Assembly: GCA_022828595.1 (NCBI GenBank)
Contig: JAKGHH010000008.1
Location: 8,483,728 to 8,547,727, forward strand
Reading direction: 5' to 3'
DNA length: 64,000 nt
Origin: Nelumbo lutea
Lineage: Eukaryota; Streptophyta; Magnoliopsida; Proteales; Nelumbonaceae
This document shows positions 1 to 64,000 of this stretch, piece by piece; the stretch's first letter is position 1; each line of letters starts with the position of its first letter. The translations under genes and the position numbers were made by a program. The notes under the pieces are model-generated. The model searched no databases. It had not been told where the DNA came from and saw only the letters and a list, made by a program, of their open reading frames with translations.

Positions 1-1974
1 CCATTATGGGGTATGCTCTGAACATAAAGGGCATCTTTGTTATGACCCTTTGATTCGTTTTCTTCAAATTTCTCATAATGTAGTTTTTCTTGAAAGTGTG
101 TCATTTTTTGAACATATTGTTAAGTTCCCAGCTCCTTCTGTTTCCTTGCTGCATAGTTTTGATTCTGTAGGTACATCAGATACTCCATTGTCACCTCCGC
201 AACAACTTCAAACCTACTTCAGGAAGCAACGACCTTCTTCAGTCTCCATCCCCCCCTCTGCTCTGCCTCCAGTTGCTGATCCAGTCACTCCAGCTACCTC
301 AGTAAGTGCTCAAGACCTTTCCTCTAAACCTCTTGCTCCTACTTTGCATCGTTCCTCTAGAATTTCTCGTCCACCTAACCGTTATGGTTATTCACCAGAC
401 CATAGCTCCTTTTCTGCCATTTTATCTACCACAGACATTCCCAGATCTTATCAACAGGCTGTAGCATAACCACATTGGAAAGATGCAATGGATCCTGAGA
501 TTCGAGCTCTTCTAGAGAATGGCACCTAGGACCTGATCAAAGCTCAGCCCGAGACATCTCTCATAGGAAGTCGACGGGTCTATTTTGTGAAACTAAAATC
601 TGATGGAAGCCTAGACAGATACAAAGCTAGGCTTGTTGCATAGGGCTCCAAATAGGAATATGGGATAGACTATGAAGAGACTTTTGCTCCTGTAGCTAAG
701 ATGACCACTGTACGACTTCTGATGGTTGTATCTGCAGTCAAATAGTGGACAATTCATCAGATGGATGTCAAGAATGCTTTTCTCCATGGGGAATTGAAAG
801 AGACAGTTTACATGAAGCCTCTTCCGGGATATTGTAAAGATCCGCGCAGCTTGTTTGTTGTCTGAAGAAGTCACTTTATGGCCTGAAGCAAGCACCTAGG
901 GCCTGGTTTGAGAAGTTTAAATCTGTCATCACTAATGCTGGCTTTATTCAGAGTTCTTCTGATTACTCCTTGCTCACCCTAAGGCGGAAGCAAGGAGTAA
1001 CAATATTACTCCTTTATGTTGATTATATACTCATTACAGGGGATGGCATAGAAGGAATTTCCAAGCTACAACAGTTACTCAGTGAATCCTTCAAGATGAA
1101 GGACTTAGGGCCATTGACATATTTCTTGGGGCTTAAAGTGAGCAGAAATTCTCAAGGCTACTTTGTTAATCAACAGAAGTATGCGGCTGATCTGGTTAAA
1201 CTAGCAAATCTTAGTGATTCTAAGATTGTGGACACTCCACTAGAACTGAACCTGAAACTCAGCAAAGACGATGGGTCTCCCCTTGAAGATCCTACCTTTT
1301 ATCGTCAACTAGTGGGCAGTTTAATCTATCTCACCATGACTCGGCCAGACATATCTTATGCAGTTCAAATAGTAAGCCAGTTTGTGTCTTCTCTGAGACA
1401 ACCACATTTATCTGCAGTTCATCGGATTATAAGATATGTACCAGGCACACTATCACATGGGATATTCTTCTCCTCATCATCTCCCATTCATCTTATGGCC
1501 TATGCGGATGCTGATTGGGCTGGATGCCCTAACACCCGACGGTCCACTACTAGCTGGTGTGTCTTCCTAGGCAACCCCCTTATCTCATGGAAGTGCAAGA
1601 AACAAGTTATTGTGTCCAAATCTTCTGCTGAAGCTGAATACAGGGCTATGTCTTCCGTGTGTAGTGAAATCATATGGCTTCGGACTCTTCTATTTGAAAT
1701 ACTAAATGAGCCACCATTGTTTGTTCCTCTTTATGCAGACAATATCAGTGCAATAAAAATTGCATCGAACCCCGTCTTCCATGAGCACACCAAACACATA
1801 GAAGTTGATTGCCACTTCATTCGCAATCTCCTTCTTGAGGGTACCATATCTCTTCCTCATGTTTCTTCCGGGCTCCAACTAGCAAACTTGTTAACTAAAG
1901 CAATGACATGGGCTCGACATCTATCTCTCATGGACAAACTAATGCTCATTCCTAGGCATCAGTTTGAGGGGGAG
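1..1974 (+). pseudogene. Copia element A: integrase tail, RT and RNase H (decayed)
   Basis: Three prime half of a Ty1/copia polyprotein; the 5' part is off the window. Bases 50-469 encode the Ser/Pro-rich linker after integrase, ending in the copia-typical 'RSSRISRPPNRYG' block. Reverse transcriptase follows at about 480-1300 but is broken: stop codons and frame changes lie at 466-970 (for example NGTW has become NGT-stop near 528). The polymerase box, normally YVDD, reads YVDY at about 1014-1025. From 970 to 1995 one 341-codon frame covers the RT thumb and RNase H, with 'YADADWAGC' and '[11 protein letters not shown]'. A polypurine tract (TTGAGGGGGAG, ending 1974) leads into an LTR. Not functional. 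Orientation is opposite to the host RDR gene, whose last visible exon lies to the right. Confidence 0.9.
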
Positions 1975-2338
1975 TGTAGAGACAGTGAAATCTAGCCGTA
2001 GGGATATTTTTGTACTTCTACTTTTCTTTTTTGTACATAATTCTTTGTATTATCTCTCTTCTATACATTAAGGGCAGATCTGTCCTTTTACAACCTAATA
2101 TAAATATTTCTTTTAGGGTGTCGACTGACACAGGTTGTCACACCCACCATTCGGCTGTGTTGTCTCTCTCTTCGATCTGGCTCTGACAATTCTTTGTATT
2201 TATCCTTTACCCCTTCAAGGACTCTTTTGTAATTATACATAATTAATATTTATTTGACTCATTGGAGGTGGTGGTCGATCACCACATTAGACACCCCTGA
2301 AAACCTTTGGTGTTCTCTCATGAATTGGAAGATTGACA
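1975..2338 (+). repeat. LTR following copia A, possibly shared with copia B
   Basis: Begins TGTAGAGACAG directly after the polypurine tract of A, and ends near GATTGACA. Its last 180 bases (from about 2185) resemble the end of the copia B LTR at about 8260-8374, including a shared block around 'GACACCCCTGAAA'. The first half resembles the B LTR only weakly. The 5' start is well placed by the polypurine tract; the 3' end is inferred from where the similarity stops. Confidence 0.65.
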
Positions 2339-2813
2339 TTGTTTGAGAAGTATTTTTATTAGTATCGAACTTTGTTTGAAGATTATTTGAAGGCTGTTTT
2401 GATCAGCCGAAGGTGATAGATTTTTTTCTGGAAAATACGCCCAATAGGTCATTTTTTTTCTTGTTTTCTCTAAATCTGCTGATTCAATCAGCCTAATACT
2501 CTATAGTTGGTGCCACCAGGCCTCCTTTAACTGGTTATTAATCTGTTTTGAAGGCTGGTTCGGTTTTAATAGGGTTTTGATCCCACCTTGTAGTCAACAG
2601 TCCTGAAATTTTCCATTTTTGGACTGACATCAATATGAACCTATTGTTCTGAGATTTCAGCAGTATGATCTCGTTTTATTTAGTGAAGTACTACTTCAGC
2701 ATTTTTCTTGAACTGTTACTGATTTAAATTGGGTGGTTAATCTCTGGTTCTTCCTTCTTTTAGCTTCATTATGAGCTTTGTTAACCTGTTTTGGACTGTT
2801 GTTGTGATTCGGA
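2339..2813 (+). other. Untranslated leader before copia B gag
   Basis: No coding signal. It separates the A/B LTR from the B gag start. The only primer-site-like string is TTGGTGCCACC at 2507-2517, which resembles a decayed initiator-Met site poorly, so no primer site is claimed. Confidence 0.4.
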
Positions 2814-4411
2814 ATGTCTGAGAAGGCTGGTATCATTCCCGTAAAGTTCGACGGAACCAACTACAGCATGTGGAAGTTCCATTTTGACTTCTTTGTTGAA
2901 GGGAAAGGTCTGGATGGATATTTGAATGGAAAGGTTACTGGGCCAAATGAAACTGATACCAAGGCTTATTCACAATGGAAGTTGAATAATGGGAAAATAG
3001 TTTCTTGGATACTCAGGTCAATTGTATCTCATATTGCAGTACCCATGAGAAGAATGTGTGCTTTTTATGAGATGTATGCATACTTGAAGGTGTACCATCA
3101 ATCCAACATGTCTAGACAATATCATATTGAAATCTAAGATTTTTGGCTATTGCCAGGGAGATAAGAAGATTCAGGAATATTATGCCGGTTTCATTGACTT
3201 GTGGGCAGAATATGAGCTTATCCATACAGACCCTTTGGACCCTATAGAATGTGTCAAGTATCTCCAACAGCACTTTGAGAAGAGGAAAGTGAATCAACTC
3301 CTTATGAGACTCAGACCTGAATATAAGAGAATCAGGTTTAACATTTTGAGTAGAGAAACTCTTCTAGATTTGGATTCCATGATGGGTGAACTGTTGAGGG
3401 AGGAGACTAGACTCTTAACTGCTGCAAGTATCGATGGGAAATCAATTGACTCTAGGGCTGACACAACTTTTTTTGTTCAAGGAAACAAGAAATCTGGTGC
3501 TAAGGACTTCTGAAAAATACAATGTTATAAGTGCAAGGGGTTTGGTCACATTGGTTCTCATTGCAAGAAGAAGAATGTTTGCACTTATTGTAAGTAGCAT
3601 GGTCACATCATTCCAAACCATCCGGTTAGGCCATCTAAGGGTGTTTAGAAGAAGAACCATCCACGTGCATATCAAGTGACTGAGGGACAAACCACAGATA
3701 TCTACTCTACCAAGGGTGATTCTTCTGCTAAGGGTGATCCTTCTACATCTATGGATGACAAAATTTGGCAATTGGTATCTTCTGTCTTTTCTGCTATTGG
3801 CCTATCTAGTGAGTTTTTTTGTTATTGTTCCTCTAAATCTCATGTTGGATCATTGATTCCAAAGCAACTAATCATATATGACAGGGGCTTACCTTGAACC
3901 CCCAAATAGCATTTCTAAAACCCATCATAGACATATCATTACTACCAATGGTGAAAAACTGAATATCATTGGTAGTAATGACATGTCCCTTGAGCTGTCA
4001 TCCACTACCTCCTTTCCTCTTACCAAAACCTTTCTTGTTCCTAACCTTACTACTAATCTAATTTCTGTTGACCAACTTGTTGATGAAGGATATACACTTG
4101 CATTTTCTCATGATGGTTGTTTGATTCAGAACCCAAACACTAGGAAGGTGAAAGGGAAGGGGAGTAGGTTGGGCCGTTTATTTGCATTGGAGTTAAAGAA
4201 TTCTCATGCACCAACATCATCAGTATATTTTAGCTCGTCCTCTTCTAGATCTTTTGTTGGGTAAATAAATAATGTTTGGGATTTATGGCATAAACATTTA
4301 GGACATGCACATTTTGAAAAATTGAAATTTTTGTTTGACTTTGGTTTTATTAAAAATAAATTCCATCTTTACATACTTTTGATACTTCATGCGTTTCTTG
4401 TTGTTTGAGTA

Positions 4412-4912
4412 TAGGAGTGGCCACGAGCCGAACTTTTCACAAGCTATTTGAGCTCAGCTCATGAAAAGCTCAATTCAGCTCGGTCTAAACCAAGCTCGAG
4501 CCCAATAAAGCTCAGGTCATGAGGCTCACGAGCCTAATCGAGCTTTTACATGCATATAAAAACTAATAAATATAAAAATATTATACATATAAAAAATAAT
4601 ATATATAAATATATATAAAACAAAAAATGTTATACACATAACATTTTTATTTTTATATATAACTAGTTTTTATAATTCTTAATTTTTATATGTCAAATAA
4701 AAAATAATACTTATATGTATAACCTTTTATTTCTATAAAACATTTCACTCACAATCAAGCTCGAGCTTACGAGCTTTTGACTCAAGCCAAACTCGAGCTC
4801 AAGTCTCTAGCTCGAAATCAAGCTCGAGCTCAAGATTTAACCTCATACTTTATTGGCAAGCTGAACTCGAATAGTTAGATATTCAGCTTGGTTCAGCTCA
4901 AATCCACCTCTA
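4412..4912. mobile_element. hAT-like non-autonomous element 1 in copia B integrase
   Basis: A 501-bp insertion flanked by a perfect 8-bp duplication TTTGAGTA (4404-4411 and 4913-4920). Ends are inverted: TAGGAGTGG on the left, CCACCTCTA on the right. Eight-base duplications and TA(G)-type termini are typical of hAT transposons. The interior is an AT-rich core between arms rich in GAGCTCGAGCTT-like motifs that can fold on each other. No transposase reading frame. If one copy of the duplication is removed, the copia integrase frame runs straight across the site. Confidence 0.88.
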
Positions 4913-5986
4913 TTTGAGTAAAAGCCGCACTCTACCCTTTCCTCACACATCTAAGCATGCCACCTCACCATTTGAAATTATACAAAGTGATGTTTGGACC
5001 TTATCTATTATTTCTCAGCCCGGATATAAGTACTTTGTCTTGTTCATTGATGACTACACCAGGTACACATGGATTTACTTTCTGAAACATAAATCAGAAG
5101 TATATCCTACATTTTGGCTTTTTCATGCTATGATACAAGTTCGATTTCAGTCTCATATGCATATTCTCCACTCAAATTCAGGGGAAGAATACACTGATGG
5201 AGACTTCTTATCCTACCTGAGAAGTCATAGGATTGTTCAACGAAGTTGTCCAGACACACCTCAATAGAATGGAGTGATTGAGTGTAAAAATGGTCATGTG
5301 CTTAGTGTTGTGAGAACCCTACTGCAAGAATCAAATGCCCCTTCTTCATTTTGGGTAGAGGTTGCTAGTATCGTTGTTTTCTTGATTAATTGTGTTCCCT
5401 CTTCTATTCTTGCTAATAAGTCTCCTTTTCAAAAACTATTTGGTCATCCTCCAGACTTATCTAGTCTCCATGTTTTTGGGAGTCTTTGCCTTATTCATCT
5501 TCCGTCTCGAGAAGGTTCCAAGTTATCCGTACAGTTTGTTATGTGTGCCTACGTGATTTAGTCCAGATCACAAAGGATTTCTTTGTTAGATCCCTCTGCT
5601 CATTGCATTCGTGTTTCTTGAAATGTTGTCTTCCTTGAGCATATTTCCTTTTTTGTTGTTGTTGCTAGACTATTTACTCTATCCATCTCTGTTTTGCAAA
5701 ATTAACTCACATGATGTTTCTCCTCTAGTTGGTGTGAAAGATTTTCTCACCTTCTCTCACAAAAGATTACATGCCCCAGATCCTACACCTACAACCCCAC
5801 GTCCCCACTTCCTCCAGGCCCAAATCGTTCCTCCATTGATGCTCCTATAAGTAATGCTCCTTTAGATTCCATTACTATTCCTACCACATCTCTTTGTCGT
5901 TCCTCTCGTATTTCTAGACCTCTTGATCGCTATATCACAGATATTCCCCGCTCATATCAATAGGCCATTATCAGTCCTCATTGGAG

Positions 5987-6658
5987 CATAGTTTTCAAGG
6001 CGCCAAGGCGAGGCTAGGCAACTGGGGGGCGCCTAGTCGCCTAGGCGATAAATTTTTTATGCTAAAAACATAGATCCTAGGGTAGTTCCCTAGGTAGCAT
6101 AACCATATTTCTTTAATAATTATTCATGATTTTCATAAGAAAAGTATAAATTTCATATTAAAGTATAGAAAATTAACATATTCATGAGAAGAAAAGGAAG
6201 AAGGAAAATAAAATTCAAAAAACATAGGGGCTGAACCCTTATTTTTGTTATAGGAAAAGAAGAAAATAAAAAGTATTGGTAGCAGTAGTAGTATTAGTAG
6301 TAGAAGAAGAAGAAAAAGAAAAAGAAGAATATGGAAGAGGAAAATGTGCTAATTAGATAAAATTTTTAGTTCTTCCTTACTTATTGGTGCAGTTTTTTAA
6401 GTCTTTGAGGGTTTAATACAGCATTTAGCAATGTTTGTGTTGATTAAACCCTAATAAATAAGAAAATAATAAAAAGAAATTAGTATATAAACACACAAAA
6501 TGATTATTTTAGTTTAATAATGTCTGTTTTATAATTATAATCTCAAAAAAGAATGAATAAAAAAGTTTTTTTATAGTAGAAAGTAGAAAACTGTTAGGCG
6601 ATTAGGCGAGTTGAGCCTCAAAGGGCGCCCTGTCACCTAGGCGTCGCTAACAACTATG
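5987..6658. mobile_element. hAT-like non-autonomous element 2 in copia B
   Basis: A 672-bp insertion with perfect 8-bp duplication CATTGGAG (5979-5986 and 6659-6666). Terminal inverted repeats start CATAGTTTTCAAGGCGCC on the left and CATAGTTGTTAGCG on the right when reversed. Subterminal GGCGCC/CTAGGCG motifs form longer imperfect arms. No coding capacity. A second copy of this family lies at 26061-26716, with matching internal stretches such as the 'AACATATTCATGA' region. Confidence 0.88.
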
Positions 6659-8155
6659 CATTGGAGAAAAGCCATGGATGCAGAAATTATGCCTTACATG
6701 AGAATGATACTTGGGATTTGATGGCTCCTCCCTCAGATGCTTTAGTCATTGAAAGTCATTGGGTTTACACCATTAAGTTGAAGTCTGATGGTTCATTGGA
6801 TCGGTACAAAGATCGTCTTGTTGCTCAAGGTTACACCCAGGAATATGGCATTGACTATGAGGAGACATTTTCTCCAGTTGCCAAGATTATTGCTGTCCAT
6901 ATCCTCCTAGATCTCTCTGTTGTGCATTCATGGCCATTTATCAGTTAGGCGTGAAGAATGCCTTTCTTCATGGTGAACTAAAGGAGACAACATACATGAA
7001 GCCTCCTCTTGGATACAGTGGTGATCCTTCCCTTGTTTGTCAGCTAAAGAAATCTTTACATGGCCTCAAACAAGCTCATCGGGCCTAGTTTGGGAAGTTT
7101 CAAGATGTTGTTGTTGCTGGATATCATCAAAGTGCCTTTAATCACTCACTCTTTGTTCGTCAAAGATCTCAAGGCATTACAATCCTTCTATTGTATGTAG
7201 ATGATATGTTGATCGTTGTTGATTGGGGATGATGAGGATGGAATTCATGAACCAAGTCTCTTCTCCACAGTTCTTTTCATATGAAAGACTTGGGTTCTCT
7301 TACTTATATCTTGGGGCTGGAAATACAACATGGTGATCAAAGTTACTTTGTTTGCCAGCACAAATATGTATTTGATCTTGTTAAGCTCGTTGGTCTTATA
7401 GAACCAAACAGGTTGATACATCTCTAGAGCTCAAAGTTAAGTTGTCTAAATGTGATGGGACCTTGCTTCCTGATGCTACTCTATATCAACAACTTGTTGG
7501 GTCCCTCATCTATCTCACCATGACTCGTCCAGACATCTCTCATGTGGTTCAGGTAGTTAGTCAATTTGTTTCAGCCCCTCACCAACCCCACATGATTGTT
7601 GTCCACTGGATTATTCGTTATGCCCATGGCACTTTATCTCAAGGACTATTCTTTACCTCCTTTCCTATTTAGTTGAGGGCTTATGCTGGTGCAGATTAGG
7701 CAGGCTAACCCAACACCAAAAGGTCTACTACAGGGTGGTATGTCTTTATGGGTGACTCCCTCATCTCCTAGAAATGCAAGAAACAACAAACAATTTCTAA
7801 GTCATCTACAGAAGCCAAATATAGAACTAAGCCATCTATGTGCAGTGAGATTGTTTGGCTTCAGTCTCTCCTTGCTGATCTTGGTGTTCACCTCCCTACA
7901 CCTATTCCTCTTTGTGTTGATAACACTAGTGTCATCAAGATTGAATCTAATCTAGTGTTCCATGAGAGAACTAAGAACATTGAGGTGGACTGTCACTTTA
8001 TTAGGGATCTATGTCTTGCAGGCTCCATCTCTCTTCTACATATAGCTTCTGATTTGTAGATTGCGAATATACTTACAAAGCCTATGACGAGATCTGGACA
8101 TCTATAACTTATGGGCAAACTGATTCTTATGTCTCAGCAACAGTTTGAGGGGGAG

Positions 8156-8374
8156 AAGGAAGACATTTGATGTACTGTACTTTTATGGTCCTTGTTGTAC
8201 TATAGTCTTAATATTTTCTTCCTTTTATCTTTCAGCCCTCTAAGGGCTCTTTTGTAATTCTTTATATTTATCCTTTATCCCTTCAAGGGCTTTTGACTCA
8301 TTGGAGGTGGGGGTCGATTATCACATTGGACACCCCTGAAACCTTTGGTGTTCTCTCACGAACTGGAAGATTGA
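8156..8374 (+). repeat. Three prime LTR of copia B
   Basis: Follows the polypurine tract (TTTGAGGGGGAG, to 8155). Its second half matches the LTR at 1975-2338 up to GAAGATTGA. No clear 5-bp target duplication could be matched at the left, so the end is set by the limit of that similarity. Confidence 0.6.
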
Positions 8375-8896
8375 AAACAACATTTTCAAGTTGAAACTTG
8401 TTAGAATTCCAGTGATCCTATTGTATTAATATAGGTGAATGGATAAAGTTAAGATACTTTTTGGCATTTACCCAAATTTCACAGGTACTTGTAGAAAACA
8501 TTACTTCGAATCAAAAAGCAAAATAAAGGTTGTTAACAGCATTCTGGTTCAGAAATGATAACCACAATCTTTATTTCCCTTTTTGTCCTCACCCATATCT
8601 GTATCTTGGCATCAATTGCACAATCTTTGAACGGTCCATTGCTTTTGTCATTAATGCATTCTGGAGTATTAAATTGCAAAGATGATTAGCTGTAGCTATT
8701 AGTTTGGAAAATTATCATCATCCACTAAAATGATCATGCTTCAATAATTAATTATATCAAAACAATGTTTCAAGATTTATGTTCTGACAGTCTTAACTTT
8801 GTTAATCATTGCTAAATAGTTTTCCAACAAAATGTGATCCAATAGTTGTAAAATCAAGAAAAAAAACAAAAACAACATGGCTGCAGAAATACATAC
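8375..8896. other. Intron 13 of the RDR gene, portion next to exon 13
   Basis: AT-rich DNA with no coding signal on either strand. It begins (minus strand) with the donor GTATGT at 8896. The rest of this intron, with copia A and B, runs off the left edge. Confidence 0.6.
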
Positions 8897-9119
8897 AGGA
8901 TAACACAAACTTCATTCGTGCCCAGCATCCCAGTTGGATCAGCTGTCCCCATCAAATAGTAACACTCACTCATAGGAATCTTTCCTGCCTTTAGGCCCTT
9001 CCTTTCTTCCCTCATTAGCACTGACAAGCGAGTTTGTAAATATGGTTCCTCAAGGGGAATTCCACATAAAATCATTCTTGATACAAGAAAATCATCCATG
9101 TCACCATACCTGAGAGCAA
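8897..9119 (-). CDS. RDR exon 13 (last one in the window)
   Basis: Encodes '[20 protein letters not shown]', '[14 protein letters not shown]' and '[13 protein letters not shown]', ending ...EVCVI in phase 2 at donor GTATGT. Acceptor CCTGCAG. Next expected exons (EN-G-Q, then the DFDGD catalytic block) are not between 8896 and 8375, so they lie beyond the copia pair and the left edge. Confidence 0.93.
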
Positions 9120-12100
9120 CTGCAGGTGAAGCAAAGAAATTAGGGGAAAACCTATAAACAAGAATTAACTCAATTTAGGAAGAAAAGGAATAAATACAAA
9201 TGGAAATTTGCATAAAGAAGAGGCAAAGGTAAGAGACTAGTAACAATTTTTTTATAGCAAAAAACATTAAAATAAAAGAAAGAGTACAAAAATCATTAAA
9301 AGTAAAAGAAGAGGCAGATCTAAGAGGCTAATCCACAAAACTCATTTTTCCAGTTAACCACAAATCTAGATCACTACCAACTGCTCCTACTTAAGCTTCT
9401 CATTCCTATAAGCAGCCCAAAAATAATTAAGAGGTCCACACCAATACACCATCCAAAAAAGTCAACCAAGAGGTCCAAGACTAACAAATTAGTCAACCTC
9501 ACCTCTTTGGCCTTACCCCTCCCATTCACAACCCAGTTACTTAAACCCTTTGCTTCCCTATTACTCATGGATTCATACTCTTCCTTCACTCTTTACCCCA
9601 ATGCTCTATATCTGTTCCCTGCACCTTTTTCCATGTATCCCCCCAACATAAGGCAATGCCATGTGAGCCAAGTTGTTGTTGTTATTGGTTATATTAATTT
9701 CAGGGTAGAATGGAACTCCCAGTGGTGATCAGGTTATATTCAATAGAACGAGCATTCTATACAGATGGATTAGGAAGGTCATGTAATGTACTTGTAGTTC
9801 TTCCAGGAGAAGAGCAATCAGCCTGATCTGTATTGAGGTCCTACTGTTCTCAACAGGTAAGATTGTTGGGGACTTGTCAAAGGTGTTGAGTGGCTGGCTT
9901 GATGTTTCAATCATCTCCTTCAAAGGAGTAAGCTTTTCTGCTGTAATTGAGTATTCATGTAATTGACTCCATTAGTCAGGACAAAACTTAGATGATTTTT
10001 ATTTATTTATTTATTTGATAAGTAGGTTTAAATTCATCGATCTATTACCAATTAAAGAAAATAAAAAAAAGGGATCTACACCATCATACTTTGTTGCACT
10101 CTCACAAATTGAAAGAATGTTACAAATGTACTTGGATAATGAGAAGATTGCCTTCAGACACCATAGGATATGCAACTAACCCACCCCCCATCCAACTAGG
10201 CTCACAAAGCAGTTTACCTCTTCCAATCTCTAAATACAAGACTAACCCCTTTGAGGTGAAAGGAGAACAAGACAACTACATATTATTTTTCCTCTCAGGC
10301 CTAAGGAAAGATAGTGGTTCTTATATAGGCAAGGTATAAAAATTAAATCTCTTGGTGCTTACCCAAGGCAACCATAGCGATAATATTGACCTTTGCACTA
10401 TAACCTCAGGATGGGTCCTTGGAGGTCAGGGTATATGCTTAGGTAAGATCCATGCCTTGGTATTCCAGTTAAGTATCTCATTCTCCTGAAATTCTATTTA
10501 AGAGCAATGTTTAGGAATAGTTTTAGACCATCAACCTTCCAGGGTTCTAGTTCAGTTAAACCGAAAACCATAACTTGCTATCAATTTAACAGTTTACTTG
10601 GCCAAAGAATAGTCAAATACTCGCTTTACTTTAGGCCATTGTTTTCTATTGTCCAAATGCTTTGAGTTCGATACCATTAGAAAGATCATTCAGTTATCCA
10701 TCCAATGAGCCCACGACCATGCAACTTGTATATGATTTGAGCGGGTTAATGTAAAAGTATGGACAGGGTAGGTGTATTTTCATATGATCCTTTGGGAAAC
10801 TTTGGTTATTTTTGGACCTTTCACAGTGAGAACAGTGGTTGAAATTGATTTCCTAGGTCTAAGTTTTTTTTCTGTGGATTGGTCTTTCTTAGATCTTAGG
10901 TTAGGTTTTGATTTCTTAGGATGGACTGTAAACAACTATTTTTATTATCAAATGAAGTTTTTCTTTTGGGTTTTAGTTATTTTGAAACTCCTAGAATGAC
11001 CTTTTCTTATAGTGAAGAAAAATTTCCATGAGAGGAAACAAAGAAAGATTATTAGATAATTTCATACTAAATTCCAGTGATAAGATTTCACTACAAACAA
11101 AACAAAGAAAAGAAACCAAAAGGAGTGATGCAGGAGCTGAAGAATCAAAATTGGAATTTTATGATATTTTATGTTTTTCTGTATTTTTGGACAATAGGGG
11201 TATTTTTGTCATTTTAAAATTTCTGTGGGGTCCAATGATAGGGTTTAATTTGTCTAGTTATAGTTTTATGTTTAAAATTTCAGTCAATGCATAAGTAGGA
11301 TTAGAGTTATTGAGTCTTCCTTGAATTGAAATAGGATATGACAGCTTAGTTTGAGTCCTAGGATTATCAAGTCAGTTTGACTCCGAAGACTATTACGAGT
11401 CTAACAGTTTGACTCCTAGGGTTATTATAAGTTAAGAGTCTATAAATATGTATGGGCGTTTTACACAAAGGCAACGAATTATATTGAGTTTTCTTCAGCT
11501 TATGCTAGCTATGGTGAGTGATTCCCATGCCCTAGAGTGATTCTAGGCACCCTATGAGTGATTCCAGGTATTTTTTTTCTCTTCTTCTCTCGCTATTTTC
11601 TCTCTTATTTCTTCAAGAAACCATTACAGCCATCAACAGCAATAAAATTCTGATCCAAGAAGACCATTCACATTCTCTAAGGACTAGAACTGAGCTGGAC
11701 CTACATCAGTTTGTATCAGAGCTAATGGTTTATTCACTATGTTCTCACAAAGTGGCCGATTCTATAGGCTTAGGGTATCTTCTAGACAACCTTGCAGGTC
11801 TAGAATCAATGATGATTGGGTTTCTGAACCATATGATCTTTGGTTGACTTGTTCAAAAAGATGGTGGCAGAAAACAGATCTAATAATGTTGGCTACGGGA
11901 GCAAGGTTTTCAAACATGTTAGAAGAGAAAGGGAAATACCAGATTTCAAAGGAGATGATGATCCGCAAGCATTCTTTGATTGGGTGGCTGAACTAGAAGA
12001 ATATTTTGATTGGCATGATATGCTTGACAAACAAAGGATTAGATTTGCGTGCATGAAGCTGGCGGGTCATGCTAAAGAATGGTGGAGAACTCTAGAGCAA

Positions 12101-15100
12101 CGACTAGAAAATAGAGGCGATGATCCAATTAGTACATGGGCAGATATGAAGAGGTGTTTGTAAGAAAAGTGCATCCCACTAGACTTCCATGATGATCTAT
12201 ACATGGAGTTGACTAATTTCGAGCAAAAGAAGAAGCAGCAGGTTACAACAAAGAACTTGAAGTCAATGGGAAGAAGGTACAAAGTTGAAAAGAAAGTAGA
12301 TGATTCCAACACCCATGATCAGCCTGAGGTTAATGATCAAGAAGAAATAGAAGAGGAGCAAATTAAAGAAATTCAGGTGCAAGATACAAATGTGTTGACT
12401 GTAGTAGATCCTAATAAAAAAGTAAGTAACTTTACCTTTCAAGTTCAACTAGAACTAATTCAAGAATTACAACCTAACATAGCACAAGTTCCACCAACAT
12501 CAACAATGGAAGGAGTCCTAGAGTTTGTTGAAGAACCAAGGATAGCAGAACACATAGAGATGGTGATTCCTAAGCTAGAGGTCAAAGGAAAGGTTCCAAA
12601 TGTTGCAATTAAGAGTTTGGATAAGCGAGGTGAAGATTCATCACAATGGTTAGTTGATGAATTAAGTGTTCAAAAAACTAATGTTATCGATGATTTAACA
12701 AAGATGGTTAGGGAAGGTAGTGTTTCAGAAATACATTTCTTTCAAGATCATTTTCTAGTTGTGTGTGGCTTCTACTCTACGGTCCAAGCATGTAGCTATG
12801 GGAAGTCCTACTCCCTTTGTAATTGGGGCATATCAACTTTTCATCCTCAATTTGACAAGTTTTTTTCAACCGGGGGAGAATGATGCAGGAGCTGAAGAGT
12901 CAAAATTGGAATTTTATGATATTTTATGTATTTCTGTATTTTGGGACAGTAGGGATACTTTTGTCATTTTGCAATTTCTGTGGGATCCAATGATAGGGTT
13001 TAATTTGTCTGGTTATAATTTGCTTATGTTTAAAATTTCAGAGTGATTGCATAAGTAGGATTAGAGTTATTGAGTCTTCTTTGAATTGAAATAGGATATG
13101 ACAGCTTGGTTTGAGTCCTACTAGGATTATCAAGTCTAACAGTTTGACTCCTAAGACTATTATGAGTCTAACAGTTTGACTCCTAAGATTATTATGAGTT
13201 TAGAGTCTATAAATATGTATGGACGTTTTAGACAATGGCAATGTAGTTTATTGAGTTTTCTTCAGCTTATGCTAGCTATGGTGAGTGATTCACATGCCCT
13301 AGAGTGATTCTAGGCACCCTGTGAGTGATTCCAGGTATTTTCTCTCTTCTTCTCTCCCTATTTTCTCTCTTATTCCTTCAAGAAACCATTACAGCCATCA
13401 ATGGCCATAAAATTCTGATCCAAGAAGACCATTCACATTCTCTAAGGACTAGAACTGAGCTGGTCCTACATCAAGGAGCCATTACATTCTGATACTACTC
13501 CAAAATAAAATAAAACCCAAAATCAAACACAAAACAAGACTCCCACCACAGCCTCTAATCCCAAAGAGAACAATAGCCTTTCTTTTCTTATGAATGACAA
13601 CAATAGCCTTCCTTCAAATCAGCTCTATTGACACTAGGGCATGGGTGCAATTTGGGCAGGCCCGACCTAACCCAACCCAAGGTATTGAAATCGGCTGGGC
13701 CTATGTTTTCAGGCTCCGGGCTAGGACTGGGCCAGAAAACTCAGGCCTGACCTAAGCTTGGGTTGGTGGGTTGAGGCCTTGAGTAGCCCAAGCTCAAGCC
13801 TGCCTAGCCCAAGTCCGCCGGATATTGTATGATATACATACAAATGTGAATGTGTATATTATGTATTCATGACATATATATCACATATTTATACCCATGT
13901 GCACCTTAGAGTATATATTTAGTTATTTACAATACGTAGATGATTAACCTATACTCGGACTTTTACATAAAACATGTATAAATACACACATAATGCATTT
14001 TCTTTATATAAAACATCTTTTATTAATTGTGTATGCATGTACAAATTGTAAAGGAGGAGGGTGCTTCAGGTTGGCAACCAGCACTAAAACTTCTGCCAAA
14101 CTCTCATGATAAGCCGACCCCATATAGTTGAGATAAGGCATGTACAAATGTATAAAATGTATATGTGCATTTAATAATGGAACTTATACATATTTTTAAC
14201 CCATTCTACTCATAAAAGGCTTGACCTCGGGTTGGGCCAGGCCTGAGCCCGAGGTTTGAAGCTTAGGGTTGGACCTGGGTTGACCCTCAACCCATCCCAT
14301 GAGTTGCACCCCCTAACTAATAATACCTTCAAATACTTGGTGAAAATGAGACCATTCCATGATCTGGAAACACATGTCCACAATCAGCTTTCTTCTTGAA
14401 ATATATTTGTCTTGAAAAAAACTACGGTTTCTATCCAAATGCAGCAGTAAACAACAAAAGGCACTACACTCCACACAATCTCCACCTTCTTACTACCTCC
14501 AAATAAATTCCACGTAGGAACAATGTATGAATCAGATGTTTCACATTTTCCTCTTGACTCATGCATAATCTATAAATGCTTGGAAGTTGAACTTGAAATC
14601 CTATAGCTTTCAAATGGTCCAAGGCAAGAATGAAATCCAATGCCAAAAACCAAGCAAAAGCTTCCACTCTAGGTGGAACAAGATTACCCCAAAGGTTCAA
14701 CACATAGGATCCAACATCTGATTTCTAGATAAAACACCATAGAGAGGCTCCACCAGAACTTTCTATCGATACATTCTTTTCACACCTAAAATCTGATTGA
14801 TTAGGCTCAATTTTAGTTTATTCCAGCCATGTCAGCAGCATGACACACTCTGCTTCTCCGTCCAAGGGCCTTCTAAAGTTCTAATCCTGGGTTGAGTTGG
14901 ACAACACCCTAAAGGAAGTTTATCCTTCAGTTCCCATCTAAACAGAAATCAAGTTTCTGAAAGTGATCCAAGATGATAATGAAAGGGCACCAAAATTCAT
15001 AAGTTTTAACATAATCAAAAAAAGATGATGATGAAAAGGAATACTTTTTTGTGTATACAATAAAACCGATCTATTGAGAATATGACAATGAATAATACCT

Positions 15101-18100
15101 TTTAATGCTGCTCGTTTATTGGAGTGAATACTTTGAGCTTCATCCAATGCATTCATCAAAAGATTCATAAAGTAATCCGTTGGAACCCCTCCATAGTTAA
15201 GAAGTGCAATTAAATATTTTGATAGATATGACATCCTTGGTTGATTACTGGAAGAGAGAGATTAGAAAAAATGGAATGGGCTCTATACTGTTCCAATGTA
15301 GGATTTAAACACCAAGAAAAAAGAATACAGTAGATAATTTGCTAAATCATACCAAAATTATGTCAAGGTAAAGAATAAAAGACTTTTTTTTTTAAATTTC
15401 ACACATCATTCCATCTTACCTGAGCTAGACAACTCACTTCTTCAAGTTTAATAAACTTCAATTTGACTTAATGTTGTATACAATAAAGTGAAATGCTAGA
15501 GAAGAGCTTGGCTGCCTAGCAACCCAACATAGGGCCTATATGAAAACACAAATATTTTTGTGAACCCTTACTGGGGTTGCAAAAGCAGCTGAGTTGCCTA
15601 CTAGCACAGCACATAAAAAATGATTTCTAGTTACTGAAAATTAAATATGTATTTATACAATTAATGAAAAATCCATAGTTTCTTTAATTATTGAACTTTA
15701 CCTTGTTGCAACTATCTCCAATGAATTGGCAGTTCGAACATATGAAAGCTTTGGGTCTGCCTCAACTTTTATCATTGAAGGTCTTATCTGAATTGTTTTA
15801 GGAGGAAGCTACAAAATTTGGAAGTACAAGATATCAACACCAAAAAGAATATGTTGGTAGGAAGAGAAAAATAAAACATAAATTGAATATTAGGCTTCAA
15901 AAATTTAGGAGTCCATGCAAGACTAGCAAAAAGGAAGAACAAAGTGGTACTTACCAACTAGTATATGCTTCCTTTGCAAAGCAATCTGTGAGAATATTTC
16001 CTATCTACTAAGACTTAAGTACTAATCTCCTATTCTTTTCTCTATTTGTCTGCAAGCAAACTCATCCAACTCTTTAAGACTTCTGTTTTCCCATCCCTTA
16101 AGAAGAGAATAGAAAGGCTACAGTCTTTGGAATATATGGGAATATAGAAATGTAAAAAAAATCTTCAAAGAAAAAGAGCAAATTAAGGCAGTAATTGGGA
16201 ACGCGTTACTATAGCTGGCTTATTGCAGTAAAATCACTGGGAAATTTTGCCCCTCTCCACTGATGATATTGTTAGAGGATGACAAGGTATTGTAGATTCA
16301 TCCTTAGCAAGAAACATCACTTATATTGAATTCTCTTCCACCCCCTAATTTTATTAACTTTGATGGATGCAGTATGACTAGTCTAGGAGATTTAGGTATG
16401 TTGTCTTCCAGAGTGATTTTGGATGAATCTTGACTCTTCTCAAGATTAGTTCTTTATGGTGATTAAACCAGGGTAGAGTTTGTAGCTTTACTAATAAACT
16501 CAGATTGGGTCATTCTCTCAACTACAGGAACTTAATGGTAGAAGGAGACCAAAAGCTGGGTATGAAATTGTTCAAAAGATCTGACCTATGATCCTTTTGA
16601 AGAGAGCCTTCTGGTCTTGTTTAGATTTGATAATGAGGAACTGATGCATGTTTTGTTCTTTATGTATTTTTCTTGTTTTCTTTGATTGGTGATCTCGCAT
16701 CACCTTATCTGATTGTAATCTCTTCTTTTATTAATGAAGTTTCTATTTTATTTATCTTCAAAAATATGGTTCAAAAATGATAATCTTGGGCCTTTCATAG
16801 TATAGACACTTCTTGAGACAAGTATGAACATTAGCATTGTAGATAGGGGCAAGTATTAGGTTTAATTGGATTCAGAGATCTGCCAATTGTTTATCCAATG
16901 AAATGGCTAAACAAGGAGTTCAAAGAAGAAAGTTGTAATAGAAATCATGTAAGATAAGTGAGCCAAGGGAGCTTAAGTGGCTGGAACCAGCCCAAGATTA
17001 TCATAAGGCGCATTCAGCACTATTTGTACTTCTGAACAATTCTTCATCCAAAATAAAGATTTTTTATCAAAAACTTGATTTGGTGCTGATCCAAACAAGC
17101 GAAGAGCCAAAGACAAGGACATAAAATCTCTTAATATTTTAAATGGAAAGTTTATACACCATAAGAATTTCATACATCAAAAGTTCCGATGACATATAAA
17201 CCACCTAAGTAGGTTACTTCTTACCCAAAAAAAAAGGTTAAATATGACACAAAACTAATAGCATACAGATAATGTTTTAAATATGTAATTTTTACAAGCA
17301 AGCTAAGGAAATATGTCATTTCGTTGTGACCTCACTCTTTAAAGACATCCAGTCCTAGTTGAATTATACTTTAATTAATTTAATGCTTACCTTTTTGTTG
17401 ACAAGAAAAGTTCCCTTGACAGCACAACCATTGTTGAACAAACGGAACTGAATTAATAGTGGCTAGAACGAAACAAAATCGTCCTCTTAGCATTAAATAA
17501 TTAACTGTGAAACACAAAAAGAAACACAGAGAAAGAGTACCACAGTTGGCATACTGGTTCCTGAATATACCATCTCAACTCTGACTTCTCCTCAATTCCG
17601 TCATGACCTGAAATCCTCTACAAAACAGAAAAGTATTCAGATAGAAGGATGAAATATATGCCAGATGGTGAAGTGTTCCACTGTTAAATACCTTTACTCC
17701 AACAAGCATGACAATTGTATCACTTTATATGGTGTAAACAGCTTTAGATGTAGTGAAGACATTTTAAGGAAAGAGCTGTGCCCATGAAAACATACAATAG
17801 GGTATAAAAGCCAACCAGACCACCCATCAACACCTAGCACTCACCATCCATCAATCACTAAAAAGCCAACCAGACCACCCATCAACATAAAACTAGACCA
17901 AGAAACTTTCAACTTCATTAAAGACCTTTTTGGTTTCAATGGCTTCTCGTTTAGCCTGGCCTCTATTGCATATGATAGTGGGTTGCTCAGGTACCATTTG
18001 GTGAAACAATAGCAAACATGCCTTCACTAGGTTATTTGGTTTTTCATTTGACTAATAGCGGCATGTTTGTGTTTTATTGGATGGTCACAACAAATTGTTG

Positions 18101-21100
18101 TGAACTCATGAAGACCAAATCATCCAAGCATCCAATCACTATGTGATTTGGTTTATCCTTTGACTTATAGCATGTATGGGTTTTTTAGAGGCCACAAGAA
18201 AGTATTATGATTATGTGAACTCATCGCTCTACATGTTAGGCAACCTTCACATTTCTTGATATTCCTAATAAGGTAATGGATCATAAAGTTAGTCTCCATT
18301 TTATCATATGATAGCAGGTAGTTCATGTACCATTTAGGGTAGCAACAATAAGCATGCACTCACTTGGTAATTCTGTCTTTCATTTAATTGATAGAATGTC
18401 TATTAAGGGTGAGCAAAAAAACTGAAAAACTGAACTGACCGAAACCGAACTGAAAAATCGGTTAACCGAACCGGTCAGTTCGGTTTCGGTTCGACATTAT
18501 AAAAAAACCGACAGTTTCGGTTTGGTTTAGATTAACCATTTAAAAAAACCGGTGGTTAACCGAACCAATCGATATATACAATAATATATATTTATTGTAA
18601 AGAGACTGGGCCGAATGGGTCCTAGTATCTTCTCTTGTAATATCTTTTCTTTTCTTGTTGGCTAATGGGCCTCTATTAATGGGCCTGTTATTTCTTTTTG
18701 TTTAATCTCTTTATGTTACTGCCTAGCTGGCCGCCCACTTAAGGGCATACTTGTCATTACTCTAACATTAATTCTTAATAAAAAGGATTAGAGGAGAAAG
18801 GGAAGATAATTTCGAATCTTCTTCTTCTTCCTTCTCTTTTCGCCATCTTCTTCTCTTGTATTGCTGCTCTTACTTCTCTTCTTCCTTTTTTTCCCTCTAA
18901 TCTTCAAATTTACACCTAATATTTGAGGACTGATTTACATCTTGGTTTCTTCCTTTTTTTCTTTTTCCTCTTTTCCCATACACCCTTAGATTAAGAGAGT
19001 GTATGGAGAGATAGGTTCTCTATAGTTCAGAGGATCTCTGGCCTAGTTGGTAGAGGATTTGGAGAGTTTAAATCTGGCTGGATATTGCCAAGAAGTGGTG
19101 TTGTTCTGTTGCTGCCCAAAACCCTAGCCGATTAGAGATTTTCGAAGGTACATGTAAAGGTGAAGCTTTGGGTGTGGCGCTCTGTGCTTGGGAGGTGTCT
19201 TTTGACTCCTAAAGGAGGGCGGTTCAAGTTTGGAAGAGATTGGGAAGCTCTGGTAGGAGCAGTTGCATCTTCTCTCTTCCTCCCCAACAGCTAGACGGAG
19301 TAAAACCCTAGTTTTCAAGCATCTGGGTTCTGGTTTGACTTCAAGTAAGTTTATATAGACAAAATTTCTGGTTCTTTGATTTTCGTTTGATTGATGGAGC
19401 CATATGGAAGTGAGTTCAAGCAAGTGCCGGTTTCCGGCCTTGGCTCAGTAGATTCCGTTTTGACTGGTGTGACCACAATCAAGCTAGATGGGACAAATTA
19501 TCTTGCTTGGGCACAGTCTATAAGAATTTATGTTTGTAGTAGAGGAAAACTCGAGTATCTCACAGGTAGTAAAGTGAAACCCAAAGAGACAGACCCTGAA
19601 TTTGAGAAATGGATGCAAGAGAACTATATTGTCATAGGATGGTTGGTCAATTCTATGAAACCTCATATAAGTCAGCATTATCTCTGAATGTCTTTGGCTA
19701 AGGAGATTTGGGACAGTGTTACTGAGACCTTTTCACAGAAGTTGAATGTAGCCAAAGTCTATAAGTTGAAAAGTGATGTGAAAAACCTAAGACAGGGGGA
19801 GAAGAGTGTAGCAATCTACTACTCTATACTGAAATCCCTATGGCAAGAAATTGATGTTATGGAAACAGTTGTATGGGAGAGTAAGAATGATGCTGAAATG
19901 TATAGGAAGTTGGTGGAGAGAAATAGGGTGTTTGAATTTCTCACGGGAATCAACCCTGAGTTTGACATCATTAAGCAAAATATCCTGGCCAGAGATGAGG
20001 TTACTCTTTCCCAGGCATACGCTATGATAAGCAGTGAGGAGAGTAGGCGGCAGGTTCAGTTGCAGGGTCCACCTATAGAATACTTTGCACATGCTGGAAT
20101 AAAGCCAAAGGGTCCTACTGAGAAAAAGGAGCAGATATGTGAATATTGCAAGAAACCGAGGCATACAAAGGACACTTGCTGGAAGCTTCATCCTGAGCTT
20201 CTTTCTGATAGGTTTAAGAATAACAACAGCTCTAAGAAGGTCAGTCAGGTAGGAAAGCCTAAGACAGCTAATGTTGCTACAGTACCTGAAGGAGGAAATA
20301 AGGAGAGTGAAGAAAAATCAACCATTGAGTAGTTGGCAGCAATGAAGGCGGATTTTGAAAAGTATGGGACGCTACTAAATCACTTGGAAGCTACTGTTTC
20401 TTCATCTCACTCTTCCAACAACAACACATCATCTTTATCTACATTTGCTCACTCAGGTATTCATGCTTCTACAAATCATGCTTCAGTTTCAGGTAATCAT
20501 AAAATCCCTTGGATTATTGATTCCGGTGCATCAGACCATATGACCAGCCTGTCTAATCTCTTCTGCTCATACCACCTTCTCTCTGGCAAAGAGAAAATAT
20601 CCCTTCCTGATGGGTCTCTTGCTCCCATCTCTGGTAAAGGAGATATAAAGACCTCTAACACCCTTTATTTATCCTCTGTCCTTCATGTCCCTAAACTTAA
20701 CACAAACCTTTTATCTGTTAGCAGCTTAACTAAATCCATGAATTGTAGCATAACCTTTTTTCCCACTCATTGTGTTTTTCAGGACCTGCAATCTCAAAGG
20801 ATGATTGGGAGTGGCCATGAGGCGAACGGAATATACTTGCTGGACACACCGGATCGAGCTTCTGGACCACCTCATGGAGTTGCCTTAGAGTCAGTTTTGT
20901 CAAAGTCTGTTAACAAAGTCTTGTTATGTCACTTTCGGTTTAGTCATTTGTCATTTTCTGCTTTGAGTCATTTCTTTCCAAATATGTTTAAGGGAGTGTC
21001 TTTATCGAGTCTTCATTGTGAGTTGTGTGAACAGGCAAAGCATTGTAGACATTCTTATTCAGTAAGCAATAAAAGATTTCTTTCTCCTTTTCATATTGTT

Positions 21101-24100
21101 CACTCTGACGTGTGGGGGCCATATCATTTGCCAACTATGGGGGGTTACAGGTACTTTATCTTTTTTATTGATGACTACTCTCGTTACACTTGGATTTATC
21201 TCATGAAATCCAGGGATGAAGTACCAGCTATTGTGCAAAAATTTCATGAACTCATCCTCACCCAATTTAACACAGATCAAAATATTCCATTCTGATAATG
21301 CTAAGGAGTATTTTGAGAAAACCCTCTTCGCCTATCTTGAAACTTTTGGGGTTATTCATCAAAGTTCTTGTTCCTACACTCCACAACAGAACGGGGTGGC
21401 GGAAAGGAAGAACAGACATGTGGTTGAAGTTACCAGATCCCTCTTGTTTACATCCCATGTTCTTACTACTACTTTTTTTATCAACAGTATGCCCTCCCGG
21501 GTCCTTAACTTCAAAACCCCCTTTAGCCTTCTCTTCCCGGATGAGGATATTTTTTCTCTTCCTCTCCGTGTTTTTGGGTGCACTTGCTATGTGCATATTC
21601 ACAGTCATCAAAAGCACAAGTTTGAACCTAAGGCTCGTAAATGTGTTTTTCTAGGTTATGCTTCCACACAGAAGGAATATTGCTGTTTTGATCCAGTTAG
21701 TGGCACTCGCTTTGTATCTCGAGATGTCACATTTGCTGAGTTGACTCCTTTCTTTAGCATTTCTCCTGAGGGGGAGAAATCTGAAGAGCCCTTTGCCATG
21801 TCCCCAGTTGTTCCTCTTCCCATTCCTCTTGAGTCCTATCATGAGGTGTCTACTTCTCCCACTGGACCTACCTCCGATATTCCTATTCCTCCTCCTCCTC
21901 CACCTCATTCTCCTATAATTCCTCCTCATCCTGTTCCCCAAAAGTGGTACCAAAGGCACAGATTCAGACATGGGCAGGTTGTTTCCACTCCTACAGAAGA
22001 GCCTCTTGCTCCTCCCATCATTACTGAGGTAACAGGTCAGCCTTCTTTTGACCCATCTACATCTTTCCCAGACCTTGACCTTCCTATTGCTCTCCGCAAG
22101 GGCAAGCGGAAGTGTACAGCCCATTGTATCTCCAAACACCTGTCTTACAGCCTTCTCTCTCCTTCCTACTACTCTTTTCTTGCTTCTATTTCTTCCCGTG
22201 TGATACCCAGGTCCGTACCGGAAGCCTTATCTAAACCTGAATGGATGCTATGATGGCTAAACTGGATGCTTTGCATAAGAACCATACCTGGGATATTGTT
22301 GACTTGCCTGAAGGGAAGGAACCAGTGGGATGTAAATGGGTGTTTACCATTAAATATCACTCAGATGGATCTATTGAGAGGCTTAAGGCTAGGCTGGTTG
22401 CTAAGGGCTACACTCAAATGTATGGTATTGACTATCTTGAGACATTTGCTCCTGTAGCTAAGATGACCTCAGTCAGAGTTTTGTTATCTCTAGCTACTAC
22501 TTTTGATTGGCCCCTACACCAGTTTGATGTTAAAAATGCCTTTCTGAATGGAGACATACATGAAGAGGCCTATATGTGTTTGCCTCCAGGGGTGTATGGG
22601 AAGGAAATGCAAGGCAAGGTGTGTAAACTGCAGAAATCTATTTATGGTCTCAAACAGTCTCCTCGGGCTTGGTTTGAGAGGTTCAGGGCTGCTCTTGTCT
22701 CCTTTGGCTACACACAAACTCAATCTAATCATGCTCTGTTCTTGAAGAGAAATGCCTCTCTGGTGGCCTTCTTGATAGTTTATGTTGATGATATTGTGGT
22801 CACGGGTAATTGACACTCAAGAGGTCAGTAAACTAAAAAGATTTCTCAACTCTGAATTTGAGATCAAGGATTTGGGAGATCTTAGGTATTTTTTGGGCAT
22901 TGAAGTTGCTAGATCTAAGGATGGTATCTTCATTTCTCAACGTAAATATGTTCTTGACCTCCTTGCTGAGACTAGTAAACTTGGAGCTAAACCAATCTCC
23001 ACTTCTATTGATCCTAATCATAAGCTTTCTGCTACAGATGGTGAGCTTTTATTTGATAAGGGGGTGTTTTAGAGACTGCTTGGGAAGTTGTTATATCTTT
23101 GCATGACTCAGCCAGATATTTCCTATGCAGTAAGTGTTATTAGTCAATTTATGCATTATCCCAGAGATACTCATTTAGCTGCTGCAGAAAGGGTTCTATG
23201 TTACTTGAAAGGTACTCTAGGGAAAGGTATTCTATTTGCCAAACATGGACACATGAAGTTGGAAGCTTTCACTGATGCTGATTGGGCAGGATGTATTGAT
23301 GATAGGAGATCCACCTCTGGTTATTGTGCTCTGGTCGCTAGGAACATTGTGTCATGGAGGAGTAAGAAACAGTCTGTAGTGGCTAGATCCTTAGCTAAAG
23401 CAGAATACAGGGCAATGGCACATGGTGTGTCAAAATTACTGTGGCTACGATCCCTTTTAGAAGAATTGGGGGTTGACTACGAGAAGCCAATGATGCTCTA
23501 CTGTGACAACCAAGCAGCTATCAGCATTGCACATAATCCTGTTCAACACGACAGAACTAAGCACATTGAGGTTGATAGGCATTTTATAAGGGAAAGAGTT
23601 TCCTCAGGAGAAGTTTGTTTGCCATTCATCACATCAAACGAACAATTGGATGATATCTTGACCGAGGGAGTTCCAAGAGGGAAAATGACACACTATATAA
23701 GCAAGTTGGGAATGATTGACATCTATGCTCAGCTTGAGGGGGAGTGTAAAGAGACTGGCCCGAATGGGTCCTAGTATCTTCTCTTGTAATATCTTTTCTT
23801 TTCTTGTTGGCTAATGGGCCTGTCTTAATGGGCCTGTTATTTCTTTTTGTTTAATCTCTTTATGTTACTGCCTAGCTGGCCGCCCACTTAAGGGCATACT
23901 TGTCATTACTCTAACATTAATTCTTAATAAAAAGGATTAGAGGAGAAAGGGAAGATAATTTCGAATCTTCTTCTTCTTCCTTCTCTTTTCGCCATCTTCT
24001 TCTCTTGTACTGCTGCTCTTACTTCTCTTCTTCCTTTTTTTCCCTCTAATCTTCAAATTTACACCTAATATTTGAGGATTGATTTACATCTTTTATATAG

Positions 24101-24102
24101 TA

Positions 24103-24161
<59 letters not shown>

Positions 24162-27100
24162 ATTTAGTTTTGTTTTTGAAAATCTAATAAATGCGAACTG
24201 AGACTTTTCAGCTCGCATTTATTAGATTTTTAGTTCGCCAGTCTGGCAGTGGCAGACTGGCAACCAGACTGGCAAAACCGAACAGATTTTTGGCTTTTCC
24301 CTTTCTTTCCCTCTCCCTCTCTCTGAGCTCTCTCGACTCTCACTCCCTGTCTCTCTCAGACTCCCACTCTCTGGTCTCTTCCAGTCCCAGTTCTTCCCCA
24401 ACGGACCGATGGAGATCCCTCCTGCTTCGAGCGACACTGGCGAATGGCGATCCTTCCTGCTTCCACAACAACCTGACACCTTTCCCTCTCTCTCTGAGCT
24501 CTCTCTCTTTCGGATTCTCACTCTCTCAGACTCTCACTCTCCCAGTTCTCTTCGTTCTTCCCCAACGGACCGACGTCGACGGCCTTCAACGCTCCGCCCT
24601 CGGAAGCGATCCCTCCTGCTTCGGCGACATTCTCTCAGACTCCCACTCTCCCTGTCTCGTAGTTCCCTTTTTTTATTTTGAGGGCATAAAAAAAACCGAA
24701 AAACCAAACCGCGGTTAACCGATCGGCCGGTTAACCGATTGCATCGGTTCGGTTTCAGTTCGGTTAAATGTAAAAACGGAACAAATCGGTTCGGTCCAGA
24801 AAATGACCCCACTGTTCGGTTACCCCTAATGTCTATGTTTTATTGGAGGGCTGCCAAAAAAAAATTGTTGTGACCATGTGAACTAATCAAAACCAAACCA
24901 CCTAAGCATGCAGTCCCAATGTGATTTGGAATTTTGGATTTAAATTTGATGATTAGCATGTACATAATTTGGTTTTAAATTTGATCATAGCATGTTCATG
25001 GCTTATTGGAAGGTCACAAAAAAGTACTGCAACCACGTGAACTCATTGAAATCAAATCACCCAAGCATGCACTCCCTTGAAGATTTGGTTTTTCATTTGT
25101 TGATAGCATGTTAGTGTTTTCTAGGAAGGCCACGAGAAAGTATTGTGACCATGTGAACACATCACAACAAAACATGTTAGGCTACCTTGAGATTTATGAT
25201 TGTCATAATAAGGTAGTAGACCTTAGAGATAGTTTCTACTTTTTCATATGTAGTGAGTCATTTTGTACCATTTAGGGTAGGAAAAAGGCATGCACTCATT
25301 GGGTGATTTGATTTTCCATTTGATTGTTAGCATGTCTGTGTTTTATTATAGGGTTGCAAGAAAATGTTGTACTCATATGTGAACTCATTGAAACCAAATC
25401 CCCCAAGCATGCACTCATTCAGTTATTTGGTCTTTCATTTGATTAATAGCATGTTCGTGTGAACTCATCATTCAACATGTTAGGCTACACTAGTATTTCT
25501 AAATTGTCATAGTAAGGTAGAAGACCTAGAGGCAATCTCTAGTTTTTCATATGTTAGCGGGTTGTTAGTGTGCCATTTGGGGTAGCAATAGAAGATGCAC
25601 TCACTGGATAATTTAGCTTTTCGTTTGATTAATAGCAAGTTTATGTTTTATTAGAAGATCACAAACAAGTGGTGACCATGTGAACACATTGAAACCAAAT
25701 TACCCAAGCAAGCACACATAGGGTGACTTGATTTTTCATTTAGTTTTACTAGAGGGTCAAAAGAAAGTGTTGTGACCATGCAACTCATTGCTCCACATGC
25801 GAAGCTATCTTTATATTTCTTGATTGTCAAAGGCAGTGGACCCTAGAGGCATAGTTTTTAAGGAGTCAAGGCAAAGCTAGGTGAGGAGATTTTTTTAATA
25901 AAACCCATCTTTCACTATTACTTGTCACCCAGTTGCTTAGGTGATGTGCTTTTCTGAATAAAAACCATGAATCCCAAGTGTTGTGACCATGCAACTCCGT
26001 GCTCCACATGCTAAGCTGTTTTTGTATATCTTGAATATCAAAGGCAATGGACCCTAGAGGCATAGTTTTTAAGGAGTCAAGGAAAAGCTAGGTGAGGAGA
26101 TTTTTTTAATAAAACCCACCTCTTACTATTAATTGTCACCTAGTCACTGTGATGTGTTCTTTTTGAATAAAAACCATGAATCCTAGGGTAATTCCTTAGG
26201 TTCCATAGCAAGCAGCAACCATCTTTCGCTATTAATTGTCTATAATCTTCACAAAAAATGTGTAAGTTCATTTGGAACATAGAAAATTAACATATTCATG
26301 AAAAAATGGAAGAAAAGAAATTTCAGAAAATAAACGGTTTGAGCCTCTATTTTTGTATTAGGAAAAGAAGAAAAGAAAAGAAAGGGTGGAAGAAGAGATG
26401 AAAATAATCAATATGTGTTGATTGGATAAAATTTTAAGTTCTTCCATGCTTATCAATTCAAGTTTTGAAGTCTTCAAGGGTTCAAAATAGTATACATGTT
26501 GATTGAGCCCCAACAAATAAAAAAAATAATCAAAAGAAACTAATATTTTAACTTAAACTGAATAAGTTCGTTTAATAATGTTTGTTTATTATCCTAATCT
26601 TAAAAGTTAAGAATATAGAAGTGTCCAAGAGCACCATGTAAAAAATATGGAGCAGTTAAGTGAGGTAACCCTCCACAAGCAAGCCTTATCACCTAGCCGG
26701 CACCTTGATAGTTATGGTGGACACATACTTTAAATGTGAAAGGTTTGCAAATTATTCCAAGGAAAATCTTAACCACACAACATGGATTAACAGTGGTAGA
26801 TGTGTGCATTAAAAGAGAAGAAAAAGAGAGATGAAATAGGTGCCTAAGAATTAAGTGGGAAAATCTAAAAGGAGAAAGGTGGTGCTTGGGAATTTTATTG
26901 TCCTAAATAGGCTTTTGAAAAAGCCACTTTTTGAAAAAGCACTTGTTTAGTGTTTGGCTTGTCACCAACTTTTTTGAGCTTCTTAAAAAGCCACTTTTTG
27001 AAATGGGCTTTTTGAAAACACTTTTTTTAGTGTTGGGCTTGTCACCAACATTTTTGTTCAAAATAGCTTCTTGCAAACGTAAAAAGCTAAATTGATTTTA

Positions 27101-30100
27101 CTTTTTGCTTTTTAAACAGGCTTTTTAATGGGAAAAAAACAATTAGAGCTTTTTCACCAAATGAACTTGTTAGTGTAGAGGTATTTCTGTCTTTATACTT
27201 ATGTTGAGGTTGCTGATCTGTAATATTATATTAGAACTAGTGTCCCTCACTTAAATAAGGGCACATGTGTCTTTTCCATTATATTAGTAATATAAAACAT
27301 GTCTGGCCGAATGGGAGAAGTGATCTTTCCCGAATTCGAACCAGACTTTTCTTCTCTCCTTTTATCCTCCTTTCTCTCTCTCTTTCTTTCTTCTTTCTTC
27401 TCTCTTCTTGGCTGTTATCAGACTGACAGAACTCAAAGGCAGGCCGAATTATAATAGAAGCACTTCCAAACGTGGCCAAAATTTGCCACAATTTAAAGAT
27501 AAACTAATAATAAAAGGAAAATAGGATTTAGATGAGGAGACTAACTATATGTGGCTTGAAATGGCTAGCTATATAAAGAAAGTAAGAAAAAGAGGTTTTA
27601 ATAAAATCTAAAGGAAAAATTTTGAAACTCCAAAGAAACTTGGTGGTGGAATAAGGAGGTTCAAAATATAACCAAAGCAAAACAGACATATTATGAAAAA
27701 AATGGTAAAAGACTAAAAATTTAGAAAATTTGGAAAAATATAAAATCACAAAAAAAAGGAAAGTTAAGAAAATGAGCAAAGCTAAATTTAGGGCATGTAA
27801 CAAACTCTTTCATAAACTAGGCACTAAAATGGAGAAAATAGAGTATATAAACTTGTAAAGGTAAGAGAAAGAAAAGGAAGAGATTTAAATCATGTTTGAT
27901 GAAAAGAGTCTTGATAAAAGACTAGGAAATCAAGGAAAGATGCAAAATCTATTCTGATAAATTGCTAAATAAAGAACATATAAAGGGTGCTAGTGGGGGA
28001 CGTACTTGTAAAATTAGAATTTCTAAAGTGAAGGATGCTTTAAATAAAATGAATAAAGGAAAGGTATGGGAAAAGTAGGTCTATTATGGCTATGACTACA
28101 AACATATCAAGTCGAATCCAATTTTATCTAATATCCAAATTTGATTCATTATCCAACGAATCACCAAAATACCAATTCAAGTCAAATTTGTTAAGGGAGT
28201 TGGATATACGGACTTGATAGATTTCAGTTCAACATGACTTAAAGTTGTTAGTTTAACAAATTAAATTGAGGAAAAAAGAAAAATGAAATAAAGTTATGCA
28301 AAACATTATAGAGAAGGGCAAAAATCAACTCAAGAATAACAACCAATTCTAAACTATCAACAATAAACCCAAAGAGAAACATGAAAGAAACCCATATTTT
28401 TCTTGATAAGAAAAAAATTAAAAAAAAAAACGCCAACTAGCATAAAACATGAGACTATTTGATTTGGGGAAAGATGTGAAAGTTGAAGCTATTACATCAA
28501 AACAGAAAAGCAAACATCATTTGAGAGAAACATGACTTGATTTTTAACAAGAAACATAGTTTTTTCAAGGAGAATAAAGAGAAGAGGGTGAAAATACAAA
28601 AATAAAAAATAGCAGGCCCTCTGTCAGTTATAGATCTTAAGGCACCATGTTTTTTCTCTTCTATTCCACTGGGGACTTTAAGTGTGTGACCTTTATTAAT
28701 TGATTTGAGAAGTTAGGAAGAAGCCACCCTGGTTGAATACCCATTTCTATCCCTTACAACCACTGCATGTTATGTTAGGGTTTCTATTTTTCTCAATGGT
28801 TTAAATTGAGTTTATTTAACAAATGGGTTTTAATATCTTTAGCCTTGCAGTTTAGTTAAAATACTTAAAATACTCTCAAATTAAACACGTTAATAAGGGG
28901 TACACACAAGTGTATATAACGGATCAAATGAAATTATAATAGATTTACTGCAGAGGCTAAATATCATGCTATGGCTCATGGGGTGGCTTGACTGTTGTGG
29001 ATTAAGAATCTTCTCAGAGAGTTGGCTCATGGAATATGCAGTACTACTGCTATAACATTTTCCATATAATTGGAAGTTTTCTGGTTAATGCCTTTTCACA
29101 ACAAGCTATGAACTTTAGCCTGGTAATATCCATGTTATAGACTTATAGTAAGGGAGAGGACATAAAATTCCTTTCTATCCACTTCATGTTGTGTAGACCT
29201 TATCTTAGTGGTTTAAAGTATAACAATAAACTGACGAGTACTTGCTCTATGAAACAAAATAACTTGTTTTTTTTATCAATAACTGGAATTCATTAGATTA
29301 AAAGAATTTAGTTACAGCGCTCCAAAGAGAGATAAACAGGCTTAACTCTCTTCGGGAAGATAACAAAAAGGAAAAATTTACAGAACAGCCCAAAACATTT
29401 GATCCCTTCCCACCCCCTGCTTTGTCAAAGCATCAGCAAATGCATTTGCTGTTCTCTTGACCCACTGAAACTTGATTTCCAGTCCTCTAGTTAGCCACTT
29501 AATCTCCCTCCTCTCATTAGCATATTTCCAAAGTCCACTACCTTCTTGTAACCAAATTAAGACCAGCTTTGAGTCCCCTTCAACAACTAACTTTTGTATA
29601 TTCAGTTCCTTAGACTTCCTTATACCCTCCAGTACTGCATAGACCTCAGCTTTGAGAGAGCCTCCAAACCCAATGGAACCTGAATACAAAGCGAGCACCT
29701 TCCCACCCTCATCTCTGAAAACCCCTCCTACACCTGATGGACCTGGATTTCCTTCACTACTTCCATCGAAGTTTAGCTTTATAAGTCCACTTCCTGGTGG
29801 TAACCACACAAGACAAACTAAAGAGCGAGCAGGAGCAGAATTTGCCACCTCCAGCCAGCTATTCAGCAACATATCCGTAGAAATATCAACAAACAGGTCC
29901 AAAGATTTCAGCCAACGAACCACCCTCACGGTTACTACTTCAATAAGGCATTCTTTACTTCTTTCAATTTCGGAGAAAATTCTGGTGTTCCTTTCCTCCC
30001 AAAGAGTCCAACAAACAGCAGCCCTCACACATCTCCACATTATCCTTCCCCTTTTGTTTGGCCAACCAAAGAATGAGGGGCTAAACAAACTTTGAATGTT

Positions 30101-33100
30101 TGGCGGTGGGGTCAACCTGCAACCAAAAGTGGAAAGAAACCATTCCCAAAGATCAGTAGCAAAGGGGCAAGAAACTAATAAGTGGTAGGAGCTTTCACCA
30201 TTAGCCTTGCAAAGAATGCACCAATTCGGAGACAAGCACCAAAAAGGCCTTTTTCTTTGGAGTACGTCACATGTATTACATCTTCCGAGGAAGGCTTCCC
30301 AACAAAAGGCTCCAATCCTTGGAGGAATCGGCTCACCCCAAACATCCTTAACTGGAAAGTTTTGTGCAAATGGACTGGATGAAGGCAATAGGAACTTGAA
30401 GAAAGAGGCACAAGAGAAGGTTCCAGAGGGAATTAGGGTCCATAGTCTCTTATCCCTCTCAAAGGAATCCAACACCACCCGGTCTAAGATCTGAACCAGA
30501 CTCATGGCATTTTCAACCTCTACATCCCTTAAGCCTCTTCTAAGCCCCAGATCCCAATCAAACCCAAAATTAGACTGAGAATGAACTAGAAAACTGGACA
30601 CAACCTTGCCCTTAAATCAGGAGAGTGAAAACAAGGGAATTGGTCTTTCATAGGTATCTCACCCACCCAAATGTGCTCCCAAAACTTTACCTGATTCCCA
30701 GAGCAGAGATCATACCTAATGTGCTGCAAAAATGAAGGAAGAATGGCATGTATAGATTTCCAATGAGAGGCACCAACAGACCTTGCCAAAGTCCCAGTGT
30801 CCTAGCCATCATCTGCCTAACCGTGAATACTTAAAATTACCCTTGTCCACAGCTTATCCCTCTCACCTCCACAGCCATTCCCCAACAAGGCTTCACTTTT
30901 CCACCGAATGTTACCTAAACCTAACCCTCTGTCAGCCCTACTCCTAGAGACTAGTTCCCAATTCACCCTGTGATCCTTCCTCTCCTCCCCTGGTTCCCAC
31001 AAGAAGTCTCTCATTAACTTCTTCAAACTCCTACTTATCTTCACCGGGATCCTAAAAACCGATAAATAATACACAGGCAAACTAGCTAGTGTAGATTTGA
31101 TCAAAGTAATTCTACCACCCAGAGATAAATAGTTCTTCTTCCAAGAGGCTAGCTTCTTAGCAAATCTATCAATTACGGGGCTCCAAAAGCTCTCTTTCCT
31201 CGGGTTATCCCCTAAGGGCATTCCCAAATAGTTTAGCGGCCATTGAGACACCGTACAACCCAAAGCTTCAGTCCTCTCCAATATAGCTTATTAAACAAAA
31301 TAACTTGTTTAACAAGCAAAAATAAATTAAGAACATTTTTTAAATTCTAAATTTGTCTAGTGAAGCTTCTAATAGGTAAGTTCAGGAATAAAAAAAAAAA
31401 CAAGAAGGAAAATATTTCCTTGATCATTCCAAGCACTAATAAAAAATCTAGTAAATAAACTTCTAGAAAGAATTAAATACTTTTCAACACACAAGCGACT
31501 TTTGAGTGCAACTTTTAAAATAAGGTAATTATCATTAAAAAATTTTTCAGTTGACAAATTATGAAACACAGACAAAGTTACAAACCATAATTTCTCCTTG
31601 CTTCAGATTCTTTCCTTTAACCACATTCATTGGGCATTTCAAAGCCAAGTCTTCAGATATAAAACCAGTTCCATCAGTGTGTATAAGAGGTTCCCCACCT
31701 TCATTACAAATGATGTGTCCATCCTCATCCTACAATTCACAAGCATATCAACTTAACAAAATGAATACCAAAAAATTAAGCTTTATTAACAGACGCATAT
31801 TAAACAAGGTAATCTCAACCTTTTCTACAGACTAAAAGGAAACAAACTGAAATACCCGGCATGGTTCGTCTTCTATCCTTTGGATATCCACAGATGCAAG
31901 ATCTACCTCAAGCTTGATGGTCTTTGACAAAATGAGAGAAAACCTACACTCCCAAATTATCATGATGTTTTAAAGGAAATAAGAATAAATATGGCCATAG
32001 AAGAAGGCAAATAGGTTACCAACCTAGCCATATATTTAGAAATGTTGGAAACTGTGTGTACATGCATAAACACAGACCGTGCTTCATGAACTGATTTATT
32101 AAATAAAATATATTGTGTTTTCTCCTCCAATGATGCGTTAGACTCCAGGCAAACAAAATAACATTTTACAGGTGATGAAGCTGGATTTTTCCTCTTTTTT
32201 TCTTTACCTCCATCTTTGAAAACTGGAAGAAAAATAGTTATAAGATAGATGAAACTAATGTTACCATTCTTGAAATATATAGGAAAAAAAGGAAAGAAAA
32301 AGGAGATTCATATTATGGAATAACTTTCCAGTACAAAACATGAATAAATGACTAAGACTTTGTATAGCAAGGAGGGCTTAAGCAACAAGAACAAGAAGAA
32401 ATCATGTTTGGCCTGCAAGTCAAGATGGAATGATGGATATTATTTTTCCAATAACAGCAATCACTTCAACAAGCTATAGTTGGGGAGCTCAAGGGATGAG
32501 ATCCAAGCCAGCTTAACATATACCAAGCCTTTCCCTTTTACATACATTGGTGTACAAACCAGCATTGCAACAGCACCTTAATTTTGATAACGCAACAGCA
32601 CTTTAATACCCTTATTACTTAATTCACAGTGAAAAAAACACAGGAGCAACACCACTGAACACTAAACCAGCACCTACTCAATGATCAAACTCCAGGTTAC
32701 TTGAGAAAAAACAGTCCTACGCCCTTCATAGACAAACCAGACCACTCCCAAGTATGGATGAAGGCTACTCACCACCAAATCAGACCACACAGGCACAAGA
32801 TACTGAAGGATTACTGCTGTTACAGCAGAAATAGTTCATACCAGACCTAACGAGAGTACGTACTATTTTCAGGCAAGAGATATCAGAGAAGGAGAGGAGG
32901 AAGAGAGGAGAGAAGAGAGACAAAAAAAACTGGATTAAAACTTGTATCTGGCGGCGTCAGATATTAGCTTATATATTAGGGCAACCCAACTAATAATAAA
33001 AAGAAAAGGAAATTACAAGAGTGCCCTTACAGCACTAAAAAACAGAAAAGCATAAATAAAACGCCTCAGAGAAGAGGCTAACTGATTCCAACACTCCCCC

Positions 33101-36100
33101 TCAAGTTGGGACATAGATATCAATCATGCCCAACTTGTCGCATAAATCATTGTGCCGCGGATGATATAATCCCTTGGTAAAGATGTCTGCAAGTTGATCC
33201 GTGGAACTAAAATATGGAGTGCACATTTCCCCATTTATAATTTTCTCCCTAATAAAATGCTTGTCAACCTCAATATGTTTAATTCTATCATGGAGCACTG
33301 GGTTGGCAGCAATGTTGATAGCAACTTTATTATCACAATACATGGATATGGGGCCATCAACAGGAAATCCCAACTCACTCAACAAGTTCTTTATCCACAT
33401 AACTTCAGCCACTCCATGGGACATTGCTCTATATTCAGCTTCAGCACTAGACCTTGCCACAACATATTGTTTCTTGTTTCTCCACGTGACTAGGTTTCCT
33501 CCTCCCACAAAGGTGCAATACCCACTAGTAGACTTTCTGTCATCAACTGATCTGGCCCAGTCAACATCTGTATACACCTCAACCTTCAAGTGGCCATTCT
33601 TTTGGAAAAGTAAACCAGCCCCTGGGAACTTCTTTAGGTACCTGAGAATTCTATCGGCTGCCTCTAAGTCTTTGGGGCATGCATGAATTGACTAAGAACA
33701 CCCACAACATAAGCAATGTTTGGTCGTGTCATAGACAAATATAATAGTCTGCCCACAAGTCTCTGGAATTGTTTCACATCCTTGATAGTCTCACCTTGAC
33801 AATCACTTAACTTGACAATCACTTAATCTATGGTTTGGATCAATAGGGGAGTCAACAAGTTTGACTCCAAGTTTTCCTGTATCCTGTAATAAATCTAGGG
33901 TGTATTTTCTTAGAGAAATGAAGATCCCCTTTTTCAAACTGGCCACTTCAAATCCAAGAAAATACTTCAAGAGACCTAGATCTTTCACCTCAAATTGAAT
34001 GGCTAGGAACTCCTTTAATCTCTGAATTCCCACCTTCCAGTCGCCTGTGATCACTATGTCATCAACATACACTATCAAAGCTACAATTTTTCCTTCTCCC
34101 TTTTTCACAAATAATGTATGATCAGTCTGACATTGTTTATAACCAATTTGTTGTACAACTAGGTAAAACTTGTTGAACCAAGCTCTCGGTGACCATTTTA
34201 GTCCATACAAGGACTTCTTTAACCTACACACCTTTTTTTTCTTGGTCTTGAGCATAGAAACCAGGAAGTTTCACCATGTACACTTCTTCAAGATCACCAT
34301 TCAAGAAGGCATTTTTAATATCTAACTGGTGGAGATCCCAATCAAGGTTAGCAGCAAGAGAAAAAAGAACTCTGATAGAATTCATCTTTAGCAACCAGAG
34401 CAAATGTCTCTGCATAGTCTACTCCATACACCTGAGTAAACCCTTTCGCCACCAACCGAACTTTGTACCTTTCTACTGTACCATCATCCCTGTGCTTTAC
34501 TGTAAAAACCTACTTGCACCCTACCGGTTCCTTTCCCACAAGGAGATCCACTAATTCCCATGTACCGTTTTTATGTAAGGGATCCATCTCTTCTTTCATT
34601 GCATCTGTCCACTCAGGTACTGAAAGAGCTTCTGCCACATTTTTGGGGATAGGGATACTGTCAATGGAAGAGAGAAAAGAAAGAAAGGAGGATGAGATGT
34701 TCTCATATGAGATAAAGTGGGAGATAGGATGTCTGGTGGTACAGGACCTAACTCCCTTCCTTTGTGCAATAGGGATGTCAAGGTCATTGGCAAAAGAAGA
34801 ATTAATAGCAATAGGATCAGGAATATCAACGGGAATAATAGTACCTAATGGAATGTGATCTGTCCCCAATGAATCTGATGATGTTGGTGGTATAGTTTCA
34901 AGTTGCTCCACAGCTTTTTAACCCAACTAGCCCTTGCAGTGACGGAGAAAGACATGGAACGGAGGAGGGTCAAATAGGGGAGGTAGTACTTGAAATTGTT
35001 TCTCCTTCACCCCATTCTCCCCATGAGGAGAAACCGGGAAGAAGGGATCACCCTCAAAGAAAGACACATCCATAGAAACATAGTATTTTCGAGAGACGGG
35101 ATCGAAACAATGGTAACCCTTTTGGAAAGAAGGATAACCCAAGAATACACAAGGAAGAGCACGAGGGTCAAGTTTACCATGGTTAGGAGACAAGTTTTGA
35201 ACAAAACAACGACAACCAAACACACGAATGGGAATAGAAAAGATGGGAGCTTTGGGAAATAGGAGCTGATGAGGGGCCTTGTACCCTAACACTCGAGATG
35301 GCATACAGTTGATGAGATAGGTAGCACATAACACAGCATCCAACCAAAAACGTTTTGGAACACTCATATGGATGAGTAACCCACGAGCCACTTCAAGTAG
35401 ACGGCGGTTTTTCTTTCTGCAACACCATTTTTTTTAGGAGTTTTGGCACAAGAACTACGACGGATAGACCCACACGAAGCAAAGAACTCCGTGAGATCAC
35501 TGTGGAAGTATTCTTTGGCATTGTCAGACTAGAAAATTTGGATCTTTGTCTGAAATTGAGTAAATATCATAAGATGTAAATCAGTCCTCAAATATTAGGT
35601 ATAAATTTGAATATTAGAAGAAAAAGAAGAAGAGAAGTAAGAGCAGCAACACAAGAGAAGAAGATGGCGAAAAAGAGAAGGAAGAAGAAGAAAAATTGAA
35701 TTATTTTCCCTTTCTCCTCTAATCCTTTTTTATTAAGAATTAAAGTTAGAGTAATGACAAGTATGCCCTTAAGTGGGCGGCCAGCTAGGCAGTAACATAA
35801 AGAGATTAAACAAAAAGAAATAACAGGCCCATTAAGAGAGGCCCATTAGCCAACAATAAAAGAAAAGATATTACAAGAGAAGATACTAGGACCCATTCGG
35901 TCCAGTCTCTTTACATCATATGTTGGAAATCTTTCACAATCTTTGGTACTTCATCTATGGACCGCATAGATGATAAAGTAACAGGGCCCCAAACATCAGA
36001 ATAAACAATATGGAAAGGGAAATTGAATTTATTATTTCTTGAAGAAAAATGATTTCTACAATGTTTGCTCAACTGACAAGTTTGACATTTGAACTCAGAC

Positions 36101-39100
36101 ACTGACACTTATTTAAATAAATCCGAAAGTAAGACCTTTAACGACCCAAACGACTATGCCATAAGTAAACTTCACTCATACTAGACTGACTCGTAGACTC
36201 AATGACCGCAAGACTAGCTTTGTTCTCTAGTATGTAGAGACCATCCACCATACGACCTCTACCAATCATCTTCCCCAAGTCCAAATCCTATAGAACACAA
36301 GAAGGGAAAAAGGTCACTAAACAGTTAAAGAGTTTGTAATGCTACTGACAGAAAACAAATTTATAGGTAATTTTGAAACATGTAACACATTAGAAAGGGT
36401 AAGTCTAAAAAGAAGGGTTATGGTTCCTTCACCAACTATGGTGGAAAAAGAACCATCAGCTAATCTCACTTTGTCCCTACCAGATAAAAGTTGATAAGAT
36501 TGGAAACAATTTGACTTACCCGTCATATGGTTTGAGGCTCCAGAGTCAATTATCCAAGGGGAATCAGATAAATGGGAAGACACATGGAAGGCTGTGGCAG
36601 GATTGCCATTACCTGAAGTAGATGCAAAGGAAGTCGAGGTAGGAGAAGCAGAATCCATTTGGCCAATTGCTCTCCCATACAGATCCAAGTGGTCACGGAA
36701 AGAATTGATGATATCTTCCCGGGGATCGACAACGGATGGGCGGTCCTAGTGAATAGCAGTAGATGACTGAGACTCCCGAGAGGCCAAATTTGTTGTATTA
36801 AACTTTTTTTTACTCTTTTATCTTGGCTTCTTATTATGATATGATTTCTTACTCAACTCTTGGGCCCACTTTGGCTTTCCATGGAGGTCCCAACAAGTAT
36901 CTTGAGTATGTTTGGCCTTCTGGCAGTGAGTACACCATAACTTATCTTTATCATCCACTCTCTTCTGGATATCACCTTTCTTATTGCCTCCTACACCCAT
37001 ACTCCCTTTAGCCACTAAGGCAATCTGCTCCCTTTCGAAGCTATTCATCACACTTCGCCTGCTCACTTCGGATTGAACTAGAGCATACACTTCTTGTACT
37101 GAAAGAAGATCTTTATGATAGGCCCCAATTAATGCCAGGAAGAGGGAAGGTCAACAATCAGCTAAGGGGGGGAAATAATTGAACAATTAATCACATGAGG
37201 GCAATTATAGCTGGAGGGAATAAGGAGAGTCTTGGGGCATTTATAGCTATGTCAGTTATGAATAAGAAGAGTTTTTGGGCATTTATAACTAGGCCAACTG
37301 GGCATTTATAGAGGGAGTCAATTATGCTATCAGTAGAGTATAAGAAGGGGCTTTGGGGGATGGGGGGTGGCATGTTTTTCTTGGAGTGAAGAATATTGAG
37401 AGTGTTTGGGAGAGCCGGCGGTCTCTCGAAGTACCGACCAACTGTTACTGTTTTCTGCTGAATGAATACTAGTTTCTTTTGTTGATATTCAAGTGTGTGA
37501 ACTCTGTTGTGAGTCTAAGAACTGTGTGTCAAATTTCTGGGTCATATCAGTGGTATCAGAGTGCGTCTTTCCTCGGCCATAGTGACAGCAAGGAAGTGGC
37601 ATCGCAGGTGGAGGGTTTTGAAGAACGCTTGACTTCTCTGCATTCTGAATTTCGTGGGGAGATGGATGGCTTACGTGATGAGATAGCAGCTGGACTTTCG
37701 AAGATCTCGTCTCTGGAAGGAGCCGTTCAAGACTTGGTAAGGGAAGAGTGCGGCTGTTCCGACGTCCCCTTCAATGACAGTCCCGGAACGTATTTCTGAT
37801 TCACTTCCTCCGAAGTTGGAGTTGCCTATTTTTGATGGGGAAAATCCAGACGACTGGCCGTTTCGCGCAGAGCACTATTTTGAGATTAATGGCTTGCTTC
37901 CGGCGGAACGTCTACGGGCAGCAGTGGTCTGTTTAGAGGGTGATGCATTGGCATGGTATTATTGGGAGGATGGTCGGCGACCTTTTCGAAGTTGGGCAAA
38001 ATTCAAGGAACTCCTCCTTGAACGTTTTTGATCAACTCAGGAGGGAAACTTGCAGGAGCAGCTTCTATCATTACGTCAATCCACTATTGTTGAAGATGAT
38101 CAAGACTGCTATCAGTCTTGGACACTAAGGAATTTCAGGTTCGAACAGAAGAGAAAGTGAAGAAGAGAGAGGAGAAAGATTAGTGAGAGAGCAGTAGAAC
38201 ACAAGTTTGAAAGGAAGGACAGATTCTGAATAATCTGCCGCCGCCACTTCAATTTAATATTTATATGTTATGCTAGTTACATGAAAGGACATATTTGCCC
38301 TTGGTGTTTACATCATAACACTTAACAATATAAAAAACTGAAAAGTAAATAACAAAACTAGAATAACAGAATAACATAACAGATAGACTAGGTATATTCT
38401 ACCCTACGGACCACATCAGTTTCTCTACACTCCCCCTCAAGTTGGGAGTAAATGTTTATCATTCCCAACTTGGATAGATCCGCTTCTAGCTTCTTTCTTG
38501 ATACAGCTTTAGTGAGGATATCTGCTAGTTGCATACTGGATGTGATGTAAGGGAGGCATATTTCCTGAGATGAGACCCTCTCTCGTACAAAATGTCGGTC
38601 AACTTCAATGTGTTTGGTTCTGTCATGCTGCACTGGATTATGTGCTATATTAATGGCGGCTTGATTATCACAATACAGCATTAGAGGCTTCTCATACTCA
38701 ATACCCAACTCCTCAAGTAGAGATCTTAGCCATAGGATTTCAGCCACTCCGTTGGCCATGGACCTGTATTCTGCTTCAGCACTAGACCGGGAGACAACAC
38801 TTTGTTTCTTACTTCTCCAAGAGACAATGTTTCCTCCCACAAGGGCACAATATCCTGAGGTAGACCGTTTGTCATCAACCTCCACCTTCATGTGGTTATT
38901 GTTCTTGAATAGTATACCCCTACCCGGGCATCTCTTCAAGTAGGCTAAAATTCTTTCTGCCGCAAGAAGATGTGTGGTTCTAGGAGAATGCATGTACTGG
39001 CTGACAACATTAACAGCATAAGTAATATCCGGTCGAGTGAGGCAGAGATATAGGAGCTTTCCTACCAACTGCTGGAACATAACTTTGTCTTCAAGCAGCT

Positions 39101-42100
39101 CCCCACTCTCTGCACTAATCCTGTGGTTCTGTTCAATGGGTGTATCTACAGGTTTGACACCCAGCTTTCCAGTTTCAGCCAACAGATCTAAAACATATTT
39201 CCTCTGAGAGACAAAGATCCCCTGTTTAGATCTAGCAACCTCAATGCCCAAAAAATACCGTAGTGTACCCAGATCTTTCACCTCAAACTCTTGATGGAGC
39301 TGTTTGAGGGACTCAATCTCATGGCTGTCATTTCCTGTCACCACAATATCATCAACATATACTACAAGTAGTGTCAGTGAAGACTCCACCCTCTTGATGA
39401 ACAGTGTATGATCTGACTGGGCCTGTACATAACCGAACTTTCCAAGAGCTAGTCTGAATCTGTCGAACCAAGCTCTAGGTGACTGCTTCAAACCATACAA
39501 TGCCTTATTGAGCCGGCAGACCTTCTTACCTGTCTCTATATCGTAGTATCCAGGAGGCAACTGCATGTAAACCTCTTCCTGCAAGTCCCCATTCAGGAAG
39601 GCATTTTTAACATCCATTTGGTACAAAGGCCAAGTGTGGCTTGCTGCAAGAGATAATAGAACCCGAATGGTGGTCATCTTGGCTACCGGGGCAAATGTCT
39701 CCAAGTAATCTATACCATAAGTCTGAGTGAACCCTTTTGCAACTAGCCGAGCTTTGTACCTCTCAATGGATCCATCTGCATTGTGCTTCACAATAAATAC
39801 CCATCTGCATCCAAATGGTTTCTTTCCTTTGGGCAAGTCAACTAGCTCCCAGGTATTATTTTTCAACAGGGCATCCGTTTCAACTTGCATTGCACCTCTC
39901 CACTCCAGGACTGATAGGGCCTCTTGTACTGTTCTTGGAATAGGACATTGGAAATGGAACTAAGGTAGGACCTGTAGGTAGGAGATAGGTGATCATAGGA
40001 TAAAAAATGGGAAATACAGTGGGTTGTAGATGTGGTACAATGTCGTTTCCCTTTACGGACTGCGATCGGAAGATCAAGGTCATCTGTAGGAGGTGAAATG
40101 GCAACAATAGAAGAAGTCTCTGTGGGTCCTGAAACTGTAATGTCTGGACCTGGAGCCGTAGATGAGATTGGAGCTGGCCTGGACTGCTGATGATCGGGAT
40201 CAACCTGCCTGCACCGCCTGTGATAGACCCTCAACTCCTGATCCCTCTGACCACCCTCACCATTGCAGCCCCCCCTCAACTCCTGATCCCTCTGGCCACC
40301 CTCACCATTGCAGCTCCCATCACCCAATGGAATAGGTAAAGGAACTACCCCACTCTCACTGCTCTCCCCCTGAAGACAAGGACTTAAACCCCTACTCTCA
40401 CTACTCTCTCCCTGAGGAGAAACCCGAGGATAATAAGGTGTCTCCTCAAAGAAAGTGACATCCATGGAGACGAACTTCCTCCCTGTGACAGGATCATAGC
40501 AGCAATACCCCTTTTGAGTTTGTGCATAACCAAGGAAAATGCATTTGGAGGCCTTGGGTTCAAACTTGGAGTGATGGGGTCCGAGAAGCTGAACAAAGCA
40601 GGTACAACCGAATGTTTTAAGGGGAATAGAAAACAACTCCTCATGTGGGTATAGAAGGGAAAAAGGAGATCACAAATCAAGAACCCGGGAAGGAATCCGA
40701 TTAATAAGATATACCGTCATGAGGATAGCAACACCCCAGAAGCGAATAGGGACATTGGAGGTAAACATAAGACTTCTAGCCACCTCCAAGATGTGCCTAT
40801 TCTTCCTTTCTGCAACCCCATTCTGCTGAGGTGTATGAGGGCAAGAGCTCTGATGGATAACCCCATGAGTAAGAAGGTAAGATGCCAATGACTTAGCAAA
40901 GTATTCCTTTGCATTATCAGATCTAAGAACTTTAACCTTGACATCAAACTGAGTTAGGATCATTTGGTGAAAGTTTTGGGTCAGGGCGGGAACCTCATCT
41001 CGTGAACGCATAAGATAAACCCAAGAAAACCGGGTATGGTCATCAACAAACAACAAAAAATATTTGTACCCACCCATAGAAGGAATGTGATATGGCCCCC
41101 AAACATCTGTATGCACAAGATCAAAAGGACGATTACTCCTTTTATTACTCAATGAATAAGAGTTTCTACAATGTTTAGCAAACTCACATCTTTCACATTG
41201 CAACTAGGACAACTCAACAGACTCAAACAAAGTAGGAAACAGACTCTTTAAGGACCGAAAAGACAGATGACTCAATCGGTTATGCCAAAGCATAACCGAA
41301 CTCACACTCTGGGAAACAAGTGACCTCTTACCCACTGACTCTTCTCGACGAGAACTCTCCCCGAGCAGATAAATCCCAATTCGTCTCACGGCCAGTCCCA
41401 ATCACCTTCTTCGTCTCCAGGTCCTGAAAAACACACCGGTCAGGGAAGAAAGTTACTGAGCAATTCATGTGTTTGGTAATACTACTGACTGAAAGGAGGT
41501 TAGTATCAAGCTTAGGAACATGTAAGACAGAAGACAAGGAGATCGTATCTGATAACTTAATGTCCCCCTTCCCAGAAATAGGAACCAGGAAGCCATCAGC
41601 AATAGATACTTTATCCCTACCAGATGACAAATGGTAAGAGGTAAACAGTGAAGGCAAGCTAGTCATGTGGTCGGATGCACCTGAATCTATTACCCAACAA
41701 GGTTCAATAGTACCTGGAGTTGAGGCATGGTAGGCTGAAGCTAGAGTACCTGAATTTACAGTTGTAATCTGACCACCCATCTCAGAAACACTGCCATAAC
41801 TGATGCCTCCAAAGCTGCCTTCTGCCTGATTTTTAAACTCCATCTCGGTAAAGTCTTAAAACAGCACTTGGACTACCAATCACAATCAAAAACAGTATAG
41901 GCCTGATCTGTATTCATAGTGTATGTGCACAAAACTGGGATAACTCTGATCTGAAATCAACTAACAAACACAACAGTGGCTGTCCGTAGAGCTCTAACCC
42001 CTTTAAGAGAGTTCGAAAACCCCAAAAAACTCTGAAAAAACAGCTTAGAAGGAGGTCTGATTTGCCTTTGCAGAATTAGGGTTTTAATCAGTCCTTAAAG

Positions 42101-45100
42101 TGCTCAATTCAGTTGCACAATCTAATCAGTACTGTATAGATAGACTTGCAGTAGGGTTAATATGAAACCCTAGAATCTGATCAATGCTAACAATAAACTT
42201 GAGGACAGCTCTAGATAGATCACAAGATTCAGTCCAGCACTAGGGCTTGCCGCAAGATCACTTTCAAACTCTAGTGCAGAAAGAAACAAGGCTGAGACAG
42301 TTCGGTGTAAAACAGTAGGGTTTTAATCACAGCAGAACAGTAGGGTTTGCTGTAAAACCCTAGAGAATCGAAGTGTAAAACAGTAGGGTTTTAATCACAG
42401 CAGAACAATAGGGTTTGCTGTAAAACCCTAGTGAATCGAAGAGATGAAAACCTAGAACGGTTCAGCCTTCCTCTCCAGATAGGTCCAACCTATCTTTTCT
42501 TAGAAAAGTAGATGACTTACAACAAAAGAATTGTTCGCTGCCTTCTAGGGTTACCCGAACCCTAGTCTTCTCTGATCCTTCCTGACCACCAATACTCTGC
42601 AACCATAACAAAACTTCCAACAGCTGCTAGCACTTCTGGCGATCTCCAAGAATCAGTCTGCGAACTCCACCTTTTCAGCTTCTAGTCCTAGGAGATTCTC
42701 ATGTGGTCAGCTGGTATTAGACTCACATAAGAAACCCTAACTTGGCTTTGATACCATGAAGATGATCAAGACTGCTATCAGTCTTGGACACTAAGGAATT
42801 TCAGGTTCGAACAGAAGAGACCCTAACTTGGTTCTACCCTACGGACAGAGTGGCCCCACAGCTGTGAGGCCCACATCAGTTTCTCTACAACTGTCAAGGA
42901 ATATCGTCGCCATTTCAAGGTGCTTTCTGCCCCCTTACTTGACCTGCTAGAATCAGTCCCTGAAGCAGCCTTTGTGAATGGATTGCGCCCAGATATCCAG
43001 GCCGAACTCTAACAGATGGAACCCGTTGGGTTGATCAAAAAAATGGTTGCGGCCCAGAAGATTGAGGATAAGAATCAGGCCCTTTGGGCTTATCAATCAA
43101 CAGCACTTTGCCATACTAGTTGGGAGATCAGCTCAAATAAGTCACCTTGCCCTGATGATTGGGTAATCAGTCCAAATAAGAGCAAGTGTTTTGGGCTGAT
43201 AGAAAACTCCAGTTATTGGGATGAATCCGAGTCCCGATGTAGGGATTATAATGGGCATTTGGCAGCACTGACATCAGCCAAGGAACTAAGTTTTGCTGGA
43301 AAACTCTGCACTAATACAGCAAGAGGCTGTTGGGTTGGAGGAAGAGGCTTCAATTCTACAGGTGGTTTTGGTTGGAAGTGGTCTGACAATGCAACACATT
43401 GGAATGAGTCCATCTTCCCTGGGGCACCATTTCACTCCAATTGCTCCAATTCATCATGCAAAGGCATTAATCTGATCAATACATGTACTTTGGTGACTAA
43501 TGGCCAGCCAACCCTTGTGGGTGAGAGATGCAACAACTCTCATGAGTTCATCTGTATGCTTGAAATAGAGAACACATGCTACCACCTGCGCCGCCACAAG
43601 GAGTATCTTATCATCCTTGCAACTGTTAGTGGGATAATCCTTTGCACAACTTTGGTCGTTGTAATTTGGTTGCTTGCATACAGGAAGAGCAAGAGGCGCA
43701 GAAGGTCTCGCAAAGCATCTAATCCATCAACATCTGCATCAGTTACCCCATCATGGAAAGTCTTCAGCAATGAGGAACTGAGGCCAATTACAAAGAATTT
43801 CAGTGAAGGTAATCGTCTTGTTGAAAATGCCAAGACTGGTGGCTCACATAGTGGGCTTTTACCTGAAGGAAAAAGGGTAGCAGTCAAGAAATTGAAAAGG
43901 TCTAGCTTTCAAAGAAAGAAGGAATTTTATTCAGAGACTGGAAGAGTTGCAAAGCTCCATTATCCTGCTGCCGTGCGCGGTGTGCGTCCATCCACTATGC
44001 ATGGAGTTACTGGTTGGAAGTGCTTATTCATTGGCAGGACTTGCCTGATTTTGAAGATTCTTGGGAGTCTTTTGACTTACTTCGAGACCAGTTTCCTCAT
44101 TTTAACCTTGAGGACAAGGTTAGACTTTGGGCGGCGGGTAATGATAGGCCCCAATTAACGCCAGGAAGAGGGAAGGTCAACAATCAGCTAAGGGGGGGAA
44201 ATAATTGAACAATTAATCACATGAGGGCAATTATAGCTGGAGGGAATAAGGAGAGTCTTGGGGCATTTATAGCTATGTCAGTTATGAATAAGAAGAGTTT
44301 TGGGGCATTTATAACTAGGCCAGCTGGGCATTTATAGAGGGAGTCAGTTATGCTATCAGTAGAGTATAAGAAGGGGCTTTGGGGGATGGGGGGTGGCATG
44401 TTTTTCTTGGAGTGAAAAATATTGAGAGTGTTTGGGAGAGCCGGCGGTCTCTCGAAGTACCGACCAACTGTTACTGTTTTCTGCTGAATGAATACTAGTT
44501 CTTTTGTTGATATTCAAGTGTGTGAACTCTGTTGTGAGTCTGAGAACTATGTGTCAAATTTTTGGGTCATATCACTTTACTTCCTAATATCTAAACTCTA
44601 GGGGACTGATATACAGGGTTCAACCCCAAGAGGAAGGCAAAAACCTATTGTTGGGAAACCAGAGACTTGTAGGCCTTAGCATCAAAATCACACTTCCAGT
44701 CAATGTTCTGATAGTGATCTAGTTCTTTCCAAATTGAGATCAAATCTGAATAATAGGCTGAGAGAGTCCTCTCCCCTTGCTTACAAGTAGAGGAGGCAGC
44801 TTGCAACTGGTATATTTTGGCATAATGACGTTGCTTTGAATAGGTAGATTTTGCCTGCTCCCAAATCTCAATAGTTGTTTCAGCCCACATGAAGATCTTC
44901 CTAACTGGAGGCAACATAGAAAGTAACAGCCATGACATCACCATGTTGTTTTCCTGATCCCACCTATCATGCTCCACCCCCTGAGACTTTGGTTCTTTTG
45001 TTTTACCATTAATATAGCCTACCTTCCCCCTAGTTGTTATGTAGAACTTGATTCCCCTTGACCATTCTAGGTAGTTAAGACTATCAAAAGGTATCACGGC

Positions 45101-48100
45101 CATGGGGAAACTCATGTCAAAACCCCCACTCATTCCACTTTGACAAGAGGACCCACTAGACAGGATAGAATCCTCAGATGACATGTTAAAGGATAGTTCT
45201 GTTTAAAAAAAACACAGTTCAGCCACAATTTATTAACACTTCAGTTCAGCTACGTTCACAGTTCAGTCAAGTTCAGCCCCTGTTCAGTCACAGTTCAATT
45301 TCAGTTCATCCAGTTCAGACCCCAGACCAAGTTCAGCCACTGTTCAGTCACTGTTCAATTTCAGTTCATCCAGTTCAGACCCCAGTTCAGTCACAGTTCA
45401 ATCCCCAATTCAGTCACCAGTTCAGCCACAGTTCAGTTCAGTTAAGTCTTAGTCAGGTATAAATTTTTTTGGATCCCACACATCTACTGGAAAAATTCCC
45501 AAGAATTATAGTCAACCACTGTATTATAGTTACAGGTCATTTTGACCTATATCACCCAGCTATTTGGGCACAGAGATCACATGATCCACAATACTGAGAA
45601 CAAAAAATCACAGCACTTACAGGTCATTCAGACCTCCATAACCCCCTTACCTGGGTACACAAAAAAAGGACCACAGGATCCACAAAAAACAGGTAAAAGA
45701 ACCTTCACAGCATCAAACTTCCCTCTCTTTAATTTGTTTCTTGGCACACGACCAAGAGAGAAGGGAAGAAAGGGCATAGAAAACTTCAGATCAGTCCAAT
45801 GCACTTCCTTGACAGGTTTGATCCACAGCAAGAAGAAACTGAGAAAAAAAAAACTGAGAGAAGAGAGCGATCTCGCAGCTTCTAATCTCAGAAGACCCGC
45901 TCTGATACCATGTTTTCAGGCAAGAGATGTCAGAGAAGGAGAGAAGGAGAGGAGGAGAGGAGGAAGAGAGAAGAGAGACAAAAAAACTGGATTCAAACTT
46001 GTAGCTGGTGGCACCTGCTATTAGCTTATATATTAGGCCGACCCAACTGATAATAAAAAGAAAAGGAAATTACAAGAGTGCCCCTGTGGCACTAAAGAAC
46101 AGAAAAACATAAATAAAATGCCTCAGAGAAGAGGCTAACTGATTCCAACACATACCTCATTAAACAAGGATCACACAATCCACACAGAGCCTTGGAAGAG
46201 TACTAAACCTCCTCACAACATTCAACTACTATGATCACAATGTTTCCTTGGCACACGACCAAGAAAAGAGAGAAACAAAAGCACTTCAACCTGTCTCAGA
46301 CCAAGCCGATTAACTGTTATTGAGTTTCAATCCAAGAAATCAGAGAAAAAGGAAAGAGGAGTTGATTGATCTGTTCTCAGGCCCTAGAGTCCTGCTCTGA
46401 TATCATATTAACAGCAAGAAAATCAGAAAAATAGAGAGAAATCAAAGGACAAAGTCAAAAAGCTAGGCCGGTGGCACCTTTGAGTAAAAAGACAAAAGTG
46501 CTCCCTGCAGCACATATGTCACAAATAAAACAGTTACCAATGTGTCACCCATGCAGGCACCTAGGTTCTCAAGGGCACTCATATGAGTTGCCATGAATAT
46601 ATTGCATATGGCACCTGCCTAATACAGAAAGGCAGTTGTCTAGGCACTAAGGTGCCATAACAAGCAGTTATATGTGTGAGGGGGTAACGACTTTGCAGTT
46701 CTCAGTGCTACATCAAAACATTTCTCTCTCTCAGTGCCAAACTATTGTTTTTTTAAGAGTTTGGCAATTAAAGAGAGGGCCATCAATATTTTTTATCATT
46801 ATTTATCAAGATTTTTGGAACCAGAGTAAACCAAAAAAAAAAAGAAACCAAGCTTCAAAAAATCAATCAATCACTAGTGTTTGGACAAGAAGACTGAAAT
46901 CAATCAGGGCTTGGAGCTTAGCTTCTTTGATTCATTGTAAAAATAAAGAATGTGCGTGAATGAGAAAATGGTCTCAAATCCTTTGTTTCTCTTTTTCTCT
47001 GTCTTCTTGCCCATGCAATCTCCCCCCAACCGCTTTGTTTCTCATAATTTAACCTTTCTACATAAGCAACAGTAAGTGTAATTTTTATTGCAACAACAGA
47101 ATAACGTACAAAGTTGGTAACAGCATAAGCTGCCCCCAATTACAATGTAAATACCATTATCAGTTTACAAGTTCATCCCAAGTCCAGGCATTCCCCAAAC
47201 AATGCTTTCCCTGTTGACCCCCAGACCTAGTCGAAGAATCAGTAAGAGTATTGACTGATCTAAGAATATTCTTGTAATTCAATCTTTCATTCGAAATGGA
47301 GGTGTATGTATGTCTATTTCTGATTTAGCATCATGAATTGTCAGATTTCAATTGTTGCTTACTTGGAAAGAGTTGCTCCTCATTATTAGAAGCAGGTTTA
47401 TCACCACTATGTTACTCTTATTAGTTTATTTATCCATTAGTTTGTTTAACTTGTTAATCTGTTGACTGGTTAGTTTGTCCATGTATACATTGTATTGAAA
47501 TAGTGTGTCTGAAGTACTGCAAACAATGATAGAAAATGTTACCATTTTGTGGATATGAATCATATGATCATCTGACATGCTTTATTGGGTGAAATTCACT
47601 TCTGTTTAGGATATTGTTTCATATTTCTTAACTCTGGTGTTTTTTGATTGTTATCATGACAAGGAAATCAATCTAAGGATCTAGGTTTCTTTTGTCAAAA
47701 TTCATCACCTAGACAACAAGGCACCACTCTGTGACCTAGATTCATTTATACGCTTTGAGAATACTTTAGATAATAGAATGTTTAACTGATCTTTAATCAA
47801 AAAAAGCATCTAAATTAGTCATAAGATATAAATGTTTCCTACAACTTCTATCCTTTCAAAATAGTATAAGTTTAGGAGATTAAGGCAAAAGATCCAAATA
47901 TAAACATTTAACAAACATGGGGCAAATTCTCGCGTAACTGGGAATGCAAAATTATAATGATTGACAATTCCCTGACAATAATGGTAATCACAAACTACAA
48001 AGATTAAAGGAAACAAAGGACTAAATTGGAGTCAACATTCAAATTCCATCACTAATCAAGAACACAATAAAACTTACCAAAAAAATGATAACGGAGCAAA

Positions 48101-51100
48101 CCTAGAAGAATTCCTTCTTTTGCAATCCTACCATAGTTGGTATTGAGTATATTATAACTAGTTGATCCATTTTTATTGGTTGACTCTTGTACAAACTTGA
48201 CTATTAGTACTTTGTCATCTCCTAAAACCCTCTGAAGATGAGTTTTTTTGGTATCCAAATAGGGCCCCTGAACAATCAATAAGTTTGTTGGTCTACATCA
48301 ACAAATAATTCATTTAAAAGATAAACAAACACTTAAACTGATCTATGAATATAATAGAAATATGAAAAACATAGACCTCTCTACAAAGTAATCTAGTAAA
48401 TCCCCTAGTTATTCAAAATTAAGAAAAAAAAAAACATGGCAAAAATTTGGAGCAAAAAATGTAATATGGCAAGAGATTGATCAAATCCGCATCATGTTTA
48501 ATACATTCTCATTTAAATAGTTTGAAGTAAAAAATGGCATGTTTTATATATGTAATTGTGTGTATAGTATATTAAATATATGTATATTTAAGAACATCAA
48601 TACATATTTATTTTTAAAATATATAGTTTATTCTTTAAAATTCAATTTATTAACATATCATACATTTCCCAAATTATTAACATATTTTTTCATATATTTG
48701 AAATTTTGGAATTTGGGACATTTTCTCCAAAAAAATGTCAATGAACATATTATACATGAATTTGCTATGGTGCCATGGTAGTAATTAGTAAAGCCCATCA
48801 CACACATTATTGTATTATTCTCCTAAGGAAGAAAATTATTTATCTCAAATATAAGATGATATTCAAAATGAAAAACAAAGTAATTCTTTCAAAAGCAATA
48901 ACTGTCACAACTTGTTATACATAACACGTTGTCACCATTTACACTTACTCAATGATTTATGTATTGCAGTTGAAAAGAACTCACAGCGGTTATCAACAAT
49001 AGGTTTTATCAAGACAGTTATTACCAACTAATGCATGCAGGTGAACCAGTAAAAGTGGAAAAATTATGACCTAAGAGATATGGCGAAACGGTGATAGTCT
49101 ATGAAACCCAGATATCCTGTACTTGAATGCCTTGTCATTTTGGATATTTCATCTTTACATGCAAATTTTGTAACAGAGACCTTGTCCATTTATGTCCTTC
49201 CCATGTGTGTGTGAATATCATAGGTGACAGTAACTACAAGGAAACATGAAGTTCAGAGTAGTAAACAAGCAAAGAAAATATGTGATCTCTCATCTGCATG
49301 TGGAGGTTTAGAATAGTTGATATATTCTTATAGGGGTATTTATTCACATAGTTTAAACGAATTACATAATTAAGGTAGTTCCCAGAAAGAGACCTTAGAT
49401 TATGCATCATGGGCACAGCAGAATTTAGGGACAGGAAGCAATGAAAACAAAGCAGCAGAAAATATTATTGTTTCTGCTAGCAAATATGTTAGAGAAGAAA
49501 TGGATACCTTAAAGCTGTAGCTTCCATCTGGATCAACAAGACAGTGATACAAGTATGTTTTTCCAGAATCCCAATCAAGAAACTACATGGGAAAAAAAAA
49601 AGAATCAGATAATCAATAAGATAGATTCATCAGAAAAAGACACTAACCCAGTTTCTGTTCACATCTAGAAAGAAAAAATTAATGTTGTTAGTTGTTACCT
49701 GCTCAAGATGCATTCATGCTATGTTCACCCCTATGCAACATAGATTATATCAAGATACTACATGGGGAAAGAAAGAACCAGGAAATCAACAAGATAGGCT
49801 CAGGATAAAGACAGCATAATCCAGTTTCTTCTCATGTCTAGGAAGAAGTTAATGTCGTTAGTTGTTAACAGCACAAGATGCATTCATGTTTGTATTCATC
49901 CTAAGCTCAACTCTATGCAACATACATTGTATGTATATTTCTAAGACATACTCTAAGCCCCAAGAGATTGTGTAAAATCAAAAATGGATATGTGATGTAA
50001 GACAATTATATTGACATATCTGCCCAGGCTGCCATGTTTCTAAGACAGGTAGGCACACTTGGTGAGCACACTAAAGTAAGCACTCAATAAATTTTCTGAC
50101 ACCTGTCCCACAAATACCCTCACCCTACCCTTAAAATGATTCAAAAATTTTTACGACAGCTTCAAAAAATTTATCGAGTGCTTACTCAGTATGCTCACAA
50201 GTGACATTTTCATAAATAGGAACATTAAATAGTTGAATAGATATAACTTGACCTATATGAGATCTCATGGTAGAAATAATATATGTTATTCAACCACCAC
50301 CAGTACAAATAATAAAAGTTAAATTTGCACCGTATTTGTAGGTTAGTACTTTCAGTAACAATTTCTCAAACTTTTTTCTCCATGAAGTTGAAAAAAAAAT
50401 AAAAAAAGAAGAAAACAGAAGCACTCGTCGAGTGAAAACATCCACCCACCTTCATTCTATCTGCATGCTCGACATAGTGGCAGCCTATATCATTCCAAAC
50501 CTCTGACTCAAACTTGACCATTGGCAAGTTTCTAATCTTTTTAATCGTCTCCACTGTCATAACATCTTCCAGTCTATTCCTGCAAAGGAAATAATGCAAT
50601 GGTATGTCAATTGTCTCTGCAAATTGTGAAGGTTGAAAGCAGTGTGATAGTTAGCAGGGGCTAAGCATATACTTACTTGCCAATGTAACTTAATATCAAG
50701 AAGGCTTTCCTAAATTCCAGTTCGCCCAACGCCATGAGAAGGGATTCTCTGCTCATCCCCTCCAAACCCAAGCCGCTCTTCTGCCTACAGAGACGCTCTA
50801 ACCTCGGATAGTGAGAGGTAGCATCATCATATCCTACAGGAAACGATGAGTTAAGGGGGTAACCCAAATCAGAAACTACAAATTCAGTGAAGATTGCAGA
50901 GACACAACTTATACGGCTCCTATTTTCTCAAAAGTTCGGAAACTGTCCAAGGCATGATACACAGAATACCTAAATCAGGAAGAGTGGATGGGGGCGTTTG
51001 CCAAATGCTGAACTAAACCAATAACATTTTAAAGAGAGATAATTTATAAGTTACAATTACAACTTTACTAAGATCATAGCACGACAAGTGAAATCTGTCA

Positions 51101-51505
51101 GTGCATAATTACCTAAAATGGGCATAAAGAAATGCTGAAATGAAAACGACGACGACGACGAATTCACAAGGAACCAAAAACAGAGGATTATGCACATATG
51201 AAGTTACCTCGCATAGAAACAGAAGCTGAACTTTCAGAACTACGTGGCCCGGAGAAGCACACGCTTTTCCGACTAGACACGGTTGTACACACACTTCTCG
51301 CCATATAGATGATAAATCCTGTCAAGGATCGGATTTTTTGACCGGAAATTCGCCGAAGAAGCTGCAGAGACGCCTCTTCTCCAAGCAAAGCCAGCTCTCT
51401 CCTTGCGCTCATTTCAGCAGGTGGCAGTGACTGTTGCTCACATATAGTTCTTAGCATTTCTTCTACAGAGACAGGAAGAGGAACCTCAGCAGAAGGATCT
51501 GCCAT
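8897..51505 (-). CDS. RNA-dependent RNA polymerase, gamma clade (RDR3/4/5-like), 5' 13 exons
   Basis: Minus-strand gene assembled from exons 51505-51208, 50833-50677, 50579-50450, 49582-49508, 48267-48078, 32222-32024, 31943-31856, 31729-31586, 17617-17555, 17462-17391, 15808-15702, 15247-15099 and 9119-8897. Every intron is GT-AG and phases match at each junction, giving 1895 nt (about 631 codons) with no stop. The protein aligns from memory with plant RDR gamma proteins of about 1000 residues. Recognisable blocks are '[18 protein letters not shown]' (about 221-238), '[17 protein letters not shown]' (about 395-411), '[13 protein letters not shown]' (about 454-466), '[17 protein letters not shown]' (about 478-494) and '[13 protein letters not shown]' (about 611-623). 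The catalytic DFDGD block should be in exons left of the window. Such enzymes make double-stranded RNA for silencing; tomato Ty-1/Ty-3, of this clade, gives geminivirus resistance. Function here is inferred. Introns 5 and 8 are 15,855 and 13,968 bp. Confidence 0.93.
9120..11125. other. Intron 12 of RDR, left part, no clear feature
   Basis: AT-rich, no coding sequence I can support. The reverse frame at 9374-9589 weakly recalls the end of a LINE RNase H, but too weakly to call. An ATTT-rich run lies near 9998-10016. Confidence 0.5.
11126..11708 (+). repeat. 5' LTR of the gag-only element
   Basis: 583 bp, TG...CA. Contains a TATA-like 'TCTATAAATATG' region near 11441. It differs from the 593-bp 3' LTR by scattered substitutions and small indels. 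Confidence 0.88.
11840..12883 (+). pseudogene. Gag of the gag-only element, one in-frame stop
   Basis: One frame (first ATG about 11861) with a single TAA at 12161-12163 and open again to 12883. The first part is a retrotransposon gag domain: '[20 protein letters not shown]', then '[11 protein letters not shown]'. This is the gypsy-type pattern. The second part (12203-12883) is acidic and Glu/Val-rich with no zinc knuckle and no recognised domain. Apart from the one stop, the frame is preserved over about 340 codons. Confidence 0.8.
12881..13473 (+). repeat. 3' LTR of the gag-only element
   Basis: Starts TGATGCAGGAGC after the purine run and ends CTACATCA before AGGAG. Pairs with 11126-11708. 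Confidence 0.88.
13635..14315. mobile_element. hAT-like non-autonomous element (GGGTGCAA-ended)
   Basis: Left end TAGGGCATGGGTGCAATTTG and right end reversed TAGGGGGTGCAACTCATGGG are inverted copies, with further inverted GGCCTGA/GGGTTGG-rich arms around an AT-rich core. No coding. No convincing target duplication at these ends, so the family assignment rests on the termini. Confidence 0.5.
14384..14900 (-). pseudogene. LINE fragment: zinc-binding region of reverse transcriptase
   Basis: Minus-strand frames encode '[20 protein letters not shown]' and '[14 protein letters not shown]', then '[12 protein letters not shown]'. This is the zf-RVT region typical of plant L1-type LINEs. It is broken by frameshifts. 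No RT core or RNase H is attached. It lies in RDR intron 12. Confidence 0.7.
15099..15247 (-). CDS. RDR exon 12
   Basis: Encodes '[20 protein letters not shown]', then '[12 protein letters not shown]' and 'SNKRAALK'. Acceptor TTCCAG completes a Ser codon from exon 11; donor GTATTA. Confidence 0.93.
15702..15808 (-). CDS. RDR exon 11
   Basis: Encodes '[18 protein letters not shown]' and '[10 protein letters not shown]', a core RdRP region containing the R-P-S-M-x-K motif found across eukaryotic RDRs. Acceptor TTTGTAG, donor GTAAAG; phase 2. Confidence 0.93.
15809..16349. other. RDR intron 10, part next to exon 11
   Basis: No coding signal seen on either strand. Confidence 0.5.
16350..16945 (+). 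pseudogene. LINE RNase H remnant
   Basis: Plus-strand frames give 'NFDGCSM' near 16356, '[13 protein letters not shown]' near 16535-16575 and '[17 protein letters not shown]' near 16877-16927. These are the three RNase H landmarks of plant LINEs, in the right order but in different frames. Decayed and not attached to an RT. Confidence 0.6.
17391..17462 (-). CDS. RDR exon 10
   Basis: 24 codons: '[17 protein letters not shown]' then 'TFLVNKK', a strongly conserved block. Acceptor TTCTAG, donor GTAAGC. Confidence 0.92.
17555..17617 (-). CDS. RDR exon 9 (63 bp)
   Basis: Only 21 codons ('[21 protein letters not shown]'-type segment, a variable part of the protein). It was placed because acceptor TTTTGTAG and donor GTATGC leave phase 0 on both sides and join exon 8 to exon 10 as ...QEP|PLLIQ, the expected sequence. 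Other donor choices give stops. Confidence 0.8.
18596..18942 (+). repeat. 5' LTR of copia C
   Basis: 347 bp; boundaries set by the target duplication and by the 3' LTR. Confidence 0.9.
19391..23774 (+). pseudogene. Copia C gag-pol with a few stops and frameshifts
   Basis: Domain order is complete. Gag runs 19391-20332, with the copia start '[15 protein letters not shown]' and a zinc knuckle [14 protein letters not shown]. Protease is '[12 protein letters not shown]' (about 20511-20546). Integrase has 'HSDVWGPYH', 'SDNAKEYF' and 'QNGVAERKN', all three acidic positions kept. RT has YVDDIVV (about 22782-22802), and RNase H has 'FTDADWAGC' and 'AEYRAMAHG'. Damage is light: in-frame stops at 19685, 20330 and 23070, and frameshifts near 21285, 22240 and 22800. 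RNase H has a Ser-to-Leu change in the usual KSSAEAEY block (RSLAKAEY). Confidence 0.92.
23745..24091 (+). repeat. 3' LTR of copia C
   Basis: 347 bp, directly after the purine tract; pairs with 18596-18942. Confidence 0.9.
24106..24158. repeat. (TA)n microsatellite
   Basis: An uninterrupted AT dinucleotide run inside the hAT-like element 3, right after copia C. Confidence 0.95.
24181..24229. repeat. Perfect-stem hairpin
   Basis: Arms AATCTAATAAATGCGAACT and AGCTCGCATTTATTAGATT are near-perfect reverse complements around a 10-11 base loop. Lies inside the hAT-like element 3. Confidence 0.8.
24240..24690 (+). other. CT/GC-rich stretch with internal duplication
   Basis: Base composition is unlike its AT-rich surroundings. 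CTCTCTCTGAGCTCTC and 'TTCTTCCCCAACGGACCGA' each occur twice (about 24318 and 24493; about 24391 and 24551). An ATG at 24409 opens a 90-codon Ser/Leu/Arg-rich frame with no recognised domain. It resembles a pyrimidine-rich gene leader and may be host DNA carried by the hAT-like element. This is a guess. Confidence 0.35.
25765..26186. repeat. Tandem duplication of about 211 bp
   Basis: Two adjacent copies (25765-25975, 25976-26186) each include 'GTTGTGACCATGCAACTC', 'GGACCCTAGAGGCATAG' and the first part of the hAT-like element. The duplication therefore spans the insertion junction and arose after the insertion. Confidence 0.75.
26061..26716. mobile_element. hAT-like element, second copy of the family at 5987
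   Basis: Starts CATAGTTTTTAAGG and ends TGATAGTTATG, with internal similarity to 5987-6658 across the AT-rich core (for example 'TTAACATATTCATGA' and the GGAAAAGAAGAAAA stretch). The left flank is duplicated, so no clean target duplication is visible. Confidence 0.7.
26717..28940. other. Part of RDR intron 8 with weak repeat signals
   Basis: 26915-27170 holds repeated AAAAGCCACTTTTTGAAA-like motifs that can fold, as in some MITEs, but no ends were found. 27168-27425 (TGTTAGTG start, CT-rich tail) is LTR-like without a partner. 27430-28940 is AT-rich with nothing recognised. Confidence 0.35.
28941..29035 (+). pseudogene. Copia RNase H scrap
   Basis: Encodes '[16 protein letters not shown]' then a stop and '[14 protein letters not shown]', the conserved copia RNase H block. 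No LTR or other copia sequence is attached. Confidence 0.7.
29267..31292 (-). mobile_element. 5'-truncated L1-type LINE
   Basis: Perfect 15-bp target duplication AAACAAAATAACTTG (29252-29266, 31293-31307). A T-run on the plus strand at 29267 is the poly(A) tail of the minus-strand element. Only the end of ORF2 is kept: RT thumb, zinc-binding region and RNase H. Truncation at 31292 is the usual result of incomplete target-primed reverse transcription. Confidence 0.92.
29378..31281 (-). pseudogene. LINE ORF2 C-terminal part
   Basis: 31281-30817 encodes the RT thumb region ('[13 protein letters not shown]', '[11 protein letters not shown]', '[13 protein letters not shown]'). A frame change at about 30800 leads into 30789-30586. 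30601-29378 is a 407-codon frame with the RT zinc-binding region ('[20 protein letters not shown]') and RNase H ('[18 protein letters not shown]', '[10 protein letters not shown]', '[14 protein letters not shown]'). RNase H looks intact; the RT catalytic core is absent. Confidence 0.9.
31586..31729 (-). CDS. RDR exon 8
   Basis: 48 codons in phase 0 with the RdRP signature '[17 protein letters not shown]', which in RDRs marks the start of the conserved polymerase core. Donor GTTTGT opens the 14-kb intron 8. Confidence 0.92.
31856..31943 (-). CDS. RDR exon 7
   Basis: 88 bp encoding '[18 protein letters not shown]' and '[10 protein letters not shown]'. Flanked by short introns of 80 and 126 bp. 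Acceptor TGTAG, donor GTATTT, ending in phase 0. Confidence 0.92.
32024..32222 (-). CDS. RDR exon 6
   Basis: Acceptor TTCCAG at the end of the 15.9-kb intron; G from exon 5 plus TT gives Val. It encodes '[20 protein letters not shown]', then '[17 protein letters not shown]' and 'SKYMAR'. Donor GTTGGT. The Lys-rich stretch is normal for the family. Confidence 0.92.
32224..32858. other. RDR intron 5, left of copia D: possible older copia leader
   Basis: Non-coding. Bases 32500-32858 resemble the Gln/His-codon-free, CA-rich leader type seen just inside copia D, and may be the other half of the older element at 46156-46600 into which D inserted. Weak. Confidence 0.35.
32864..33093 (-). repeat. 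3' LTR of copia D
   Basis: Starts (minus) TGTTGGAATCAG at 33093 after the purine tract and ends CTGAAAATA at 32864. Confidence 0.85.
33101..37110 (-). pseudogene. Copia D gag end and pol
   Basis: From high to low coordinates: gag end with zinc knuckle [14 protein letters not shown] (in 37090-36818); protease '[13 protein letters not shown]' (36688-36317); pre-integrase and integrase (36108-35916, then after the solo LTR 35571-34927); RT with '[10 protein letters not shown]' (34415-33803); and RNase H with 'YTDVDWARS' and '[10 protein letters not shown]' (33589-33101). The integrase core has lost the stretch holding the DDYSR block: '[11 protein letters not shown]' joins directly to 'DEVPKIV'. 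Several stops and frame changes. Not functional. Confidence 0.88.
35572..35915 (-). mobile_element. Solo LTR of the copia C family
   Basis: A 344-bp LTR, minus orientation (TGTAAAGAGACTGG... to ...TTTACATCT), with perfect target duplication TCATA (35567-35571, 35916-35920). It sits in the integrase of copia D. It supports TG...CT as the real ends of this family. Confidence 0.92.
37116..37549 (+). repeat. 5' LTR of gypsy E
   Basis: 434 bp, TGATAGG...ATATCA, followed by G and the primer site. Confidence 0.93.
37580..38085 (+). pseudogene. Gypsy E gag, N-terminal part
   Basis: A coiled-coil-like N-terminus ('[19 protein letters not shown]' and following heptads) lies in the frame ending at 37799. 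A frameshift near 37780 leads to the gag core, '[20 protein letters not shown]' and '[20 protein letters not shown]', typical of plant gypsy gag. An in-frame TGA at 38029 follows 'LLLERF', after which the frame continues to the copia F insertion at 38086-38090. Confidence 0.88.
38091..38429 (-). repeat. 3' LTR of copia F
   Basis: 339 bp. The 5' LTR (42757-42889) shares both ends but is only 133 bp, having lost most of the middle. Confidence 0.88.
38388..41843 (-). pseudogene. Copia F pol, largely intact
   Basis: Protease: 41843-41328, '[15 protein letters not shown]'. Integrase: 41203-40670, with zinc-finger end [10 protein letters not shown], then 'HTDVWGPYH', 'SDNAKEYF' and 'QNGVAERKN', all acidic residues present. 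Integrase C-terminus and linker: 40636-39863. RT and RNase H: one 500-codon frame 39890-38388 with '[10 protein letters not shown]'. RNase H lacks about ten residues: 'HMKVEV' joins '[10 protein letters not shown]', so the DADWAG block with the first catalytic Asp is deleted in frame. Stops near 41204 and 40670 and a frame change near 39880 break the polyprotein. Confidence 0.9.
42305..42440. repeat. 68-bp tandem duplication in copia F leader
   Basis: Two adjacent copies starting GTGTAAAACAGTAGGG (42305 and 42373) with two or three differences. Confidence 0.85.
42757..42889 (-). repeat. 5' LTR of copia F, internally deleted
   Basis: 133 bp. Both ends match the 3' LTR, but the middle is replaced by a short stretch with 'CCCCACAGCTGTGAGG' that is not in the 339-bp copy. 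Confidence 0.8.
42893..44158 (+). CDS. Gag tail fused in frame to C-type lectin receptor-like kinase fragment
   Basis: Bases 42893-43012 carry gypsy gag ('[19 protein letters not shown]'), a TAA stop at 43010-43012, then the same frame open for 380 codons to 44158. From the ATG at 43016: residues 1-28 are gag end ('[19 protein letters not shown]'). Residues about 45-182 are a C-type lectin-like domain ('[13 protein letters not shown]', '[17 protein letters not shown]', 'CWVGGRGFN', '[19 protein letters not shown]', final Cys near 180) with many N-glycosylation sites. Residues 197-222 are a transmembrane helix, followed by '[11 protein letters not shown]'. Residues 249-318 are the kinase N-lobe start, with the VAVK lysine near 291. 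The rest of the kinase, including HRD and DFG, is missing. The donor is the At1g52310-type receptor kinase family; the signal peptide is lost. The last 40 codons read integrase and LTR DNA out of frame. Confidence 0.88.
44014..44141 (+). pseudogene. Gypsy E integrase C-terminal tail
   Basis: Encodes '[20 protein letters not shown]' and '[10 protein letters not shown]', the tail that ends gypsy polyproteins just before the 3' LTR. It is in a different frame from the receptor-kinase fusion, so the fusion protein does not contain it. Confidence 0.85.
44142..44574 (+). repeat. 3' LTR of gypsy E
   Basis: 433 bp; pairs with 37116-37549. Confidence 0.93.
44580..45184 (-). pseudogene. Copia D gag, N-terminal part
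   Basis: From ATG 45184: a Ser-rich start, then '[18 protein letters not shown]' and '[10 protein letters not shown]', the copia gag pattern. The frame stops at 44645. Sequence to 44580 continues gag, then gypsy E interrupts; gag resumes at 37110. Confidence 0.85.
45201..45455. repeat. CAGTTCA-rich tandem repeats in copia D leader
   Basis: Dozens of CAGTTCAG/TTCAGTCAC-like short units, plus a larger repeated block of about 60 bp (starts near 45280 and 45340). Lies between the primer site and gag of copia D. Confidence 0.85.
45899..45910 (-). other. Primer-binding site of copia D
   Basis: Reads TGGTATCAGAGC on the minus strand, an exact match to the usual initiator-Met tRNA site, directly after the 5' LTR. 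Confidence 0.9.
45911..46150 (-). repeat. 5' LTR of copia D
   Basis: 240 bp, TGTTGGAATCAG to CTGAAAACA on the minus strand. Confidence 0.88.
46156..46680 (-). mobile_element. Remnant of an older related copia leader and LTR
   Basis: Resembles the copia D leader ('CTTGGCACACGACCAAGA' occurs in both). A primer-site-like TGATATCAGAGC reads on the minus strand at 46405-46394. The LTR-like DNA continues to about 46520. Copia D seems to have inserted into this leader. 46520-46680 holds CACCT/AGGTGCC-rich inverted motifs. Confidence 0.5.
46681..48077. other. RDR intron 5, part next to exon 5
   Basis: AT-rich, no coding or repeat feature I can support. Confidence 0.5.
48078..48267 (-). CDS. RDR exon 5
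   Basis: Acceptor GTTCAG, donor GTAAGT. It encodes '[18 protein letters not shown]' and '[16 protein letters not shown]', the block before the RdRP core. The intron that follows is the 15.9-kb transposon-filled one. Confidence 0.92.
48268..49507. other. RDR intron 4
   Basis: 1,240 bp, AT-rich with T/A homopolymer runs; nothing further recognised. Confidence 0.7.
49508..49582 (-). CDS. RDR exon 4
   Basis: A 75-bp exon, 25 codons in phase 0, encoding '[14 protein letters not shown]' then 'DPDGSYSFK'. Acceptor CATGTAG, donor GTATCC. It is too short to show as a separate long reading frame; the match to gamma RDRs is clear. Confidence 0.88.
50050..50205. mobile_element. Foldback MITE-like repeat in RDR intron 3
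   Basis: The left arm TAGGCACACTTGGTGAGCAC... pairs with the right arm ending GCTCACAAGTGAC. The centre contains 'ATACCCTCACCCTACCCTT', also present in the element at 55479-55646. No clear target duplication. Confidence 0.6.
50450..50579 (-). CDS. RDR exon 3
   Basis: Acceptor TTTGCAG, donor GTGGGT, ending in phase 0. It encodes '[15 protein letters not shown]' and '[11 protein letters not shown]', both recognisable gamma-RDR blocks. Intron 2 is 97 bp. Confidence 0.9.
50677..50833 (-). CDS. RDR exon 2
   Basis: Acceptor CTGTAG, donor GTAAGT. The split codon with exon 1 gives GGA (Gly). It encodes a helical segment ending '[13 protein letters not shown]', conserved in gamma RDRs. Intron 1 is 374 bp. 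Confidence 0.9.
51208..51505 (-). CDS. RDR exon 1 (start codon)
   Basis: ATG at 51505-51503 opens a 99-codon frame beginning [18 protein letters not shown], matching the N-terminus typical of gamma RDRs (PxSVEEML...ICxEQ, then an arginine-rich helix and GEEASL). The donor GTAACT follows CGAG at 51208; ends in phase 1. Confidence 0.9.
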
Positions 51506-51547
51506 CGGAAGAAAGCTGGTTTCAGAACCACGAGTGTATCAAAAACG

Positions 51548-51679
51548 TCAGGATCGTAGAAGATTTGAAAAAGAAGGGTTCCCAAACAAGAAGAAAGGAA
51601 AAAACAAGACTGTGACAGAGAGATATGCAATTCTGAGCCCTTGTGAGCAGAGAGCTCTCGACTTCTCAACGTTCAACAT
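51548..51679 (-). CDS. Possible upstream reading frame in RDR leader
   Basis: ATG at 51679-51677 and TGA at 51550-51548, 43 codons, ending 42 bases before the RDR start codon. It encodes a hydrophobic stretch ('VTVLFFPFFLFG'). Whether it is in the transcript depends on the start site. Such frames often reduce translation of the main frame; here this is inference. Confidence 0.3.
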   Translation of the reverse strand: MLNVEKSRALCSQGLRIAYLSVTVLFFPFFLFGNPSFSNLLRS

Positions 51680-51699
51680 GAATTTGCCGCTTTATTGGA

Positions 51700-51790
51700 G
51701 GGAATGAGTCTTACGTAGAAGTTTTTACGCGATGCAGTACGATTTAAACAGAATATACCAGAATACCAACACGTATATAAACGGAAGCCG
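51700..51790 (-). promoter_or_regulatory. Candidate RDR core promoter
   Basis: On the minus strand, TTTATATACG (TATATA core at 51779-51774) lies 270 bp upstream of the RDR start codon, as expected for a plant TATA box with a leader of about 240 bases. No other elements are claimed. Confidence 0.35.
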
Positions 51791-52390
51791 TCCGATCTAT
51801 TGCATTTTTTCCAAAAGTTATAGATGATGCTTGAGGGTCCTCTGATGGTGATGGCCCCATTAATCGATAAATTTACGTTGTGGGCGACTGTATGTTTTGT
51901 GGGAGTGGAACCGTGCGATAATCGTCACATCTGGAATGACTACTCAGTGGAAAAGCGTTGTCCTAAAATATTGAAGGCGAAGAAAGCGTTTCATGTTTCA
52001 GGCAAAGCCGCAAAGGCATAGATTTTTTATTTTTCCTTCGGAAAACATTTTTATGGGAGAATTACGGTTGAGCCCAGGATGAGAATTTACATTGGGCCTG
52101 TCCGTATGTCCGTATGTGGTATAGAATGAGTTGTTGATACTTTTCCGTTTATTGTTTATCGTAATTATGTCTCTTCCGTTAACAAACTCCATATGGTATG
52201 GATATCCTGATCAAACGTGAATAACTGTACAATTTAGCAGGTAAAATTGAGGGTGGTCCAACCGCGAAGTATTTGACTAAAATCCCAATGGAGGTACAAG
52301 TAATTTACCAATGTATGCAATCTTTGGGTTCCCGTACGAGTACGATATGAAGTAGATACCGATCTTGTGTTAAAAAAGCCTTCATTTCAT
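51791..52390. other. Intergenic DNA upstream of RDR
   Basis: No supported gene. Short frames such as 51824-52021 show no recognisable domain. Confidence 0.5.
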
Positions 52391-52621
52391 TCAAGTATGA
52401 TACCTTTCTTGCTTTTGGAAAAGATCAGAATCGGGATTTGCTGTAGATGTTCCCGATGTACGGCTGGACTGCCGTGTTAAAAGCACCCAGGCTTTTTCAC
52501 AGGGAGTAGATCCGGGCTCAAAAGATGATGCCTTACTCATAAGTCGAGCATAGCATTTTAGTGAATAGTGATGGCGTCCGTGAGAACAAGAACCAGTTAG
52601 TGCAAAATCTACACCTTTCAA
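52391..52621 (-). other. Unrecognised 76-codon frame, coding-like
   Basis: The frame 52621-52391 includes 'GVDFALTGSCSHGRHHYSLK' and 'SRTSGTSTANPDSDLFQ' with mixed amino-acid use more like a real protein than the shadows around it. I do not recognise it. Near-identical 20-bp direct repeats (CAAGTATGATxCCTTTCTTG at about 52395 and 52627) bracket it, as if a short fragment had been inserted or duplicated. It may be a gene fragment or the last exon of a neighbour. Confidence 0.25.
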
Positions 52622-52706
52622 AGAACAAGTATGATGCCTTTCTTGCGAGTAGAGTAGGGATGTGAGGAACTCTAAACATCAGTTGGGGTGATCATTTGTA
52701 GTTCAA

Positions 52707-52892
52707 GCCCGGCCTACCCGAAACCGGATTCAGTCAGTGTAAAGTTCGTTCGAATTCTCATTATAACTTTACGTTCGAAATATCTCTCCATAAAGCATAA
52801 AGCATAGAAGTACAAGAGATATTTTGAATGTAAGGCTGTTCGAACAGAGCTTGCACTTACTGAAGCCGATCTCGGCCTACGCCTAGTCCAGA
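52707..52892. repeat. Imperfect foldback element
   Basis: The left arm (52707-52788, with GGATTCAGTCAGTGTAAAG and TTCGAAATATCTCT) pairs with the right arm (52818-52892, AGAGATATTTTGAATG and CACTTACTGAAGCCGAT). No coding. Probably a MITE; ends not resolved. Confidence 0.6.
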
Positions 52893-53375
52893 ATTTTGCG
52901 TAATTGGGCTTAGGTTTTCTGCCCAGAGCGGCAGGGCCCATGATTACTCATAGATAAATGTCAATGGATTTGGTTCGGCAAATTGAATTTACGTGTGTTC
53001 GACCATAATTCAATCCGACGATATAAAATGGGATATCAAAATCAACCCATTTATTGCTACTTTGTGGGGCAATCAAAAAATAGGTGATAAACAGCATTCG
53101 CACATAAAAAGGCAACGATTATGTATAGGACCATAACACATCCTTTTATATAAATTAAATCTTTTACGAACAAAAGCTCTCAAATTCTCTAGAAAAAAAA
53201 CAAAGTTTACCTACGAGTGTCCTTGAATTCTAGCCCCAACTAATTCACCTCATTACATTCCCTATAAATAGTAAATTACTATTTTTTTATTCATTAAAAT
53301 ACAAAATTGTAGGGGCTGTTTCGATAGATTTTTTTAAGTATGAAAGTATAAGAGTACTTCATGTCGTTTGGTATA
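52893..53375. other. Intergenic DNA
   Basis: AT-rich, nothing recognised. Confidence 0.5.
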
Positions 53376-55180
53376 GTAGCCCGTGTGTGAATCTGTTGAA
53401 ATAAATTCTGTTAATCTCATTTTCATTAGTTAGGTCATTTGTCTCAAGTCGGATAATGTATATACACCTTCTGTCTTTAAATAAATATATTCGTTTTTCC
53501 TTTAATACTTAGTCTACATAGCCTGCGCTTTCCTGCTTATTTCCTCTGCAACGCAATAATTTCAGTCAGCTATCGTTTCTTTGTATCTTTCGATTCTTTC
53601 CTCCATCGACGACCATGGCCATAAATTAGCTAACACCAGCAGCGGCAGCATCATCTACAACAAAGCATCAATGCGTATACTTCGTTATCTAAAATCTTCC
53701 CCACATCATGGTCTCTTTTTGTCGTGACAAAATGATATTGGAAAATAATAAAGAATGTAAAATGGAATTTATCGGTAATTATTTTTTAAATCGAGAATTT
53801 GTGAAACTATAACATTGCAACTAGGTGAAGGTTGAGGGTTGAGTCATGCCACTTGGTTATTCTCCTTAAAATCGCATTTGCCCCCTATAGTGCAACAAGG
53901 TGATTGTAAATCAATCGCTAAAATAAAACAACCCATAGACTACTGACAGGTGTGCACTCGTTTATCAAATCTCCACAAACCACAAATAATGATGCTTAGA
54001 GAAGAATGATTGACAAATAAGAAAATACCGTATTGAGTGCACTGGTGTGTGTTTCCGGGTCGACCAATACTCGTTTTATTGAGTGTTCTCAGTCACCCAA
54101 ATGGATACAGAAGTGTCATTTCAGAGAGAATTATCTTCAAAATAGTGTATATGTTCGAAGAGACACAAAACAGAAAAAATAAATTTGAAATTCAAAAGTC
54201 ATACTCTTTAATTTGATCAAAACCAAAAAAATATCGGTGTAGCGTGCATATATACGTACATGTACACACGCCCTCACCCACACAATGGCCCGGCCTAAGG
54301 CACATGTGTAAAAAGCACCCCAACCCCCCATCACATGCATGTGAATATCTATAGTACTTTCCTCTTATGGATCCCTACCCATAGAGAGAACAAATCTATA
54401 AATACACTCCAATTCAACTCATTTACCAAGCAATTTGAGAAAATGAGTCTTCTCATGCATTCAAAATGGGGATGAGGAAAAGACAAAACTCAAAAATACA
54501 AGGGAATGATGCTTGGAATTTTGAATCTCCCTCCAACAAATGATCTTGTTTTATGGGCCTATTGTGATTCTGACTTTACTAGTTATCTAATCACTCATCG
54601 ATCTACTACGGGATACTTTACCACTCTTAACTCCTCCTCTTTCTTGGAAGACAAAGAAGCCGAGTAATGCACTATGGTTGCAACAACCGGTGAATTATTA
54701 TGGATAAAACGTCTCTTTCATAATTTGGACCTCCATCATCCAAAATATATGCAACTCTACTGTAACAACAAAGCAACCCTTCACATTGCTAATAATCCCA
54801 TTTACCATGAACGAACCAACTATATTGAGTTTGATTGCTATTTCATCTTCCAACGCATTCAATCCCAAATTATTGTTATTGCACACATCCCCTCAAAATT
54901 GCAACAACACATATCTTCACGAAGGCTTTGGGGTGGTATCAGTTTCAAACTTTAGCTCCCAAGTTGGGCATGGCCCGACTCCATGCTCCAACTTGAGGGG
55001 ACACATAACAGCACATGTGTGAATCTATTGAAACAAATTCTATTAGTCTAGCTGTCCAATTAGACTTAGCTTGCATTAGTTAGGCCACTTGTCTCAAGAT
55101 AGTTAATTAATGTATCTATATATACACCTTTGTTTTTTAAATAAAGATATTAAATTTCCTTCGCTTTCTTTTACACTTTG
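53376..55180 (+). mobile_element. Decayed copia element with both LTR remnants
   Basis: An LTR-like block near 53376-53600 (GTGTGTGAATCTGTTGAAA) matches one near 55010-55180 (ATGTGTGAATCTATTGAAA). Between them are copia scraps: 'MRILRYLKSSPHHGLFL' at 53671-53724, then after about 0.8 kb of unrelated DNA the RNase H part (54535-54950: 'YCDSDFTSYLITHRSTTGY', 'TGELLWIKRLFHNL', 'NNPIYHERTNYIEFDCYF'). A purine tract (ACTTGAGGGG) follows near 54990. Gag, integrase and most of RT are deleted. Confidence 0.8.
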
Positions 55181-55478
55181 TCAGTTTATAGTTTGGATGT
55201 TCTATACTTCTACTTTTATAAAATGCAAAAAAAAAAACTAAAAGCATAGAGTATAATTTTAATATTTTGTGATTTTGGCCTAAATATAATTTTGGTCTCG
55301 TATGAATTGATGATCACGTGTAACTATTATCTGAGTCACATGTCTCTATTATTTAAGATCATTCAAGTGTTATCATCATGTGATTGCCATGTGTCACCAT
55401 TATATATGTGTTATTGACGTTTGTCACTATTAGATAATTGCTACGTAACAACCATGTGTATTTCAAGTTAAAATTTGG

Positions 55479-55646
55479 TAGGCACAACATTGTAAGTACC
55501 ATTAATAAGTACTTGAATTTTTTTTTGACACTTGTCCCTTAAAATACCCTCACCCCACCCTTTAAAAAGAGTAAAATTCACCTGTAACACTTGTCAAAAT
55601 ACTTATCAAGTGTTCATTTAACATGCCTACTTATGTTGTGCCTACT
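55479..55646. mobile_element. Foldback MITE
   Basis: 168 bp with inverted ends TAGGCACAACAT / ATGTTGTGCCTA. Flanks AAATTTGG (55471-55478) and AAATTCGG (55647-55654) are an 8-bp duplication with one mismatch. The interior 'ACCCTCACCCCACCCTTT' links it to the repeat in RDR intron 3 (50050-50205). Confidence 0.75.
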
Positions 55647-55932
55647 AAATTCGGTCTCATTTATTTTATAATCATAATAACTACACATATTAATACGCCA
55701 TTGTTATATGATTGTTATTATTCATGTGTTAGCTATGTATCTACATGTATTTATCATTATACTTTTGTACTAGTGTTTTTATTATGAAAAATATATTTTT
55801 TGAATTTTTTTATCTAAGCGCATTTTAAAGTAAAAGTATCAAAATAAGAATATAATATGTACTTGAAAAAGTATAAAGTACAAAATCTATCAAAACAATC
55901 ACCTAGTTGCTTTTGACTTTAAAGGGTAATAC

Positions 55933-56776
55933 CAAGGTTCAAAATATCGTTACATATTGGCCCTATCAACCGATATGTATCATATTGTGGCCTTCCTAAT
56001 ACACCCCTATGGGGGGTGTTTAGAGTTAGACAATGGTTCAAAGGGTAGTTGGGTGATGCAGTATGGGATTCAGACCAACTAAATAAGCATTTACAAAGTT
56101 GGTTTTTGAAGACCCATCTTAGTACATGTAGGGAGAGGATGATGCAGCATATAATGGAGCTAATAAATTCTATGCAAGTCGGGACCATTTAAAGACACAT
56201 AAGAAATAGAGATGACGCCACCAATCCAACTTAATAAATATTTACTGATATAGCATAATCACAGAATTTCTATCTTAGTTCATTTTTTAACAAGTAGGCG
56301 TCATCGCAGAGTTTCTATATTAGTTCTTAATAATCAAGTTAGCGTTATAGCGAGATTTCAAATTTGTATTCAATTAAGACTTCCTTTTTCAAGAGTTATA
56401 ATAGGATTCTATTATGAAATGTTATCTTATATTAGGATTGCTCGATTAAGATTTTCTTTTTAAGGATTTTTTGTAAGATTCTATTATGGAATGTTTTCAT
56501 AGATTAAGAAACATTCTTGTAGGAGCCATAAGAGTGTATGCCTATATAAAGAGTAGCTAGGGGAAGGCTAAGATAGTTTTGATATTGAAATTTCCCTTAA
56601 TTATTCAATGAAGAATTCTTCTTCTTGGTAGTTCAACTTCGGTTATTTTATTTAAAGTTTTTCTCAACATGTTTCATTTTCATACTATGTCATCGGGCCT
56701 TAAATTGTCCCCTCTAAACCAGATTTGGAAAAAAAAAAAAAAAAAAACAGCGACTACATCAATACTTTGAACCTTG
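55933..56776. mobile_element. hAT-like element 4
   Basis: 844 bp with inverted ends CAAGGTTCAAAATATCG / AATACTTTGAACCTTG and a perfect 8-bp duplication GGTAATAC (55925-55932, 56777-56784). The interior is AT-rich with a TATATAAAG-like site near 56552. No coding. Confidence 0.88.
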
Positions 56777-56784
56777 GGTAATAC

Positions 56785-57195
56785 CATTGCAAATAACTAT
56801 ATAAAACCGGTAATGCCTCCATATTAATAAAACATGTTCAGGCCTAAGCCTAAGCCTATGCTTGGCCCAACCATCGAGCCTAAGATCTTAAGCCCAAGCA
56901 TGGTCCTAATATAAAGCTCAAAGCCCTAGCTCGAGCCCAAAGCCTAACCAAGAAATTTGGCAAGAAGATTGTGTTATTCTTGTTCAACAATAAAACTGAT
57001 TTTTTTTATAATAAACAACTTCAAAACCCAAATACACACACACATATTAATTCTTTATTTATATAAAATATTATATCTTGGCCTCGAGCTAGTTTTTTAA
57101 GAAACGGGCCAAACTAGCCCATGGAGATACCCAACCCATGAACAAGTCTAGTTGAAAATGCAAGTTGGTTGAATCCATCAAGTGGGAAAACTTTG
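56785..57195. other. Intergenic DNA with GCCTAAGCC/GGGCC motifs
   Basis: 56835-57130 has CCTAAGCCTAAGCC and GCCCAAGC motifs facing GGGCCAAACTAGCCC. This recalls the arms of a hAT-like element, but ends were not found. Confidence 0.35.
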
Positions 57196-57875
57196 GGTGT
57201 TTGCATAAAAGTTAGAACAACCGAGGTTGTTTGATTTCTCCTCAAGCATGACACCTATTCATCACCATACGTCCAATTGTTGATGACATTAAAAACTTAG
57301 GCCTCGTTTGGTTCACGAGAATAGGGGTTTGGAAGCAAAATTGGAATGGACTATTCCAATTCCAACTGTTTGGTTGAATGGAATTGGAATCTCATTCCCA
57401 TTCCTGCTGGAATGACATTCACCTATTTGAAGGAACACTATTCCTTGCCCCTCCCTTGGGAATGAAATCCCATTTTTACTGATTCCAATTCTCATTTCCA
57501 TTCCTGTATAAACCAAAACAGACTATGGGCACAAACCATTCTGATTCCGATTCCAGATGCGAACCAAATGCATTGACTCTTAACTTGCCTTTTCATTTGT
57601 AAAAAAAAAAACAAAAAATAAAATACAAACCATTTATTTAAAAAAAAATCCCATGGTAATAATAATTTTGACTCCCCAAAAACCCTTTCCTCCCGTTTCT
57701 CTCCCTATCACCCTCTTTCCCCGAAATTCCTTCCCACCCATCCCATCACTACAACCTACCAGTGAAACTTATATCCAATACCGAAATACAACAATTATGA
57801 AGGTGCAAAGCTAGATCAATTGTTCAACACCATTTGGTTGATTACATTTGTGTGGTTCAAACCTGATAGGGTTGA
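57196..57875 (+). repeat. Long inverted repeat, left arm
   Basis: Matches, in reverse complement, 61695-62298 and a few bases at 59290-59308. Shared blocks include 'TGTTTGATTTCTCCTCAAGC', 'TCATTTGTAAAAAAAAA', 'CCTTCCCACCCATCCCATCA' and 'GATCAATTGTTCAACACC'. It contains a MITE (57300-57579) absent from the other arm. Confidence 0.75.
57300..57579. mobile_element. Tourist-like MITE (PIF/Harbinger type)
   Basis: 280 bp starting GGCCTCGTTTGGTTC, with right-end GAACCAAATGCATTGACTC as a loose inverted copy, flanked by TTA on each side (57297-57299, 57580-57582). TTA duplications and such ends are typical of Tourist elements. The partner arm at about 62200 shows the empty site. Confidence 0.8.
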
Positions 57876-58030
57876 AAAATACCTTTGCCAACTCAACCCA
57901 ATCCAAACCTAATACAACATCATCGCTGGAAATCTCTTGTCTGCAAAGGCTTCAGGCAAAATATCATTGGTTATTTCTGGTTTGGGTGATAAAACCTTTT
58001 TTTTAATATGAAATGATGTTCAATGTATCT

Positions 58031-58330
58031 CAAGGTTTTTAAAACTGAATTGGACAATGAACCAGTCAGGGGTCTAATTGTCAGGTTGAATGGTCAGATT
58101 ATTCGAACCGAACGGCGATCTGTTCTGACAAAAAGAATAAAAAAGTTAAAAAATAAAAAACCGGTCAAACTGTTGAATGGTTCAGACAGTTCAACTGCAT
58201 GGGTCAACGATTTATTGACCAAATCAACAGTTTTTGGGAAAATAACGGTTATAGGGTAAAACAAAACCAGTCATAATTCCCAGTTTTTTCTGGTCCAACC
58301 GTCCGGTCTGATCCGATTTCGAAAACCATG
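58031..58330. mobile_element. hAT-like element 5
   Basis: 300 bp, ends CAAGGTTTTTAAAAC and ATTTCGAAAACCATG (inverted), flanks ATGTATCT (58023-58030) and ATGTCTCC (58331-58338), six of eight bases matching. Contains AACCGGT/GGTTCGAACC-type arms. Confidence 0.7.
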
Positions 58331-59289
58331 ATGTCTCCGTTAAGAAGTTGCTTGCACAATGCATATGTGTTGACTGAAAGCACGGAATGTTGTGCAAATT
58401 TGTGAGTGCAGAAGATTTGGGCTCACCATTATGGCTTCATTGTCCACCCTTTCCAAGTATGACTTCTATGTTATGTATGGCCATGCCTAAGGGTATCTCG
58501 GTTGAAATACATTCTTCTTTTTGATCAATCAAAACCCCTTCCCAAACTGTACAATCTTCTTCCAAAACATACGGCTTTTTGGATGTATATGATGAGATCT
58601 AGACATATGTATCTTATAAGAATCGTATGATGAAGTACCACATGAATGGATATATAGGAATCTAAATCTGCTGAACACTGAATCTAACTTCAATGTTCGA
58701 CTGTAGACTTTGATAAACTTGAATGACTAGTTAGGATTAGCCAAACTCTTCATCCATTAACAACTCAAATATACACTTAAACATATTTAGATCCAAGAAG
58801 AGAATTATATATAGAATTACATAAAAAAAAAGAAGGGAAAAATACAATGAACCCTTGAAAGCATTAAGCAGTCCTAGATTACACAATCACAATATTTACT
58901 ACTAGAAAATACATAACACCACTCCATATATTCCCAGAATTCAAACCAGGCATGCATATTTCTTTACCAAACTTCTTACTGGATTGCCTTTGAAAAAATA
59001 CTCATGACCAATCTTTTCCTCTCTAAGAGGGGATTGACTCCAAGTTCTTTCTTGTGTCGGTGGTGGCTGAAAAACTTGTGTACCAATCAGACCATTATTT
59101 ACATAGTGACTTTTAGAACCCTCATGCCAAATTCATGCTTTACCCTCTCGACTATGTTCAAGAAGTAGAAAGATAAATCATTTCTCTAGATGGTAATGTA
59201 AATGCATATTTCACAAACAACCAACACATGGAGATTAGAGAGAGCAAGAGTTTCCAACCAAACAAGCACCAGTAGTGTGCATCTGGCTT
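58331..59289. other. Interior DNA between the long inverted arms
   Basis: No coding or repeat feature supported. Confidence 0.5.
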
Positions 59290-59316
59290 CAAGTATTTGA
59301 ACCACACAGGTGTGGT

Positions 59317-59460
59317 TGGGGCAGTGAATGGTAACTGATTATCTGATTCCGAGTTTAAATCCGATCATATTAAGCCTGATCCGAATTCAATCCATTTATA
59401 TTTGGATCAAATATGGATATACTCCTACCCGACCTAATATAATCTGATTCGATTTGATTT

Positions 59461-59498
<38 letters not shown>

Positions 59499-61686
59499 TT
59501 AAAAATATATATTATATGGAGTTGATCTTAATGTTGTATTTAAACTAAATTGTCGTGTATTATTAAGTCATTTTTAGCTCATATTATTAATAATATATAA
59601 TGTTTGTTAGATAGTGTATGCCCTTAGCTCCAATCAGAATGATGTACATTATGACATTTATTGTAAATGAATAAAGTACATATTTGATTCATGTTCTTAT
59701 GGTGTGTTTCTGTGTAATACCCTTAAACTAGACACATATGAGACTCGTGTTAATTTAAAATGTTCACAGCCGTTGGATAAGTCTGGGGAGATTTATTCGG
59801 CCGATTCTAACACTGATGTGTCACCAAATTGGTTGGGGTAGCCTGTCTCAGCTGCCAGGGTGAGACCCGAGGTACATGTAGTGTATGTTTACTTGAAACC
59901 CTAAACCGGCCCAGATTTCCAGTATTGCTTTGGACCTTGGAGATTGATGAAAAAAACTAAAAAGTTATACTGACCCCTAGACTCGATTATGATACTACAC
60001 TAGGTGTCGGATTGGGCTACATTTGATATGTCAATCAGTGAGATCCTTAGAAGGGTCAAAACCTAGGTATGTTGGGACAGTCTGAGAATTCATCTGAGTG
60101 GGTGATCATAGTGACAGGATCAGCCCCTTTGTCGGACAAAGGTAATGATCAGGGATGTACTCTCTCTAATGGAAACCAAGACTGCCGGCAGCCGATTTCA
60201 ATCGTTGAAATTTGTTTTACAAAATATATTTATATATTATGGTTTCAAAATGTTTGCAAAATGTTCATAGGAGTAGAGAGTGCAGCATTATTCCTTGCAG
60301 CTGAGGGAGAGGTCCTCTCTCGTTGGGTAGTGTTTGATCATTATGGGATGAGAGGTTAAGTATAAGACCATTGAGGGTGATACCTGATGGGCTAATCTTG
60401 CATCTGCCCACAGTCCCTGGGTTTTTATAAGGTCGTTTGGCCCAGAGACCACTTAATGTAAGTGTTGGGCCCATTAAGAGCCCATGTGATGGGCTCAAGG
60501 GGTTCATTGTCCATAATAGTGTATTCGGCCTGGCCTTGTAACAGAGGCTGGGCTGAACCCATGTGACTGATGTGTAGATCAATGTTTGGGTCCCATGCCA
60601 TACAAAGAAGCCCAACTGGCCAGCAGTTTGGAAGGCCACTGAGCACATAAGACTTATTGGGCCTAAAGTCCATTTTGAACTGGTTTAGTTAGACTAATTA
60701 AAGAGGGGCGGATCTGGGATTTGGATTAGCAGATAGGATAGGGTCTTATCCTTATCCACTCAGAAAGTCTAGATCCAAATAGAGATTTGGATATGGAAAC
60801 CTCCTAATGAGATTATGAGAGAACTGATCTAATCTGTAGATAAGATAAGGATTTATCCTTATCAGTTAAAGAGAGTCTAGATTCAAATAAGGATTTGAAT
60901 CAAGAAACTCTTAATGGGATCAGGAGCTGATCTCTTTAAGTCTATAAAAGGATGAGGGGGCGAACCATTCAGTTCATCCAAAAAAATCCCAGATATTAGA
61001 ACTTAGATCACATAGAGAGAAGACAACAAACAGTGTGACTGTGCCATCTTCTCCCTGCGTTCTCCTCCTATTGCCGCCAATTGCCAGTTCGATCTCCATT
61101 GTAGGAGCGATCAAGAAGGGTCTTGATATCAGCCTTTGGAGAAAGGCTGATCTGAAGTCGTGCTCACAGCCTCCATCGAATTCTTGCTGAAGGATTTGGT
61201 TATTGTGAAGAACACTGCTGATTCTGTTCCACCTTACACCGTGTCATCTTCAGTGGGAGCAGCCTTTGGAAATTTCTTTGGGCGTGAACACCTTCATTGG
61301 AGGATATTGTTTATTCGTATCAGGCATCTCCCTCTCCTACCTTTTGGTTTCAGATATGGTTTGATTCTTGGTTCAAGATTGATCATTGAAAAATGCAGTT
61401 TTTCTAAAATAGGGAATGTGATTCCTACATGGGGAGAGAGAATTTTTTGAAATTTCGCCTAACCTACCTACAGGGTTCGGCCATCCATAAGATGGATCTC
61501 TCATCCCTTCAATATTTTGGTTATTTATAGTCTAATATATTTATATTATTTAATATCCGATTATAATTGAATTTGATTCGAATTCACTAGATATTTGATA
61601 GATATGATTTGATTTGGATTTGAATGTTAACAAATCAAATTCGTATATGTCTATATCCCATTCAATCTGATCCGTTTGCAGCCCTA
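59317..61686. mobile_element. hAT-like element 6 with its own insertion
   Basis: Perfect 8-bp duplication GGTGTGGT (59309-59316, 61687-61694). Inverted ends TGGGGCAGTGAATGG and (reversed) TAGGGCTGCAAACGG. The arms are rich in GATCCGAATTC/GATTTGATT motifs. A (TA)n run lies at 59463-59490. The middle 1.9 kb looks like a separate insertion. Comparison with the left inverted arm shows the empty target. Confidence 0.85.
59604..61490 (+). mobile_element. Candidate large solo LTR inside hAT-like element 6
   Basis: Starts near TGTTAGATAGTGTATGCCC, a common beginning of plant LTRs. It contains a TATA box TATAAAAGG at 60942-60950 followed by a transcribed-leader-like stretch, and has no gag or pol. 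Ends and target duplication were not resolved. Confidence 0.35.
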
Positions 61687-61694
61687 GGTGTGGT

Positions 61695-62298
61695 CAAACA
61701 AAAGGTGTTGAACAATTGATCTAAATTTGCACCTTCAGTAATATTAAAGTAATATTAAACGATTGCTTGAGTGATTGAACAGTTGACCCATCCAAATGAC
61801 TAAATGACATATATTGGTGTTGGAAATAAATTCATCCGGTGGATTGCAATGATGGAGTGGATGGGAAGGGATTTTGGGGAGAGAGGAAGAGAAATAAATT
61901 CATCCGAAAAGTATGGAAAGGCCTAATGCAAATTTATGATTTTCACTACAAATCTATAAATATTCAAAAGGTAAAGAAAAACACACTCTATGCATTCAAA
62001 CACGCCCTTGAATTGGCATCAATTCCAAACTAACACCTACCCCAATTGTACTTTGTACCTATGAATTCTGACCCAGAGCTGAATTATCATTTTCCCTAAA
62101 TTTATAAGGTGAATTCGAATCATTAATACAATGGAATGGATTTTTTGACAAAATAAAATAAATTATATTTTATTTTTTTTCTTTTTTTTTACAAATGAGA
62201 AGTCAAATTTAACTTTTAACACCCACATTAATTTGGTAGTGAATACTATCATGCTTGGGGAGGAATCAAACAGCACAGGCTATTTGATGCGAACAGCC
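61695..62298 (-). repeat. Long inverted repeat, right arm
   Basis: Reverse complement of 57196-57875, without the MITE. The hAT-like element 6 separates it from its innermost bases (59290-59308). It has extra sequence (about 61840-62110) relative to the left arm. Confidence 0.75.
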
Positions 62299-64000
62299 AA
62301 ATATTTTCGATTGCCGATATAGTTTTGGTTGTTGAGAGCCATTAACTTATGCTGTTGAGAGGGTTTCTGGGTTGGATATGTTAACCCATTCGTGCCGTAA
62401 ATAGTAATTGACTAAGAAGATAGACATGAGCGTGAATGAATTAACACCCAAAAACACCCTCAACATAAGCTGTTGCCTCTCAAGAGCCAAAGTTATTTTC
62501 AAATTAAAATTCCTTGGACCGTGGATTCCATCATTCTAGGAATGAAGATGTCGCCGATCTGACATTTGGGGAGAAATTAAATGAATAAGAGTAACTCGTG
62601 TATTATATGAACGCCGATTTTATTTCTAAACCGAATCGGATGAATTTCTTCTTCTTTTAGAAACCCTATTATGTCCCTATCAGATGAATTCTTCGGTGGA
62701 TAGGTCTGTCAAAATAATCAGGTTGCGTGATCTTTGAGGTTTCTCTCCCCCAAACAAATTAAGCACTAACATAAGATTTTAGTTTTAAATCCGTCCATAA
62801 GTCTGGTTTTCTGTTATGCATTTATTTCTCTAACATTTGTGCTCATATGCTTTACACCTTACATCACATAATGAAATTTGACATCACCTTCGTTTTCTCT
62901 ACCTAAAGCATAAAGCATGGTTTCTTAACTAACTTTCGTTGACTTGGATGATCAAATCCATTCGGCCCAAAAATGAATTAGTATTAGACCTAGCAAAAAG
63001 TTGATTCAATCTCTGAATCTGACCTAACCCAATTCGAAAAAACAGGGTTAGGGTCTTATATTTAGCTACTTGAATGTGAGAATGACCTAATTTGACCCAA
63101 TTTAGGGAAAACTGGGTTGGGTTAGGTTAGGTCATGGGTCAACCCGCTTACCCGGTTGTCAAGTCTAATCGAGATTATTTATGTATTGTTAGAAGTTTCC
63201 ACTCCTTAATTTTTTTTTCTATTTAGTTTTTACTCTTTATTGTTTACTCTTTAAATTATTAAATGTTTAAGTTTTTTTATTTATATTTGGAATTTTAAAG
63301 TTATTTCTTTTAATTTTGGCAAATTTCATGTAGTTTTTCTTTATTTTTTTTAATTTTAGTTATTTTTTTAGATAATCTGAATTGACCCATGGATCAACCC
63401 TAACCCGAACATTTAGGGTTAGGTCCAGTACTTCATAACCCAATCCAAAATGCCTTGACCCCGACCCACCCAACCCAATTGGCAGGTACAATTAGTATAT
63501 CCGTTTTACCCCCAAATCGTTCATTTGCCAATAATGATTGATTTGATAGTATTGACCCATGCGATCAAACCATCAGTCCTATCAACTCAAACAACAGTTT
63601 TTTAACTATTTTTATTTTAATTATTTCCTTAAATTTTTACATTGATACAGGCCGATCTGTCCGGACTAAATGGTCAAACCGATTACCAAAGTGGTCTTGA
63701 CATCTGGGTCGATTTTTAAAATATTGATGTAAAATATGGACTACTTATATTTTGTTTGATGCATATTTGAATTTTGTTATGGTCATAAGTCTCACACACA
63801 CAAACACTATCCTTATCTTATGTGAACAACAACGAAAGGAAAGAAAGAAAAAAAGGGTCAAGTGAGTAACCTCAACTACGAGCTTTGTGGTACCCAGGGG
63901 GATCCAATGTCTTTACGTGCAATGCAAACCAATACAAGGGGGGTAGTGTGGTTACAATTTGTTCTCATATCATAAATTTCCACACATGATAAACATTATT
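62299..64000. other. Intergenic DNA to the right edge
   Basis: No gene found. 62990-63490 has TGACCTAACCCAATT and GGGTTGGGTTAGG motifs facing each other across an AT-rich core, as in hAT-like elements, but no clear ends. The rest is AT-rich. Confidence 0.45.

Follow-up and report, generated by a model that had tools for sequence, protein, structure and literature searches.

The window analysed here, a stretch of 64,000 nucleotides of Nelumbo lutea DNA, raises the question of how a piece of a host receptor gene came to lie without introns inside a gypsy-type retrotransposon, joined in frame to gag. The initial annotation had proposed that this element, called E, copied a spliced receptor mRNA by template switching and moved as a chimera. 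We followed this proposal through the layout of E, the donor gene, the other copies in the genome and each of the junctions.

Element E and the donor of its receptor piece

E occupies 37116-44574 and is bounded by two LTRs and a CTTTA target-site duplication. The LTR pair shows 8 differences in 433 aligned bases (K2P 0.0188). The matching LTRs and the CTTTA repeats of the initial annotation are borne out. The features are as follows.

37111..37115, no strand: left copy of the target-site duplication CTTTA, read from the sequence
37116..37549, plus strand: 5' LTR of E, 98% match to the 3' LTR over 300 nt
37551..37561, plus strand: TGGTATCAGAG, similar to a primer-binding site, read from the sequence after the 5' LTR
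37572..38091, plus strand: first part of gag, with a frame change near 37770 and a stop at 38029-38031
38092..42889, minus strand: copia-type element, a later insert in gag, with identical 64-nt end repeats
42890..43100, plus strand: second part of gag, 88-95% matches to other gag copies
43101..43568, plus strand: captured exon 2 of the receptor gene, 5' end complete, with the C-type lectin domain (exon 2 of donor L021; Pfam Lectin_C)
43569..43966, plus strand: captured exon 3, start only (transmembrane stretch, kinase start), by comparison with donor L021
43964..43966, plus strand: CCT at the 3' junction, common to the donor, the relative L061 and the chimera by sequence comparison
43967..44141, plus strand: pol end with a chromodomain remnant, 175 nt (Pfam Chromo 5.5e-4, under its curated cut-off)
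44142..44574, plus strand: 3' LTR of E, matching the 5' LTR
44575..44579, no strand: right copy of the target-site duplication CTTTA, read from the sequence

TGGTATCAGAG at 37551 resembles a primer-binding site of the initiator-Met tRNA type. Pfam Retrotrans_gag was detected on 37741-38028 at 9.7e-4, under its curated cut-off. The upstream gag carries the frame change and the stop listed above and is interrupted by the minus-strand copia element, which is flanked by ATTGT and ACTGT and contains a long pol-like frame on the minus strand (38388-39959). A further stop at 43010-43012 lies in the second part of gag, which abuts the captured exon exactly. Since gag has a frame change, stops and the copia insertion, E is a dead copy. 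Apart from the later copia insert, only gag, the host piece and the chromodomain end lie between its LTRs, and E has neither a reverse transcriptase nor an integrase. E itself lies within one minus-strand copia element, seen in its flanks (about 32866-46200), and holds a second one.

The frame 43013-44158 is open for 381 codons and crosses from gag into host sequence at 43101. The claimed passage from gag into lectin without a frame change is thus correct for this stretch, whereas the stop just upstream cuts off the rest of gag. The host piece measures 866 nt (43101-43966) and encodes about 289 codons of a C-type lectin receptor-like kinase (CLRLK), with gag on its 5' side and the chromodomain remnant on its 3' side. 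Pfam called Lectin_C (8.8e-10) but no kinase in this frame; the predicted length of about 290 codons was accurate, but in place of a kinase N-lobe only the kinase start is present. Likewise, the host piece is real but ends at 43966, short of the annotated feature, and is followed by the chromodomain end, which in E drops out of the open frame behind a single base that differs from relatives. The top four protein matches to the captured frame are all from Nelumbo nucifera, and the best full-length match is an At1g52310-type kinase (P0002, 90% identity).

Among the matches listed, the genome contains two CLRLK genes, L021 (C8) and L022 (C2), and not the single copy that had been expected. L021 is 95.3% identical to E over the 866 nt and is the donor gene; L022 is 86.2% identical. 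In L021, exon 1 ends AGCA/GTGAGT (the slash marks a boundary here and below), intron 1 spans about 2.86 kb, and exon 2 starts TTTGATAG/CAGCACTTTG. Exons 2 and 3 of L021 lie about 220 nt apart, with an intron between them that is absent from E, where the two exons are joined exactly. The donor thus has introns over the captured stretch, as the proposal of a spliced receptor mRNA predicted, and capture of genomic DNA is ruled out by the missing intron. Chance similarity is ruled out by the identity to the donor, by the absence of its intron and by the family of 26 loci described below. Because the piece is intronless, is joined exactly at the donor splice site and occurs in at least 26 copies, it was likely taken up as spliced RNA. 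The chimera lacks exon 1, which likely encodes the signal peptide. The exon 2 acceptor of L021 is a tandem TAG-CAG; the chimera uses the first, and the annotated N. nucifera P0002 fits the second.

Two further N. nucifera proteins, P0001 and P0003, contain the receptor piece with the 3' junction of E and end in the pol/LTR frame of the chimera family, which indicates that the chimera is present in N. nucifera too. Both read like element copies, and one is named as a C-type lectin domain protein.

A family of chimeras and a second host gene

A genome search with the captured piece, with the flanks read, gave 33 match rows. Besides the two genes and a single remnant, L029, these comprise 26 chimeric loci. 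E is therefore not the sole chimera but one of at least 26 loci. Gag lies on one side and the element tail on the other in 26 of 26 loci, and the remnant retains the element tail with an LTR piece; the lectin segment was not found in unrelated places without LTR-element sequence. Three architectures were distinguished. Type 1 (E and L002/L030) has full gag up to the join, captured positions 1-866 and the chromodomain end. Type 2 (20 loci: L003-L020, L027 and L028) has a gag-lectin join from which about 200 bp are missing, and the same 3' end as type 1. Type 3 (L023-L026) has captured positions 1-627 followed by a segment of a second host gene, NDUFV1.

LTR pairs were measured in 20 of the 26 copies, six being left out. 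Exact 5-bp target duplications, all different, flank 11 of these 20; in four others the two copies differ by one base, and in five they are unmatched or unreadable. Since these duplications are exact and different, the copies moved as chimeras, in agreement with the initial annotation. LTR divergence ranges from 0.0165 to 0.107 across the measured copies, the value of 0.186 for L020 being unreliable. L017 and L018 (C6, 22.90 Mb and 22.87 Mb) are near-identical, lie in opposite orientation and have the same flanks; they are probably one insertion duplicated with its surroundings.

Several bases of the captured piece are derived. Base 211 is common to all copies and base 334 to all but one, bases 684 and 861 are common to the copies keeping that region, and base 13 is common to the types keeping it. 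Because derived bases are common to all three architectures, a single capture event is assigned to them from these comparisons, and the tree of captured pieces agrees. We considered whether the 3' half of E is shared with the 20-locus branch through recombination, and rejected this, since common descent is the simpler account of the shared changes at 534, 726 and 838. Gag identity between copies jumps from 80% to 99% along its length (L005, L007, L025, L030), and the gag parts are mosaics, which suggests recombination in gag between co-packaged RNAs.

The extra segment in L023-L026 encodes NDUFV1, the 51-kDa subunit of mitochondrial complex I (match to PDB chain 7ar7_F, 4.9e-71). These four copies carry both CLRLK and NDUFV1, and E is without NDUFV1. 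A DNA search scored the best 40 of 58 candidate copies, and a protein search gave 89 matches, with the best 88 of 136 candidates scored. Among the matches listed, the protein matches group into at least 57 loci, two of near full length and 55 fragments. The fragments start at preferred places: 32 of the 55 at residues 65-111, mostly 67-68, 16 at 206-226, five at 312 or beyond (four of them L023-L026) and two elsewhere. The copies read have the order gag-NDUFV1-chromodomain (L065/L066) or gag-protease-NDUFV1 (L059, L044). With at least 57 NDUFV1 loci grouped, the NDUFV1-carrying gypsy-derived family is larger than the receptor-carrying one. The full-length NDUFV1 gene matches as a single unbroken stretch, and thus gives no intron test. 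A second match at C3:5741934-5743244 covers residues 49-485 with no stop and is either a second gene or a retrocopy. Since the longer NDUFV1 forms fall outside the CLRLK branch, NDUFV1 was likely captured earlier than CLRLK, and the four-copy type 3 branch is a recombinant of the two.

Junctions and the route of capture

The 3' join lies in the middle of an exon and has a 3-nt overlap, CCT: the donor reads CATCATCCT/AATC, L061 reads GGAACCT/GCTATC and the chimera reads CATTATCCT/GCTGCC. Two parental 3' ends were read, with CCT in L061 and CAT in L057. The same junction is present in 22 of 22 chimeric loci that keep it. Its mid-exon position and the CCT microhomology fit switching by reverse transcriptase. 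The later joins are similar. The type 2 gag-lectin join falls on AATCAGTCC, a 9-nt repeat that gag and the lectin exon have in common; the type 3 lectin-NDUFV1 join lies at TCCAT; and about four bases, TATC, at the NDUFV1-chromodomain join are common to the gene and L061. The joins covered by these alignments (3' CLRLK, type 2, TCCAT and NDUFV1-chromodomain) overlap as switching by reverse transcriptase would predict, whereas the 5' CLRLK join does not.

The 5' join is kept in six copies, and in these the host sequence begins exactly at the exon 2 acceptor. It reads ...CAAT(C or T)AG/CA... in five copies and ...CAATCAA/CAGCAC in E. To compare gag, the best 40 of 93 candidate relatives were scored and loci were obtained for 30, six of which are chimeras. 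GT follows the junction position in all 24 uncaptured copies read (L037-L060), which are mutually related, so that these GTs are not independent; TCAG/GTT is present in seven of the 24. As a splice donor the gag site is weak (GTTCAT). Gag shares AG with the last bases of intron 1, which is frequent in splice pairs. The 5' join resembles splicing to exon 2 from a cryptic gag donor of low strength. Given the shared AG, it may also have been formed by a switch on partly spliced RNA. An ordinary template switch explains it poorly, since the join falls exactly on a splice acceptor and directly before GT in gag. Template switching, the route of the initial annotation, is thus retained for the 3' junction but not favoured for the 5' junction.

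We give a probability of about 0.75 to the reading that E is one of at least 26 gypsy-type copies with an intronless CLRLK piece, in which a read-through RNA was spliced from the cryptic gag site to exon 2 and recombined back during reverse transcription. In this reading, a gypsy element lying in the sense orientation ahead of CLRLK exon 2 would have given the read-through RNA, and the cryptic site in gag would have been spliced to exon 2. The chimeric gag-CLRLK RNA would have been co-packaged with RNA of a pol-bearing relative, and reverse transcription would have joined exon 3 to the 3' end of this relative at CCT. The copies would then have spread with the enzymes of the relative. The 20-locus branch would have lost about 200 bp at the 9-nt repeat, and the four-copy branch would have switched once more, at TCCAT, to a relative that already had NDUFV1. 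The putative helper L049/L061 is judged to be pol-bearing from its integrase-like end and a spacing of 3.96 kb. In the 9 kb that surround L021 no piece of an element was found, and the insertion behind the read-through RNA was not seen.

The rival account with the most in its favour is plain template switching, in which mature receptor mRNA was packaged by chance, reverse transcriptase jumped onto and off this template, and the 5' join matches the exon edge by accident. Switching at microsimilarity is a described route of LTR-mediated retroposition, according to PMC5408686, and the 3' join and later joins have such microhomology. However, the 5' join does not overlap the spliced receptor mRNA and falls exactly at the start of exon 2 and exactly at the GT of gag, and we consider this account unlikely.

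Read by eye, the frame is kept in six of seven distinct host joins in the lineage: gag to CLRLK, CLRLK to chromodomain, CLRLK to NDUFV1, shortened gag to CLRLK, gag to NDUFV1 and gag-protease to NDUFV1 are in frame, and NDUFV1 to chromodomain is out of frame. If each join had a chance of one third, six or more of seven in frame would have a probability of about 0.007, in a post hoc count of few joins. The gag-host fusion frame is broken in E and open in L023 (645 codons as it stands), L024 (568) and L007 (492). It is conceivable, though we hold it doubtful, that this plant gypsy lineage behaved like a transducing retrovirus that took NDUFV1, then CLRLK through a spliced gag-exon fusion, recombined both and was selected for the in-frame gag-host fusion.

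These long frames, together with the two related N. nucifera proteins that have been annotated, might suggest that the lectin/kinase piece is kept as a working protein, a decoy receptor or regulator, for the plant or the element. The substitution pattern speaks against it: dN/dS is 1.12 pooled for chimeras against the donor and 0.74 among 25 copies (without the near-duplicate L018), as compared with 0.16 between the donor and its paralogue. Nine of 204 private changes make stops against 10.6 expected, which fits neutrality. Among shared changes one stop was seen against 3.9 expected (P 0.08), which is suggestive only. The receptor piece evolves neutrally, and it also lacks exon 1 with the likely signal peptide; a working protein is very improbable. 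Since the piece evolves neutrally, any selection would be on keeping the frame and not on lectin function. Finally, the host segment is intronless, as a LINE-made processed receptor retrocopy inserted into an LTR element and carried along would be, but with no poly-A tract or duplication at 43101 and 43966, and with a host piece that stands in place of pol and has both its ends within the mRNA, this origin is hardly credible.

Relation to known capturing elements

Ever since maize Bs1, plant LTR elements have been known to capture host genes, and arguments about how they do so usually start from the end products. Models of retroviral oncogene capture place the 5' join at a splice site. The lotus lineage adds a resolved splice-type junction, serial captures and surviving intermediates. 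Here the donor can be compared directly with uncaptured relatives, with single-gene chimeras and with two-gene recombinants, which allows either splicing or template switching to be assigned to each junction. A literature search, mostly outside subscription papers, found no title or abstract opening that describes the lotus element.

PMC13317346 describes Bs1 as a non-autonomous transducing LTR retrotransposon that carries host-gene pieces, from more than one gene within the lineage, and has gag-host fusion frames. E has two LTRs with a target duplication and an intronless host fragment but lacks its own reverse transcriptase and integrase, and its lineage, though not E, has more than one host gene (L023-L026) and an open gag-host fusion frame. 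Compared with Bs1 as described there, the lotus genes are CLRLK and NDUFV1, the 5' join fits splicing, and dozens of copies exist with single-gene and two-gene forms side by side. On these sequence features the lotus chimera is a well-resolved variant of Bs1-like transducing LTR retrotransposons.

The intronless host pieces in LTR elements and the junction microsimilarity recall LTR-mediated retroposition (PMC5408686) and the LTR-captured genes of the rice and sorghum survey (PMC3726574). By comparison with what they describe, the lotus chimera kept transposing and recombining, and one of its junctions fits splicing rather than switching.

The likeness to retroviral oncogene capture, as given in PMC4997597, lies in host coding sequence fused to gag, a presumed dependence on a helper and non-homologous switching at the 3' join. 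In the lotus chimera the 5' join falls at a host acceptor and a gag GT, and the 3' join lies mid-exon with microhomology (L057 differs). Unlike the retroviral cases, it is a plant gypsy element that lacks an envelope and has no known phenotype; its initiating insertion was not seen. The lineage shows how element copies end up annotated as receptor genes, and it makes testable whether an in-frame gag fusion helps a parasite without its own enzymes. One of its junctions points to read-through followed by splicing, a route that has been proposed for retroviral oncogenes.
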